Assembly (NCBI GenBank): GCA_030524545.1
Contig: JAUNGM010000032.1
Span: forward strand, 1 to 47,863
Direction: 5' to 3'
Origin: Eubacteriales bacterium
GTDB taxonomy: Bacteria; Bacillota; Clostridia; Lachnospirales; Lachnospiraceae
Length of the DNA: 47,863 nt
The position numbers were made by a program, and so were the translations under genes. Each line of letters opens with the position of its first letter. The first letter of the stretch is position 1. The notes beneath the pieces are model-generated. The model was not told the origin of the DNA. It did not search any database and was given only the letters and a program-made list of their open reading frames with translations. Positions 1-47,863 of the stretch are shown here, piece by piece.

Positions 1-221
1 TATTTATACGGTGTTCAGAGCTTTTTTTACTCAATCTCTAGCAAAAGTCAAGTTAAAATACCATATTTATGGCAGTGTGGCAAGAAAAAGCGTTCGACAA
101 ATATCGACTTAAGCAGGATGTAAATAGTATGGGCGTTAAAGCGCTTTCTGGTGAAAGGATGCAAATTCTTTGGAAAACAGTGATTGGCGGTAATGTGACA
201 AACACGGGAATGAGACAAAGA
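1..221. other. Unassigned left edge
   Basis: This AT-rich stretch lies before the first promoter. A 75-codon open frame (69-296, plus) and a longer one on the minus strand (48-506) exist, but neither has a convincing ribosome site or a recognisable domain, and the plus frame runs through the promoter of the next gene. It may be the remnant of a gene that lies mostly outside the window. I see no repeat or RNA gene in it. Confidence 0.4.
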
Positions 222-250
222 TTGAAATTGCTCCCGTATTCTGCTATGAT
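222..250 (+). promoter_or_regulatory. Promoter of the first oxidoreductase gene
   Basis: TTGAAA (222-227), a 17-base spacer and TATGAT (245-250), with TG one base before the -10. The text from the -35 through the -10 closely resembles the promoter at 5726-5754, sharing TTGAAATT and TATTCTGCTATGATTTA. The start site would be near 257, about 105 bases before the gene. Confidence 0.6.
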
Positions 251-361
251 TTATAAAGACAAAAAAATAGAATATGAAGACAGAATAACTTTCTGAAAAT
301 GCTTTCCAATGATATGCCCCGGATAGGGGGAAACAATATATTATACAAGGAGAAAATGAGT

Positions 362-1330
362 ATGAAATTTTCAATTTTAGCACCGGGAGGAATTGCACGG
401 AAAATGGCAGAGGCCGTATCCGGAGTAGATGGCGTGGAACGATATGCAGTAGCATCCAGAACATACGAAAAAGCGAAAAAATTTGCTGATCAGTGGGGCT
501 TCGCAAAAGCTTACGGCTCTTATGAGGAAATGCTCAGGGATCCGGAGGTGGAACTGGTTTATGTGGCTTCCCCTCACTCCCATCATTATCAGTATGCTAA
601 AATGTGTCTGGAGCATGGGAAACATGTTCTGGTAGAAAAAGCCTTTACCGTAAATGCCGCACAGGCGGAAGAGCTGATCCGGCTTTCAGAAGAAAAAGGG
701 CTTTTTTTGACGGAAGCTATCTGGACGAGATATATGCCGAGCCGCAAGATGATTGATGATCTTGTAGAGAGCGGTGTGATCGGTGAGGTGACTTCTCTTA
801 CGGCAAATCTGGGATATGTTCTGGATCAGGTAGAGCGTATGCAGAATCCGGAGCTGGCAGGAGGAGCCCTTCTGGATCTTGGCGTTTATCCGATCAACTT
901 TGCCATGATGGTTTTTCACAGTGAAGTGAAAAATGTATCCTCCTCAGCCGTTTTATCGCCGAAAGGGATAGACTGGATGAACAGCATTACCCTTACCTTT
1001 GAGGATGGAAAAATGGCGGTTCTGCACAGCAATATGCTTGCACAGACAGACCGTGAAGGCGTGATCAATGGAACAAAAGGCTATATGGAAATACAGAACA
1101 TCAATAATTGTGAGGAAATCCGTATCTTTAATTTGGACAGGAAAATGACCGCATGCTACAAAGTTCCGGAGCAGATCAACGGCTACGAATACGAGGTGAT
1201 TGCCAGCATGAAAGCCATCCAGTCAGGCAAAGTGGAGTGTGAGGAAATGCCCCATTCAGAGACACTGAAAGTGATGAGATTGATGGATGACATTCGGGGA
1301 CAATGGGGGATGAAGTTCCCCTGCGAATAA
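362..1330 (+). CDS. Gfo/Idh/MocA-family NAD(P)-dependent oxidoreductase
   Basis: The 322-residue protein has an N-terminal Rossmann fold opening MKFSILAPGGIARK, followed by the family's helix and the VEKAF motif. In this family the lysine of that motif (EKP/EKAF) is the catalytic one. The C-terminal half matches the substrate-binding alpha/beta domain (GGALLDLGVYPI). Members oxidise or reduce sugars, inositols or dihydrodiols, and the substrate cannot be read from sequence. The start at 362 is preferred because AAGGAG (347-352) sits nine bases upstream; an ATG at 356 is only three bases away and an upstream in-frame codon at 299 has no ribosome site. The gene has its own promoter and is followed by a hairpin, so it is probably monocistronic. 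A second, unrelated member of the family lies at 35487. Confidence 0.9.
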   Translation: MKFSILAPGGIARKMAEAVSGVDGVERYAVASRTYEKAKKFADQWGFAKAYGSYEEMLRDPEVELVYVASPHSHHYQYAKMCLEHGKHVLVEKAFTVNAAQAEELIRLSEEKGLFLTEAIWTRYMPSRKMIDDLVESGVIGEVTSLTANLGYVLDQVERMQNPELAGGALLDLGVYPINFAMMVFHSEVKNVSSSAVLSPKGIDWMNSITLTFEDGKMAVLHSNMLAQTDREGVINGTKGYMEIQNINNCEEIRIFNLDRKMTACYKVPEQINGYEYEVIASMKAIQSGKVECEEMPHSETLKVMRLMDDIRGQWGMKFPCE

Positions 1331-1340
1331 AAAAAGATGT

Positions 1341-1394
1341 CATGATTCCGGGGGAATCCGGGGAGTAACTCCGGATCCTGATCATGTCACTTTA
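1341..1394 (+). terminator. Hairpin after oxidoreductase gene
   Basis: An outer stem CATGAT (1341-1346) with ATCATG (1381-1386) encloses an inner GC-rich stem (1356-1366 with 1368-1376). Only a short T-run follows, so termination may be weak or incomplete before nth. Confidence 0.4.
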
Positions 1395-1416
1395 ATAGAA
1401 AGAGAGTCAGGAACAA

Positions 1417-2058
1417 ATGAAAAAAGAAGAGCTTGCTTTGGAAGTCATCCAAAGATTAAAGAGCGAATATCCTGATGCGGGATGTACGTTGGATTACGAT
1501 CAGGCATGGAAGCTTTTGGTGAGTGTCCGTCTGGCTGCGCAGTGTACGGACGCCAGAGTAAATGTGGTCGTACAGGATCTGTATGCGAAATATCCCAGCA
1601 TAGAAGCGCTGGCAGAAGCACGGGTAGATGATATTGAGGCAATCGTAAGACCCTGCGGCCTTGGTAAGAGCAAAGCCAGAGACATCAGTGCCTGCATGAA
1701 AATGCTGGTGGAAAAGTATGAAGGCAAGATTCCAAGAGATTTCCAGGCGCTTCTGAAGCTCCCGGGCGTAGGGCGAAAGAGCGCCAATCTGATCATGGGG
1801 GATGTCTTCGGTGAACCTGCCATTGTGACGGATACACATTGTATCCGCCTTACCAACCGCATCGGTCTGGTAGATAATCTAAAGGAACCAAAAAAAGTGG
1901 AAATGGCACTATGGAAGATTATACCGCCGGAAGAGGGCAGTGACTTCTGCCACAGACTGGTTTATCATGGCAGGGATGTGTGTACGGCCAGGACAAAACC
2001 GTATTGCAGCCGCTGCTGTCTCAGCGATATCTGCCATAAAAATGGCGTGGAAGAATAG
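1417..2058 (+). CDS. nth: Endonuclease III (DNA glycosylase/AP lyase)
   Basis: A 213-residue protein, matching the usual length (about 211). It removes oxidised pyrimidines in base-excision repair and cleaves the abasic site. The helix-hairpin-helix motif LPGVGRKSA contains the catalytic lysine, and VTDTHCIRL holds the aspartate position that follows in this family. Near the C-terminus four cysteines (CTARTKPYCSRC...C) form the 4Fe-4S cluster; the spacing is C-X7-C-X2-C-X5-C, one residue longer in the first gap than the classical C-X6-C. The start follows AGAAAGAGAG-type purine-rich sequence. It stands alone between a hairpin and a strong terminator region. Confidence 0.96.
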   Translation: MKKEELALEVIQRLKSEYPDAGCTLDYDQAWKLLVSVRLAAQCTDARVNVVVQDLYAKYPSIEALAEARVDDIEAIVRPCGLGKSKARDISACMKMLVEKYEGKIPRDFQALLKLPGVGRKSANLIMGDVFGEPAIVTDTHCIRLTNRIGLVDNLKEPKKVEMALWKIIPPEEGSDFCHRLVYHGRDVCTARTKPYCSRCCLSDICHKNGVEE

Positions 2059-2210
2059 ATGGATGATTTGCGGGATATAAATGTGGAACCCTTTTCCGTA
2101 GAAGAACCCGAATGATGGTATTGAAAAGCAATCTGCTGTCAGTTATGGACGGAAGTTTGCCTATAAAAAAAATGAAAGGTATATTCTAATGTAAATAATG
2201 CACAAAAGAG

Positions 2211-2252
2211 AAAGCGGAAAATCTGCAATATTACACAGATTTTTCGCTTTTA
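2211..2252 (+). terminator. Intrinsic terminator after nth
   Basis: A stem AAGCGGAAAATCTG pairs with CAGATTTTTCGCTT across a short loop and runs into TTTT. The 150 bases between the nth stop and this hairpin hold only an 18-codon open frame (2059-2115) that I do not call. Confidence 0.75.
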
Positions 2253-2274
2253 TTCATCTTTTCAGAAAAACGTA

Positions 2275-2303
2275 TTGACAAATTCAGTTGAAAGCGATAA
2301 TAT
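2275..2303 (+). promoter_or_regulatory. Promoter of the CUT1 sugar transporter operon
   Basis: A consensus TTGACA (2275-2280), 17-base spacer and TAATAT (2298-2303). The predicted start near 2310 lies immediately before operator 1. Confidence 0.85.
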
Positions 2304-2315
2304 AAAATCACGATA

Positions 2316-2329
2316 TGAAACGGGTTCCA
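2316..2329 (+). promoter_or_regulatory. LacI-type operator 1 of transporter operon
   Basis: TGAAACGGGTTCCA is a near-palindrome with the central CG-like core typical of LacI/GalR-family sites. It covers the early transcribed region, where a bound repressor would block initiation. Its half-sites match the operators at 2381, 15755 and 15815. Confidence 0.75.
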
Positions 2330-2339
2330 CAACAAAGAG

Positions 2340-2365
2340 ATTCTACAGGTTAAGGCCTGTAGAAT
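2340..2365 (+). repeat. Perfect inverted repeat between the two operators
   Basis: ATTCTACAGG (2340-2349) and CCTGTAGAAT (2356-2365) are exact reverse complements across a six-base loop. It would form a hairpin in the 5' leader. No T-run follows on either strand, so it is not a terminator. It may stabilise the mRNA or bind another protein. Confidence 0.6.
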
Positions 2366-2380
2366 AAAAAATACAAAACA

Positions 2381-2394
2381 TGGAACTGGTTTCA
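2381..2394 (+). promoter_or_regulatory. LacI-type operator 2 of transporter operon
   Basis: TGGAACTGGTTTCA is the inverted form of operator 1 (reverse complement TGAAACCAGTTCCA). The centres of the two sites are 65 bp apart, close to six helical turns, which would suit DNA looping by a tetrameric or paired regulator. Confidence 0.7.
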
Positions 2395-2452
2395 CAAAAA
2401 CGCATCATTTCCTTACGGAGAGGAAATATGAACTTTAAAGGAGGAAAACCAA

Positions 2453-3766
2453 ATGAAAAAAAGTATTAGTTTTGCCATGGCGTTGACAGTTGCTTTGTCT
2501 GCAACAGCAAGTGCAGTTCCGGTATGGGCTGACGATGTGACCAACCTTACAATCTGGAGTCCGACCGATACCGCAGCAATCGAAGAGTGGTGGGTTGAGA
2601 AGCTTGCTGAGTGGAACGAAGCACATCCGGAGATTCAGGTAAGCCGTGAAGCAATCGACCGTTCTGATTCTTATGCTTATGATAACAAAATTGCTACAGC
2701 AGTAACATCCAATGACCTCCCGGATATCTTCTATGTTGACGGACCGCAGGTTTCCTATTATGCAGCAAACGGAATCACTGTTCCGATCACAGAGTATTTT
2801 GACGAAGAAACAATGTCTGATTTTGTTAATTCTACAGTTACTCAGTGTACATACGACGGCGAGCTGTATGCAATTTCTGCTACAGAATCCTCCGTTGCCC
2901 TGTATTACAATAAAGACTATCTCAAAGAGTGCGGTGTTGATGTAGATGATCTGGATTCCAGAACCATTGATAACCCGGTTACATGGTCTGAACTGGCTGA
3001 AATCGCTGAGAAATGTACAACAGACAGCTATGTTGGTACCCATATCATTATGGACCACGGCGAAGGTCTTCCATATGCACTTGAGCCAATGTACCTTTCC
3101 GCAGGCAAAGATTATATCAGCGAAGACGGTGCTGAAGCAGACGGATATGTAAACAGCGAAGAAGCGGTAGCAACAACTGCTTATCTTGCAGATCTGATCG
3201 CAAAAGGCTATGCAAACGTTGATCCTATTACAGATGAGTTCTTAAACGGTGCATGCGCTACTATGCTCGGCGGTTCCTGGGATATGGCTACCCTGGAAGC
3301 AAGCGCTGATTTTGACTGGGGCGTAACCTACTATCCGGTAAATGATGATACTAAGACTGCTGTTTCTCCATGTGGTGACTGGTCTGCAGCTGTCAGCAAA
3401 GACTGCGAGAATGTTGAAGCAGCAGGTGAATTCCTTCAGTGGCTGATGAGCACAGATAATGTTGCAAGCTATGCAGCAGCTATTGCAAAACCGGCTACAC
3501 GTACTTCTGCTTATGAAACAGAGTTCATGGCTGAATACAATGACGGACCGAGAGCACTCTTTGTAGAGCAGCTTCAGAGCAACGCAGTTCCGCGTCCTAG
3601 AACACCTTCCTACGCTGTTTTCTCTGCAGATTATGCTGAAGCAATGACTAATATCTTCTCCGATGCAGCTTCCAATGAAGAGGTTGATGAAGATTATATC
3701 CAGTCTGAACTTGACACTGTAGCAGAATCTTTCACAGAGGATTATACGACTTATTACGCTGAATAA
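2453..3766 (+). CDS. Sugar ABC transporter substrate-binding protein (family 1, CUT1)
   Basis: A 437-residue extracellular solute-binding protein. The N-terminus has a charged start and hydrophobic stretch ending near AVPVWADD, a signal-peptidase I type signal. There is no lipobox cysteine, which is unusual for a Gram-positive binding protein. The mature part begins NLTIWSPTD and shows the family 1 pattern (SNDLPDIFYVDG, ALYYNKDYLKECG, GSWDMATL). The start is set by AAAGGAGG (2437-2444). It leads an operon with two permeases and lies behind two LacI operators identical in type to those of the GH32 gene at 15961, so sucrose, fructo-oligosaccharides or a related fructoside are the likely ligands (inference). 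Confidence 0.9.
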   Translation: MKKSISFAMALTVALSATASAVPVWADDVTNLTIWSPTDTAAIEEWWVEKLAEWNEAHPEIQVSREAIDRSDSYAYDNKIATAVTSNDLPDIFYVDGPQVSYYAANGITVPITEYFDEETMSDFVNSTVTQCTYDGELYAISATESSVALYYNKDYLKECGVDVDDLDSRTIDNPVTWSELAEIAEKCTTDSYVGTHIIMDHGEGLPYALEPMYLSAGKDYISEDGAEADGYVNSEEAVATTAYLADLIAKGYANVDPITDEFLNGACATMLGGSWDMATLEASADFDWGVTYYPVNDDTKTAVSPCGDWSAAVSKDCENVEAAGEFLQWLMSTDNVASYAAAIAKPATRTSAYETEFMAEYNDGPRALFVEQLQSNAVPRPRTPSYAVFSADYAEAMTNIFSDAASNEEVDEDYIQSELDTVAESFTEDYTTYYAE

Positions 3767-3782
3767 GTCAGGATGGCAACCT

Positions 3783-3817
3783 GGCCGCATCGCCTTGCGG
3801 TGCGGCCATTTCTTTAC
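3783..3817 (+). terminator. Attenuating hairpin between binding protein and permeases
   Basis: GGCCGCA (3783-3789) pairs with TGCGGCC (3801-3807), with further inner pairing, followed by ATTTCTTTACATTTTTTT. Partial termination or mRNA stabilisation here would make more binding protein than permease, a common arrangement in ABC operons. Confidence 0.7.
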
Positions 3818-3846
3818 ATTTTTTTAGAAGAAAAGAGGGAAAGGTT

Positions 3847-4746
3847 ATGGCAAAAACATCGAAACTTACTGGCCGGAAACGTAATGAGCGGGTAGCAGCC
3901 TATGGATTTGTAGCACCTGCGGTTATCCTTCTGATTGCATTCCTGGTAGTGCCCATGATCTACACGGTTTACTATTCTGGTTTTAAATATCAGATTATGA
4001 GACCAAACGATATGACCTTCATTGGTTTGGATAACTATACAAAGCTGTTCCAGGATAAAAACTTCTGGCTGGCATTCAAGAATACCGTATATTTCACAGT
4101 GATCGTTGTACCATGTCAGTGTGCACTGGCACTGGCCCTTGCTTTGCTGGTTTCCAAGAAATTCCGCGGAGTAGCTGTTTTCAGAACGATGTATTTCAGC
4201 CCGCAGCTGACATCTATGGTAGTTATCTCTGTTTTGTGGTCCGTACTTTATAATGCAAACCCGAATACCGGTCTGATCAACTCCATTCTGGTGACTCTGG
4301 GAATGGAACCGATCAACTTCCTGACAAACGCAGATACAGCAATGAATGCAATCATCTTCATGTCTGCATGGCAAGGAGCCGGCTACCAGATGATGATCTT
4401 CCTTGCAGGTCTTCAGGGAATTCCGAGAGATCAGTATGAGGCAGCTTCCGTAGATGGTGCCACCAAGTTTAAACAGTTCCTTTATATCACCTTACCGGGA
4501 CTGAAAGGCACGATCAAATACGTCATTATGATTACCATGATTCAGGCAATGAAGCTGTTCACACAGCCATACGTTATGACTCAGGGCGGTCCTAAGAACT
4601 CCACAAAAACACTTGTATATTACATTTATACACAAGGTTTCCAGAAAGGTAACTTCGGTTATGCCTGCTCCATCGCAGCCGTCTTCTTCGTGATTGTTGT
4701 CTGCATGTCAATGGCAATGAAGAAAGTTACTGCTGCAACAGATTAA
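3847..4746 (+). CDS. Sugar ABC transporter permease, MalF type
   Basis: A 299-residue inner-membrane permease with about six hydrophobic segments. The cytoplasmic EAA loop, the contact for the ATPase, reads EAASVDGATKFKQF with the conserved downstream LPGL. It partners the permease at 4761 in a heterodimeric channel fed by the binding protein at 2453. The start follows AAAAGAGGGAAAGG. No ATPase gene is in the operon; CUT1 systems of this type are usually powered by a shared MsmK-like ATPase encoded elsewhere. Confidence 0.93.
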   Translation: MAKTSKLTGRKRNERVAAYGFVAPAVILLIAFLVVPMIYTVYYSGFKYQIMRPNDMTFIGLDNYTKLFQDKNFWLAFKNTVYFTVIVVPCQCALALALALLVSKKFRGVAVFRTMYFSPQLTSMVVISVLWSVLYNANPNTGLINSILVTLGMEPINFLTNADTAMNAIIFMSAWQGAGYQMMIFLAGLQGIPRDQYEAASVDGATKFKQFLYITLPGLKGTIKYVIMITMIQAMKLFTQPYVMTQGGPKNSTKTLVYYIYTQGFQKGNFGYACSIAAVFFVIVVCMSMAMKKVTAATD

Positions 4747-4760
4747 GGGGGAATGAAATC

Positions 4761-5609
4761 ATGAAAAAATCAATGAAATTCTCTGCGAGTTTCTCGAAAT
4801 TTATGTTTTATTTTGGAAATATTGTAATCGGTATTATCTTTGTATCACCGCTTATCTGGATGATTTCGGCATCTCTTAAGCCGGAGGCAAAGATCTTTGC
4901 CAATATGAATTCCATTACGACATTCCTTCCGGTTCAGGCATCTCTGGACAACTATATGGAGGTTTTCTCCAGACTGAATATGCCCCAGGTATTTAAGAAT
5001 ACACTTCTGTATATCGCATTGATTCTGGTGCTTGACCTCCTGGTAAACTCCATGTGTGGTTATGCCCTGGCAAAATTCGAATTCAAAGGAAAAGGTGCGA
5101 TCCTGAATCTTGTTATTGCGCTGATGGTACTTCCGATGGAAGCAATCATGCTTCCGCTGTACATAGAAATGTCTCAGCTTGGATGGGTAAATACACTGAT
5201 GGCGCTGGTAGTTCCGTTTGTTGCCAAGTGCTTCTCCATCTATATGTTCCGGCAGTTCTTCTGTGATATTCCGGACGATTTGATTGAAGCGGCAGCCATT
5301 GACGGATGCAGCCCGGCAGGGACATTCTTCAAGATTGTTGTTCCGATTTCCAAGACCGTATATGCAACCGTATTTATCCTTGATTTCGTGTCTCACTGGA
5401 ACGACTTTATGTGGCCTTTCCTGGTTATGACCGGTGAAAATAACCGTACGATCCAGCTGGCTGTTCAGTCCTTCTTCGGTACGCAGCCTGTACATTACAG
5501 TGCGATCATGGCAGCTCTGGTTGTTTCTGCAATCCCGATGATTATTATGTTTATCTTCATGCAGAAGTATTATGTAGAAGGTATCGCATCCTCCGGTATC
5601 AAAGGCTGA
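4761..5609 (+). CDS. Sugar ABC transporter permease, MalG type
   Basis: A 282-residue membrane protein, the second half of the CUT1 channel. The EAA loop is EAAAIDGCSPAGTFFKIV, followed by the usual VPISK. The C-terminus is the short hydrophilic YYVEGIASSGIKG tail common in MalG-type permeases. It starts 14 bases after the MalF-type gene, behind AAGGGGG, and the operon ends at a strong terminator at 5685. Confidence 0.93.
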   Translation: MKKSMKFSASFSKFMFYFGNIVIGIIFVSPLIWMISASLKPEAKIFANMNSITTFLPVQASLDNYMEVFSRLNMPQVFKNTLLYIALILVLDLLVNSMCGYALAKFEFKGKGAILNLVIALMVLPMEAIMLPLYIEMSQLGWVNTLMALVVPFVAKCFSIYMFRQFFCDIPDDLIEAAAIDGCSPAGTFFKIVVPISKTVYATVFILDFVSHWNDFMWPFLVMTGENNRTIQLAVQSFFGTQPVHYSAIMAALVVSAIPMIIMFIFMQKYYVEGIASSGIKG

Positions 5610-5684
5610 TTTGGTATTAAAGGAAAAAGGAAAGTTTTGTTGGCTGTTTGTATAACAGGTACTTGAGAGAAGTTTTAAGACAGG

Positions 5685-5721
5685 CGAGCGGTAATTATCC
5701 AGTATAATTACCGCTCGTTTT
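5685..5721 (+). terminator. Strong intrinsic terminator of the transporter operon
   Basis: CGAGCGGTAATTAT (5685-5698) pairs perfectly with ATAATTACCGCTCG (5704-5717) across a five-base loop and runs into TTTTG. Confidence 0.92.
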
Positions 5722-5725
5722 GCCG

Positions 5726-5754
5726 TTGAAATTATCGTCTTATTCTGCTATGAT
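5726..5754 (+). promoter_or_regulatory. Promoter of the metallo-beta-lactamase-fold gene
   Basis: TTGAAA (5726-5731), 17-base spacer, TATGAT (5749-5754). It starts only nine bases after the preceding terminator stem and is a near copy of the promoter at 222. Confidence 0.7.
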
Positions 5755-5835
5755 TTACAGGAGAGAAAAATTGCTGCCGCTTCACGGCTTACAGACTCTG
5801 AACAGCAGCTAAAAATTCGGTACAGAGGACGAATC

Positions 5836-6987
5836 ATGAAAATACGGATGTATAATGTTGGATTTGGGGACTGCTTCTGTCTCAGAGACCGGAAGAAAAA
5901 TCTTCTGGTGGATTTTGGCACAAGCAACAATCGGATCGGCGGGCAGCCGCGGCGGAATGTATTTGATGCGGTTATTTCCGATCTGACGACAATTTCCAAT
6001 AAGAACCTGCTTCTGACGCACTTCCATTTGGATCACCTGTCAGGGCTGCTTTATATGATCAAAAAGAGAAGAGACTCCTATGAATTCGGTAAAATCTACA
6101 TTCCCGATGTATTTTCTGCACCTGAAATGAGCAAGACGCTGTGCTTGCTGCTTCTTGCAGATCTGGTAAAGGAGTCCTGCCTGCCAAGTCATCAGATCAG
6201 CCTTTTGGCTTTGGTGGAGGCACTTTGCAAAAGACCCCAAACCGTGGAATTACTCTCCAGAGGAATGGATTTTGAGGATAAATATCAGGTGCTCTGGCCG
6301 GATCCGGCGGTCATAGCAGAAGAGACAGAGCAGGTTCTGGAACGGATTGAGGGCGAAAGTATACCGGCCTGGGAACAGATGGTGGAGTTTTCCGAAAAGA
6401 TAAGAAAAATTATCCTGGATATGGCTGAAGAAACCAGCCCTGTGAAAAAAGCTTCGGAGTTTTCCATGGCAGAGCTGGACAGGGAATTTCATGCAATTTG
6501 CAGTACCCCGGAATTTGCCCGGCTCCTCAGTGCTATGGAATCGAGAGAGATGGAGCTCCGGCAGTTTAAGCATAAGATCAGTATTGTTTTTCAGAATGCC
6601 AGAGACGGGGAATGGAATCTGCTTTTTACAGGTGATGTACAGAAGAAACATATGCAGATGATCGCCGGTAATTATGACGGACGGATTCCTCTGTACGATC
6701 ACTATTGGTGTATCAAGGTGCCGCATCACGGAACGGAATCCCACTATTTTGATTTTCGTCCGTATACACCGGAAAATATGCTGATTTCCAATGGGATTTA
6801 TCATGCCAACAGTAAGAAACGTGCCAGAATGTACAGAACCTCCACGCAGTATACGGGCCTGTTTCACATCGGAGAGGGAGAGACGTATATGTGCTGTTCC
6901 AACTGCGACTGCTGTGACGGCTGCCGGGATGAATGCTCCTGCAGGGAGCAGCATATCATTGCACCGAAATATTATTTTGATATCTGA
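5836..6987 (+). CDS. Metallo-beta-lactamase-fold hydrolase with cysteine-rich C-terminus
   Basis: A 383-residue protein beginning MKIRMYNVGFGDCFCL, typical of the ComEC/Rec2-like branch of the metallo-beta-lactamase fold. The metal site is visible: THFHLDH (61-67), a later LLFTGD, and VPHHGTESHYF. About 120 residues inserted before the second metal motif are predicted helical and acidic. Residues 353-369 hold eight cysteines in 17 residues (CCSNCDCCDGC and on), a likely zinc or iron-sulfur knuckle not usual for the family. There is no signal peptide or membrane segment, so it should act in the cytoplasm on a phosphoester or nucleic acid, but the substrate is unknown. It has its own promoter and terminator. 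Confidence 0.8.
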   Translation: MKIRMYNVGFGDCFCLRDRKKNLLVDFGTSNNRIGGQPRRNVFDAVISDLTTISNKNLLLTHFHLDHLSGLLYMIKKRRDSYEFGKIYIPDVFSAPEMSKTLCLLLLADLVKESCLPSHQISLLALVEALCKRPQTVELLSRGMDFEDKYQVLWPDPAVIAEETEQVLERIEGESIPAWEQMVEFSEKIRKIILDMAEETSPVKKASEFSMAELDREFHAICSTPEFARLLSAMESREMELRQFKHKISIVFQNARDGEWNLLFTGDVQKKHMQMIAGNYDGRIPLYDHYWCIKVPHHGTESHYFDFRPYTPENMLISNGIYHANSKKRARMYRTSTQYTGLFHIGEGETYMCCSNCDCCDGCRDECSCREQHIIAPKYYFDI

Positions 6988-7019
6988 CAGATGATGTAGA
7001 TAAATATCTGGAGACAATC

Positions 7020-7053
7020 AGCGGATGAGCCTGCGGGCAGCTTCCGCTTTTTC
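7020..7053 (+). terminator. Terminator after metallo-beta-lactamase-fold gene
   Basis: AGCGGA (7020-7025) pairs with TCCGCT (7043-7048), with inner GCC/GGC pairs, followed directly by a T-run. Confidence 0.8.
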
Positions 7054-7076
7054 TCTTAAATGAGGAGATGATATAA

Positions 7077-7856
7077 ATGAATTTTGAGCGGGCCAGACAG
7101 GCTTTTGAGGAATATCTGGATGGTTATGACAGAGAGGAGCCAAAGATAAAACTAAAAATTGTACACACGTATTGTGTGGTGGAATGTGCAGGAGAAATTG
7201 CCAAACGGATGGGGCTTGGACAGGAGGACAGAGAGCTTGCTGCAATTATTGGTCTGCTGCATGATATCGGCAGATTTGAGCAGCTGAAGCGCTTTGACAG
7301 CTTTATGCCGGGGACTATGGATCATGCTGCTTATGGAGCAGAAATTCTTTTTGGAGAGGAGAAGATGATTCGCAGGTTTGTGGATGAGCCGCGTTTTGAC
7401 AGCATTATTCAGACTGCCATCGCCAGACACAGCAGCTTTGAATTGGGAGAAATTTCAGACGAAAGAACGCTTCTTCATGCAAAACTGATCCGTGATGCTG
7501 ATAAGCTGGATAACTGCCGGGTAAAGCTGGCGGAACCTCTGGAAATCCTTCTGGAAGTACCGGAGAGTGAGGCAGGAAGCCATCGGATCTCGCCAAAAGT
7601 CTGGAAAGCCTGTCAGGATAAAAAATCAGTTCTTTCGGCAGACAGGGTGACTCCTGTAGATTACTGGGTTTCTTATGTGGCGCAGTATTATGATGTGAAT
7701 TTTCCGGAGACTTTTTCTATTATGAAAGAAGAGAATTATATCCCCAGAATTGTGGACAGGCTGCATTATACGGATCCGGATACAGCCGCAAAGATGCGGA
7801 CTCTTACGGAAGAAATGGAACAGTTTATGTCCGGAAGAATAGAAGAAGGCAGATAG
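7077..7856 (+). CDS. HD-domain phosphohydrolase
   Basis: A 259-residue protein of the HD superfamily: H30 (KIVHTYCV), the H62-D63 pair in LLHDIGRFE, a further histidine in MDHAAYG and an aspartate in RDADKLDN make the metal site. Family members hydrolyse nucleotides or phosphodiesters; the substrate is not evident here. The start follows GAGGAG. It heads a short operon with a small protein and a metallophosphoesterase. Confidence 0.85.
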   Translation: MNFERARQAFEEYLDGYDREEPKIKLKIVHTYCVVECAGEIAKRMGLGQEDRELAAIIGLLHDIGRFEQLKRFDSFMPGTMDHAAYGAEILFGEEKMIRRFVDEPRFDSIIQTAIARHSSFELGEISDERTLLHAKLIRDADKLDNCRVKLAEPLEILLEVPESEAGSHRISPKVWKACQDKKSVLSADRVTPVDYWVSYVAQYYDVNFPETFSIMKEENYIPRIVDRLHYTDPDTAAKMRTLTEEMEQFMSGRIEEGR

Positions 7857-7877
7857 AGACTGGCAGAGAGGATGAAT

Positions 7878-8099
7878 ATGTTCAGAAAAAAGAAGCAGAA
7901 AGAGACATTGATATATGATAGGGAACGTACACGTCCGGCACTGAAATCGAGCATTTGTACAGGAGAAAAGGTTGCTGGGTTTGTGGATAAATCGAGTGGG
8001 AAATTTGAGGATATCATGCTGATCCGCGGGGACGGGGATCTGGAGGAGTTCTGCCGGAATTATGGAATTTCCCGTGATGAAATTGAAAAAATATGGTGA
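7878..8099 (+). CDS. Small conserved-looking protein of unknown function
   Basis: A 73-residue soluble protein. The N-terminus is basic (MFRKKKQKE), followed by a SSICTGEKVAGF segment and a C-terminal DLEEFCRNYGISRDEIEKIW helix. I recognise no family. The ATG at 7878 is preferred over 7872 because AGAGAGG (7865-7871) leaves a six-base gap. It sits 21 bases after the HD gene and 15 before the phosphoesterase, so the three are probably co-transcribed. Confidence 0.7.
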   Translation: MFRKKKQKETLIYDRERTRPALKSSICTGEKVAGFVDKSSGKFEDIMLIRGDGDLEEFCRNYGISRDEIEKIW

Positions 8100-8114
8100 T
8101 TATGGAGGCGTATT

Positions 8115-8570
8115 ATGGCGAAAAAGATTGGAATCATATCAGATACCCATGGTCTGTTAAGACCGGAAGTTCTGGAGATTCTGAAGACCTGTGACTGCAT
8201 CTTCCATGGAGGAGATATTAATAAACCGGAAATCCTGGATGAATTGAGACCTCTTGCGTCTATCTATGCAGTGAGAGGAAACAATGATAAGGAGTGGGCA
8301 GAGGGACTTGCGAAAAGCCTGCGTTTTACCATTGAAGGAGTCGAATTTTTTATGGTTCACAATAAGAAGGAGGTGGCATGGAATTTGGGGAGTGTTCAGG
8401 TGGTGGTGTTCGGACACACCCATAAATATTTTGAAAAGATGATTGATGACAGGCTGTGGCTGAATCCGGGAAGCTGCGGAAGACGCAGGTTTGATCAGGA
8501 AATTACCATGGCAGTCATGACGGTGGAGAATGGCAGTTATCAGGTGGAAAAAATTGTGATTCCTGGATAA
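8115..8570 (+). CDS. Metallophosphoesterase, YfcE/MJ0936 family
   Basis: A 151-residue calcineurin-like phosphoesterase. All metal motifs are present in order: D10-x-H12 (IISDTHG), HGGD, GNND, a histidine in MVHNKK, FGHTH, and the closing NPGSCGRRR loop. Such enzymes hydrolyse phosphodiesters with Mn or Ni in the cytoplasm. It starts behind GGAGGC and ends the HD operon. Confidence 0.92.
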   Translation: MAKKIGIISDTHGLLRPEVLEILKTCDCIFHGGDINKPEILDELRPLASIYAVRGNNDKEWAEGLAKSLRFTIEGVEFFMVHNKKEVAWNLGSVQVVVFGHTHKYFEKMIDDRLWLNPGSCGRRRFDQEITMAVMTVENGSYQVEKIVIPG

Positions 8571-8593
8571 GTACCGGAGAAATCCATCAGATG

Positions 8594-8630
8594 ATCAGAC
8601 GGCCGGAGGTTCAGTTGCTGACAGTCTGAT
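8594..8630. repeat. Inverted repeat before lrgA
   Basis: ATCAGAC (8594-8600) and GTCTGAT (8624-8630) flank a 23-base interior. No T-run follows. It may be a leader hairpin of lrgAB or a weak terminator of the preceding operon. Confidence 0.35.
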
Positions 8631-8663
8631 TATTCAATGTAAAGAGGTTTAGGAGAGATTATT

Positions 8664-9026
8664 ATGAAATACGTGAGACAATTCTGTATTATTTTGCTGC
8701 TGTCCTTTATGGGAGAGCTGTTATATGAGCTGCTTCCGTTTCCTGTACCGGCAAGCGTGTACGGACTGGTGCTGATGCTTGCAGCGCTTGTAAGCGGAAT
8801 TCTGAAAGTGGATCAGGTGAAGGAAACAGCCGGATTTCTGGTAGAGATCATGCCGGTTATGTTTATACCGGCAGGGGTGGGGCTGATGTCCTCCTGGGGT
8901 GTGCTTAAGCCGGTTCTAATACCGGTTGCGGTGATTACGTTTTTGACAACTGTGATTGTAATGGCGGTTACCGGGCGTGTTACGCAGGCGATCATCAGGC
9001 AGGAGGAAAGGAGGCGGGTAAAATGA
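8664..9026 (+). CDS. lrgA: LrgA/CidA-family holin-like protein
   Basis: A 120-residue protein with four hydrophobic segments and the family features ELLPFPVPASVYGLVLM near the N-terminus and MPVMFIPAGVGLM in the middle. LrgA/CidA proteins are holin-like and affect murein hydrolase activity and, in several bacteria, pyruvate uptake. AGGAGA precedes the start. It overlaps lrgB by four bases (ATGA), so the two are translationally coupled. Confidence 0.92.
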   Translation: MKYVRQFCIILLLSFMGELLYELLPFPVPASVYGLVLMLAALVSGILKVDQVKETAGFLVEIMPVMFIPAGVGLMSSWGVLKPVLIPVAVITFLTTVIVMAVTGRVTQAIIRQEERRRVK

Positions 9027-9715
9027 GCAGATTTTTGGAAATCTCCGTATTTTGGGGAGCATTGATCAGCCTGGCAGCATATGAACTTGGGCTGATCCTG
9101 AAGAAAAAATTCAGGCTTGCCATATTTAATCCGCTGCTGATCGCCATTCTCTGTGTGATCGGAGTTATGATGGTTTTGGATGTGGATTACGACAGCTATT
9201 ATGAGGGAGGAAAATATATCAGTTATCTGCTGACACCGGCTACAGTCTGCCTGGCGGTACCTCTGTATGAACAGTTGACCTTGCTGAAGAATAATCTTAA
9301 AGCAGTGGCTGCGGGAATCATTTCAGGAGTACTTGCAAGTCTGATCAGTGTATTTCTTCTGGCAAAACTTTTCGGGCTTTCTCACGAGCAATATGTGACG
9401 CTTCTGCCGAAGTCCATTACAACAGCAATTGGGATGGGAGTTTCTGAAGAGCTTGGAGGAATTGTAACCATAACCGTAGCAGTCATCATTATAACGGGAG
9501 TGTTGGGAAATATGATCGGTGAGGTGGTTTTTAAGATTTTCGGTATTCAGGAGCCTATTGCAAAGGGGCTGGCGTTCGGTACCTCCGCACATGCGATTGG
9601 TACGGCAAAAGCAATGGAACTTGGCAGGGTAGAAGGTGCAATGAGCAGTCTGGCAATTGCTGTGGCCGGACTTTTGACTGTTATAGCAGCCTCTTTTTTT
9701 GCCGGGTTAATGTGA
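9023..9715 (+). CDS. lrgB: LrgB/CidB-family membrane protein
   Basis: A 230-residue polytopic membrane protein. Diagnostic stretches are FNPLLIAI, YLLTPATVCLAVPLY, LPKSITTAIGM and the C-terminal GLAFGTSAHAIGTAKA. It is the usual partner of LrgA. No two-component regulator (LytSR) is next to it. Confidence 0.94.
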   Translation: MSRFLEISVFWGALISLAAYELGLILKKKFRLAIFNPLLIAILCVIGVMMVLDVDYDSYYEGGKYISYLLTPATVCLAVPLYEQLTLLKNNLKAVAAGIISGVLASLISVFLLAKLFGLSHEQYVTLLPKSITTAIGMGVSEELGGIVTITVAVIIITGVLGNMIGEVVFKIFGIQEPIAKGLAFGTSAHAIGTAKAMELGRVEGAMSSLAIAVAGLLTVIAASFFAGLM

Positions 9716-9852
9716 AATTAGAACAAAAGTTCTTAAAAAATAATTTCGTCCCGTTTTATTGGACTAAAAATATGAGATACTAGCCTTATAAAGAAAATAT
9801 GTTCGGAAAATATGTTCTGAAAATTCGTTCGATATCTGAGGAGGAGTATTTT

Positions 9853-10119
9853 ATGTGGTGTTCAAAGGAAGAAATCAGGGACAGAAAGATTGCTGCAGTT
9901 GCAGGTACAGGATATTATCAGCAGAGTGAAAAGAAGCAGGAGCGCCGTAAGCTTTCTTCTGCTATGGCTATGGTGCTTGGATTTCTTGTAACGCTTGAGA
10001 TCATGGTGGCAGGAGCTATGGTGTTGAATTTTGATTTTCAGACGGCAGATACACTTGCCGTGGTATTTGCATTTGCAGTATTATATTTTGGAGTAGTAGC
10101 AGCATTGACAGATAAGTGA
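9853..10119 (+). CDS. Small membrane protein of unknown function
   Basis: An 88-residue protein with a 40-residue charged N-terminus and two hydrophobic helices (AMAMVLGFLVTLEIMVAGAM and LAVVFAFAVLYFGVVAAL). The ATG at 9853 has GAGGAGGAG six bases upstream; a longer frame from 9799 has none. It ends within four bases of the WYL regulator frame, so the two are probably one operon and the regulator could respond to an envelope state (speculative). Confidence 0.65.
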   Translation: MWCSKEEIRDRKIAAVAGTGYYQQSEKKQERRKLSSAMAMVLGFLVTLEIMVAGAMVLNFDFQTADTLAVVFAFAVLYFGVVAALTDK

Positions 10120-10136
10120 TCACAGGAGAACAGGAA

Positions 10137-11129
10137 ATGCCGAAATCCTTTCGACAGAAGCTGAAAATTATATACTTGATGGAAGCATTTCAGAAAAAGA
10201 GTGATGAGAAGCATCCTCTTACAGTGAATGATCTGATGAACTATCTGAAGGATTATGGGATTTCTGCAGAGCGTAAGACCATTTATGATGATATTGAAAT
10301 GCTTCGTATTTATGGTATGGATATTGTGAATCGTAGGGAGAAGCCGGCTGGTTTCTTTCTTGCGGGCCGGACGTTTGAGATGGCGGAATTGAAGCTTCTG
10401 GTAGATGCTGTTCAGTCATCCAAGTTCATCACACAGAAGAAGTCACGCCAGCTGATCCATAAGCTTGAGAGTCTGACCAGCGAATATGAGGCCAGGAAGC
10501 TGCAGCGCCAGGTTTTCGTAGGATCCCGCATAAAGACTATGAATGAGAGTATTTACTATAATATCGATCAGATTCATGGAGCAATTTCTGAGAACAGGCA
10601 GATTAGTTTTCAATATTATGAATGGACTGTTTCCAAGGAAATGCACCTGAAAAAAGACGGTGAGCGCTACCGCATCAGTCCATGGGGACTTATCTGGAAA
10701 GACGAGAATTACTATCTGGTTGGACTGGATGAGCAGAGCGGCATTGTGAAGCACTACCGTGTAGATAAAATGCTTAAGATCGTTATGGAGAAAGATGCCC
10801 GTAACGGAGAGGAGCTTTTCCGTGACTTTGATGCGGCAAGATTTGCAGCCAAGACATTTGGAATGTTCGGCGGAAGAGAAGAAGCTGTGCGCCTGGTATT
10901 TGAGAATCGTTTTGTAGGAGTGGTACTTGATCGTTTTGGCCATGATGTGATGATTCATAAGCAGGATGAATCACATTTTGCTATTCTGGTCCGGGTAAAT
11001 ATAAGCAGTCAGTTCTTCGGCTGGCTGGCCGGGCTTGGGCCCGGAGCTATTGTTACTTCGCCGGAGAGTGTGCGTAAGGAATATAAGGATTTTCTGGAGA
11101 GTGCTTTGAAGAATTATAAAGAAGAATAG
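10137..11129 (+). CDS. WYL-domain transcriptional regulator
   Basis: A 330-residue regulator. The N-terminal winged helix-turn-helix spans roughly residues 5-70 (LTVNDLMNYLKDYGISAERKT). The WYL domain follows, with ISFQYYEW, YRISPWGLIWKDENYYLVG and HYRVDKM, then a C-terminal WCX-like extension. WYL domains bind nucleic acid or small ligands and often control stress or defence genes. AGGAG (10124-10128) lies eight bases before the ATG at 10137; a GTG at 10116 overlapping the previous stop is less likely. Confidence 0.9.
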   Translation: MPKSFRQKLKIIYLMEAFQKKSDEKHPLTVNDLMNYLKDYGISAERKTIYDDIEMLRIYGMDIVNRREKPAGFFLAGRTFEMAELKLLVDAVQSSKFITQKKSRQLIHKLESLTSEYEARKLQRQVFVGSRIKTMNESIYYNIDQIHGAISENRQISFQYYEWTVSKEMHLKKDGERYRISPWGLIWKDENYYLVGLDEQSGIVKHYRVDKMLKIVMEKDARNGEELFRDFDAARFAAKTFGMFGGREEAVRLVFENRFVGVVLDRFGHDVMIHKQDESHFAILVRVNISSQFFGWLAGLGPGAIVTSPESVRKEYKDFLESALKNYKEE

Positions 11130-11151
11130 TTTTTGAACAAGAGGAACATGT

Positions 11152-12129
11152 ATGACAGTGAAATCAAGACTTTTGGAGCTTTTGGAGCGGCATAAGGGAG
11201 AAACTTTGTCAGGAGAGGCCCTGGCGGGAGAACTTCAGTGTACAAGGGCAGCCATCTGGAAAGCGGTGAAATCTCTCCGGGAGGAGGGATACTCTATTGA
11301 TGCAGGGCCGAATAAAGGATATATGCTGCGCATGGACAATAACCGTCTGTCTGTAGAAGGAATCCGATTGTATCTGAAGCAGCCGAAGGTTTATATGAAA
11401 TTATATAAAGAAGCAGGATCGACGAATCAGCTCGCTAAACAGGCGGCAGTCAGCGGAGAAGCAGGACACGGTTCTTTTGTTATTGCGCAGCAGCAGACTG
11501 CAGGAAGAGGCAGAAGAGGAAGAAGTTTTTATTCTCCGGAAGGCGCTGGTTTGTATCTGAGTGTCATTCTGGAGCCAAAGGAAGAGACCCTGCAGGAGAG
11601 CCTGCTTCTGACAACGGCAGCAGCCACGGCAGTATATAAGGCAGTGGAGAAAGTTTGCGGGATTTCTTTAGATATTAAGTGGGTAAATGATTTGTTTTAT
11701 CAGGGGAAAAAGGTCTGCGGAATTCTGACGGAAGCGATTACAGATTTTGAGAGCGGGAATATTGAATTTGCAGTTGTAGGAATTGGGTTGAATCTTTATC
11801 GCGCTGAAGAAGGATTTCCTCAGGAACTGCAGGGGATTGCAGGGGCGCTTTATCCTGATGAGGAGTCTGCTTCGGGTACGAACCGGAATTATCTGGCCGC
11901 AGAGATTGTTAATTGCCTTATGGAAGAAACGGAAGATCTGAAACTTTCCCGGGAATATGTGGAACATAATCTGGTTCCTGGAAAAGAGATTCAGATTATA
12001 GATGGTAACCGCAGCCGTCGGGTGAAGGCGCTTGAGATCAGTCAGGACGGAAGACTTCATGTACAGGAGGAAGATGGGAGTACTTCGATGCTTTCCTTTG
12101 GCGAAATTTCTATTGTTATGGAAGCATAA
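11152..12129 (+). CDS. birA: Bifunctional biotin--[acetyl-CoA-carboxylase] ligase / repressor
   Basis: A 325-residue protein with an N-terminal helix-turn-helix (about residues 15-55), the ligase core with GRGRRGRSFYSPEGAGLY (biotinyl-AMP loop), KWVNDLFYQGKKVCGILTE, and a C-terminal SH3-like domain. It activates biotin and attaches it to carboxylase carriers, and the DNA-binding domain can repress biotin genes. It begins 22 bases after the WYL gene and ends at a terminator. Confidence 0.95.
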   Translation: MTVKSRLLELLERHKGETLSGEALAGELQCTRAAIWKAVKSLREEGYSIDAGPNKGYMLRMDNNRLSVEGIRLYLKQPKVYMKLYKEAGSTNQLAKQAAVSGEAGHGSFVIAQQQTAGRGRRGRSFYSPEGAGLYLSVILEPKEETLQESLLLTTAAATAVYKAVEKVCGISLDIKWVNDLFYQGKKVCGILTEAITDFESGNIEFAVVGIGLNLYRAEEGFPQELQGIAGALYPDEESASGTNRNYLAAEIVNCLMEETEDLKLSREYVEHNLVPGKEIQIIDGNRSRRVKALEISQDGRLHVQEEDGSTSMLSFGEISIVMEA

Positions 12130-12203
12130 GTTTATCGAGAACAGAATATGAGCATTCTCATCAGCGGTACAGAGAAGTGCTTTGCCGGCAATAAAGTGAA
12201 CAG

Positions 12204-12264
12204 CAGGCCCACTGTACAGTCAATGTCATGAAACAGAGTCATTGGCTGCACACGGGCCTGTTTT
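12204..12264 (+). terminator. Terminator after birA
   Basis: CAGGCCC (12204-12210) pairs with GGGCCTG (12254-12260); inner CAATG/CATTG pairs extend the stem, and TTTTAAAA follows. It separates birA from the convergent minus-strand operon. Confidence 0.8.
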
Positions 12265-12281
12265 AAAATCTACGGAGATTA

Positions 12282-13091
12282 TTACTGAACAGAGGTATCG
12301 GTGTTTGGCTCTGCCGGTGAAGCAGTGTCCTCTGGATGGAAGGGCATCTTTGGTGAGGCGTCGTTTTCTGAGGTGCCATATAAGCTCTGTGGATCAATAA
12401 TCTGCTGGGACTGCGTGTTTTCTGCTGTCATTTCAGGAGAAGAATTATGGCGATTCTGCGGCTGTACCACAGTGCTTGCGGTTGGAGCCGTACGCTCTGC
12501 TTCTGCGGATCGGGTCTGCTGATATGGACGATACGGTTCCCAATAATGCTCTTCTTTTGGAGAAGTTTTGTACTCATTTTCCAGCCGGGCTTTCTTGTGA
12601 GAAAGAATATAACAGCCGGCAGCGATGATAGCAACAGCAATAATAAGCTGCGGGAGCCGATAGGAAATACTGTTGATCAGATTCGCAAAAGGAGCCGGTA
12701 AAAACCAGTAAACAAAATCTGTAAAATTATTCCACAGAATGGATACTCCGAAGAAAATCAGCAGGGCTGCCACGATGGTTCGGTGTTTACTGATCAGGAT
12801 GTCCGCATCGCCGATTAGCTGATCCAGATGAAGAACATAATTGTCTTCCAGGGAATAGAACTCCTCCTCTGACAGAGATTTCAGGTTATGCACATTGAAA
12901 AAGCTGTAGAACCAGAGAATAGGAAGAAACATAATGATCCAGCCAAAACCGGTTCCTGCGGATACTGCGATAATTCCCCAGAAGAGAAGCATGATGCTGA
13001 TTCCCTGTTTACGGAATCCCATATACATTTCCCCTGCACCTGGGATAAGAGAGAAAAGAAAAAGCCAGAATCCTCTTTTTTGTTTTGTCAT
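12282..13091 (-). CDS. Membrane protein of the sigma/anti-sigma operon
   Basis: A 269-residue protein with an N-terminal hydrophobic hairpin containing SLIPGAGEMYMGFRKQG, which resembles TM2-type domains, a charged middle (EEEFYSLEDNYVLHLDQL), two further membrane helices, and a low-complexity Ser/Thr/Pro/Gln-rich C-terminus. GGAGG lies eight bases before the ATG at 13091. It follows the anti-sigma gene by one base and is probably part of the same envelope-sensing unit. Function unknown. Confidence 0.75.
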   Translation of the reverse strand: MTKQKRGFWLFLFSLIPGAGEMYMGFRKQGISIMLLFWGIIAVSAGTGFGWIIMFLPILWFYSFFNVHNLKSLSEEEFYSLEDNYVLHLDQLIGDADILISKHRTIVAALLIFFGVSILWNNFTDFVYWFLPAPFANLINSISYRLPQLIIAVAIIAAGCYILSHKKARLENEYKTSPKEEHYWEPYRPYQQTRSAEAERTAPTASTVVQPQNRHNSSPEMTAENTQSQQIIDPQSLYGTSENDASPKMPFHPEDTASPAEPNTDTSVQ

Positions 13092-13092
13092 G

Positions 13093-13599
13093 TTATTTGC
13101 CTCCATTGATTATTTTATTGGAAAACTCATTCAAATATTCGGTTAGTGTTTGAGAACCTTCTGTTAATCCGCGATTTACCTCCTGAGAAAAATGGTACAA
13201 ATGGTTGGAACGGTTTTCGGATAAAGAAGGTCTTTCCGGGATTTCTGTCTGTATCGTATGATCAGGCGTGATACTGGCAAAATCCATTTCTGTAATTCCG
13301 AACAGAAGGATCAAAGCCATCAATACTCCGGCTGCTGTTTTCAGTCCGCAATAGAAAAGCTGCATTCGATAAGAAGCGGATGAAACTGTTTTGCCGGCCT
13401 GTACTGTGGGAGTGGCTGCTTTGGTTAGGATTTGATCTTTCATATAAGCAGGTGCCTGTATATCGGAAGATTTTTCAAAGTTTAGGATTTGTTCCAGACA
13501 ATAGTCACAATAATCCATATGCTCCAGAAAAGCAATCATTTCCTCCGTGTTCATAGAATCATTCTGAAATTTATCTAATTCATCCTGAGTAATATGCAT
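13093..13599 (-). CDS. Anti-sigma factor with zinc-binding HxxxCxxC motif
   Basis: A 168-residue protein. The N-terminal cytoplasmic part carries HMDYCDYC, the H-X3-C-X2-C signature of zinc anti-sigma domains. One membrane helix (GVLMALILLFGI) is near residue 100 and a 55-residue extracytoplasmic tail follows. It should hold the sigma factor encoded just upstream. The ATG directly abuts the sigma stop codon, and AAGGAGTGG inside the sigma gene is its ribosome site. Confidence 0.88.
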   Translation of the reverse strand: MHITQDELDKFQNDSMNTEEMIAFLEHMDYCDYCLEQILNFEKSSDIQAPAYMKDQILTKAATPTVQAGKTVSSASYRMQLFYCGLKTAAGVLMALILLFGITEMDFASITPDHTIQTEIPERPSLSENRSNHLYHFSQEVNRGLTEGSQTLTEYLNEFSNKIINGGK

Positions 13600-14214
13600 C
13601 TAACCACTCCTTTCTTTCTTGCTGCCAGAGATGGGGATGGGTTTTCCACGGACCGGAGGCCGATCCTTTTCCAAAAGCTGCTTGAGCATGGCTCTGGCGC
13701 GGTATAGCTGTGTTTGAATCGTTTTGGTGTTTTTCCCTTCTTTGCGGGCGATTTCTGCAACGGAAAGCTCATCGCAGAAATGGGCTGCTGCGACTTCACG
13801 GTAGGGACTGCGGAGCTGATTGCAGAGGGAGCGAATCCGCTGATCTGAGTCGCTTCTGAGATACGCATCCTCCGGAGAAGGGTTTTTGTCAGGTAACTGG
13901 GCAAAACAGGTATCTTCCACGGGAAGAGTCTTTCTGCCGGAGGCCTTCAGGAAGTCCAGGCATTTATGGACGGCAATTTTGCTCAACCATGCTTTTTCAT
14001 AAGTGCCATCGAAACGGGATAGATTTTTATAGGCTGATAAAAATACTTCCTGGGTCAGATCTTCGGCATCAAAGGGGTTGCCGACAGATTTCAGACATAT
14101 GGAATAAACCAGATTTTGATATTCTTCCAGCAGGTATTCCAGATATTGTTCCGGTGTAATATGATCAGCCCCTTTCTGTTCCCATTCACTTATTATAACG
14201 CAGCTGCTTCTCAA
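13600..14214 (-). CDS. ECF-type RNA polymerase sigma factor
   Basis: A sigma-70 family factor with region 2 (DAEDLTQEVFLSAYKNLSRF, then KAWLSKIAVHKCLDFLK) and region 4 (LSVAEIARKEGKNTKTIQTQ). There is no region 3, as in ECF factors. It likely directs genes for an envelope stress and is held by the anti-sigma protein at 13093. The start is uncertain: no ATG or GTG is in frame. A TTG at 14214 has no clear ribosome site, whereas AGAAAGGGG lies eight bases before an ATT codon at 14160 that would give 186 residues. Confidence 0.9.
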   Translation of the reverse strand: MRSSCVIISEWEQKGADHITPEQYLEYLLEEYQNLVYSICLKSVGNPFDAEDLTQEVFLSAYKNLSRFDGTYEKAWLSKIAVHKCLDFLKASGRKTLPVEDTCFAQLPDKNPSPEDAYLRSDSDQRIRSLCNQLRSPYREVAAAHFCDELSVAEIARKEGKNTKTIQTQLYRARAMLKQLLEKDRPPVRGKPIPISGSKKERSG

Positions 14215-14264
14215 TTTACTTCAAAATCACGAAAATTATTTTGTTTTTTATGGCAGGGTGTTAA

Positions 14265-14293
14265 TTGTAAACAAAAAACACCTGTGCTATAAT
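14265..14293 (+). promoter_or_regulatory. Promoter upstream of the LacI regulator
   Basis: TTGTAA (14265-14270), 17-base spacer, TATAAT (14288-14293). The predicted start near 14300 is 188 bases before the regulator gene, leaving a long leader. Confidence 0.6.
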
Positions 14294-14295
14294 GT

Positions 14296-14394
14296 CCATA
14301 TTCAGTATTTTTACAAAAATACGAATGTGGCTTTTCCTTGATTTTGGTACACCTGCTGTGCCGATCAGGGTATGCCTATACGGCGTGCTTTTTT
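14296..14394 (+). ncRNA. Structured leader or small RNA before the LacI gene
   Basis: A long inverted repeat (14296-14330) has stems CCATATTC/GAATGTGG and GTATTTTT/AAAAATAC around a two-base loop. A second hairpin, GTATGCC (14370-14376) with GGCGTGC (14382-14388), is followed by six T. The second looks like an intrinsic terminator 94 bases before the gene. The stretch could be a ~95-nt small RNA or an attenuated leader. The first repeat could instead be an operator, because it begins just before the expected start site. Confidence 0.4.
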
Positions 14395-14487
14395 CTGCTG
14401 AAATCACAAATGGATAGAGGATATAAGACAGTTTATCTGTAAACAATACGAAAGATTTATAAAGATAAAAGGATGATGTAAAAACAT

Positions 14488-15489
14488 ATGGCAAGTATCA
14501 GAGATGTCGCACAAAAAGCTGGAGTAGGAGTCGGCACAGTATCTCGTGTCCTTAATGGAAGCGGTTATGTGGCACCTGAAACCAGGAAAAAAATAGAGGG
14601 TGCGATTGAGGAGTTGGGGTATATTCCGAATGAATTGGCCAGGAACCTCTTTCGGAATAAGACCGGAATTATAGGAATCATTATTCCGGATCTGGATCAT
14701 GCTTTTTTTTCCTGCTTAGTCAGAGAAACAGAGGTTGCACTCTATAAGCTTGGATATAAGGCTATGGTCTGTAATACGGTCGGGATCAGTAACCGTGAGA
14801 AAGAGTTTCTGGACATGCTCAACAGGAATATGGTAGACGGAATTATAACGGCTGCACATACACTGGACGGAGAAGAATATCTGAAACAGAGCAAACCTAT
14901 TGTATCCGTGGACCGGGATTTTGGCCCGGGCATTCCGATGGTCGGTTCTGATCACGAAAGCGGCGGTAAGATGGCGGCGGAAATTTTTCTGAAAAACCAT
15001 TGCAGAAAGATTCTTCATATAACCGGAGTAGCACCGGATATTGCTGCAAATGACCGCCATGCGATTTTTGAAAGTATCATGACTGCCCATGGGGTAGAAC
15101 TGGTGGATGCTGTGATGGAATGGAATAAGTTTGACCATGAGTCATATTGGGAGATTGCGAAGAAAGCAATCCAGAAGTGCGATGGAATTGACGGGGTTTT
15201 TGCAGCAGATGAGCCGGCGCTTTCCTATATGCATCTGGCACTTGAAGCGGGGAAAAAAGTTCCGGAGGATTTAAAAGTGGTTACTTATGATGGTATGGAC
15301 ATCACGAGACTTTGTTATCCAAAGGTGACAAGTATCTGTCAGAATGTGCCGTTTTTATCGGAGACCTGTGCAAATACAATCGTAGATCTGATAGAAAACA
15401 GAAAGCGGGTTCCGCACAAGCAGATTTTGTCAGTTGAAGTGAGACAGGGGGATAGTACATATCCGGTAAAATTGGAATATAATTTATAA
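14488..15489 (+). CDS. LacI-family transcriptional regulator
   Basis: A 333-residue regulator. The N-terminal helix-turn-helix is classical (IRDVAQKAGVGVGTVSRVLN), with the hinge helix near GYIPNELARNL, and the rest is a periplasmic-binding-like sensor (GIIIPDLDHAFFS, LKVVTYDGMDIT). It lies directly upstream of the GH32 gene and is the obvious candidate to bind the GGAAC-GG-GTTCC-type sites at 15755, 15815, 2316 and 2381. No such site is seen before its own gene, so it may not be autoregulated. AAAAGGATG precedes the start. Confidence 0.93.
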   Translation: MASIRDVAQKAGVGVGTVSRVLNGSGYVAPETRKKIEGAIEELGYIPNELARNLFRNKTGIIGIIIPDLDHAFFSCLVRETEVALYKLGYKAMVCNTVGISNREKEFLDMLNRNMVDGIITAAHTLDGEEYLKQSKPIVSVDRDFGPGIPMVGSDHESGGKMAAEIFLKNHCRKILHITGVAPDIAANDRHAIFESIMTAHGVELVDAVMEWNKFDHESYWEIAKKAIQKCDGIDGVFAADEPALSYMHLALEAGKKVPEDLKVVTYDGMDITRLCYPKVTSICQNVPFLSETCANTIVDLIENRKRVPHKQILSVEVRQGDSTYPVKLEYNL

Positions 15490-15513
15490 GAGCTTTGTTC
15501 CCGCGAGCAACAA

Positions 15514-15603
15514 GCCAAGCGGACACGCTCGCATGTCCATTTGGCGGCGCTGTGTGCCAGCGGCACACGCTTAGCGCCGACCGAAACGGAGTGCAGACCT
15601 GCA
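15514..15603. repeat. GC-rich cluster of nested hairpins (REP-like element)
   Basis: Three consecutive hairpins lie in the spacer. First, GCCAA/TTGGC (15514-15518, 15541-15545) encloses GGACA/TGTCC. Second, GGCGCT/AGCGCC (15546-15551, 15573-15578) encloses the perfect GTGTGCC/GGCACAC. Third, TGCAG/CTGCA (15592-15596, 15599-15603). The composition differs from the surrounding AT-rich spacer. The structure resembles an extragenic palindromic repeat; open frames across it are not coding. Confidence 0.6.
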
Positions 15604-15638
15604 GCGGGATATTTGATTACGAGGAATACTTTGGAAAC

Positions 15639-15685
15639 AGGAGACAATTATTGTACATAATGCACAATAACTGTCTCCTATTTTT
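15639..15685 (+). terminator. Terminator after the LacI gene
   Basis: AGGAGACA (15639-15646) pairs with TGTCTCCT (15672-15679), with inner TTATTGT/ACAATAA pairs, followed by ATTTTT. Confidence 0.85.
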
Positions 15686-15718
15686 CACATTTGCATGTGA
15701 ATAATTTTTTATAAGTCA

Positions 15719-15747
15719 TTGACAAAAGAGGAAAAGTAACTTATAAT
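15719..15747 (+). promoter_or_regulatory. Promoter of the GH32 gene
   Basis: A perfect TTGACA (15719-15724), 17-base spacer and TATAAT (15742-15747). The start site near 15754 coincides with operator 1. Confidence 0.9.
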
Positions 15748-15754
15748 GTAGATG

Positions 15755-15768
15755 TGGAACGGGTACCA
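15755..15768 (+). promoter_or_regulatory. LacI-type operator 1 of the GH32 gene
   Basis: TGGAACGGGTACCA, a near-palindrome overlapping the predicted start site. It shares its GGAAC half-site and GG centre with the other three operators. Confidence 0.75.
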
Positions 15769-15814
15769 TACGATGCGGATGCATAAAAAGGTACTTATAT
15801 TTTTTTGAATTTGA

Positions 15815-15828
15815 AGGAACGGGTTCCA
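15815..15828 (+). promoter_or_regulatory. LacI-type operator 2 of the GH32 gene
   Basis: AGGAACGGGTTCCA; the core GGAAC-GG-GTTCC is symmetric. Its centre is 60 bp from operator 1, nearly the spacing seen at the transporter promoter (65 bp). Confidence 0.75.
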
Positions 15829-15960
15829 CAAAAACTGATTATATCATTGTTGTATTGTGACAAAGCAGAGCAAAAAATCAATACCTTGTCAGATATATTG
15901 GAGTGATAAGGTATCACGGAAAAACACATCATGTGAAAAAACGAGGGAAGGTGAATCAGG

Positions 15961-17607
15961 ATGTATACAGGAAGCTACAAATGCCTGGAACTGTTTGCAA
16001 GACCTGTGGGTGAACAGAAGGGATTTGTTTCTATTATTGCAGATGATGGCGGGGAAATGGAACGGAGAGAGCTGGAACATCTCTATGGGAACTGGCTCAG
16101 GATCCCGGTTGCAGAGGATACGGCGTATCAGGTGGAACTGAAGGATGCGGAAGTCACCCTTGCTTATTTAAGTGATACGGAGGATATTCTGGATACAGGT
16201 ATCTGTATTTTGGATGCAGAAAATGGTTTTGAAGAGATGGATGAGGTTCAGTTTCGTGAGTTTATCCAGTCATCTTACCGCGAAAAGTATCATTTTTCCC
16301 CGGTTATTAACTGGATGAACGATCCTAACGGACTTTGCTGGTACCAGGGCTATTACCATATGTTTTACCAGTTTAATCCGTTTGGGCAGGAATGGAATAA
16401 TATGTATTGGGGACATGCGGCAAGCACAGATCTTGTACATTGGAAGCATCTTCCGGTGGTACTGGAGCCGCAGAAGGAAATTCTGGATAACCTGCAGATA
16501 AAAGGCGGCGCTTTTTCAGGAAGTGCGCTTGCAGGGGAAAACGAGGCGCGTTTCTGGCTTACCAGACATATCGGGCCGCATGAGGATGGAGAAGAGACAG
16601 TTCAGTACCAGACAGAAATGAGAAGCAGTGATATGATTCATTTCAGTGAGGAGAGAACGATTATAAAGGAAAAGCCTGAGGGAACGAATTTTGATTTCCG
16701 TGATCCTAAAGCCGGCAAGTTTGGGGATGAATGGTATCTTGTGCTGGGAGCATGTGTGAACGGAAAAGGAACTTTCCTGCTGTATGAATCCCAGGATCAG
16801 GAAAACTGGACCTATAAATGTCCGCTTTTGACAGAAAATGAATCAATCAGAACGATTGAATGTCCGGATTTCTTTCCATTGGATGGAAAATATGTGGCAA
16901 TGGGTGCATGGATGAATCACTATGATGAGGAAGGGCGCTTTCAGATGAGCCGCTACTACATAGGAAACTGGGAAGGCGCAGATCTTCAGATAGAAAGCGA
17001 GCAGTGGGTGGATTTCGGAAGCAACTGTTATGCAGTCCAGAGTTTTTGCCATGAAGGAAGACGGATTGCAATCGGATGGATTTCAGATTTCTATGGCGAA
17101 CATATTGCTGTTAAAAACGGTGCGTACGGAAGTATGACACTTCCAAGGGAACTGCACGTCAGGGAGAATCGGGTTTATACGCAGCCTGTGAAGGAAGTCT
17201 ATGACCTGAAGGATAAACTTCTTTATTCCGGGAAAGAAAATGCGCTGAAACTGGAGAATATTCCGGATAATTGTTACTATGCCAAAATTTCCGGAGAGAT
17301 GCAGGGAGATTTTTCAATCCTATTAGGAAAGGACAAGGATAAGACAATTTGTCTGAAGGCAGAAGGGGGAACACTCTTCCTGAAGACATCAGGAGTCAAA
17401 AGTGAGGCTATCCGGTTCGTATCCAGTGTGCGAAATTTCAAGAATGCAGAGATTTTTGTGGATGGAAGAACCGTGGAGGTTTATCTCAACGATGGTGAGG
17501 ATGTGGGAACCAAATTATTCTATAACAGCCAGACAGAAGGCTGTTTCGAACTGGCATCCCGGGAACTTCTCCAGGTGGAAATATACACCATGAAATCTAT
17601 CTGGTAG
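15961..17607 (+). CDS. Glycoside hydrolase family 32 beta-fructosidase
   Basis: A 548-residue enzyme that hydrolyses beta-fructosyl linkages in sucrose, fructo-oligosaccharides or levan. The catalytic triad is intact: nucleophile D121 in WMNDPNG, transition-state aspartate D248 in FRDPK, and acid/base E300 in ECPDFF. The five-bladed propeller starts near residue 106 and a C-terminal beta-sandwich follows from about residue 400. An N-terminal domain of about 105 residues precedes the catalytic motif, which usually lies close to the N-terminus. There is no signal peptide, so substrate must be imported, fitting the CUT1 transporter under the same operators. AAGGTGA precedes the start. Exact substrate preference cannot be read from sequence. 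Confidence 0.94.
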   Translation: MYTGSYKCLELFARPVGEQKGFVSIIADDGGEMERRELEHLYGNWLRIPVAEDTAYQVELKDAEVTLAYLSDTEDILDTGICILDAENGFEEMDEVQFREFIQSSYREKYHFSPVINWMNDPNGLCWYQGYYHMFYQFNPFGQEWNNMYWGHAASTDLVHWKHLPVVLEPQKEILDNLQIKGGAFSGSALAGENEARFWLTRHIGPHEDGEETVQYQTEMRSSDMIHFSEERTIIKEKPEGTNFDFRDPKAGKFGDEWYLVLGACVNGKGTFLLYESQDQENWTYKCPLLTENESIRTIECPDFFPLDGKYVAMGAWMNHYDEEGRFQMSRYYIGNWEGADLQIESEQWVDFGSNCYAVQSFCHEGRRIAIGWISDFYGEHIAVKNGAYGSMTLPRELHVRENRVYTQPVKEVYDLKDKLLYSGKENALKLENIPDNCYYAKISGEMQGDFSILLGKDKDKTICLKAEGGTLFLKTSGVKSEAIRFVSSVRNFKNAEIFVDGRTVEVYLNDGEDVGTKLFYNSQTEGCFELASRELLQVEIYTMKSIW

Positions 17608-17628
17608 GAAATAAATAGCTTTTGAAAG

Positions 17629-17662
17629 AGGAACATCGCCGGTCCGGCAGTGTTCCTTTTTT
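17629..17662 (+). terminator. Terminator after the GH32 gene
   Basis: AGGAACA (17629-17635) pairs with TGTTCCT (17651-17657), with inner CCGG/CCGG pairs, then six T. Confidence 0.88.
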
Positions 17663-17726
17663 CGATTTCTGGTGGCTGTGCCTGCAGGCATCGGAAAGCT
17701 TTGGGGGGAGATTCCGTTTTATATGC

Positions 17727-17755
17727 TTGCGAAGGGATGCGGAATGTTCTATACT
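17727..17755 (+). promoter_or_regulatory. Promoter of the alaX-amidohydrolase unit
   Basis: TTGCGA (17727-17732), 17-base spacer, TATACT (17750-17755), about 70 bases before the gene. Confidence 0.5.
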
Positions 17756-17826
17756 GTTACCAGAAAAGCAGATGCCTGTGGGCAGCCTAATGCTGCAGGA
17801 AAGCAGTCATCGGAAAAAGAGGAAAA

Positions 17827-18987
17827 ATGATGGAAACAAGACGTTTATATTATGAAAATGTATATATGAAAGAATTCCACGCAAAAGTTCTGGAATGCCG
17901 CGAAGCGAAAAAAGGCTATCATATTCTTCTGGATCAGAGCGCATTTTACCCGGAGGGAGGCGGACAGCCCAGTGACATTGGGTATTTAAATGAAACAGAA
18001 GTTAAGGAAGTTCATGAAAAGGGGGAAGAGCTTCTTCATTATACGGACGAGCCGCTGGAACCAGGTACGGAAGTAACAGGGAGGATTGACTGGGAACGTC
18101 GTTTTGACCTTATGCAGCAGCATTCCGGAGAGCACATCGTAAGCGGACTGATTCATGAAGCTTTTGGATATGACAATGTTGGATTCCATATGGGAAGTGA
18201 CATCATTACCATTGATTTCAACGGTATGCTGGATGAACGGCAGATGGCGGAAATCGAAGCAAAAGCAAATCAGAAAATCTGGGAGAACAGCCAGGTGGAG
18301 ATTACCTATCCGTCACCGGAGGAATTAAAGGAGCTTCCTTACAGAAGCAAAAAGGAATTGACTGGCAAGGTTCGCATTGTACGTTTTCCGGGAGCTGATA
18401 TTTGTGCCTGCTGCGGAACCCATGTGACCCATACGGGAGAAATCGGAATGGTAAAACTTCTTTCCGTAGTGAAATTCCGCGAGGGTGTGCGCATGGAAAT
18501 GAGTGCCGGCAGACGGGTTCTGGATTATCTGAATATGGTAAATGAACAGAATCATCAGGTTTCTGTCCGCCTGTCTGCAAAAACAAACCAGACGGCAGCA
18601 GCCGTACAGCGTCTTTGGGAAGAGAATTTCCGGCTGAAGGGCTGTGTTCATCGTATGGAAGAGGAAATCTTTGCGAATGAAGCAGCCAAATGTGCGGGAG
18701 CCGGGGACGTGCTTCTGTTTCAGGAAGGTCTGGAAGCCGATAGTGTGCGGAAGCTGGCAGATGCAGTGACAAAAAGCTGCGGCGGCCGCTGTGCGGTTTT
18801 TTCCAGAAATGAGGATGGCAGCTACAAATATGCAATGGGCCAGGCAGACGGTGACCTTCGTCAGCTTACAAAAGAGATGAACAGGGAACTTCAGGGCAGA
18901 GGCGGCGGAAAACCGAATTTTGTCCAGGGTTCCGTACAGACAGAGGAAAAGGATATCAAAGCTTTCTTTCAGAAGATTACACAGTAA
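17827..18987 (+). CDS. Alanyl-tRNA editing protein, AlaX-L type
   Basis: A 386-residue free-standing editing protein that deacylates Ser- or Gly-tRNA(Ala). The N-terminal barrel has AFYPEGGGQPSD. The zinc site is QQHSGEHIVSG (HxxxH) and CCGTHVTHTGE (CxxxH). A helical linker and a DHHA1-type C-terminus (GGGKPNFVQGSV) make it the long form. GAGGAAAA precedes two adjacent ATGs (17827, 17830), either of which may be used. The amidohydrolase follows after only a few bases. Confidence 0.95.
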   Translation: MMETRRLYYENVYMKEFHAKVLECREAKKGYHILLDQSAFYPEGGGQPSDIGYLNETEVKEVHEKGEELLHYTDEPLEPGTEVTGRIDWERRFDLMQQHSGEHIVSGLIHEAFGYDNVGFHMGSDIITIDFNGMLDERQMAEIEAKANQKIWENSQVEITYPSPEELKELPYRSKKELTGKVRIVRFPGADICACCGTHVTHTGEIGMVKLLSVVKFREGVRMEMSAGRRVLDYLNMVNEQNHQVSVRLSAKTNQTAAAVQRLWEENFRLKGCVHRMEEEIFANEAAKCAGAGDVLLFQEGLEADSVRKLADAVTKSCGGRCAVFSRNEDGSYKYAMGQADGDLRQLTKEMNRELQGRGGGKPNFVQGSVQTEEKDIKAFFQKITQ

Positions 18988-19001
18988 CAGAGGTGAAAAA
19001 A

Positions 19002-19871
19002 ATGTTCGGTGAATGCCATGCCCATGTCATTATGGATGGAATAAATTATAAAAAAGCAGTAGGGCTTCATGCGGAGGGTGTCCAGGACAAAGTCGTACGC
19101 AGGCATCTGGAAGCATACCGGGATGCAGATGTGCACTTTGTAAGAGACGGAGGAGATGCCTTCGGAGTTTCCAAAAGGGCGAAACGTCTGGCAGTGGAAT
19201 ACGGGATCGACTACAGGACGCCGATATTTGCCATTCATAAGGAAGGGCATTATGGGGCGATTGTTGGCCGCAGCTTTGGGAATCTGCAGGAGTTTCATGC
19301 AAGAGTGCTGGAAGCCAGGGAGGAAGGCGCAGATTTTATCAAGATCATGACAACGGGGCTGCTGGATTTTGCGAATCATGGTACGGTCACCGGAACACCT
19401 CTTGATGTGCAGGAAGTAAAAGAAATGGTACATATTGCGCATGAAGAGGGTTTTGCTGTTATGAGTCATACGAATGGGGTCTACGGAGTCCGGGCAGCGC
19501 TGGAGGCTGGTGTGGACAGCATAGAACATGGGAATTATATGGATGAAGCAACGGTGAGAATGCTTGCAGAGACCAATACGGTCTGGGTTCCGACTTTGGT
19601 GACAGTAAGAAACTTAAGAGGATGCGGGCGGTATGAGGACTCTGTGATCAGTCCGATCATGGAGCATGCGGCAGCGAACCTTCGGCTTGCCTGGAAAAGC
19701 GGGGCAAAAGTGGCATTGGGCAGTGATGCAGGGGCATATCGGGTGCTTCACGGAAAAGGAATTCAGGATGAACTGGCAGCCTTTCGGGAAGTCCTGGGGG
19801 AGAGCCGGGAGATACTTTCCTGGCTGGAAGAAGGAGAAAATAAAATAAAAGAAAGATTCCAAAGAAAATAA
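19002..19871 (+). CDS. Amidohydrolase-superfamily metal-dependent hydrolase
   Basis: A 289-residue TIM-barrel hydrolase that begins directly with the metal motif H6-x-H8 (ECHAHVIM), so it lacks the N-terminal beta-sandwich of dihydroorotase-like enzymes. Other metal ligands are the probable carbamylated lysine in FIKIMTTG, histidines in VMSHTNG and IEHGNY, and the aspartate in LGSDAG. Such enzymes hydrolyse amides, peptides such as Xaa-Pro, or imidazolones. AGAGGTG precedes the ATG at 19002; a GTG nine bases earlier is possible. Likely co-transcribed with the AlaX gene. Confidence 0.88.
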   Translation: MFGECHAHVIMDGINYKKAVGLHAEGVQDKVVRRHLEAYRDADVHFVRDGGDAFGVSKRAKRLAVEYGIDYRTPIFAIHKEGHYGAIVGRSFGNLQEFHARVLEAREEGADFIKIMTTGLLDFANHGTVTGTPLDVQEVKEMVHIAHEEGFAVMSHTNGVYGVRAALEAGVDSIEHGNYMDEATVRMLAETNTVWVPTLVTVRNLRGCGRYEDSVISPIMEHAAANLRLAWKSGAKVALGSDAGAYRVLHGKGIQDELAAFREVLGESREILSWLEEGENKIKERFQRK

Positions 19872-19882
19872 GTAGGGCAATT

Positions 19883-19927
19883 GTAACTATTCAGTAGGTA
19901 GTATCCCGCGAGGTACTGAACAGTTAC
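19883..19927. repeat. Interrupted long inverted repeat
   Basis: GTAACT-a-TTCAGTA (19883-19896) mirrors TACTGAA-c-AGTTAC (19914-19927) across a 17-base loop containing CCCGCGAGG. No T-run follows. It is a strong hairpin distinct from the terminator next to it. Confidence 0.6.
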
Positions 19928-19938
19928 CGGCAATTTAA

Positions 19939-19990
19939 AACAGCACGGAAAGGATAAAACAATTAAACAATCCTTTCTGTGCTGTTTTTG
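19939..19990. terminator. Bidirectional terminator between convergent genes
   Basis: AACAGCAC-g-GAAAGGAT pairs with ATCCTTTC-t-GTGCTGTT, with TTTTTG on the plus side and TTTTAAATTG on the minus side. It ends both the amidohydrolase unit and the minus-strand lipoprotein unit. Confidence 0.85.
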
Positions 19991-20034
19991 TTACGATGCA
20001 TTCGATGAGAGCAGGTGATGGCAGATCATGAAGA

Positions 20035-21168
20035 TCATGCATCTTCAATTTTGAGTCCGGAATAGATGTTGGAGTTATTGGATGCTGCAGGGTTGAAGGT
20101 GATACGGATACCGCATCCTTCAGCGAGCCCTCCGGTGGAGGAATTCAGGGCTTTATCCATGTCAAAGGTAAAGACTGCATTATCTCCTGTACGAATCGTT
20201 ACCGTATTGGCTGTGGAGCCAATAATTGTTCCGGCAACCCGGAAAGAAATATGGGAGTCCTTTTGGGAAGCAGGATTTTCTCCCGTGATTCCGAGAAGCG
20301 TCAGCCCATCCGGCGTAGTACCATTAAATTCGCCGGTATAAGTGACAGTTACATGGGAGCCTTCTGAAATTCCGCCCGGAAAATAACAGGGAAGAGCAGC
20401 CAGATCCAGTTTCAGTGAGGTATTCGTTCCTTCTATTACAACCTGAAGGATATTCAGGCTTACATTGTTTACAACACAGTAAAGCTTATTTTCCTGAACG
20501 GCGTTCTCTTCAGGGGAAGGCGTCGGCGTTGGCTCAGGAACCTTCAGAGGCTCTACGTCGGAAATGCTTAAGACTTTCAAATGGCTGGCATTGAAACCAC
20601 CGGAGTTTTCATCTGTGGGGGAAAGGATTTTACCTTTATAGTGGAGAAAAACATGAGCATCCTTTCTGATTCCGTTTTGATAGTATTGTTTTGCTCCGGC
20701 AATTGGGAAAGTGACTGTATTGCCTTCCTGGGATTTGATAGTCATTGTATTAGGTGTAAAATCTAAAACAGTCCCCTCTATGGTCGTATCCTTCAGCTGT
20801 GTTTTTTTATGGTATTCATCTACGACCTTGAGAGCTTTTACACCGCTGGTATCTGTATCATCAAGCTGTCCTTCATAAATGACACTGACCTCATCTCCGG
20901 TGATCATTCCGTCTTCGCATTCCAGAGAAGCCTGAGAGACATCGAATATATAAAGCTCCTTATCTGCAAGAACGGTAATCTGGCTCCCGGTAAAATCGTG
21001 CAGTATTCCTTTCAGTTCGTCCATATATACGCGCGGTTTGTCCGGTGTTGTTTCCGAAACGGAAGCATCACCTGCGGAAACAAAGCGGTCGATCAGTGTG
21101 CCAAGGCTGCAGCCGGCCATAGAAAATGTGAAACATAAGCAAATACATGCTGCAAACAGTTTTTTCAT
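20035..21168 (-). CDS. Lipoprotein with repeated beta-rich domains
   Basis: A 377-residue predicted lipoprotein: the signal ends in the lipobox MAGC (cysteine near residue 20). The mature part has at least four similar units of about 75-90 residues, each with a pattern of type ITV-(10)-F-(25)-G-V-(4)-Y-x-G (for example DEVSVIYEGQLDD, SHVTVTYTGEFNG). A Pro/Thr-rich linker (VPEPTPTPSPEE) separates the first pair from the second. I do not recognise the family; repeated small beta-barrels on the outer face of the membrane are the best description. It lies 46 bases after a small gene, probably in one transcript. Confidence 0.75.
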   Translation of the reverse strand: MKKLFAACICLCFTFSMAGCSLGTLIDRFVSAGDASVSETTPDKPRVYMDELKGILHDFTGSQITVLADKELYIFDVSQASLECEDGMITGDEVSVIYEGQLDDTDTSGVKALKVVDEYHKKTQLKDTTIEGTVLDFTPNTMTIKSQEGNTVTFPIAGAKQYYQNGIRKDAHVFLHYKGKILSPTDENSGGFNASHLKVLSISDVEPLKVPEPTPTPSPEENAVQENKLYCVVNNVSLNILQVVIEGTNTSLKLDLAALPCYFPGGISEGSHVTVTYTGEFNGTTPDGLTLLGITGENPASQKDSHISFRVAGTIIGSTANTVTIRTGDNAVFTFDMDKALNSSTGGLAEGCGIRITFNPAASNNSNIYSGLKIEDA

Positions 21169-21214
21169 TTACATCCTCCGGTATGTGTAATTACCGGAAA
21201 CCAACAAAACGGGG

Positions 21215-21409
21215 TTATTTGGTGTCCTTTTCCTCCTTGGGCGGGTTGGGGAGAAAATCAAAAATTTCTCTGTAAGCATCCCACTCACTGCGTCCGTCAG
21301 CCCCGTTCGGCATCAGCCCGGTACATTCCGTACATGCATTGGTATCCAGGTAATTTTCGTAAGAAATATGATAAAGATTTTCGTTTTTTGTGCTGTCTTT
21401 TTTTTTCAT
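21215..21409 (-). CDS. Small protein with a CxxCTGLMP motif, unknown function
   Basis: A 64-residue hydrophilic protein. After a basic N-terminus it has YHISYENYLDTNACTECTG followed by LMPNG, then an acidic C-terminus with DFLPNPP. The CxxC pair is the only cysteine pair. AAGGAGG lies five bases before the ATG at 21409; the adjacent ATG at 21412 is too close to it. Clear ribosome site and codon pattern support a real gene. Function unknown; the peptide-like size and central cysteines could suit a modified peptide or a small regulator, but no modifying enzyme is adjacent. Confidence 0.7.
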   Translation of the reverse strand: MKKKDSTKNENLYHISYENYLDTNACTECTGLMPNGADGRSEWDAYREIFDFLPNPPKEEKDTK

Positions 21410-21606
21410 CATACCCTCCTTGAATTTATCGGCAATGGTTTTCAGAGATTAGTATGTGTAAAAAAATGACAGATATACTTTTAAAATGAATTCGGAAAAA
21501 TTCAGCTTCATTATATCAAAAAGCTGTAGAAATTACTATGTGCTTTCCTGTAAAATATTCACAATTTTTAAGATTCTCAGGGAGAATAGGTAAAAATGAA
21601 CAAAAA

Positions 21607-21633
21607 TACGGTTTAAACCGTACTAATTTAGTA
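21607..21633 (+). promoter_or_regulatory. Tandem palindromes upstream of the urease -35
   Basis: TACGGTTTAAACCGTA (21607-21622) is a perfect 16-bp palindrome and TACTAA-T-TTAGTA (21621-21633) a perfect 13-bp one that shares its first TA. They end two bases before the -35. The first is centred about 57 bp upstream of the predicted start, a usual activator position; the second would suit either activation or repression. The binding protein is unknown. Confidence 0.65.
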
Positions 21634-21634
21634 T

Positions 21635-21664
21635 TTGACAACCCCTTAGGGGGGATGCTATAAT
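21635..21664 (+). promoter_or_regulatory. Urease operon promoter with a G-tract palindrome in its spacer
   Basis: TTGACA (21635-21640), 18-base spacer, TATAAT (21659-21664). The spacer begins ACCCCTTAGGGGGG, and CCCCC recurs just after the -10. A G-tract dyad of this kind resembles the sites of CsoR/RcnR-type metal regulators, which would be meaningful for a nickel enzyme, but this is inference. Confidence 0.75.
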
Positions 21665-21690
21665 ACCCCCATATTCCGGACAGGAAACGG

Positions 21691-21732
21691 GAGACAATGA
21701 CGTCTGAAAAGATGCCGTTGTCTCTTTTTTTT
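21691..21732 (+). terminator. Intrinsic terminator in the urease leader (attenuator)
   Basis: GAGACAA (21691-21697) pairs with TTGTCTC (21718-21724); the inner arm closes on a GAAA loop, and eight T follow. It lies between the promoter (start near 21671) and ureA, so most transcripts should stop here unless read-through is induced. Only 20 bases precede the stem, too few for a classical aptamer. Confidence 0.8.
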
Positions 21733-21786
21733 GTATAAAAATCCTTGCTTACCGGGAAATTTACAGCTTGTAAAGGAGGAAAAAAG

Positions 21787-22089
21787 ATGCGCTTAAACCC
21801 CAAGGAACAGGAAAAACTCATGCTTCACATGGCCGGAAATCTGGCAAAAGAGAGAAAAGAACGAGGTGTGAAACTGAACTATGTAGAGGCTGTAGCTTAT
21901 ATCAGCTCTGAACTTCTGGAGCTTGCAAGAGACGGAAAAGACGTTGTAGAACTGATGCAGCTTGGAACCAAAATGCTGACAAAAGAAGACGTTATGGATG
22001 GTGTGGCTGATATGGTACATGAGGTACAGGTAGAAGCTACTTTTCCGGACGGAACCAAGCTGGTGACAGTACACAATCCCATTCAGTAA
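21787..22089 (+). CDS. ureA: Urease subunit gamma
   Basis: A 100-residue protein matching the family in length and sequence ([49 protein letters not shown]). It is a structural subunit of the nickel urease that hydrolyses urea to ammonia and carbamate. AAAGGAGG (21772-21779) sets the ATG at 21787; a frame extended upstream to 21745 would lie over the ribosome site. The ribosome site is preceded by a TTTACA/TGTAAA inverted repeat that overlaps its first bases. Confidence 0.97.
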
Positions 22090-22103
22090 AGGAGGCGGCA
22101 GGG

Positions 22104-22469
22104 ATGAAAATCGGTGAAATTATTCCATTGGAAAGAGAAATTACATTAAACGAAGGGAAGGCAACTGTCACAGTGAGCGTTGCAAATACAGGCGACCGTC
22201 CGATTCAGGTAGGCTCCCATTTTCATTTTTTTGAGGTAAACCGTTATCTGAAATTTGACAGAGAAAAAGCTTACGGCTACCATCTGGATATTCCCTCCGG
22301 AACCTCCGTACGCTTTGAACCGGGTGAGGAAAAAGAGGTGCAGCTTACGGCCATCGGCGGTACAAAGAGAATTTTCGGACTCAACGATCTGACTTGTGCC
22401 CGGATTTCCGAAACAAACAAAGAAGCAGCACTGGAAAATGCCAGGATCAAGGGATTTATGGAGAAGTAA
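22104..22469 (+). CDS. ureB: Urease subunit beta
   Basis: A 121-residue subunit with the diagnostic [21 protein letters not shown] and [19 protein letters not shown] stretches. It packs with UreA and UreC in the (ABC)3 assembly. It starts 14 bases after ureA behind AAAGGAGG, in the separate-subunit arrangement rather than the A-B fusion of Helicobacter. Confidence 0.97.
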
Positions 22470-22502
22470 AAAACAGAGTTTGACCGGTAAAAGGAGGAAA
22501 CT

Positions 22503-24224
22503 ATGAGTGTAAAAATTTCTGGAGAAAAATATGCTATGATGTATGGTCCTACCACGGGAGATAAGGTGCGTCTGGCAGATACGGATATCATTATTGAAGT
22601 TGAAAAAGACTACACAACTTATGGAGATGAAATCAAATTCGGCGGCGGAAAGACCATCCGTGACGGTATGGGACAGTCCGTAAAAACCACTAGTGCAGAC
22701 GGAGATCTGGATCTGGTCATCACAAATGCATTGATCCTGGATTACACAGGCATTGTAAAAGCCGATATCGGCATTAAAGACGGCAAGATCAAGGGCATCG
22801 GAAAAGCCGGAAATCCAAGTGTTATGGACGGTGTAACACCGGGAATGACCGTAGGTGCCTCCACAGAAGCACTTGCAGGAGAGGGACTGATTGTAACGGC
22901 CGGCGGAATTGATACCCATATCCATTTCATCTGCCCGCAGCAGATTGACTGCGCACTGTATTCCGGTGTGACTACCATGATTGGCGGCGGTACAGGACCT
23001 GCAGACGGAACAAATGCCACCACCTGTACACCCGGCCCGTGGAACATGGAAATGATGCTCAAAGCAGCAGAAGAATATCCGATGAATCTGGGCTTCCTCG
23101 GAAAGGGCAACTGCTCTGATGAAAGGCCGCTGATCGAGCAGGTAAAAGCCGGCGCGATGGGATTGAAGATTCACGAAGACTGGGGTTCTACTCCGGCAGT
23201 GATTGACCATTGCCTGAACGTAGCCGATGAGTATGACGTGCAGGTTGCGATCCATACCGATACTCTAAACGAGGGCGGCTGTGTGGAAGATACCATTAAT
23301 GCCATTGGCGGCAGAACGATCCATACATACCATACGGAAGGTGCGGGCGGCGGACATGCACCGGATATCATCAAAGCAGCAGCAACGGCGAACATCCTTC
23401 CTTCTTCCACCAACCCTACCATGCCATTTACGGTAAATACTCTGGATGAGCATCTGGATATGCTGATGGTGTGCCATCATCTGGATAAAAAGATTCCGGA
23501 GGATGTGGCCTTTGCAGACTCCCGCATCCGTCCGGAAACCATTGCTGCGGAGGACGTTCTGCATGACATGGGCGTATTCAGCATGATGAGCTCCGACTCT
23601 CAGGCTATGGGACGTATCGGTGAGGTCATCACCCGTACCTGGCAGACCGCAAGCAAAATGAAAGAAGAACGAGGCCCTCTTCCTGAGGATGAAGGCCATG
23701 GAAACGACAATTTCCGTGCAAAAAGATATATTTCCAAATACACCATTAACCCGGCAATTACACACGGAATCTCAAAATATGTAGGCTCTGTGGAAGCAGG
23801 AAAATTTGCGGATCTGGTACTTTGGAATCCGGCATTTTTCGGTGTAAAACCGGATATGGTCATCAAAGGCGGAATGATTATTGCGTCCAAAATGGGTGAT
23901 GCAAATGCCTCCATTCCGACCACCCAGCCGGTTCTTTATCAGCCAATGTTTGCAGCCCATGGTAAGGCAAAATATGCATCCTGTTTGACCTTCGTATCCA
24001 AGGCTGCCATGGAAGAAGATGTAAAAGAAAAATACAGGCTGGAGAAAACGGTTGTTCCTGTAGAAAACTGCCGCAGCATCGGCAAAAAAGACATGGTTTT
24101 CAACGATAAAACACCGGAGATTACCGTTGATCCTGAGACTTATGAGGTAAAAGCTGACGGAATAAGTATCACCTCAAAGCCGGCGAAAAAGCTTCCGCTG
24201 ACTCAGTTATACAGCTTATTCTAA
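22503..24224 (+). CDS. ureC: Urease subunit alpha (catalytic)
   Basis: The 573-residue catalytic subunit. The di-nickel site is intact: H139 and H141 (THIHFICP), the carbamylated lysine K222 ([12 protein letters not shown]), H251 (VAIHTD), H277 (HTYHTEG) and D365 ([10 protein letters not shown]). The flap cysteine and histidine are C324-H325 (MVCHHLD). Length is normal for the family. AAAGGAGG precedes the ATG. The product works in the cytoplasm and supplies ammonia as nitrogen source or acid buffer. Confidence 0.98.
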
Positions 24225-24251
24225 AAGGATTTTAGAAAGAGGAGGAACGCC

Positions 24252-24758
24252 ATGTTAGGAGTTTGTTTACTGTTTGTGGGAATTGTCCTGATCAACAATG
24301 GAATGTGTAATTTCTATAAGGTTGACGGCAAATCCGCAGCGATCATGAATATATTTACAGGCGGACTTTCCCTGTTTATCAATTTTGTAAATCTGGTACA
24401 GGGAAACTACTATGCCGCAGGAACCGGACTTTTGTTTTGCTTCACCTATCTCTTTGTGGCAGTGAATCAAATATTCGGACTGAGCGGAATTCCGTTCGCG
24501 TGGTTTTCTACGTTTGTGGCAATCAATGCAGCAATTTTCGGAACCCTGGAAGGCTTTATTGGCATTCCCGCTCTGGGTATCCAGCCGGATATCCGCTGGG
24601 CAGCAATCTGGTATCTTTGGGCAATCCTCTGGGGAACTGCTTTTGTAGAAGATATTTTAGGAAAAAAACTGGGAAAATTTGTGCCTGCGCTTCAGGTTTT
24701 TGAGGGTGTAGTGACTGCCTGGATTCCTGGAGTGCTGATGCTGACCGGCAAGTGGTAG
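24252..24758 (+). CDS. ureI: UreI/AmiS-family urea channel
   Basis: A 168-residue membrane protein with about six hydrophobic helices (LGVCLLFVGIVLINNG, FTGGLSLFINFVNLV, GLLFCFTYLFVAVNQIFG, FSTFVAINAAIFG, WAAIWYLWAILWGTAFVED, GVVTAWIPGVLM). The LLFVG..LI.NG and WAILW..AFVED features match the AmiS/UreI family of urea/amide channels. No histidine occurs anywhere, so the histidine-based pH gating of the Helicobacter pylori channel is unlikely. Its place between ureC and ureE in a urease operon makes urea the likely substrate. Confidence 0.9.
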   Translation: MLGVCLLFVGIVLINNGMCNFYKVDGKSAAIMNIFTGGLSLFINFVNLVQGNYYAAGTGLLFCFTYLFVAVNQIFGLSGIPFAWFSTFVAINAAIFGTLEGFIGIPALGIQPDIRWAAIWYLWAILWGTAFVEDILGKKLGKFVPALQVFEGVVTAWIPGVLMLTGKW

Positions 24759-24783
24759 ACCGGAGAAACAAAAGGAGAGAAAT

Positions 24784-25263
24784 ATGATTTGTGAAAAGAT
24801 TCTGGGAAAAGTAACGGATGAGGAGTTTTCCGGAAAAAAGGTGGACTATGTGGACATCCACTGGGATGAAGCCTTTAAGAAACTTCACAGAAAAACAAGC
24901 ACCGGCGGCGTGGAAATCGGAATTCGCCTGGATGATTCCGTTTTGACGCGCGGTCTGCATCAGGACGATGTACTTGCAGCGGAGGGAGATACAGTTCTTG
25001 CCGTTAATATCCCTCCCTGTGAGGTGATTATTGTTCACATAGATGCTCATCATCCGCACATGGTTGCAAAAGCGTGTTATGAGGTCGGCAACCGCCATGC
25101 TCCTCTGTTCTGGGGAGATGAGGAGGGAACATTTATCACTCCGTATAATGAACCCATGCGCGTGATGCTGGACAAGCTTCACGGTGTGGAGACAGAAGTA
25201 AAGAACATGAAACTGGACTTTGATAAACGTATTTCTGCTTCTGTCCATTCCCATACCCATTAA
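24784..25263 (+). CDS. ureE: Urease accessory nickel metallochaperone UreE
   Basis: A 159-residue protein with the N-terminal peptide-binding domain (RLDDSVLTRGLHQDDVLA) and the C-terminal metal-binding domain (EVGNRHAPLFW). The histidine tail is short (SVHSHTH). It carries nickel to the UreG-UreF-UreD complex. Its ribosome site AAAGGAGAG lies just before the ATG. Confidence 0.95.
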   Translation: MICEKILGKVTDEEFSGKKVDYVDIHWDEAFKKLHRKTSTGGVEIGIRLDDSVLTRGLHQDDVLAAEGDTVLAVNIPPCEVIIVHIDAHHPHMVAKACYEVGNRHAPLFWGDEEGTFITPYNEPMRVMLDKLHGVETEVKNMKLDFDKRISASVHSHTH

Positions 25264-25347
25264 GACCAATGGCTGGGAAGAGATACAGAAATAAGTGTGA
25301 AAATGTTCGGAACAGATGGAAAAGCAAAGGTATGGAGGAGACAGAAT

Positions 25348-26040
25348 ATGGCTGGAAATGCAAAATTTCTTCTGCTGCAGGTGAATGATGCGCTGTTTCC
25401 CATCGGCGGCTATTCGCATTCCTATGGCCTGGAAACCTATATCCAGAAAGGAATCGTAAAAGATGCGGATAGTGCTGCCGTGTTTATTCAGAAAAGACTT
25501 CGGTATAATTTTTGCTATAATGAGCTTTTGAATGTGCGCCTTGCCTGGGAGTTTGCCATGAAAGAAGATCTGGCGGGCCTTCAGGAGCTGGAGGATATGG
25601 TAGAAGCGGGCAAAACGCCGAGAGAGATCAGGGAGGCCGGCAGAAAGCTGGGCTCCCGGTTTGTAAAAACCTTGTCAGGTCTGGATATCCGGTATAAAAG
25701 TCCTGTTTTTCAGGAATACGTGCAGTCCCGGAAGGGGAAAAGCATTCACCATGCGACAATCTATGGGACGTTCTGCGGAGCTGTGGGGATTTCCCTTGAG
25801 GATTGTCTGGAGCATTTTATATATGCGCAGACGTCGGCTATGGTGACGAACTGTGTAAAAACCATCCCGCTGAGCCAGTCTGCCGGACAGAAGCTATTGA
25901 CAGGAACCTATGATCTGTTCGGAGAATTGATTAACCGTGTGACGGGACTTGGAATGGAGATGCTGGGATTATCAACGCCGGGATTTGACCTGCGTTGTAT
26001 GCAGCATGAGGGGCTTTATTCCCGTATTTATATGTCGTAA
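25348..26040 (+). CDS. ureF: Urease accessory protein UreF
   Basis: A 230-residue helical protein with the hallmark [19 protein letters not shown] near the N-terminus and [18 protein letters not shown] in the second half. UreF links UreD to UreG and helps insert nickel into the apo-urease. GGAGGAG precedes the ATG at 25348; an upstream in-frame codon at 25297 has no ribosome site. Confidence 0.95.
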
Positions 26041-26096
26041 TCTGCCGTAAAAGCTGCGGCAGGCATTTCTATATTTTAAGAGAAAAGAGGATGAGG

Positions 26097-26708
26097 ATGA
26101 TGTCTTACATTAAGATTGGTGTGGCAGGCCCGGTAGGTTCCGGAAAAACTGCTTTGATTGAATGCCTCACAAGGCAGATGGCTTCTGAATACAGCATTGG
26201 CGTTATCACCAATGATATTTATACAAAGGAGGACGCAGAATTCCTCTGCAAAAATTCCGTGCTTCCGAGAGAACGGATTATAGGTGTGGAGACCGGGGGA
26301 TGTCCTCATACGGCTATCCGTGAGGATGCTTCTATGAACCTGGAGGCAGTGGAGGAGATGATGGAGAAATTTCCGGATATTCAGCTTTTATTTATTGAGA
26401 GCGGCGGGGATAATCTGTCTGCGACCTTCAGCCCTGAGCTGGTAGATGCTACCATCTTTGTCATTGATGTGGCAGAGGGAGACAAGATTCCGCGTAAAGG
26501 CGGTCCGGGAATCACAAAGTCCGACCTTCTGGTGATCAATAAAATCGACCTTGCTCCTTATGTCGGCGCAGACTTGTCAGTTATGGAGAGGGATTCCAAA
26601 AAGATGCGGGGTGACAGGTCGTTCTTATTTACCAATATCCGGGATTTGGACGGAACGGACAAGGTGATTCAGTGGATTAAAACAAATGTACTTCTGGAAG
26701 GATGTTAA
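26097..26708 (+). CDS. ureG: Urease accessory GTPase UreG
   Basis: A 203-residue SIMIBI-class GTPase. The P-loop [12 protein letters not shown] is near the N-terminus, followed by [12 protein letters not shown], the nickel-binding [14 protein letters not shown] (CPH), [15 protein letters not shown], and the guanine motif NKIDLA. It powers nickel transfer into UreC. Three ATGs (26091, 26097, 26100) follow AAAGAGG; the second or third has the best spacing. Confidence 0.97.
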
Positions 26709-26714
26709 GCAAAA

Positions 26715-27509
26715 TTGAGCACAGAGAATAAATTCGGAAAAATCTCAGAAGTGAGGCTGGAAACAGAATACCGGGACGGAAGAGTGATTTTAGGTGATGT
26801 ATATTTTACTGCGCCGTTTAAAATCATGCAGCCGTTTTATCCTGCACCGGATTATATGCAGGTGATGGTGCTTTCCGCATCGGCCGGAATTATGGAGGGG
26901 GATGTCCAGAAGTTTTCTCTTCACATCAAAGAAGGAACGAAAATGGAGTACCTTTCCCAGGCATACGAAAAAATCCATAAGATGAAAGAGGGAAAGGCTG
27001 AGAGACGGACAAAGATTCTGGTGGAAAAAAATGCTTTTCTGAAATATGCACCGCTGCCTACCATTCCATTTAAGGACTCGGCATTTGAAAATCATCTGGA
27101 AGTGGAGCTTGCAGATGACAGTTCCCAATTCCTTTTTCAGGAAATTCTTTCCTGCGGGCGGGCGGCCTGCGGGGAAGCGTTTGCGTATCGATTTTTCCGC
27201 AATCAGGTTTCAGTCCGCAAAAACGGAGAGCTGATTTACAGGGATAATACCAGGTATGATCCGGAATTTTTTGAGATGGACGGACTTGGGATGTATGAAG
27301 GGTATACGCATCTGGCGAATCTGGTATTTTTTAATATAGAGAAGACAGAAGAATGGATGGTGAGAGTACGGGAGCTTCTGGATGAGACTCCCGGGATGGA
27401 AGGAGGAGTCACCAGAATTACCAGCGGAGATGCCGCCGTGAGGATTTTGGGAAAAGGATCGGAGCCTCTTTTGAAAATCCTTGATAAAATACAGACAAAC
27501 CTATTGTAA
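26715..27509 (+). CDS. ureD: Urease accessory protein UreD (UreH)
   Basis: A 264-residue scaffold protein of the urease maturation complex. It shows the UreD pattern MVLSASAGIMEGDVQKFSLH, YLSQAYEKIHKM, FLKYAPLPTIPFKDS and QEILSCGRAACGEAF. The start is a TTG six bases after the ureG stop, with AAGGA 12 bases upstream, so translation probably depends on coupling to ureG. The folT promoter overlaps its last codons. No nickel importer gene follows. Confidence 0.93.
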   Translation: MSTENKFGKISEVRLETEYRDGRVILGDVYFTAPFKIMQPFYPAPDYMQVMVLSASAGIMEGDVQKFSLHIKEGTKMEYLSQAYEKIHKMKEGKAERRTKILVEKNAFLKYAPLPTIPFKDSAFENHLEVELADDSSQFLFQEILSCGRAACGEAFAYRFFRNQVSVRKNGELIYRDNTRYDPEFFEMDGLGMYEGYTHLANLVFFNIEKTEEWMVRVRELLDETPGMEGGVTRITSGDAAVRILGKGSEPLLKILDKIQTNLL

Positions 27510-27531
27510 TTTCTAAAAAATGTGCTATAAT
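27504..27531 (+). promoter_or_regulatory. Promoter of folT
   Basis: TTGTAA (27504-27509), 16-base spacer, TATAAT (27526-27531). The -35 hexamer lies within the end and stop codon of ureD. Confidence 0.7.
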
Positions 27532-27548
27532 CGGCTTAAATAAATAAT

Positions 27549-27660
27549 AGCGAAGTAGGAATTTATGCGTCAAGTGTTCATTGGCTGGGGAGTCGCCGTG
27601 AAACGAAAAGTCCGCAAATTTATGATGCGGCTTACGATATATTTTCCGCACCCGTTGCTA
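27549..27660 (+). ncRNA. Tetrahydrofolate (THF-I) riboswitch
   Basis: Conserved blocks occur in the order known for the class: GTAGG (27555), TGCGT-c-AAGTG, GGGGAGT-c-G, ACGAA, CGG, and CCGCA (27646-27650) with a closing P1 strand ending CTA. These blocks match the crystallised Eubacterium siraeum THF aptamer as I remember it. It senses reduced folates and sits between the promoter and a folate transporter gene. The last ~90 bases before the gene have no terminator, so control is probably at translation of the GGAGGTG site. Confidence 0.88.
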
Positions 27661-27747
27661 CATGTGAGAACATCTCATAATGTGGAGGGATTATTATTTA
27701 TCGGTAACTACTCTATTATTAAAAAACATTATGGAGGTGTTTTTCTT

Positions 27748-28317
27748 ATGCAAAAAAATAGTTACAAAACTTATTGGAATGTAAAGACGCTGGTATTTAT
27801 GGCGCTTCTGGTGGCTATGCAGCTGGTACTGGGCAGAGTTCTGGTGATCGATCTTGGACCATACCGAATTACTGTCGGCAGTGTCTGCACGATTCTTGCA
27901 GGTCTGTGGCTTGGTCCTGTGGCAGGCGGTGTCTGCGGATTATGCGCGGATGTGATCGGCTGCTTTATCAAGGGATATGCGGTGAATCCGCTGATCACGG
28001 TAGCAGCGATTATCTGGGGCGTAGTTCCGGCTCTCATAAAGCCGCTGTATGTCAACAAAGGGAAAACGGGTAAGACCGTTGGAATCTGCCTTTCGGTTGT
28101 GCTCACAGGTATTTTAAGCTCTCTGATCTGTACAACGGCAGGACTTGTTCTGATTTTAGGATATAATTTCTATGCGATCATGCCGGGAAGACTTGTTCAG
28201 TTTGTGATTATGATGCCGATTTATTGTGTACTTACCTGTCTGCTGTACTTCAGCCCGGTGACCAGTATGGTTGTAGGATCTGTGACTCCGGCAGTGCTGT
28301 CTAAAAAGACTGTTTAA
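27748..28317 (+). CDS. folT: ECF transporter S component, folate type (FolT)
   Basis: A 189-residue integral membrane substrate-binding unit of an energy-coupling factor transporter. The WNVKTLVFMALLVAMQLVLG opening and GPYRITVGS, LWLGPVAGGVCGLCADVIG stretches are typical of the folate S-component family. It needs the shared EcfT/EcfA1/EcfA2 module encoded elsewhere. GGAGGTG precedes the ATG at 27748, and the upstream extension of the frame is the riboswitch, not protein. The riboswitch supports folate as ligand. Confidence 0.93.
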   Translation: MQKNSYKTYWNVKTLVFMALLVAMQLVLGRVLVIDLGPYRITVGSVCTILAGLWLGPVAGGVCGLCADVIGCFIKGYAVNPLITVAAIIWGVVPALIKPLYVNKGKTGKTVGICLSVVLTGILSSLICTTAGLVLILGYNFYAIMPGRLVQFVIMMPIYCVLTCLLYFSPVTSMVVGSVTPAVLSKKTV

Positions 28318-28364
28318 CGTTTGTTTTTGCTGTAAACTACATATCAAATCGATTCCCCAAAAGA

Positions 28365-28393
28365 AAAAGGCGCAGCGGATAGCTGCGCTTTTA
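28365..28393. terminator. Bidirectional terminator between folT and the GNAT gene
   Basis: GCGCAGC (28370-28376) pairs with GCTGCGC (28382-28388), flanked by AAAAAG on the left and TTTTA on the right, serving both converging genes. Confidence 0.85.
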
Positions 28394-28435
28394 CTTTGTC
28401 CCGATAGCGGCGGCTGCCGGGATAGATGTACAGAT

Positions 28436-29188
28436 CTATTCCTGCGGCTGTACGCGGAACCAGTAGGTATAGAACTGGCGGAAGCCTATGGATTCGTAAA
28501 GCCTCCGGGCGGGTGTATTGCCTTCGACAACCTGAAGATAGGCGCTTTCTGCTCCTTTTTTCATACCCTTTTTCAGAAGTCCGGTGCAGATCTGGCGTGC
28601 AAAGCCGTGCCCTCTGTAATCTTCCCTTACATGAATGGCATAGATACCGATATAATCCCTGTCAAGGATGCCAAGCCCGGTTGCAATGATCCGGCCGTCT
28701 CTCCTGATGGAGGCACAGATCGTTTCCTTGGGAATGGCCCGGTACATGGACGGAACGACCGCCCTGTGAATGGGATTGGCGGTGCCTTTCAGGGAAAACA
28801 GGCTCTCAATCCATTCATCCGGGATATTATCAGTGAAGGTGACATCCCTGCAGGAGACATCCAGCCGTGCGGCTGACAGACGCAGGGTCATGACGTTCGT
28901 TGTATGCTGGATTTCATAGCCGCGGTTTTCCAGTGTATAGTCAAAATCCTGGGATACCAGAGGGCTGATCTTAAAAATTGCGGGAGTTCCCAGGCGTTTA
29001 TAAACATGTTCGCAGTAGGAGACTTTTTCTCTCCAGGGAAGGGTGGAAGTACCGAACTGTTCCACACTGTTGGTACGGTGTGTATAAAAATAAGAGAAAC
29101 GCAGGATCCACCCGTCATACAGCTCCATCTTGTGGGATGGCCAGGCATTCAGGGACATATCTTCGATTTTTTTTATTTTGACTTCCAT
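28436..29188 (-). CDS. GNAT-family N-acetyltransferase
   Basis: A 250-residue protein with an N-terminal half containing the RTNSV motif and a C-terminal GNAT domain. The acetyl-CoA pyrophosphate loop is REDYRGHGFARQICTGLL (R-x-x-G-x-G/A), followed by YLQVVEGNTPARRLYESIGF. It acetylates an unknown amine substrate in the cytoplasm. It has its own promoter (29223-29251, minus) and converges on folT. Confidence 0.9.
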   Translation of the reverse strand: MEVKIKKIEDMSLNAWPSHKMELYDGWILRFSYFYTHRTNSVEQFGTSTLPWREKVSYCEHVYKRLGTPAIFKISPLVSQDFDYTLENRGYEIQHTTNVMTLRLSAARLDVSCRDVTFTDNIPDEWIESLFSLKGTANPIHRAVVPSMYRAIPKETICASIRRDGRIIATGLGILDRDYIGIYAIHVREDYRGHGFARQICTGLLKKGMKKGAESAYLQVVEGNTPARRLYESIGFRQFYTYWFRVQPQE

Positions 29189-29222
29189 TACATATCATTT
29201 CCTATCGTTTAATATGCTTGCC

Positions 29223-29251
29223 ATTATACATAATCATGCAAAATTATGCAA
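29223..29251 (-). promoter_or_regulatory. Promoter of the GNAT gene
   Basis: On the minus strand, TTGCAT, a 17-base spacer and TATAAT, about 35 bases before the ATG. The rest of the divergent spacer (29252-29360) shows no other feature I can name. Confidence 0.6.
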
Positions 29252-29361
29252 CAGTAAGGTTTTCATATTTTTGTTTGTGTAAGGTTCACAAAGGGTTTCT
29301 GTAAAGTAAGAACAAAACCTTGCTCCCTTTTTGGTAAATATTTACAAAAAATAATTAGAAC

Positions 29362-29390
29362 TTGACAAAATTGTATATGCTATTTATAAT
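29362..29390 (+). promoter_or_regulatory. Promoter of the sugar-acid operon
   Basis: A perfect TTGACA (29362-29367), 17-base spacer and TATAAT (29385-29390). It is the only strong promoter I see before the eleven genes that follow. Confidence 0.9.
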
Positions 29391-29399
29391 GAGGACACA

Positions 29400-29414
29400 A
29401 CCTGTACTACAGGT
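29400..29414 (+). promoter_or_regulatory. Operator palindrome of the sugar-acid operon
   Basis: ACCTGTA-C-TACAGGT is a perfect 15-bp palindrome starting about at the transcription start. The GTA-C-TAC core fits the short symmetric sites of GntR/FCD regulators, so the regulator at 36609 in the same operon is the likely binder. Bound there it would repress until the imported substrate or an intermediate releases it. Confidence 0.75.
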
Positions 29415-29447
29415 GAACAGCAGTACAAAAATAAAAAGGAGGGTAGA

Positions 29448-30128
29448 ATGAGAAGCGACATAACAAAAAAAGAAAAGATTATGGCAGATTTGAAAGCGAC
29501 AGGAGTATTGCCGTGCATCAAACTTCATGAAAAGCCAAGGGATTGGATTACCTATGCCAAAGCGATGTATGAGGGCGGAGCCAGGGCCTTGGAGATTACC
29601 ATGACCACCCCGGGCGCACTGGAGGGAATTGAAGCTATTTCTTCCTATTTCGGGGGGAAAATGCATGTGGCTGCAGGCACTGTATTGGATGCTGCAACGG
29701 CGCGGGAAGTTTTTCTTCATGGGGGAGAAATTCTGGTAAATCCCTGTGTGATTGAAGAAGTCATTGATTTGGGCAGCCGTTACCAGATGCCGGTATTTTC
29801 CGGGGCATTTACAGCTACGGAATGTTTTCAGGCAATGAGACTGGGAGCAGCGGCGGTAAAGATTTTCCCGGGAGCCTTGGGAGGCGCTGCTTACATGACA
29901 AATCTGAAGATGGTTTTTCCAGAAGCAAACCTGATTCCGTCAGGAGGAATCACACCGGAAAACTGCGGTGATTTTATTAAGGCCGGAGCGTTTGCTGTAT
30001 CAGGAGCCAGAACATTTATGAATTTTGAGAAAATTCAGAAAGAGGGTATTTCGTGGATCACCGAACAGGTCAGGACATTCGTTGGCTTGGTGGGAGAAGC
30101 GAAAAAGGAGCTTCCGGATATTCCGTAA
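29448..30128 (+). CDS. KDPG/KHG-type aldolase
   Basis: A 226-residue class I aldolase of the Eda family, which splits 2-keto-3-deoxy-6-phosphogluconate (or KDPGal, or 4-hydroxy-2-oxoglutarate) to pyruvate and an aldehyde. The catalytic glutamate lies in GGARALEITMT, the threonine in AAGTV, and the Schiff-base lysine in VKIFPG (VKFFP in classical members). The phosphate site PSGGITPEN is present, but the later GGS-type loop reads SGART. AAAGGAGGG precedes the ATG. It is first in the sugar-acid operon. Confidence 0.92.
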   Translation: MRSDITKKEKIMADLKATGVLPCIKLHEKPRDWITYAKAMYEGGARALEITMTTPGALEGIEAISSYFGGKMHVAAGTVLDAATAREVFLHGGEILVNPCVIEEVIDLGSRYQMPVFSGAFTATECFQAMRLGAAAVKIFPGALGGAAYMTNLKMVFPEANLIPSGGITPENCGDFIKAGAFAVSGARTFMNFEKIQKEGISWITEQVRTFVGLVGEAKKELPDIP

Positions 30129-30208
30129 ATGGGCGGCATTAACCCGGAAAGTTTGAGGACGCAAATATGACTATGCAAATGGATTACTTTGGAAAGGAGA
30201 ATGCATCT

Positions 30209-30889
30209 ATGTTAAAGTGGCTATCTTATCCTCTCAGCATGACGGCACCCAGACCGCCCGCAATTCCGGCTCCTGAACTGACAGAATTTATGTCGATTAA
30301 GGAAACCGGGTCAAATGTGCAGTATTTAAAGTGTTATAACCATACAGGTACGCACCTGGATACTGCAGCTCATGTGCTGGAGGAAGGAATCGGCATCACA
30401 GAATTCCGGCCGGAGGAGCTTGTTTACGAGAGGGTGCGTGTACTGGATCTTTCAGGAATCGAGGATGATACGGTGATTGATAAAGAATATCTGGTACCCT
30501 ATCTGGAGAATGGAGATTCGGGTGAAGCATTGATTATCCGCTTCGGAGTTGAAAATATCAGAAAAGAAGAGCCGGAGCGCTTTTCACAGCACTGTCCGGG
30601 ATTTTGCCCGGAGGCAGCCGGGTATATTCATGAGAAAATGCCGAATTTAAGAATGATCGGTACAGATGTGCCGTCAATTGCATGTATTGCTCATTTAAAT
30701 ACAACAATGGAAGCACACCATGAATTTTTTAATAGAGCAAATACAGAAAAATTTTTGATCATCGAGGAAATGAAGCTTTATACCGGATTAACGAATATCC
30801 GGAGGCTGGTTGTTTCCCCGTGGCTGGTAGAAGGGATGAATAGCGGCCCATGTGTGATCTGGGCAGATGTAGAGGAGGATTGCAAATGA
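30209..30889 (+). CDS. Cyclase-family (kynurenine formamidase-like) metal hydrolase
   Basis: A 226-residue protein with the family metal motif HTGTHLDTAAH and the DVPSIA loop and HHEFF histidines. Members hydrolyse formamides, lactones or cyclic amides with zinc or manganese. In a sugar-acid operon a lactonase-like role is plausible (inference). AAGGAG nine bases before the ATG at 30209 is stronger than the site before an upstream ATG at 30167, and the resulting start LKWLSYPLSM fits the family's usual beginning. Its stop overlaps the next start (ATGA). Confidence 0.87.
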   Translation: MLKWLSYPLSMTAPRPPAIPAPELTEFMSIKETGSNVQYLKCYNHTGTHLDTAAHVLEEGIGITEFRPEELVYERVRVLDLSGIEDDTVIDKEYLVPYLENGDSGEALIIRFGVENIRKEEPERFSQHCPGFCPEAAGYIHEKMPNLRMIGTDVPSIACIAHLNTTMEAHHEFFNRANTEKFLIIEEMKLYTGLTNIRRLVVSPWLVEGMNSGPCVIWADVEEDCK

Positions 30890-31911
30890 TAAAAAAACGA
30901 TTATTAGCAGCAGGAAGTATGGCAATGGCAACCGTTCTTATCGGAGCGGGGATCAGTCCGATAGAAGTCAGGGCAGGAGATAAAGTGGTAGTGGGTATGG
31001 TGCAGATTGATCTGACAAATCCATTTCATCTGGGAGAAGTGGAGGGAGCTAAAGAATGTGCGGAGAGAAACGGGTTTGAAATTGTGATTACTTCCGGTGA
31101 CGGAGATGTAACGAAGCAGGTAGAAGCATTTGATAATCTGCTGGAGCAGGTGGATGTGATCACAGTGAACTGCATCGATGTGACTGCTTTTGCAAATTCC
31201 TTCCAGAAGGCTAAGGATAAGGGAATTCCTGTGATTGTTATGCATTCCAAAGATGAAAACACGGAAGGTACCGTGGGATTTGACGAATATGCATTGTCCA
31301 CGGAAGTGGGAGAATATGCAGTTGAGCTTCTGAAAGAGCAGGAAGGGGAGCTTACAGATAAGAAAGTGGCTATTTTAGCCGGAATGCTCGGACAGGGGCT
31401 GAATGAGGGCCGTGTCGGAGGCTTCGCGGATGTAATGGAAGCGAACGGTATTGAGATCCTGGCTGCAGAGCCGACGGACTGGGACGGAACAAAGGCTGTA
31501 ACCATTATGGAAAACTATCTGACTGCTTATGATCAGATCGACCTGATCTATGGACTTTCCGACAGTGTTACTTATCCGGCGGCGCAGGTAATTGCGGACT
31601 CCGGGCGGGATATCCTGGTAACCAGCGTAGATGGAAACCAGGAGGCGATCCAGGCCGTGATTGATGGTGAAATGGACTGTACTTATCTGCTTGCTGCGGA
31701 ATATACGGGATATTATAAAGCGCTCATTCCTTATCAGGTTCTGACAGAAGATTATGATCTGTCGGAAGATTATATCCTTCCGGGATTTATTGTTACCAGC
31801 GAGAATGCTGAGGCAATTCTTAGTCTTTGTGAAGATATGGTAAACAAGACAAACGAGTTTCCGTTTGAAAAGCCTTTGACAGAAATTGTTGACGAATATA
31901 TGGCGGATTAA
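30886..31911 (+). CDS. Sugar-type ABC transporter substrate-binding protein (CUT2)
   Basis: A 341-residue RbsB-like binding protein. The signal peptide ends near SPIEVRAGD without a lipobox cysteine. The mature part begins VVVGMVQIDLTNPFH and shows the two-lobed ribose-binding pattern (VDVITVNCIDVTAF, VDGNQEAIQAVIDGEMDCT). It brings the operon's substrate, probably a sugar acid or its lactone, to the channel. GAGGAGG precedes the ATG, which overlaps the preceding stop codon. Confidence 0.92.
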   Translation: MIKKRLLAAGSMAMATVLIGAGISPIEVRAGDKVVVGMVQIDLTNPFHLGEVEGAKECAERNGFEIVITSGDGDVTKQVEAFDNLLEQVDVITVNCIDVTAFANSFQKAKDKGIPVIVMHSKDENTEGTVGFDEYALSTEVGEYAVELLKEQEGELTDKKVAILAGMLGQGLNEGRVGGFADVMEANGIEILAAEPTDWDGTKAVTIMENYLTAYDQIDLIYGLSDSVTYPAAQVIADSGRDILVTSVDGNQEAIQAVIDGEMDCTYLLAAEYTGYYKALIPYQVLTEDYDLSEDYILPGFIVTSENAEAILSLCEDMVNKTNEFPFEKPLTEIVDEYMAD

Positions 31912-31984
31912 GCACGGTGCTCTGCTTCTTTGGCGGTGAAATGCCGCCTGAGAAGCGGAAAGGAAATCTTTGGAGGAATTGCTT

Positions 31985-33496
31985 ATGGAACTTGTGTTGG
32001 AAATGCGCAATATTTCGAAGCGTTTTACCGGGGTACAGGCGCTTAAAGAGGTAAATTTAAAGCTATATGCCGGAGAAATACATTCCATTATCGGGCAGAA
32101 TGGAGCAGGAAAATCCACATTAATGAAAATCCTCAGCGGAAATTACAGGCATGATGAGGGAGAGATACTGATCCGTGGGGAAGAGGTGCAGATACATTCA
32201 CCTTCGGATGCAGCAAGGCTTGGAATCGGGATCGTCCACCAGGAACTTAGCCTTCTGAATAATCTGACAGTGGCAGAAAATATATTTCTGGGCAGGGAGG
32301 AAGTAAACGGCATCTGTCTGGACAATAAGAAGATGAACAGAAAAGCACAGCAATATCTTGAGGAAATGGGCATAAGAGGAATTGACGTGAACCAGAATGT
32401 GGAGGCATATCCCCTGGCAAAACAGCAGCTCATAGAAATTGCAAAAGTTCTTTCCGCAAAGCCGGATATTCTGATCCTGGATGAACCAACCGCAGCGTTG
32501 ACAAATGAGGATACGGAAAGGCTGTTTCAGATATTATTCAGACTGAAGAAACAGGGGATTGCAGTGGTATTTATTTCACATCGCCTGGGGGAAATAAAAC
32601 GGTACTGCGATTGCGGAACCATTCTGATGAATGGGCGTGTGACTGCATCCGTGCGTATGGATGAGGTTGATGAAGGGCAGATCATAGAATACATGCTTGG
32701 AGATGCTTTTGATAAATTTCACAGGGAACAGGCTGATATTTCGGTACAAAATAAAAAAGTGCTGGAGCTTCAGGGAATCGGCATAAAAAGAGCTGTGTCG
32801 GACGTGGACTGTACGATTTACGGTGGGACGATCACAGGATTTACAGGGCTACTGGGTGCGGGACAGGATGTTTTATGGAGAGCTGTTTATGGCGATATTC
32901 CGATGGAGAAAGGGAAGATTCTGCTTGGCGGCAGGGAAGTACAGATCCGCAATCCAAATGATGCGGTGCGGGCGGGAATTGGCCTGCTGACGGAGAACAG
33001 AAAAGAAGAAGGAATTTTTCCGCAGATGAGTGTTTTGGATAATATTGCATTGCCTTCCTTGTACCAGGGCAGGATGAGGCTTGGGAAGTTCTTTTTGAAT
33101 TACCGGAAAATACAGAAAGAGGGAGATAAGCTTACAGAATCACTGGCGCTGAAAATGAGGAATTTTCATACAAAGATTAAATTTCTTTCAGGGGGAAACC
33201 AGCAGAAAGCATTGGTTTCCAGATGGCTTATGAGACAGATGGAAATCCTTGTTTTTTTAGAGCCGACAAGAGGCGTTGATGTAGGGGCAAAAGCAGAAAT
33301 ATACAGGATACTTGAGCGTCTGGCCAAAGAGGGGAAAGCAATTGTCGTAGTATCTACAGATACATCAGAGATTCTGCAGGTGTCAGACCGGATCGTTGTG
33401 ATGTGTGACGGCAGGATTTCCAGTATCCTGGAAAAGCCTGCGGACGAAGAATCACTGGCACAGATGATTCAGGGAAGGGAGGTGCGGCATGGGTGA
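31985..33496 (+). CDS. Sugar ABC transporter ATPase, RbsA type (two NBDs)
   Basis: A 503-residue fusion of two nucleotide-binding domains. The first has a good Walker A (GQNGAGKSTLMK), signature region YPLAKQQLIEIAK and Walker B ILILDEPTAALT. The second has the degenerate P-loop usual for RbsA (GLLGAGQDV) and an intact LSGGNQQKALVSRWL. Its Walker B reads ILVFLEPTRGVDVGAK, with leucine (TTA, 33257-33259) where the family has aspartate. ATP hydrolysis at the second site may therefore be weak or absent. GGAGGAA precedes the ATG at 31985. The stop overlaps the next gene by eight bases. Confidence 0.95.
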   Translation: MELVLEMRNISKRFTGVQALKEVNLKLYAGEIHSIIGQNGAGKSTLMKILSGNYRHDEGEILIRGEEVQIHSPSDAARLGIGIVHQELSLLNNLTVAENIFLGREEVNGICLDNKKMNRKAQQYLEEMGIRGIDVNQNVEAYPLAKQQLIEIAKVLSAKPDILILDEPTAALTNEDTERLFQILFRLKKQGIAVVFISHRLGEIKRYCDCGTILMNGRVTASVRMDEVDEGQIIEYMLGDAFDKFHREQADISVQNKKVLELQGIGIKRAVSDVDCTIYGGTITGFTGLLGAGQDVLWRAVYGDIPMEKGKILLGGREVQIRNPNDAVRAGIGLLTENRKEEGIFPQMSVLDNIALPSLYQGRMRLGKFFLNYRKIQKEGDKLTESLALKMRNFHTKIKFLSGGNQQKALVSRWLMRQMEILVFLEPTRGVDVGAKAEIYRILERLAKEGKAIVVVSTDTSEILQVSDRIVVMCDGRISSILEKPADEESLAQMIQGREVRHG

Positions 33497-34466
33497 GTCG
33501 CCAAAAGAAGTAAAGAAAAAAGAATTCCTTCAGGATTTGCTGGAGCGTTTTGGAATTGCCCTGGTGGCGCTGCTGATGTTTGTGATATTTTCTGTTCTGT
33601 CCTCTAAATTCTGCAGCTCCGGGAATATCTTTAATGTATTTAAACAGATTTCCATTATTGCAATTTTATCGATTGGAATGACCTTTGTGTTTATGATCGG
33701 CGGAATGGATCTGTCCGCAGGCTCCAATGTTATGCTTGGAGCTGTGGTTACGGCTGCTTTGCTGCAGAGCGGAAAGGCATCCATTGTTCCGGCCATGTGT
33801 ATCGCGCTGATCCTGTGCATGATCATGGGAATGCTGAACGGGATGCTGATCGAAGTACTGAAGATTAACTGTGTAATTGTTACCCTTGGCTCTCAGCTGG
33901 CTATACGGGGGCTTGCGCTGGTCATTATTAAACGGTATAACTCCTGGATCTGGATGAAAGATCCGCTGCTGAAATTTGTAAATACGGGAACTGTCCTGGG
34001 GATTCCGTTTCTGTTTTTGCTTGTGCTCATCCTTTATCTGGGAGCATGGGTGGCTTTTCACAGGACAGCTTATGGCAGGCAGGTCTATGCAGTGGGCGGA
34101 AATGAAAAGACCGCAAGACTCTGCGGCATAAATACTGTCAGGGTGAAGGTCATCTGCTACGTAATTTCCGGATTGACAGCCGGGCTGGCCGGAATCGTGG
34201 CAGCGGCAAGGCTTGGTATGGTCAGCACGACGGTTGGCATCGGAATGGAATTTGAAGCCGTAACGGCGGTTGTACTTGGAGGTGCTTCCCTGAAAGGGGG
34301 CGAGGGAAATGTGCTGAAAACGCTGATAGGAGCAGTCATTGTGGGAATGATCGCGAATTTCATGACGCTTTTCGGCGTAGATGCCAATTACCAGAGTGCC
34401 GTGACAGGGGCATTTATTCTATTTGCAGCTATTTTTAACCGGATGACACAGCGGGATGTGGCGTAG
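33489..34466 (+). CDS. Sugar ABC transporter permease 1, RbsC type
   Basis: A 325-residue polytopic permease of the BPD_transp_2 family (FVFMIGGMDLSAGSNVML, VGGNEKTARLCGINTVRVK, GGASLKGGEGNVLKTLIGA). It overlaps the ATPase gene and is followed 11 bases later by a paralogue, so the channel is probably a heterodimer. Confidence 0.94.
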   Translation: MGESPKEVKKKEFLQDLLERFGIALVALLMFVIFSVLSSKFCSSGNIFNVFKQISIIAILSIGMTFVFMIGGMDLSAGSNVMLGAVVTAALLQSGKASIVPAMCIALILCMIMGMLNGMLIEVLKINCVIVTLGSQLAIRGLALVIIKRYNSWIWMKDPLLKFVNTGTVLGIPFLFLLVLILYLGAWVAFHRTAYGRQVYAVGGNEKTARLCGINTVRVKVICYVISGLTAGLAGIVAAARLGMVSTTVGIGMEFEAVTAVVLGGASLKGGEGNVLKTLIGAVIVGMIANFMTLFGVDANYQSAVTGAFILFAAIFNRMTQRDVA

Positions 34467-34477
34467 GAGGACAAGGG

Positions 34478-35482
34478 ATGAAGCAGAGATGTGACTGGAA
34501 AAAAATATGGATACCAAAGCTGGATGTGCTTACGATCCTTGGAATGTCTGTTTTGCTGATGATTATATTTGCAGCAAGCAACCCGCGTTTTCTGACGATC
34601 GGCAATTTCTTTAATCTGATACAGCAGAATGCGGCTCTGGCAGTCGTAGCCGTTGGGATGACCTTTGTTGTTATTTCCGGCAATATGGATTTATCTTCCG
34701 GAAGCCTGATCGTGCTGAGCGCATGTACAGCAGGGCTGGTTTTTCAAAAAACAGGAAATATGTTTCTGGGAATTTTGGGAAGCCTTTGTCTTTCTGCAGT
34801 AATCGGAGCATTTAACGGAAGTCTAATCGCATATGGAAAAATAAATGCCGTGATTGTTACTTTGTCCTGTATGATGTGGGCCAGGGGACTGGCTCTGGGC
34901 ATTACCGGGGCATCCTCTATTGCAATTTCTTCCGGAATACTGGATTTTTTGTACCGCCCGTTTCTGTTGGGATTTGTGAATGTATCATTGCTCATTGTGA
35001 TATTGATCATGCTGACCGGTGCATTTTTGCTTGGAAGGACGAAATTCGGCAGATATACAAGGGCTATCGGCGAAAATGAGGCAGCCGCAGCGCTTGCCGG
35101 AATCAATACCAAAAGGATTAAATGGAAGATTTTTATGCTTGCGGCAGTGCTGGCCGGGATTGCAAGTGTTTTGGATCTGGCCCGTTTGGGAAGTGCGGTC
35201 ACAACGATCGGCACAAACATGGAATTGAACGCAATTGTGGCAGTCGTGATCGGCGGGAACAAATTAAGCGGCGGAGAAGGTTCCTTTGCAAAAACCATCA
35301 GCGGACTGCTGTTCATGTTTATTCTTTATAATGGATTAAGTACGCTTGGAATGACAGATGATATTCTGTATCTGCTGAAAGGCGGGATTATTCTGTTTGT
35401 CCTTGCCGTTCAGGTACTGACCGGAAGGTTGAAGATGAAATGGATGAAACAGATGAATTCTTCGGAGAGGAAGGAGGAATAG
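34478..35482 (+). CDS. Sugar ABC transporter permease 2, RbsC type
   Basis: A 334-residue permease paralogous to the preceding one (FVVISGNMDLSSGSLIVL, IGENEAAAALAGINTKRIK, IGGNKLSGGEGSFAKTISG). Two RbsC-type permeases with one double ATPase is a known CUT2 arrangement. AGGAGG-like sequence precedes the ATG, and the oxidoreductase follows after four bases. Confidence 0.94.
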   Translation: MKQRCDWKKIWIPKLDVLTILGMSVLLMIIFAASNPRFLTIGNFFNLIQQNAALAVVAVGMTFVVISGNMDLSSGSLIVLSACTAGLVFQKTGNMFLGILGSLCLSAVIGAFNGSLIAYGKINAVIVTLSCMMWARGLALGITGASSIAISSGILDFLYRPFLLGFVNVSLLIVILIMLTGAFLLGRTKFGRYTRAIGENEAAAALAGINTKRIKWKIFMLAAVLAGIASVLDLARLGSAVTTIGTNMELNAIVAVVIGGNKLSGGEGSFAKTISGLLFMFILYNGLSTLGMTDDILYLLKGGIILFVLAVQVLTGRLKMKWMKQMNSSERKEE

Positions 35483-35486
35483 AAAC

Positions 35487-36572
35487 ATGCTGGAAGATAC
35501 TTATGCGCATAGTCCTTTGAAAAAGATGTTTGATAATAAAGATGTATACGGTATTGCATATGATGAGGAACGATCCCGGAAAAAAGAAATACGCCTGGCG
35601 ATTATCGGATGCGGAGGTGTTGCCCAGAGTAAGCATATACCTGCCATTATGCGCCTGCGGACGATATGGGAACCGGTGACCCTCGCTGCCATATGCATGA
35701 GAAATTCGGTTCAGGGCAAAAAAGTTGCACAAACCTATGGAACAAAGTGGTATGATGATTACAGGAAAATGCTGGAAATGGAAAAGCCGGATGGCGTCCT
35801 GGTGCTTTCTCCCGATTCCCTCCATTATGAACATGCAATGGCATGTCTGGAGAGAGGAATTCATGTTTTGGCAGAGAAGCCTGTTACGGACTCTCTTGCT
35901 AAGGCCGCAGAGCTTGTGGCTTATGCAAAGCAGAAGAAGCTGGTTTTTATGACCGTGTCCAATAAACGTTATTCACCTCCATATTTCCGGGCAAAGAAGT
36001 ATGGAATTCCCAATCCGGCTATGTTTGTGGGTAAGTTTAACCTGGGCTATGACTATGTGGATATCCTGGAAGGGGGAACCGTGCATATTTTTGATCTGGC
36101 CCGGTATTTTATGGGAGATGTCAAGGCACTGACGGCGATTGCAACGAGACATTATTCTTTTAATAAAACAGGCTACCTCTTTGACCATGCGTGCATTAAC
36201 CTGGAATTTTTAAGCGGTGCTATCGGACAGATTTATACATCTTCGTCAGCCCTGAGCCTTAAACCATGGGAACGTGTAGAGATTTACGGGGAGAAACAGT
36301 GGCTGGCTATAGAGGATCAGCATACGTTAAAAATATATGACAGTGAAGAGGGGCCGACAAAAATTTATGAACCAGTATTTCCGAATACACTGATTTTTGA
36401 TGAGGAATTCGGAGGATTTATGGGTCTGATCGAAAATTTCTGCGAATGTATCAGAGGAAATGCGGAACCGTTAGTAACAGGCTGGGACGGTATGAAGGCA
36501 TACGAGCTGGTATTGGCGGTACATCGATCGATCCAGGAAAAAAGAAGAGTTGAACTTCCGCTCATCGAGTAA
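35487..36572 (+). CDS. Gfo/Idh/MocA-family oxidoreductase of the sugar-acid operon
   Basis: A 361-residue NAD(P)-dependent dehydrogenase. After a 36-residue leader the Rossmann motif is RLAIIGCGGVAQSKHIPAI, the catalytic-lysine motif is LAEKPVTDS, and the C-terminal domain has GGTVHIFDLARYFMG. It may oxidise a sugar to its lactone or reduce a keto-sugar acid. AAGGAGG precedes the ATG. It is only distantly similar to the protein at 362. Confidence 0.92.
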   Translation: MLEDTYAHSPLKKMFDNKDVYGIAYDEERSRKKEIRLAIIGCGGVAQSKHIPAIMRLRTIWEPVTLAAICMRNSVQGKKVAQTYGTKWYDDYRKMLEMEKPDGVLVLSPDSLHYEHAMACLERGIHVLAEKPVTDSLAKAAELVAYAKQKKLVFMTVSNKRYSPPYFRAKKYGIPNPAMFVGKFNLGYDYVDILEGGTVHIFDLARYFMGDVKALTAIATRHYSFNKTGYLFDHACINLEFLSGAIGQIYTSSSALSLKPWERVEIYGEKQWLAIEDQHTLKIYDSEEGPTKIYEPVFPNTLIFDEEFGGFMGLIENFCECIRGNAEPLVTGWDGMKAYELVLAVHRSIQEKRRVELPLIE

Positions 36573-36608
36573 ATTTACAAAATAAGCGAAAGAAAGGTGG
36601 ACATAAAA

Positions 36609-37319
36609 ATGACCATGTATAAACCAATTTCCAAAAGTAATCTTTCTTCACAGATTGCAGAATGTATTGAGAACCTGATTTTAGATCAAAAACTAAAAGT
36701 AGGGGATAAACTGCCGAGCGAGATGGAGCTGGCTGAACAGTTCCATACAAGCAGGAACATTGTCAGAGAAGCAATTTCCATGCTGAAAGAGAGAGGGCTT
36801 GTAGAAGTTCGTAATGGAAGTGGTGCCTATGTGGTACGTCCGGAACCAAGCACATTGGGAAGCGTTATGAAAAGGCTGGTGACCGTAGGGGCAACAGATG
36901 CTTATGAAATTTATGAGATCCGAATGGCATTGGAGGTTCGTGCCTGTGGAATGGCGGCAGTGAATGCAGAGGCCGGAGAAGTGGAAATTCTGAAGCAGCT
37001 CATTGCCAAAATGGAACAGAATTACAGTGATAATATTATGTGGTCAAAGTATGATTATCAATTTCATGAAAAGCTGGCAGAAATGACACATTCTACTTTA
37101 TTCCCGGTTTTTTTGAGACCGCTTATCAGTATGGTATATGATCTTTCCGATCAACAGCCAAGAACGACAAAGGCAAGAAAAAATGGAATTGAACAGCATA
37201 AAAAAATCGTGGAAGCAGTTGAAAAAGGTGACAGACAGGAAGCAGAGGGGGCGATGGAACGGCACCTGCAGATTTTCCTGGACGATCTCCTAAAAGAGAA
37301 GGAGGAGGGATTAACTTGA
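36609..37319 (+). CDS. GntR-family regulator, FadR/FCD subgroup
   Basis: A 236-residue regulator. The winged helix spans roughly residues 10-75 (MELAEQFHTSRNIVREAISM, then GSGAYVV). The FCD ligand domain follows, with EIYEIRMALEV and the metal histidines in YDYQFHEKLA and near HKKIVEAVEKGD. It should bind the palindrome at 29400 and respond to a sugar-acid intermediate. The ATG at 36609 has AAAGGTGG upstream; a GTG at 36597 is inside that site. It overlaps the dehydratase start by four bases. Confidence 0.93.
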   Translation: MTMYKPISKSNLSSQIAECIENLILDQKLKVGDKLPSEMELAEQFHTSRNIVREAISMLKERGLVEVRNGSGAYVVRPEPSTLGSVMKRLVTVGATDAYEIYEIRMALEVRACGMAAVNAEAGEVEILKQLIAKMEQNYSDNIMWSKYDYQFHEKLAEMTHSTLFPVFLRPLISMVYDLSDQQPRTTKARKNGIEQHKKIVEAVEKGDRQEAEGAMERHLQIFLDDLLKEKEEGLT

Positions 37320-38446
37320 AAATTACGGATATCAGGCCGTATATTGTAACAGCCCATAATGACAACTGGGTTTACATAAAAGTAGAAACAGATGAGGGGG
37401 TCACTGGTGTAGGGGAGTGCTCCCTGGAAACCAGGGAACAGACCGTAAGAGCAGCAGTTTTGGAACTGAAGCGCTATATGCTGGGGAAAGATCCCATGGA
37501 ATCCGAAAAATTGTTTTATATGCTCTTTCGGGATGAATATTGGGGGGCAGGTCCGGTATTGGTCAGTGCGTTAAGTGCTGTTGATATGGCCCTGTGGGAC
37601 ATTAAAGGAAAATGCCTGAATGTGCCGGTATATCAGCTCTTGGGAGGGAAATTCCGGGATCGGATCCGAGTCTATGCAAACAGATGGTTCCTGGGCGGAG
37701 AGACGCCGGATCAACTGGCATTTTTGGCTGAGAAGACCGTAAAAAAGGGATACACTGCAATGAAATGGGATCCGTTTTACAAAGCGGAGCATACCATTAC
37801 AGCCCGGGAGCTGAAAGGGGTAACAGAACAGATGAAAGCCATCCGGAAGGCAGTGGGTGACGAGGTTGACCTTTTGGTTGAAGGACATGGAAGGTTTGAT
37901 CCGTACACGGCGAAGATCATCGCCCGGGAGCTGCTTCCTTACAAACCATATTTCTTTGAAGAGCCGGTATGGCAGGAGAATCTGGATGCCCTTGCGGAAG
38001 TCAGAAAATCCACATCTGTCCCAATCGCATCAGGCGAGCGATGGTGTACAAAATATGATTTCAGGGCAGCGATTTCGGCTGGGGCAATTGATATTGCGCA
38101 GCCTGATCTGAGGGTGTGCGGAGGTCTTACGGAGGGCAAGAAAATTGCGACTCTGTGTGAGGCAAACCATATTCCTGTTGCACCCCATAATATCCATGGA
38201 CAAGTGGGGACAGCAGCTTCCATGCACCTGGCCTGCAGCATTCCAAATGCGCTGATTCTGGAATATAGTGTAGAAGAAATTGAGTGGAAAGAGGATTTGT
38301 TTGACTACCAGTATAAGCCGATTGACGGCTATATGTATATCAATGACAGGCCGGGCCTTGGGATTGACTTTTATGAGGACGTAGCTCTGAGATATCCGTT
38401 CAGAGATATTTCTATGGTTCAGACCTTGTATTCCTCCGCATTTTAA
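37316..38446 (+). CDS. Enolase-superfamily sugar-acid dehydratase (galactonate dehydratase-like)
   Basis: A 376-residue member of the mandelate racemase/galactonate dehydratase group. Metal ligands appear to be glutamates in LLVEGHGRF, FFEEPVW and IASGERW. The first position is usually aspartate in DgoD (DFHGR). The adjacent histidine of EGHGRF and the PHNIHG histidine are likely acid/base residues. It removes water from an aldonate to give a 2-keto-3-deoxy acid. The TTG start overlaps the preceding stop (TTGA) and has GGAGGG upstream. Exact aldonate unknown. Confidence 0.9.
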   Translation: MKITDIRPYIVTAHNDNWVYIKVETDEGVTGVGECSLETREQTVRAAVLELKRYMLGKDPMESEKLFYMLFRDEYWGAGPVLVSALSAVDMALWDIKGKCLNVPVYQLLGGKFRDRIRVYANRWFLGGETPDQLAFLAEKTVKKGYTAMKWDPFYKAEHTITARELKGVTEQMKAIRKAVGDEVDLLVEGHGRFDPYTAKIIARELLPYKPYFFEEPVWQENLDALAEVRKSTSVPIASGERWCTKYDFRAAISAGAIDIAQPDLRVCGGLTEGKKIATLCEANHIPVAPHNIHGQVGTAASMHLACSIPNALILEYSVEEIEWKEDLFDYQYKPIDGYMYINDRPGLGIDFYEDVALRYPFRDISMVQTLYSSAF

Positions 38447-38461
38447 AGGTAGGTGGCACAG

Positions 38462-39481
38462 ATGAAATTTATTACAATGGGCGAAATTATGCTGCGTTTG
38501 ATGACACCTGGCTTTTTGAGAATTGAACAGACGGATTCTTTCCGGGCTGTTTATGACGGTGATGAAGCAATCGTGGCCGTTTCTCTGGCCCGGTTTGGAA
38601 TGGACTCCTGTTATATCAGCAAGCTGCCGTACGGGCCTTTGGGGGAGGCATGTCTGAAGCGCCTGAGAGCAGAGAATGTGGACTGTCGGTATATAGTGCG
38701 GGAAGAGGGCAGGCTGGGAATTAATTTTTATGAAACGGGAGCATCTGTAAGACCGCCTAGAGTCTTATACGACCGGCAAAACTCTGTTTTTTCAAAAGCA
38801 AAACCGGAGGATTTTCCCTTTGAGGAGATTTTTGAAAAAGGCGACTGGTTCCATTTCACCGGGATTACGCCTGCAATCTCGAAGGAAACAGAAATACTGA
38901 CGGAATATGCGTTGAAAATGGCAAAGAAAAAGGGGGTTACGGTAAGCTGTGACTTAAACTACAGGGCCAAGCTGTGGTCTGCCGAAAAAGCACAGGAAGT
39001 CATGAAGGAACTGATGCCTTATGTAGATGTTTGCATTGCCAATTCAGAAGATGCCAGGATTATGCTGGGAATGGAGCCTGAAAGCATTGATATGAAAAAT
39101 AATCATTTGGATATGGACGGGTACCGTGAATTGTTTCCGTTAATGAGAGAAAAATATGGATTCCGGTATATCGGCTGTACTCTCAGGGAAGGATATTCCG
39201 CTTCTGATAACGGTTTGTCTGTCCTTGGATATGATGGCAGGAATTTCCACAGATCAAAGCATTACGACCTGCATCTTGTTGACCGGGGCGGCGGCGGGGC
39301 CTCCTTTGCCGCCGGGTTTATTTACGGGCTGGCCGCAGGTATGCCGTTGACGGAAACTGTGGAGTTTGCCGGGGCCGCCTCTGCGATCAAGCATACTGTT
39401 TACGGAGGCCTGAATCTGACAGACCCGGGAGAAGTCCGGGAACTGATGGAGGGAACCTCTGCCGGGAGGGTGCAGAGATAA
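38462..39481 (+). CDS. PfkB-family KDG kinase-like protein with altered active site
   Basis: A 339-residue protein with full PfkB architecture, KDG-kinase branch (VRPPRVLYDRQNS, DWFHFTGITPAIS, CDLNYRAKLW). Three expected active-site residues are replaced, each one base from the usual codon. YGGxEAN, the substrate-binding start, reads YDGDEAI (D32 and I37). The catalytic-base motif GGGD reads GGGGA, with A280 (GCC, 39299-39301) in place of aspartate. The frame is intact and under normal codon use, so it is not an obvious pseudogene, but ordinary phosphoryl transfer seems unlikely. The ATG at 38462 follows AAAGGTAGGTGG; its stop overlaps the next start by one base. Confidence 0.88.
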   Translation: MKFITMGEIMLRLMTPGFLRIEQTDSFRAVYDGDEAIVAVSLARFGMDSCYISKLPYGPLGEACLKRLRAENVDCRYIVREEGRLGINFYETGASVRPPRVLYDRQNSVFSKAKPEDFPFEEIFEKGDWFHFTGITPAISKETEILTEYALKMAKKKGVTVSCDLNYRAKLWSAEKAQEVMKELMPYVDVCIANSEDARIMLGMEPESIDMKNNHLDMDGYRELFPLMREKYGFRYIGCTLREGYSASDNGLSVLGYDGRNFHRSKHYDLHLVDRGGGGASFAAGFIYGLAAGMPLTETVEFAGAASAIKHTVYGGLNLTDPGEVRELMEGTSAGRVQR

Positions 39482-40137
39482 TGGAATATGAAAATGAGAG
39501 AAAAGAAATCATCTGTATTTGCAGAAAATTATCAAGCAGAGGCCTGATTCTGGGAACCTGGGGTAATGTCAGCATGAGAGTGGAAAAAGGGATTCTTATG
39601 ACACCGAGCCGGATATCCTATGATATGATGATGCCTGAGGATATGGTACTGATGGCTTTGGACGGAGAGATTCTGCAGGGAAACCGGATTCCTACATCGG
39701 AGAGGGAAGTACATCGCCGGATCTACCTGAAAAGACCGGATATTGGCGCGATTATTCATTACCATGCAGCGAATTCCATGGCGGTTTCAGTACTGGAAAT
39801 GGAGGAAATTCCATGCCTGACTGAGGAGATGTCCCAGCTTTTAGGAGGAGCCATTCCCATTACATCCCAATACATACCTGCACAACGCCATGAAGCTTTG
39901 GGAAAGGCGGCTGCGGATGGTATCGGCAGGGCCAATGCAGTCCTGCTGAGAAATCATGGCGGGGTTGCCTGCGGCAAAGACCTCCGAGAAGCTTTTCTGA
40001 GTGCGGAGGTTGTGGAGAAATCCTGCGGGATTTTTGAAAAAGCATCTGCAATGCCATATCGGTATGAGCCTATACCGGAAGAATATGTGGAATCAGAACA
40101 TTATCGTTATAAATACACATATGGGAAGGAAAGGTAA
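39481..40137 (+). CDS. Class II aldolase/adducin-family protein (fuculose-phosphate aldolase-like)
   Basis: A 218-residue protein with the zinc site of the family: HYH (IIHYHAANSMAV), the NHG histidine (LLRNHGGVACG) and the catalytic glutamate in TSEREVH. The GTWGNVSMR and MTPSRISYD stretches bind the phosphate in fuculose- and ribulose-phosphate enzymes. It cleaves or epimerises a keto-sugar phosphate, or possibly an unphosphorylated keto-acid. It is the last gene of the operon and starts within the kinase stop codon. Confidence 0.92.
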   Translation: MEYENERKEIICICRKLSSRGLILGTWGNVSMRVEKGILMTPSRISYDMMMPEDMVLMALDGEILQGNRIPTSEREVHRRIYLKRPDIGAIIHYHAANSMAVSVLEMEEIPCLTEEMSQLLGGAIPITSQYIPAQRHEALGKAAADGIGRANAVLLRNHGGVACGKDLREAFLSAEVVEKSCGIFEKASAMPYRYEPIPEEYVESEHYRYKYTYGKER

Positions 40138-40141
40138 AAAT

Positions 40142-40183
40142 AAAATCCCTGTGCCGTTCTAATCGAGGCATAGGGATTTTGTG
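40142..40183. terminator. Bidirectional terminator ending the sugar-acid operon
   Basis: AAAATCCCT (40142-40150) with TGCC pairs with GGCA and AGGGATTTT (to 40180). T-rich sequence follows on both strands, so it can also end the convergent SGNH gene. Confidence 0.85.
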
Positions 40184-40233
40184 TTTGTTGATTAAAGCAG
40201 GAGCCTTGTTTGGAAGCCGCCTTTTTGCCCATA

Positions 40234-40860
40234 TCAGCGGTGAAGGAGACTCGCCGTAAGATGCTGATATAGTAAATCAGCCAGGATTTCGTGGCCGGTA
40301 TCGGTGAGGTGGATGCCGTCGGTGGTAAGGGTATGGATGCCCTGCATGGAGGCTTTTTTATTGAGTTCCTCATGGAGCAGAAGGTAGGGAATGCGGTACT
40401 TTTCTGCAAGTGTGCCAATACCCCGGGAAAGAGAACGGACATGCGGAATCCAGGTTTTGTATTCTTCCGGATAAGGGAAGAGAAATGGTTCCATCAGTAC
40501 AAAACGGGTATCGGAACGGGCAAGGACATGGAGAAGTTCTTCATAATGCTTCAGTGCCAGTTCCAGCATTTCCTTCTGCTGGGCAGAGGTACGGCGGGTA
40601 TTCATCATCAGCCCGATATCGTTGATTCCGATCAGGATGGTAATGATGTCTGCCTTCTGCGGAAGATAAAAAGGTTCTGCATTGGACAGGAGACGGGCGA
40701 TGGTAAAACCATCCACACCGCAGTTGGTGATCTTCCAGTGCTGCCCGTTGGCTGTCAGTTTTCGAGAAAGTTTTTGGACGTAGCCATTTCCGAGAGGAGG
40801 GCTGTCAAAAAGCCGTCCGCAGTCTGTGATACTGTCACCAAGACAAAGTAGATGGGGCAT
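40234..40860 (-). CDS. SGNH/GDSL-family hydrolase
   Basis: A 208-residue esterase-like protein. Block I is LLCLGDSITDCGR (catalytic serine), block II has GVDGFT, block III is LIGINDIG, and block V is DGIHLTDTGHEIL with the Asp-His pair. No signal peptide, so it probably de-esterifies an imported or intracellular substrate such as an acylated sugar. GGAGG precedes the ATG. It converges with the sugar-acid operon. Confidence 0.92.
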   Translation of the reverse strand: MPHLLCLGDSITDCGRLFDSPPLGNGYVQKLSRKLTANGQHWKITNCGVDGFTIARLLSNAEPFYLPQKADIITILIGINDIGLMMNTRRTSAQQKEMLELALKHYEELLHVLARSDTRFVLMEPFLFPYPEEYKTWIPHVRSLSRGIGTLAEKYRIPYLLLHEELNKKASMQGIHTLTTDGIHLTDTGHEILADLLYQHLTASLLHR

Positions 40861-40948
40861 ATGATACCTCCGGATCGACGGGAAAAAACGATGTCATTTA
40901 TGCTCATCATTATTGGGGAGGATACCCCTTTTCCCTTTCTTAGGGCAT

Positions 40949-40977
40949 ACTCTATCACTGTAAAGACAGCAGGTCAA
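40949..40977 (-). promoter_or_regulatory. Promoter of the SGNH gene
   Basis: On the minus strand, TTGACC, a 17-base spacer and TAGAGT. The spacer contains a CTGT-CTTT-ACAG dyad, which may be an operator. Confidence 0.6.
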
Positions 40978-41031
40978 GAAAAAAATGTCGAAAATTGTCG
41001 GAAAGTTCTATGAAAATTTTGAAAAAAAGAA

Positions 41032-41060
41032 TGGACAAATCAAAGCAGATGACCTATAAT
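41032..41060 (+). promoter_or_regulatory. Promoter of the Tad pilus operon
   Basis: TGGACA (41032-41037), 17-base spacer, TATAAT (41055-41060). Transcription from near 41067 would give a leader of about 215 bases. Confidence 0.65.
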
Positions 41061-41067
41061 GAACCTC

Positions 41068-41108
41068 ACCAGAGATCTTCTGGTATCCCATCCGTCGAAT
41101 TCAGACGG
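41068..41108 (+). other. Two hairpins at the start of the Tad leader
   Basis: ACCAGA/TCTGGT (41068-41073, 41079-41084) and CCGTC/GACGG (41092-41096, 41104-41108) begin at the predicted transcript start. They could protect the 5' end or belong to a leader regulator. The sequence does not match a c-di-GMP aptamer that I know. The rest of the leader (41110-41281) shows nothing I can name. Confidence 0.4.
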
Positions 41109-41281
41109 GAAATCCCATTTTATACTTATGAGAAAAATTAGAAAAAGAAAACGGCATATGTGTTATGCGCATATTATTTTGAAGTACATAGGAATGTGAA
41201 GCCCACGGAAGAGAAAAACAGGAAATGTATTTGCTGCATGTTGTTTAGTGCTGTGCAGTGATTAGGGAAGGCGGTGAGGAG

Positions 41282-41791
41282 ATGCTTCTGAATACCGGTC
41301 TGCCGCTGATAATTGCGGGGACTGCTGTAGTGATGGACTTGCGTACGGCACAGGTGGATAACGGCTGGATTTTGTTTTCTATGATACTGGCTTTTGTCTG
41401 TCGTATCTGTCAGGAAGGGGCAGGAGGGATTCCCGGTTATGTTATGGGAATGCTATTGCCCGCAGTTATGCTTGGCTGGCTGTTTTTCTTCCGAATGCTC
41501 GGACCTGGGGATATCAAGCTGTTTTGTGCCCTGGGCAGTGTTATGGGCCCGGCTGCAGTCGGGAAGTGCATAGTAAGTTCCTTTTTGCTGGGAGCAGTCA
41601 TTTCTTTGGCAATTCTCATGTTTTATGGCAGTTTCTTAACAAGGATCCAATATCTGATTCGTTATTTCCATTATTTTTTCCTGACAGGAGAGGTCAGACC
41701 CTATTACAGAAGTGGAATGGCTTTAGAAAATTTTCACTTTACGGTACCTGTTTTTATGAGTGTGATGCTTTATGCAGGAGGTGTCTATTGA
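41282..41791 (+). CDS. Prepilin peptidase, A24 family (TadV/CpaA)
   Basis: A 169-residue membrane aspartyl protease with both catalytic aspartates: VVMDLRTAQVDN near the N-terminus and LGPGDIKLF (GxGD) in the middle, separated by hydrophobic helices. It processes Flp prepilin. AGGGAAGG ten bases upstream supports the ATG at 41282. Its stop overlaps the next start. Confidence 0.93.
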   Translation: MLLNTGLPLIIAGTAVVMDLRTAQVDNGWILFSMILAFVCRICQEGAGGIPGYVMGMLLPAVMLGWLFFFRMLGPGDIKLFCALGSVMGPAAVGKCIVSSFLLGAVISLAILMFYGSFLTRIQYLIRYFHYFFLTGEVRPYYRSGMALENFHFTVPVFMSVMLYAGGVY

Positions 41792-42801
41792 AGAAAAACA
41801 TTTTTGCAGTCTGTGATCTGGAGGTGGATTACGCCTACAATTTCATGGATTATCTGAACCAGAAGAAGAATATCCCATTTGAAATTCAGGCATTTACAAG
41901 CGTACAGAACCTGATTGCCTACGGGAAAGAGAATTATATTGAGTTGCTGTTGATTTCCGGAAAGGCAATGTGCCGGGAAGTACGGGAAATGGACATCGGG
42001 AAAATTGTGATTCTTTCGGAAGGCGTACACTCGCCGGGGCTTGATCAGTTTCCAAGTGTCTACAAATATCAGTCTTCATCGGATGTAATACGTGAGGTCA
42101 TGGCGTGTTATGGGGAAGAGAAGGCTGTTCTTCCGGTTCAGTTCCCTGTATTGAAGAAGACTACGGAGATACTGGGGGTGTATTCCCCGGTCGGGCGCTG
42201 TCTGAAGACCTCTTTTGCATTGGCATTGGGGCAGGTGCTGGCAAGAGACCGTGCGGTGCTTTATCTGAATCTGGAGGAATATGCCGGATTTGAGGAACTG
42301 ATGGGAAAAGGATTTGATCATAATTTAAGTGACCTGCTGTATTATGTGCGTCAGGAGAATCAGAATCTGATTGTGAAGATGAACAGCATGATACAGACCA
42401 TCAACAACCTGGATTATATTCCGCCTGTACAGGCTCCGGCGGATATCCTGGGAACATCATGGAAAGACTGGGAAAGGCTTCTGAATGAGCTTGTAATGCA
42501 CAGCTCCTATGAGGTCATCGTAATAGATATGGGAAATGGGATTGACGAATTGTTCCAGTTATTAGACCGATGTAAACGGATTTATATGCCGGTGCTGAAT
42601 GATGTAATGTCTGTATGTAAGATTGCGCAGTTTGAAAATCTGCTGCGTATCTGGGACTATCCACAGGTGCTTGCCAGAACGGTAAAGCTCCGGCTTCCGT
42701 TCCATGTGGGGCCGTCCTCTCCGGAGACGTATGCGGAACAGCTTCCATGGAGTGAACTTGGTGACTATGTAAGAGATTTGTTGAGAAAGGATACGGAATG
42801 A
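41788..42801 (+). CDS. TadZ/CpaE-like pilus-localisation ATPase
   Basis: A 337-residue protein with a receiver-like N-terminal domain (about residues 1-120) and a ParA/MinD-like C-terminal domain. The P-loop position reads GVYSPVGRCLKTSFALALG, a deviant Walker A as seen in several TadZ proteins. A later VIVIDMGNG corresponds to the switch/Walker B region. It positions the Tad machine at the membrane. It starts at TTG 41788 overlapping the preceding TGA, with AGGAGGTG upstream. Confidence 0.85.
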   Translation: MKKNIFAVCDLEVDYAYNFMDYLNQKKNIPFEIQAFTSVQNLIAYGKENYIELLLISGKAMCREVREMDIGKIVILSEGVHSPGLDQFPSVYKYQSSSDVIREVMACYGEEKAVLPVQFPVLKKTTEILGVYSPVGRCLKTSFALALGQVLARDRAVLYLNLEEYAGFEELMGKGFDHNLSDLLYYVRQENQNLIVKMNSMIQTINNLDYIPPVQAPADILGTSWKDWERLLNELVMHSSYEVIVIDMGNGIDELFQLLDRCKRIYMPVLNDVMSVCKIAQFENLLRIWDYPQVLARTVKLRLPFHVGPSSPETYAEQLPWSELGDYVRDLLRKDTE

Positions 42802-43988
42802 GCAGAGAAGGTTTTCGGAGAATACGGGGGCTTCTGATGGAGAAGCTGGATTTATCAAGGGATCTGGGAGATGAGGAAATCCTGGAAACGATTGATGAGC
42901 TGATTTTGAACAGTATGAAAGATTCCTGTATGTCCCTGAAGGAGAAGGTGGAGCTGCGGCAGGAACTGTTTTATTCCGTGCGGAAGCTGGACGTGCTGCA
43001 GGAATTGATTGAGGATAATTCTGTGACAGAGATTATGGTGAACGGTCCGGAGGCTATTTTTGTGGAGCGCGGCGGCAGGCTTGCCAGATGGAACAAGAGC
43101 TTTACCTCAGGAGAGAAGCTGGAGGACGTCATTCAGCAGATTGTAGGCAAGTGCAACAGGGTCGTAAATGAATCCATGCCGATCGTGGATGCCAGACTGG
43201 AGGGCGGTGCCAGGGTCAATGCCGTAATTGCCCCTGTGGCTCTGAACGGGCCTATCCTTACCATCCGAAGATTTCCGGATGATCCCATTACCATGGAAAA
43301 GCTGATTTCCCTCGGCAGTCTGCCCAGGGAATGTGCGGAATTTCTGGCAGCTCTTGTACAGGCCAGGTACAGCATGGTGATTGGCGGAGGAACCGGCAGC
43401 GGCAAGACGACGTTTCTGGGGGCATTGTCTGATTACATTCCCCGGGATGAACGTGTGATTACCATTGAGGACAATGCGGAGCTGAAGATACAGGGAATTG
43501 ATAACCTGGTGCGTCTGGAGGCAAAAATGGCAAATATGGAAGGGGCATCTTCCGTGACGATCCGCGATCTGATCAAGACTGCCCTTCGCATGAGACCGGA
43601 CAGAATTATCGTGGGAGAGGTACGGGGAGGAGAAGCTGTGGATATGCTGCAGGCATTAAATACAGGACATGACGGCTCTCTTTCCACTGCACATGCCAAT
43701 TCAGCCAGAGATATGCTCGGGAGGCTGGAAACCATGACGCTGATGGGCGTGGATCTGCCTTTGGAAGCAATACGGCGTCAGATTGCATCCGGTGTGGATA
43801 TCCTGATTCATCTGGGAAGAATGCGGGATAAATCCAGAAAGGTACTTGAGATTACGGAAGTTTGCGGATTTGAGAACAATGAGATCAGGATTCAGACGCT
43901 TTACCGATGGGAGGAAGGGAAAGGCCTTGTACAGACGGCTTCTCTTTATAATCGGGAAAAGCTGGAACGGGCAGGAGTGACCATATGA
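42798..43988 (+). CDS. TadA/CpaF secretion ATPase
   Basis: A 396-residue hexameric ATPase of the Tad pilus. N-terminal helical domain, then VTEIMVNGPEAIFVERGG, Walker A GGGTGSGKTTFLGAL, the Asp box ERVITIEDNAEL, Walker B RIIVGEVRGGEA and the His box GHDGSLSTAHANS. All catalytic motifs are intact. It overlaps both neighbours by four bases, showing tight coupling. Confidence 0.96.
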   Translation: MSREGFRRIRGLLMEKLDLSRDLGDEEILETIDELILNSMKDSCMSLKEKVELRQELFYSVRKLDVLQELIEDNSVTEIMVNGPEAIFVERGGRLARWNKSFTSGEKLEDVIQQIVGKCNRVVNESMPIVDARLEGGARVNAVIAPVALNGPILTIRRFPDDPITMEKLISLGSLPRECAEFLAALVQARYSMVIGGGTGSGKTTFLGALSDYIPRDERVITIEDNAELKIQGIDNLVRLEAKMANMEGASSVTIRDLIKTALRMRPDRIIVGEVRGGEAVDMLQALNTGHDGSLSTAHANSARDMLGRLETMTLMGVDLPLEAIRRQIASGVDILIHLGRMRDKSRKVLEITEVCGFENNEIRIQTLYRWEEGKGLVQTASLYNREKLERAGVTI

Positions 43989-44728
43989 AACAGAATTACG
44001 GAGAATACCGTTTTACAAGAAAAGAGGCGGCAAAATATCTGGCTCAAAGTATTTGTTTGTGCGGAGCGGTAAACTATCTTTTTTATAAGAACTGGTGGGG
44101 AATGTTTGCTGTACTGCCGTCAGCTTTTTTCTATCTGAAATGGAAGAAGAAACAACTTATCCGGGAACGGAGAAAGAAGCTGAACTATCAGTTTAAGGAT
44201 GCTTTGAATTCCCTGAGTGTAGCTGTGCAGGCAGGATATTCCGTAGAGAACGCGGTTTCTGCATGTGCCAGGGATCTGGAGCGGCTTTATGGAGAGGGCG
44301 AGGATATCCTGGAGGAATTCCATTATATCGAAAGTCAGCAGAGGATCAGCGTTCCTGTTGAGGAATTGTTTCTGGATTTTGGGGAACGCTCCCAGGTGGA
44401 GGATATTGAGAATTTTGCTTCCGTATTTTATACGGCCAAGAGGACAGGCGGAGATATGGATAAGGTCATTCAGAAAGTAGCCAGGATGCTGGGGGATAAG
44501 ATTGATGTAAAAAAGGAGATTGAAACTACGCTGGCGGCCAAGAAGTCAGAGCAGGCAATCATGAGCCTGATGCCGGCAGGGATCATTCTTTATCTTCAGG
44601 TGACTTCTCCAGGATTTCTGAGTGTGCTGTATGGGAACCCGTTTGGAATCTGTGCCATGACTGTCTGCCTGGGGATTTATGCGGGAGCATACTGGCTGGG
44701 AAGAAGGATTGTGGACATTGAAGTATAG
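43985..44728 (+). CDS. TadB-like inner-membrane platform protein
   Basis: A 247-residue protein of the type II secretion F domain family. N-terminal hydrophobic segments are followed by the cytoplasmic helical domain (ALNSLSVAVQAGYSVENAV, FASVFYTAKRTGGDMDKVI) and two C-terminal membrane helices. With TadC it forms the platform on which TadA works. Confidence 0.9.
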   Translation: MKQNYGEYRFTRKEAAKYLAQSICLCGAVNYLFYKNWWGMFAVLPSAFFYLKWKKKQLIRERRKKLNYQFKDALNSLSVAVQAGYSVENAVSACARDLERLYGEGEDILEEFHYIESQQRISVPVEELFLDFGERSQVEDIENFASVFYTAKRTGGDMDKVIQKVARMLGDKIDVKKEIETTLAAKKSEQAIMSLMPAGIILYLQVTSPGFLSVLYGNPFGICAMTVCLGIYAGAYWLGRRIVDIEV

Positions 44729-44740
44729 GGGAGTGACAGG

Positions 44741-45769
44741 ATGGAAGTACATATGATTCTCCTGGTGTTGACACTGGGAGCTGCGGCTGCATGGAAGACC
44801 GGGCTGCTGCACATGGAAATTCTGGATAACAAAAAGGGAAGACGGCTTTTCCTTGGTGTGGCTCTGGCAGGAAATTTTCTGGGAGCTCTTGCAACTCTCG
44901 GAAGTGGAAGCGGAACTGTCTATTCAAATGGACACAGGCTTGTAAAATCTCAGGACGGGGACTATGAAGAGAAATTTTTGGTTTCCGTGGATGGGGAGAA
45001 GGCCGGAAGCATATATGTAGAGGTTCCGGAAAAAGAAGGCAGAGAAGAAAATGAGACGGAAGCATCAGAAGAACTTTCGGAAGAGGAGACAGAATCCCGG
45101 AAACTCAGGGAAGCACTTGCTCTCTACAATGAAGAAAAGGACGATCCGGATTACTATTATCTTCCAGCAGAATGGGAAGGAAAACATCTGGATTGGAAAT
45201 CTCCGGGAGATTATTCAGGGACATTGCTTGCAAGCCTGAGCATGTTTGCGGCATTAGTTCTTTTGGTGAAACAGGTACAGGAAGAACAGGAGGCCAGAAA
45301 GAAGCGGGCGGAGCAACTGCTTATGGATTATCCCGGTCTGATAATGAAATTTACTTTGTTGGTACAGGCAGGTATGACTGTACGCAAAGCATTTCAAAAG
45401 ATCGCTCTGGATTATCGGAGGAAATCCTATAAGCAGAACCGCTATGCGTATGAGGAAATCCTGGCAGCCTGCAGGGAAATGGATGGCGGTGTATCTGAGG
45501 CGGAAGCATACCGGCGTTTTGGAGAGCGCTGCGGGCAGATTAAGTATAAAACTTTTTCGGTTCTTCTGATTCAGAATCTTCAGAAGGGCAGCAGGCGCAT
45601 GGCGGAGCTTCTGGAAAAAGAATCCATGGAGGCATGGGATGAGAGAAAGCGCAAGGCAAGAGTGCTGGGGGAAGCGGCAGCGACAAAGCTTCTGTTTCCC
45701 ATGATGATGATGCTTGCAGTAGTTATGGCGATTATTATGGTACCGGCGTTTTTATCCATTTACGGATAA
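44741..45769 (+). CDS. TadC-like inner-membrane platform protein
   Basis: A 342-residue T2SF-domain protein. It carries an N-terminal extension of about 170 residues with two hydrophobic segments and a very acidic stretch (EKEGREENETEASEELSEEE), then the platform domain (LIMKFTLLVQAGMTVRKAF, FSVLLIQNLQKGSRRMAELL) and a C-terminal membrane helix. The acidic extension is not standard for TadC. The next gene is the pilin. Confidence 0.88.
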   Translation: MEVHMILLVLTLGAAAAWKTGLLHMEILDNKKGRRLFLGVALAGNFLGALATLGSGSGTVYSNGHRLVKSQDGDYEEKFLVSVDGEKAGSIYVEVPEKEGREENETEASEELSEEETESRKLREALALYNEEKDDPDYYYLPAEWEGKHLDWKSPGDYSGTLLASLSMFAALVLLVKQVQEEQEARKKRAEQLLMDYPGLIMKFTLLVQAGMTVRKAFQKIALDYRRKSYKQNRYAYEEILAACREMDGGVSEAEAYRRFGERCGQIKYKTFSVLLIQNLQKGSRRMAELLEKESMEAWDERKRKARVLGEAAATKLLFPMMMMLAVVMAIIMVPAFLSIYG

Positions 45770-45808
45770 AAAGGCGATGGATGATCAGAATGAATGGGAG
45801 GTGAAAAT

Positions 45809-45925
45809 ATGTGCAGATTTTGGAGATTTGCGAAAGGCTTTGTAAGGGAAGAGGATGCTGTGGGAGTTGTGGAGATCATTTTGATTCTTGTGGGAATATT
45901 CACCCCTATTATGGGGTGGGTATAA
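45809..45925 (+). pseudogene. Truncated Flp-type prepilin
   Basis: A 38-codon frame reading FVREEDAVGVVEIILILVG then IFTPIMGWV and a stop. The first 28 residues are a typical Clostridial Flp prepilin: short basic leader, cleavage region, the glutamate at +5 (E22) and the start of the hydrophobic helix. Normal Flp pilins continue the helix for about 12 more residues and then 15-25 polar ones. Here the sequence departs at residue 29, where a palindrome and AT-rich DNA begin. GGGAGGTG precedes the ATG. Position -1 to the cleavage site is alanine, not the usual glycine. Confidence 0.8.
45901..45918. repeat. Palindrome at the pilin breakpoint
   Basis: CACCCC (45901-45906) and GGGGTG (45913-45918) are exact inverted repeats across TATTAT. 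They lie at the point where the pilin sequence ends and the AT-rich cassette starts. They could be part of a mobile-element end or a recombination site. Confidence 0.5.
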
Positions 45926-45990
45926 GGTGTATGGGGTAAGAAGATGTTGATAATTAGTACGGTAAATACAGGGAAAGGTGGGAAGTGTGC

Positions 45991-46290
45991 ATGGCGTATA
46001 TAGAAAAAGAAGATAGTAGGGAAGTTGTCTTAATCGGGTACTACAATGTTCTGTTTTATTTATTATTTAGAATTGGATTAGATGAGTACAAGAAGGATAT
46101 TCTTATTAGCCGAATAAATAGAGGGGAGAAAATGATGATGAAAGATATTTATGAATGGTGCCAAAAACAGGAAATAGAATTTAAAGTAAAATTTATTTAT
46201 AGAAAAGATTTTTCATTAATGGCAAATATTTGGAATTTGTATTCATTTTGTAGACTCAAACTAACAGTAAGAGAATTAGAAATAATATGA
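45991..46290 (+). CDS. Hypothetical protein at the left end of the AT-rich cassette
   Basis: A 99-residue soluble protein, rich in Lys, Ile and Tyr, beginning MAYIEKEDSREVVLIGYYN. AAAGGTGGG lies eight bases before the ATG. I do not recognise a family. Codon use is strongly AT-biased, unlike the Tad genes before it, consistent with acquisition by transfer. Confidence 0.55.
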   Translation: MAYIEKEDSREVVLIGYYNVLFYLLFRIGLDEYKKDILISRINRGEKMMMKDIYEWCQKQEIEFKVKFIYRKDFSLMANIWNLYSFCRLKLTVRELEII

Positions 46291-46527
46291 ATAAAACTTA
46301 TAAAATAGTTACTAGGAGAATAATGTTTTATTTTGGAAAACAAAAATTCCTATATATTTGAATTTTGATATAGATTTTCTAAAAATTTATGTTATAATTT
46401 TCCTATGTATATTCGTGGAAAATGGGCTAGAATGGGCGTTATGTGAGAAAGTAGGATTCAAAAATTGATTATTTTGACAGAACAGCCCAATAAGGTCTAA
46501 CAACTATGAAAAGATGGAGGTGATAGT
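46291..46527. other. AT-rich spacer inside the accessory cassette
   Basis: No gene is called here. TATAAT at 46393-46398 is visible but lacks a -35 at proper spacing (TTGATA is 22 bases away). GGAGG (46516-46520) near the end belongs to the following membrane-protein gene. Confidence 0.4.
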
Positions 46528-47028
46528 ATAAATACCCGATTAAAAAATGTCTTATCGCTAGTAGAAGAAACGTATAAGCAAGAACAAGAAAGATTAAAAG
46601 CTCTAAATCAAAAGGCTGATAATTTGACAAAATATGTATCCATCTTTTTAGTGCTTTTAAATATTATTGTTCCAATGGTAGTTAAATACACTAGTATTAA
46701 TTTTAAATTTGCTTTTTGTGCTTATATATTTGTGTGTGTTCCTAGCATATTAAGTTTGATTTTTGCTGTGAAAGAGCAAAAATTGAGTAAAATATGCAGG
46801 TTTCCAACAGGTCACAAACTGTTGGAGATGACGAAAGACAAAGTAGATACTGATGATGAATGGCTAAAATTTAAAATTGCTCAATATGATAAGGCAATTG
46901 ATGTATTAGAAAAAAATAACGATAGTAAGGTAAGTGATATTAGAAAGGGCTATAATTGTTATATTTTTGCAGTAATAATGCTTACAATTTTTACTTTAAT
47001 TATAATTATATTAGGGTATTTAAAGTAA
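46528..47028 (+). CDS. Membrane protein with N-terminal helix and apparent ATA start
   Basis: If read from 46528 this is 166 residues: an amphipathic N-terminal helix (LKNVLSLVEETYKQEQERLK), two membrane segments (VSIFLVLLNIIVPMVV, then FAFCAYIFVCVPSILSLIFA), a charged helical region of about 70 residues, and a C-terminal membrane segment (YIFAVIMLTIFTLIIIILGYL). GGAGG is seven bases before codon 46528, which is ATA followed by AAT, exactly where ATG would be expected. No ATG, GTG or TTG lies in frame before TTG 46624, and a stop lies at 46507. The layout resembles small membrane effectors of defence cassettes, but this is only a resemblance. Confidence 0.6.
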   Translation: MNTRLKNVLSLVEETYKQEQERLKALNQKADNLTKYVSIFLVLLNIIVPMVVKYTSINFKFAFCAYIFVCVPSILSLIFAVKEQKLSKICRFPTGHKLLEMTKDKVDTDDEWLKFKIAQYDKAIDVLEKNNDSKVSDIRKGYNCYIFAVIMLTIFTLIIIILGYLK

Positions 47029-47041
47029 CAGGAGAGAAGCT

Positions 47042-47221
47042 ATGGGAAAACGAAGGAAGAATAAAGGCCAGAACAGAAAAAGAAAAAATAATCAATTTTG
47101 TGAAGGCAACTATACAAGAGAAAATGATGTCCAAACATCAGAAGATGATTCATTGGAAGAGATGGACGAGCTATTGGAACAAGTAGGTTTAGATATTAAA
47201 TATACAGGAACAGGAAAATAA
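47042..47221 (+). CDS. Small basic-acidic hypothetical protein
   Basis: A 59-residue protein with a highly basic N-terminus (MGKRRKNKGQNRKRKNNQF) and an acidic C-terminus (EDDSLEEMDELLEQVGLDI). AGGAGAG lies five to six bases before the ATG, 13 bases after the membrane-protein gene. The split charge suggests binding to nucleic acid or to a partner. No family recognised. Confidence 0.55.
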   Translation: MGKRRKNKGQNRKRKNNQFCEGNYTRENDVQTSEDDSLEEMDELLEQVGLDIKYTGTGK

Positions 47222-47226
47222 ATTTA

Positions 47227-47424
47227 ATGAAAACAATTACAGATGAAGAATTATGCGTACTTCTAGAAAATATTAATAGAAATATGAAAAAATATGATGA
47301 TGATATTAATGTAAAGATGGAACAATCTGATAGAGCAGAACTAAGATATATGAGATTTAAGAAAGCCGATACTCAGGCGCATCAAAGAGTATATGCAAAA
47401 TATGGTTCTGAAAATGAGGATTAA
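47227..47424 (+). CDS. Small helical hypothetical protein
   Basis: A 65-residue, largely helical, charged protein (MKTITDEELCVLLENINRN, then RYMRFKKADTQAHQRVY). It starts five bases after the preceding stop and ends two bases before the next start, so it is probably translated by coupling; there is no strong ribosome site. No family recognised. Confidence 0.5.
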   Translation: MKTITDEELCVLLENINRNMKKYDDDINVKMEQSDRAELRYMRFKKADTQAHQRVYAKYGSENED

Positions 47425-47426
47425 AG

Positions 47427-47834
47427 ATGCCAGCAGATTTTGTAGCATTAAATCAAACCGCATTATATCAAATTATATCATCAAATTTTTCTGATCTAAA
47501 TAAGGCAAAAACAATAGAACAGATAAAAAAATATATATTGCCTAAGTTAAAAATTTTTAGAGGTAAGAACGAAAAGAAAACAATTTATTTTTTAGAAGAA
47601 AGTGAATATGTAGAAACTGAGTGGAAAGACATGGTTAGCATGCATTATGTTAATACATCGTATGAATTAAAAAATACGGTTATCCGATGTCATGTTTTTT
47701 CGAAAAAGCAGTTTGATTCAAAACACTATTTAGGATTTTTTACTTTGCGGCCAATAGATGAAATTAAAGTGATGGTTTCGTTTGTATATCCTAATTGGAA
47801 TAATATCTGTACTAGTATAATCCACGCAAATTAG
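47427..47834 (+). CDS. Hypothetical protein, possibly truncated
   Basis: A 135-residue protein starting MPADFVALNQTALYQIIS, with CHVFSKKQFDSKHYLGFFTL and RPIDEIKVMVSF in the second half. The YLGFFTLRPI segment resembles a motif I associate loosely with larger proteins of accessory islands, which would make this a truncated N-terminal part (weak). After its stop the +1 frame is open to the window edge, but only from 47816. Last gene visible in the cassette. Confidence 0.5.
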   Translation: MPADFVALNQTALYQIISSNFSDLNKAKTIEQIKKYILPKLKIFRGKNEKKTIYFLEESEYVETEWKDMVSMHYVNTSYELKNTVIRCHVFSKKQFDSKHYLGFFTLRPIDEIKVMVSFVYPNWNNICTSIIHAN

Positions 47835-47863
47835 AAGCCTGTTTCAAATTAGCATTTCCATGT

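Follow-up and report, generated by a model that had tools for sequence, protein, structure and literature searches.

A maintained KDG-kinase-like protein with a rewired pocket in a Lachnospiraceae sugar-acid operon: a candidate pseudokinase

Introduction

Does a gene that looks like a KDG kinase, and stands last in a ten-gene sugar-acid operon, still encode an enzyme that phosphorylates KDG? The question is raised by a 47,863-nucleotide stretch of a Lachnospiraceae genome (contig JAUNGM010000032.1 of assembly GCA_030524545.1; hereafter the window). Routine annotation would read the gene as a sugar kinase and the operon as a standard KDG/KDPG route. A preliminary description of the window had noted three substituted active-site residues and had suggested that the kinase step was lost or bypassed, or that the protein had become a pseudokinase. 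PfkB kinases use the aspartate of the GxGD motif as base, and pathways of the non-phosphorylating Entner-Doudoroff type consist of a dehydratase followed by an aldolase that acts on the unphosphorylated 2-keto-3-deoxy acid. Here we examine the residues of the kinase-like protein, its relatives and its operon partners.

Results

Fold of the kinase-like protein

The gene lies on the forward strand at 38462..39481, exactly where it had been placed before, and encodes 339 residues. The ORF has PfkB Pfam matches in two stretches, the best of which covers residues 23-209, and the closest solved relative by sequence is the KDG kinase of Thermotoga maritima (2afb), matched over the whole length (phmmer, 6.2e-97). 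An AlphaFold model of the protein (pLDDT 92.3, pTM 0.92) superposes on 2afb with TM scores of 0.93/0.97 and an rmsd of 1.2. Because a confident model superposes on the solved enzyme in this way, the KDG-kinase (PfkB/ribokinase) fold looks intact over the whole length of the protein, as the preliminary description had claimed.

Replaced residues

Residues 31-37 of the protein read YDGDEAI and residues 273-281 read VDRGGGGAS. These and all other positions were compared with 64 canonical homologues, one of them from the window's own genome, having at least 44% identity and at least 330 aligned columns; rows below either limit were excluded from the counts, as were the second gene copies L007, L008, L009, L069 and L071. 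The tree and the alignment were also made without L109, which is the gene of genome G463 again. The set includes a few identical pairs, and 70 of the 72 tree rows differ. Seven conserved residues turned out to be replaced in the window protein: G32D (Gly in 61/64 canonical homologues), G34D (Gly in 62/64), N37I (Asn in 64/64), Y88N (Tyr in 63/64), and V276G, D280A and D316G (Val, Asp and Asp, each in 64/64). Position 280 holds the aspartate of the GxGD motif (D258 in the Sulfolobus enzyme SsKDGK), which we take to be the catalytic base. The codons gac (D32), atc (I37) and gcc (A280) are each one base off the usual codon, as had been reported; all three substitutions described earlier are real, but three was an undercount.

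The same seven replacements occur in a 65% identical protein of two genomes from another genus of the same family, G433 and G463. In 98 tblastn alignments, some genes being counted twice, position 280 is Asp in 89, Ala in six and uncovered in three, and the six alanines are the genes of the window, G433 and G463, each counted twice. Thus, A280 is found in all three members of this clade. Among the 64 homologues 84 positions are invariant, and at five of these all three clade members share one replacement (N37I, S99P, V276G, D280A and D316G). The homologues L121-L123, at 54.6-55.9% identity, have the canonical residue at each of the eleven sites that were checked.

A paper on a Flavobacterium KDG kinase (PMC5334617) lists G34, Y90, Y106, R108, R166, D258 and D294 as the substrate-recognition residues of SsKDGK. 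By our own mapping, which uses motif and spacing, these correspond to G33, N88, Y103, R105, R168, A280 and G316 of the window protein. The spacing of 36 between D258 and D294 in SsKDGK equals that between positions 280 and 316 here, and in the Flavobacterium enzyme this spacing is one longer. On this mapping four of the seven listed sites are kept (G33, Y103, R105 and R168) and three are lost (Y88, D280 and D316), N88 and G316 being present in 3/3 clade members. The glycine/asparagine turn is altered as well, with new aspartates at two of its positions (D32 and D34). At 126 positions the same residue occurs in 95% or more of the 64 homologues, and fifteen of these positions carry one replacement clade-wide: 3/7 of the listed recognition sites vs 12/119 of the other positions (Fisher p = 0.036, a weak test). 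N194, R242 and D274, which are conserved through the family, are still present.

Judged by its residues, the protein is not a usual KDG kinase, and we infer that its kinase activity has probably been lost. It might instead still be a KDG-type kinase of the ordinary kind whose specificity has shifted, another residue or a water molecule serving as base. The fold that is intact in the model, the four recognition sites that are kept and the conserved position beside the dehydratase gene are consistent with this; however, it is the reading to which we give the least credence, since D280 and D316 are invariant in the canonical homologues and the loop of the partner aldolase is altered as well (see below).

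Relatives and selection

The codons for D32, D34, I37 and G276 differ synonymously among the three genomes and that for A280 is GCC in all of them; this comparison covered these five positions. Between the window and G433/G463 synonymous divergence has reached saturation (pS 0.82). Sequencing error is ruled out in practice, because the residues recur in two further genomes with synonymous differences between the codons. The kinase-like proteins of G433 and G463 are 95% identical, and for this pair the dN/dS of the gene is 0.060, compared with 0.017-0.120 for the other nine operon genes. Purifying selection and the same residues in three genomes also argue against a decaying gene, and the mere loss of the kinase step, one of the options offered earlier, is not what such selection suggests. 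Relatives with the same operon and canonical residues had been named in advance as evidence that would count against a changed function; both operon-bearing relatives have the altered residues.

The main rival to a pseudokinase acting as sensor or partner is a neofunctionalised catalyst, in which the pocket has been rebuilt, D32 or D34 is the new acid/base, and another substrate is used, either in another kinase reaction or in ring opening or anomer exchange of a keto acid. D32 or D34, as a relocated base, could in principle make the protein an active kinase for a different substrate. The seven changes are identical rather than variable across the three genomes, two of them introduce aspartates, the dN/dS is as low as that of the operon's enzymes, and N194, R242 and D274 remain, all of which would suit a working enzyme. 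On the other hand, the base of PfkB kinases is the GxGD aspartate, the turn before this motif is altered too (V276G), and the parts of the open-access literature that were searched yielded no PfkB enzyme with such an arrangement. We regard a new catalytic function as possible but doubtful.

The three proteins form a monophyletic clade (support 100/99, and 100% of 200 bootstrap trees) with a long stem (0.82) and a long tip for the window (0.89 vs a median of 0.083). Long branches meet where the clade joins the KDG kinases, which makes its placement among them uncertain. The comparison draws on two lineages, since only three members were found and two of them are 95% identical. With the kinase as query, the matches listed from overlapping sets of 64, 397, 7, 392, 391, 165 and 179 genomes held no clade members beyond these three; loci were retrieved for part of the matches and the listing was bounded by E-value limits, so that more divergent members could exist. 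Searches with the kinase gave no close relative among plasmids (best 50.7% identity) or phages (best 45.9%) and no relative among viral contigs, and a scan of genome contigs gave one distant relative (L039, 35%).

Other kinases in these genomes

The preliminary description had proposed a search for a second KDG kinase, and the window's genome indeed has a canonical one on contig C6, directly after a KDPG aldolase gene and with all eleven checked residues normal. G433 has three canonical KDG-kinase-like relatives (L104, L106 and L112) and G463 has one (L101), the exception to their canonical residues being Ala or Cys at position 32 in L104, L112 and L101. To judge from these genes, KDG phosphorylation seems to be available elsewhere in the genomes, and the altered copy would therefore be free to change. 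The C6 enzyme could also mean that the kinase step of the operon has been lost and is carried out in trans, the canonical kinase supplying KDPG and the altered copy being on its way out. We consider this very unlikely, as the reading frame is intact in 3/3 genomes, dN/dS is low, the replacement residues are identical, and the operon aldolase lacks the loop that presumably holds the phosphate.

Further PfkB proteins were noticed by inspection. In the window's genome (L006, 942-3194, and L007, 2656-3405) another PfkB protein, of 341 aa and with VGGAELNV and GSGD motifs, is encoded after the canonical KDG kinase, together with a GntR-like gene. A similar second PfkB protein stands beside the kinase in L010, L018, L053 and L068. 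A PfkB subgroup in the genus (L028, L031, L034 and others) has GGGEYNV for GGxEANV and SDR for YDR, with the GGGD aspartate intact.

Operon layout and control region

The kinase-like gene is the last of ten operon genes that keep the same order in 3/3 genomes, which bears out the earlier claim that frame and operon position are preserved. The genes of the window were assigned by Pfam; those of the other genomes, which are 54-77% identical to them, were assigned from ORF lists and by aligning them with the window genes. In the window all lie on the forward strand, at intergenic distances of -8 to 76 bases: a KDPG/KHG-type aldolase (PF01081, 29448..30128), a cyclase or kynurenine-formamidase-like hydrolase (PF04199, 30167..30889), the substrate-binding protein (PF13407, 30886..31911), ATPase (31988..33496) and two permeases (PF02653, 33489..34466 and 34478..35482) of a sugar ABC transporter, a Gfo/Idh/MocA-type dehydrogenase (35487..36572), a GntR/FCD transcriptional regulator (36597..37319), an enolase-superfamily sugar-acid dehydratase (37316..38446) and the kinase-like protein. 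The window's version alone continues with a class II aldolase (PF00596, 39481..40137, forward strand), whose first base is also the last base of the kinase-like gene. The operon had been said to hold two aldolases; both are present in the window, but the operon stretches of G433 and G463 lack the class II enzyme.

By these assignments no canonical kinase lies within the operon. A search of 397 family genomes with the operon aldolase (E <= 1e-45) brought up the operon in no more than two of them, the window's genome (G000) and G433, with G463 evidently being outside that set, and found no canonical kinase in an equivalent operon of another genome. Downstream of the operon in G433, past a MerR-like gene on the opposite strand, an iron-containing alcohol dehydrogenase (PF00465; L069, 12576-13751) was noticed by inspection, and this enzyme could reduce an aldehyde product.

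Upstream of the first gene is a promoter-like site, TTGACA-17-TATAAT, that matches at 12/12 positions (29362..29390, forward strand). As the region holds 22 promoter-like sites, against 19.1 expected, only the perfect score and the recurrence in relatives count; both other genomes have TTGACA-17-TATATT upstream of the operon (L069 and L071). Just downstream of the -10 element lies a perfect 7+1+7 palindrome, ACCTGTACTACAGGT (29400..29414, no strand assigned), and in both other genomes the -10 element is followed by AACCTATTCTACAGGT, in which 14/16 bases are as in the window and the arms are imperfect. The palindrome is an operator candidate to which the operon's GntR regulator may bind.

Aldolase, dehydratase and hydrolase

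The operon aldolase reads AVSGARTFMN after the GG[IV] strand in 3/3 genomes, where 64/64 other assessable aldolases have GxG[SG], GGS or GGT (L013 and L022 being without assessment, and the pattern accepting Thr, as in the GGTW of L051). The replaced GxGS/GGS loop presumably serves Eda for phosphate binding. On this reading, both the operon's kinase relative and its aldolase would have given up handling phosphate; this agrees with an unphosphorylated pathway and lends independent support to the non-phosphorylating branch that had been considered conceivable before. The Eda-family Lys (Schiff base), Glu and Thr are kept in the operon aldolase, with the roles that PMC5334617 lists for the E. coli enzyme. 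A Thr at the Arg49 position was considered as a further sign of change and dropped, because Thr also occurs in Thermotoga-type aldolase designs and in many canonical aldolases.

With 339.2 bits, the dehydratase scores above the curated threshold of 311 bits for galactonate dehydratase. Its sequence includes VEGHGRF in the window and IEGHGRF in the other two genomes, where DFHGR and DMHGR stand in two solved relatives; we assume the Glu of this motif, Asp in the two solved relatives, to be the first metal ligand. The hydrolase keeps its HTGTHLDTAAH motif in all three genomes and is possibly a lactonase.

Discussion

We propose that the gene encodes a maintained, derived KDG kinase paralogue that no longer phosphorylates KDG and serves as a ligand-binding pseudokinase in a non-phosphorylating sugar-acid operon, a reading that we hold with somewhat better than even confidence. 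The kinase fold is kept in the model, the presumed catalytic base is lost and the sequence is under selection, which together are the marks of a pseudokinase. A ligand-binding role, as sensor or partner of the GntR regulator or of the enzymes, appears to us somewhat more probable than a re-purposed catalyst.

The order of the pathway and its non-phosphorylating character are deduced from the gene content. A sugar would be imported by the ABC transporter and oxidised by the Gfo/Idh/MocA-type dehydrogenase, the lactone would probably be opened by the cyclase-type hydrolase, and the acid would be dehydrated by the galactonate-dehydratase-like enzyme to a 2-keto-3-deoxy acid. The latter would be cleaved unphosphorylated, in a retro-aldol reaction, by the KDPG-type aldolase that lacks the phosphate loop. 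The kinase-like protein would bind the keto acid, and perhaps ATP, with no phosphorylation, and act as sensor or partner. A more specific version, in which the PfkB active site has been rebuilt around D32 and D34 and carries out a non-kinase step or senses the keto acid for the GntR regulator, within an Entner-Doudoroff-like pathway that is non-phosphorylating and in which the aldolase changed in parallel, is put forward tentatively, at less than even confidence.

Two operon proteins with altered phosphate-handling parts, kept by selection, point to a sugar-acid pathway that involves no phosphorylation and to a PfkB pseudokinase encoded in a bacterial operon. With one operon, one promoter, one regulator and one dead-looking kinase, the locus makes a compact test system. 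Titles and abstract openings in the open-access literature gave no report of a bacterial PfkB pseudokinase or pseudoenzyme; we make no claim of novelty.

Among known proteins, the closest comparison is the PfkB-type KDG kinase TM0067 of T. maritima (2afb), a whole-length homologue with the same fold as our model, of which G33, Y103, R105 and R168 are kept here and D280, Y88, D316, G32/G34/N37/V276 are replaced. In PMC3409070, yeast Gal3p is described as a galactokinase-like protein without activity, which binds ATP as well as galactose and has a repressor as its target; by analogy, it may serve as a model for the kinase-like protein as a sensor. However, the galactokinase family is, according to the same text, structurally unrelated to the ribokinase family, and an interaction with the regulator is a proposal here. 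FRUCTOKINASE-LIKE 1 and 2 (FLN1 and FLN2) of plants are PfkB-type subunits of the plastid transcription complex, where PMC3409070 calls their role unknown. As PfkB-type proteins that are not catabolic kinases they parallel the role proposed here, but they are plant proteins outside catabolic operons. The operon as a whole would follow the same logic as the non-phosphorylating Entner-Doudoroff type pathways, but it differs in having a KDPG/Eda-type aldolase whose loop is replaced and in retaining a dead-looking copy of the kinase.
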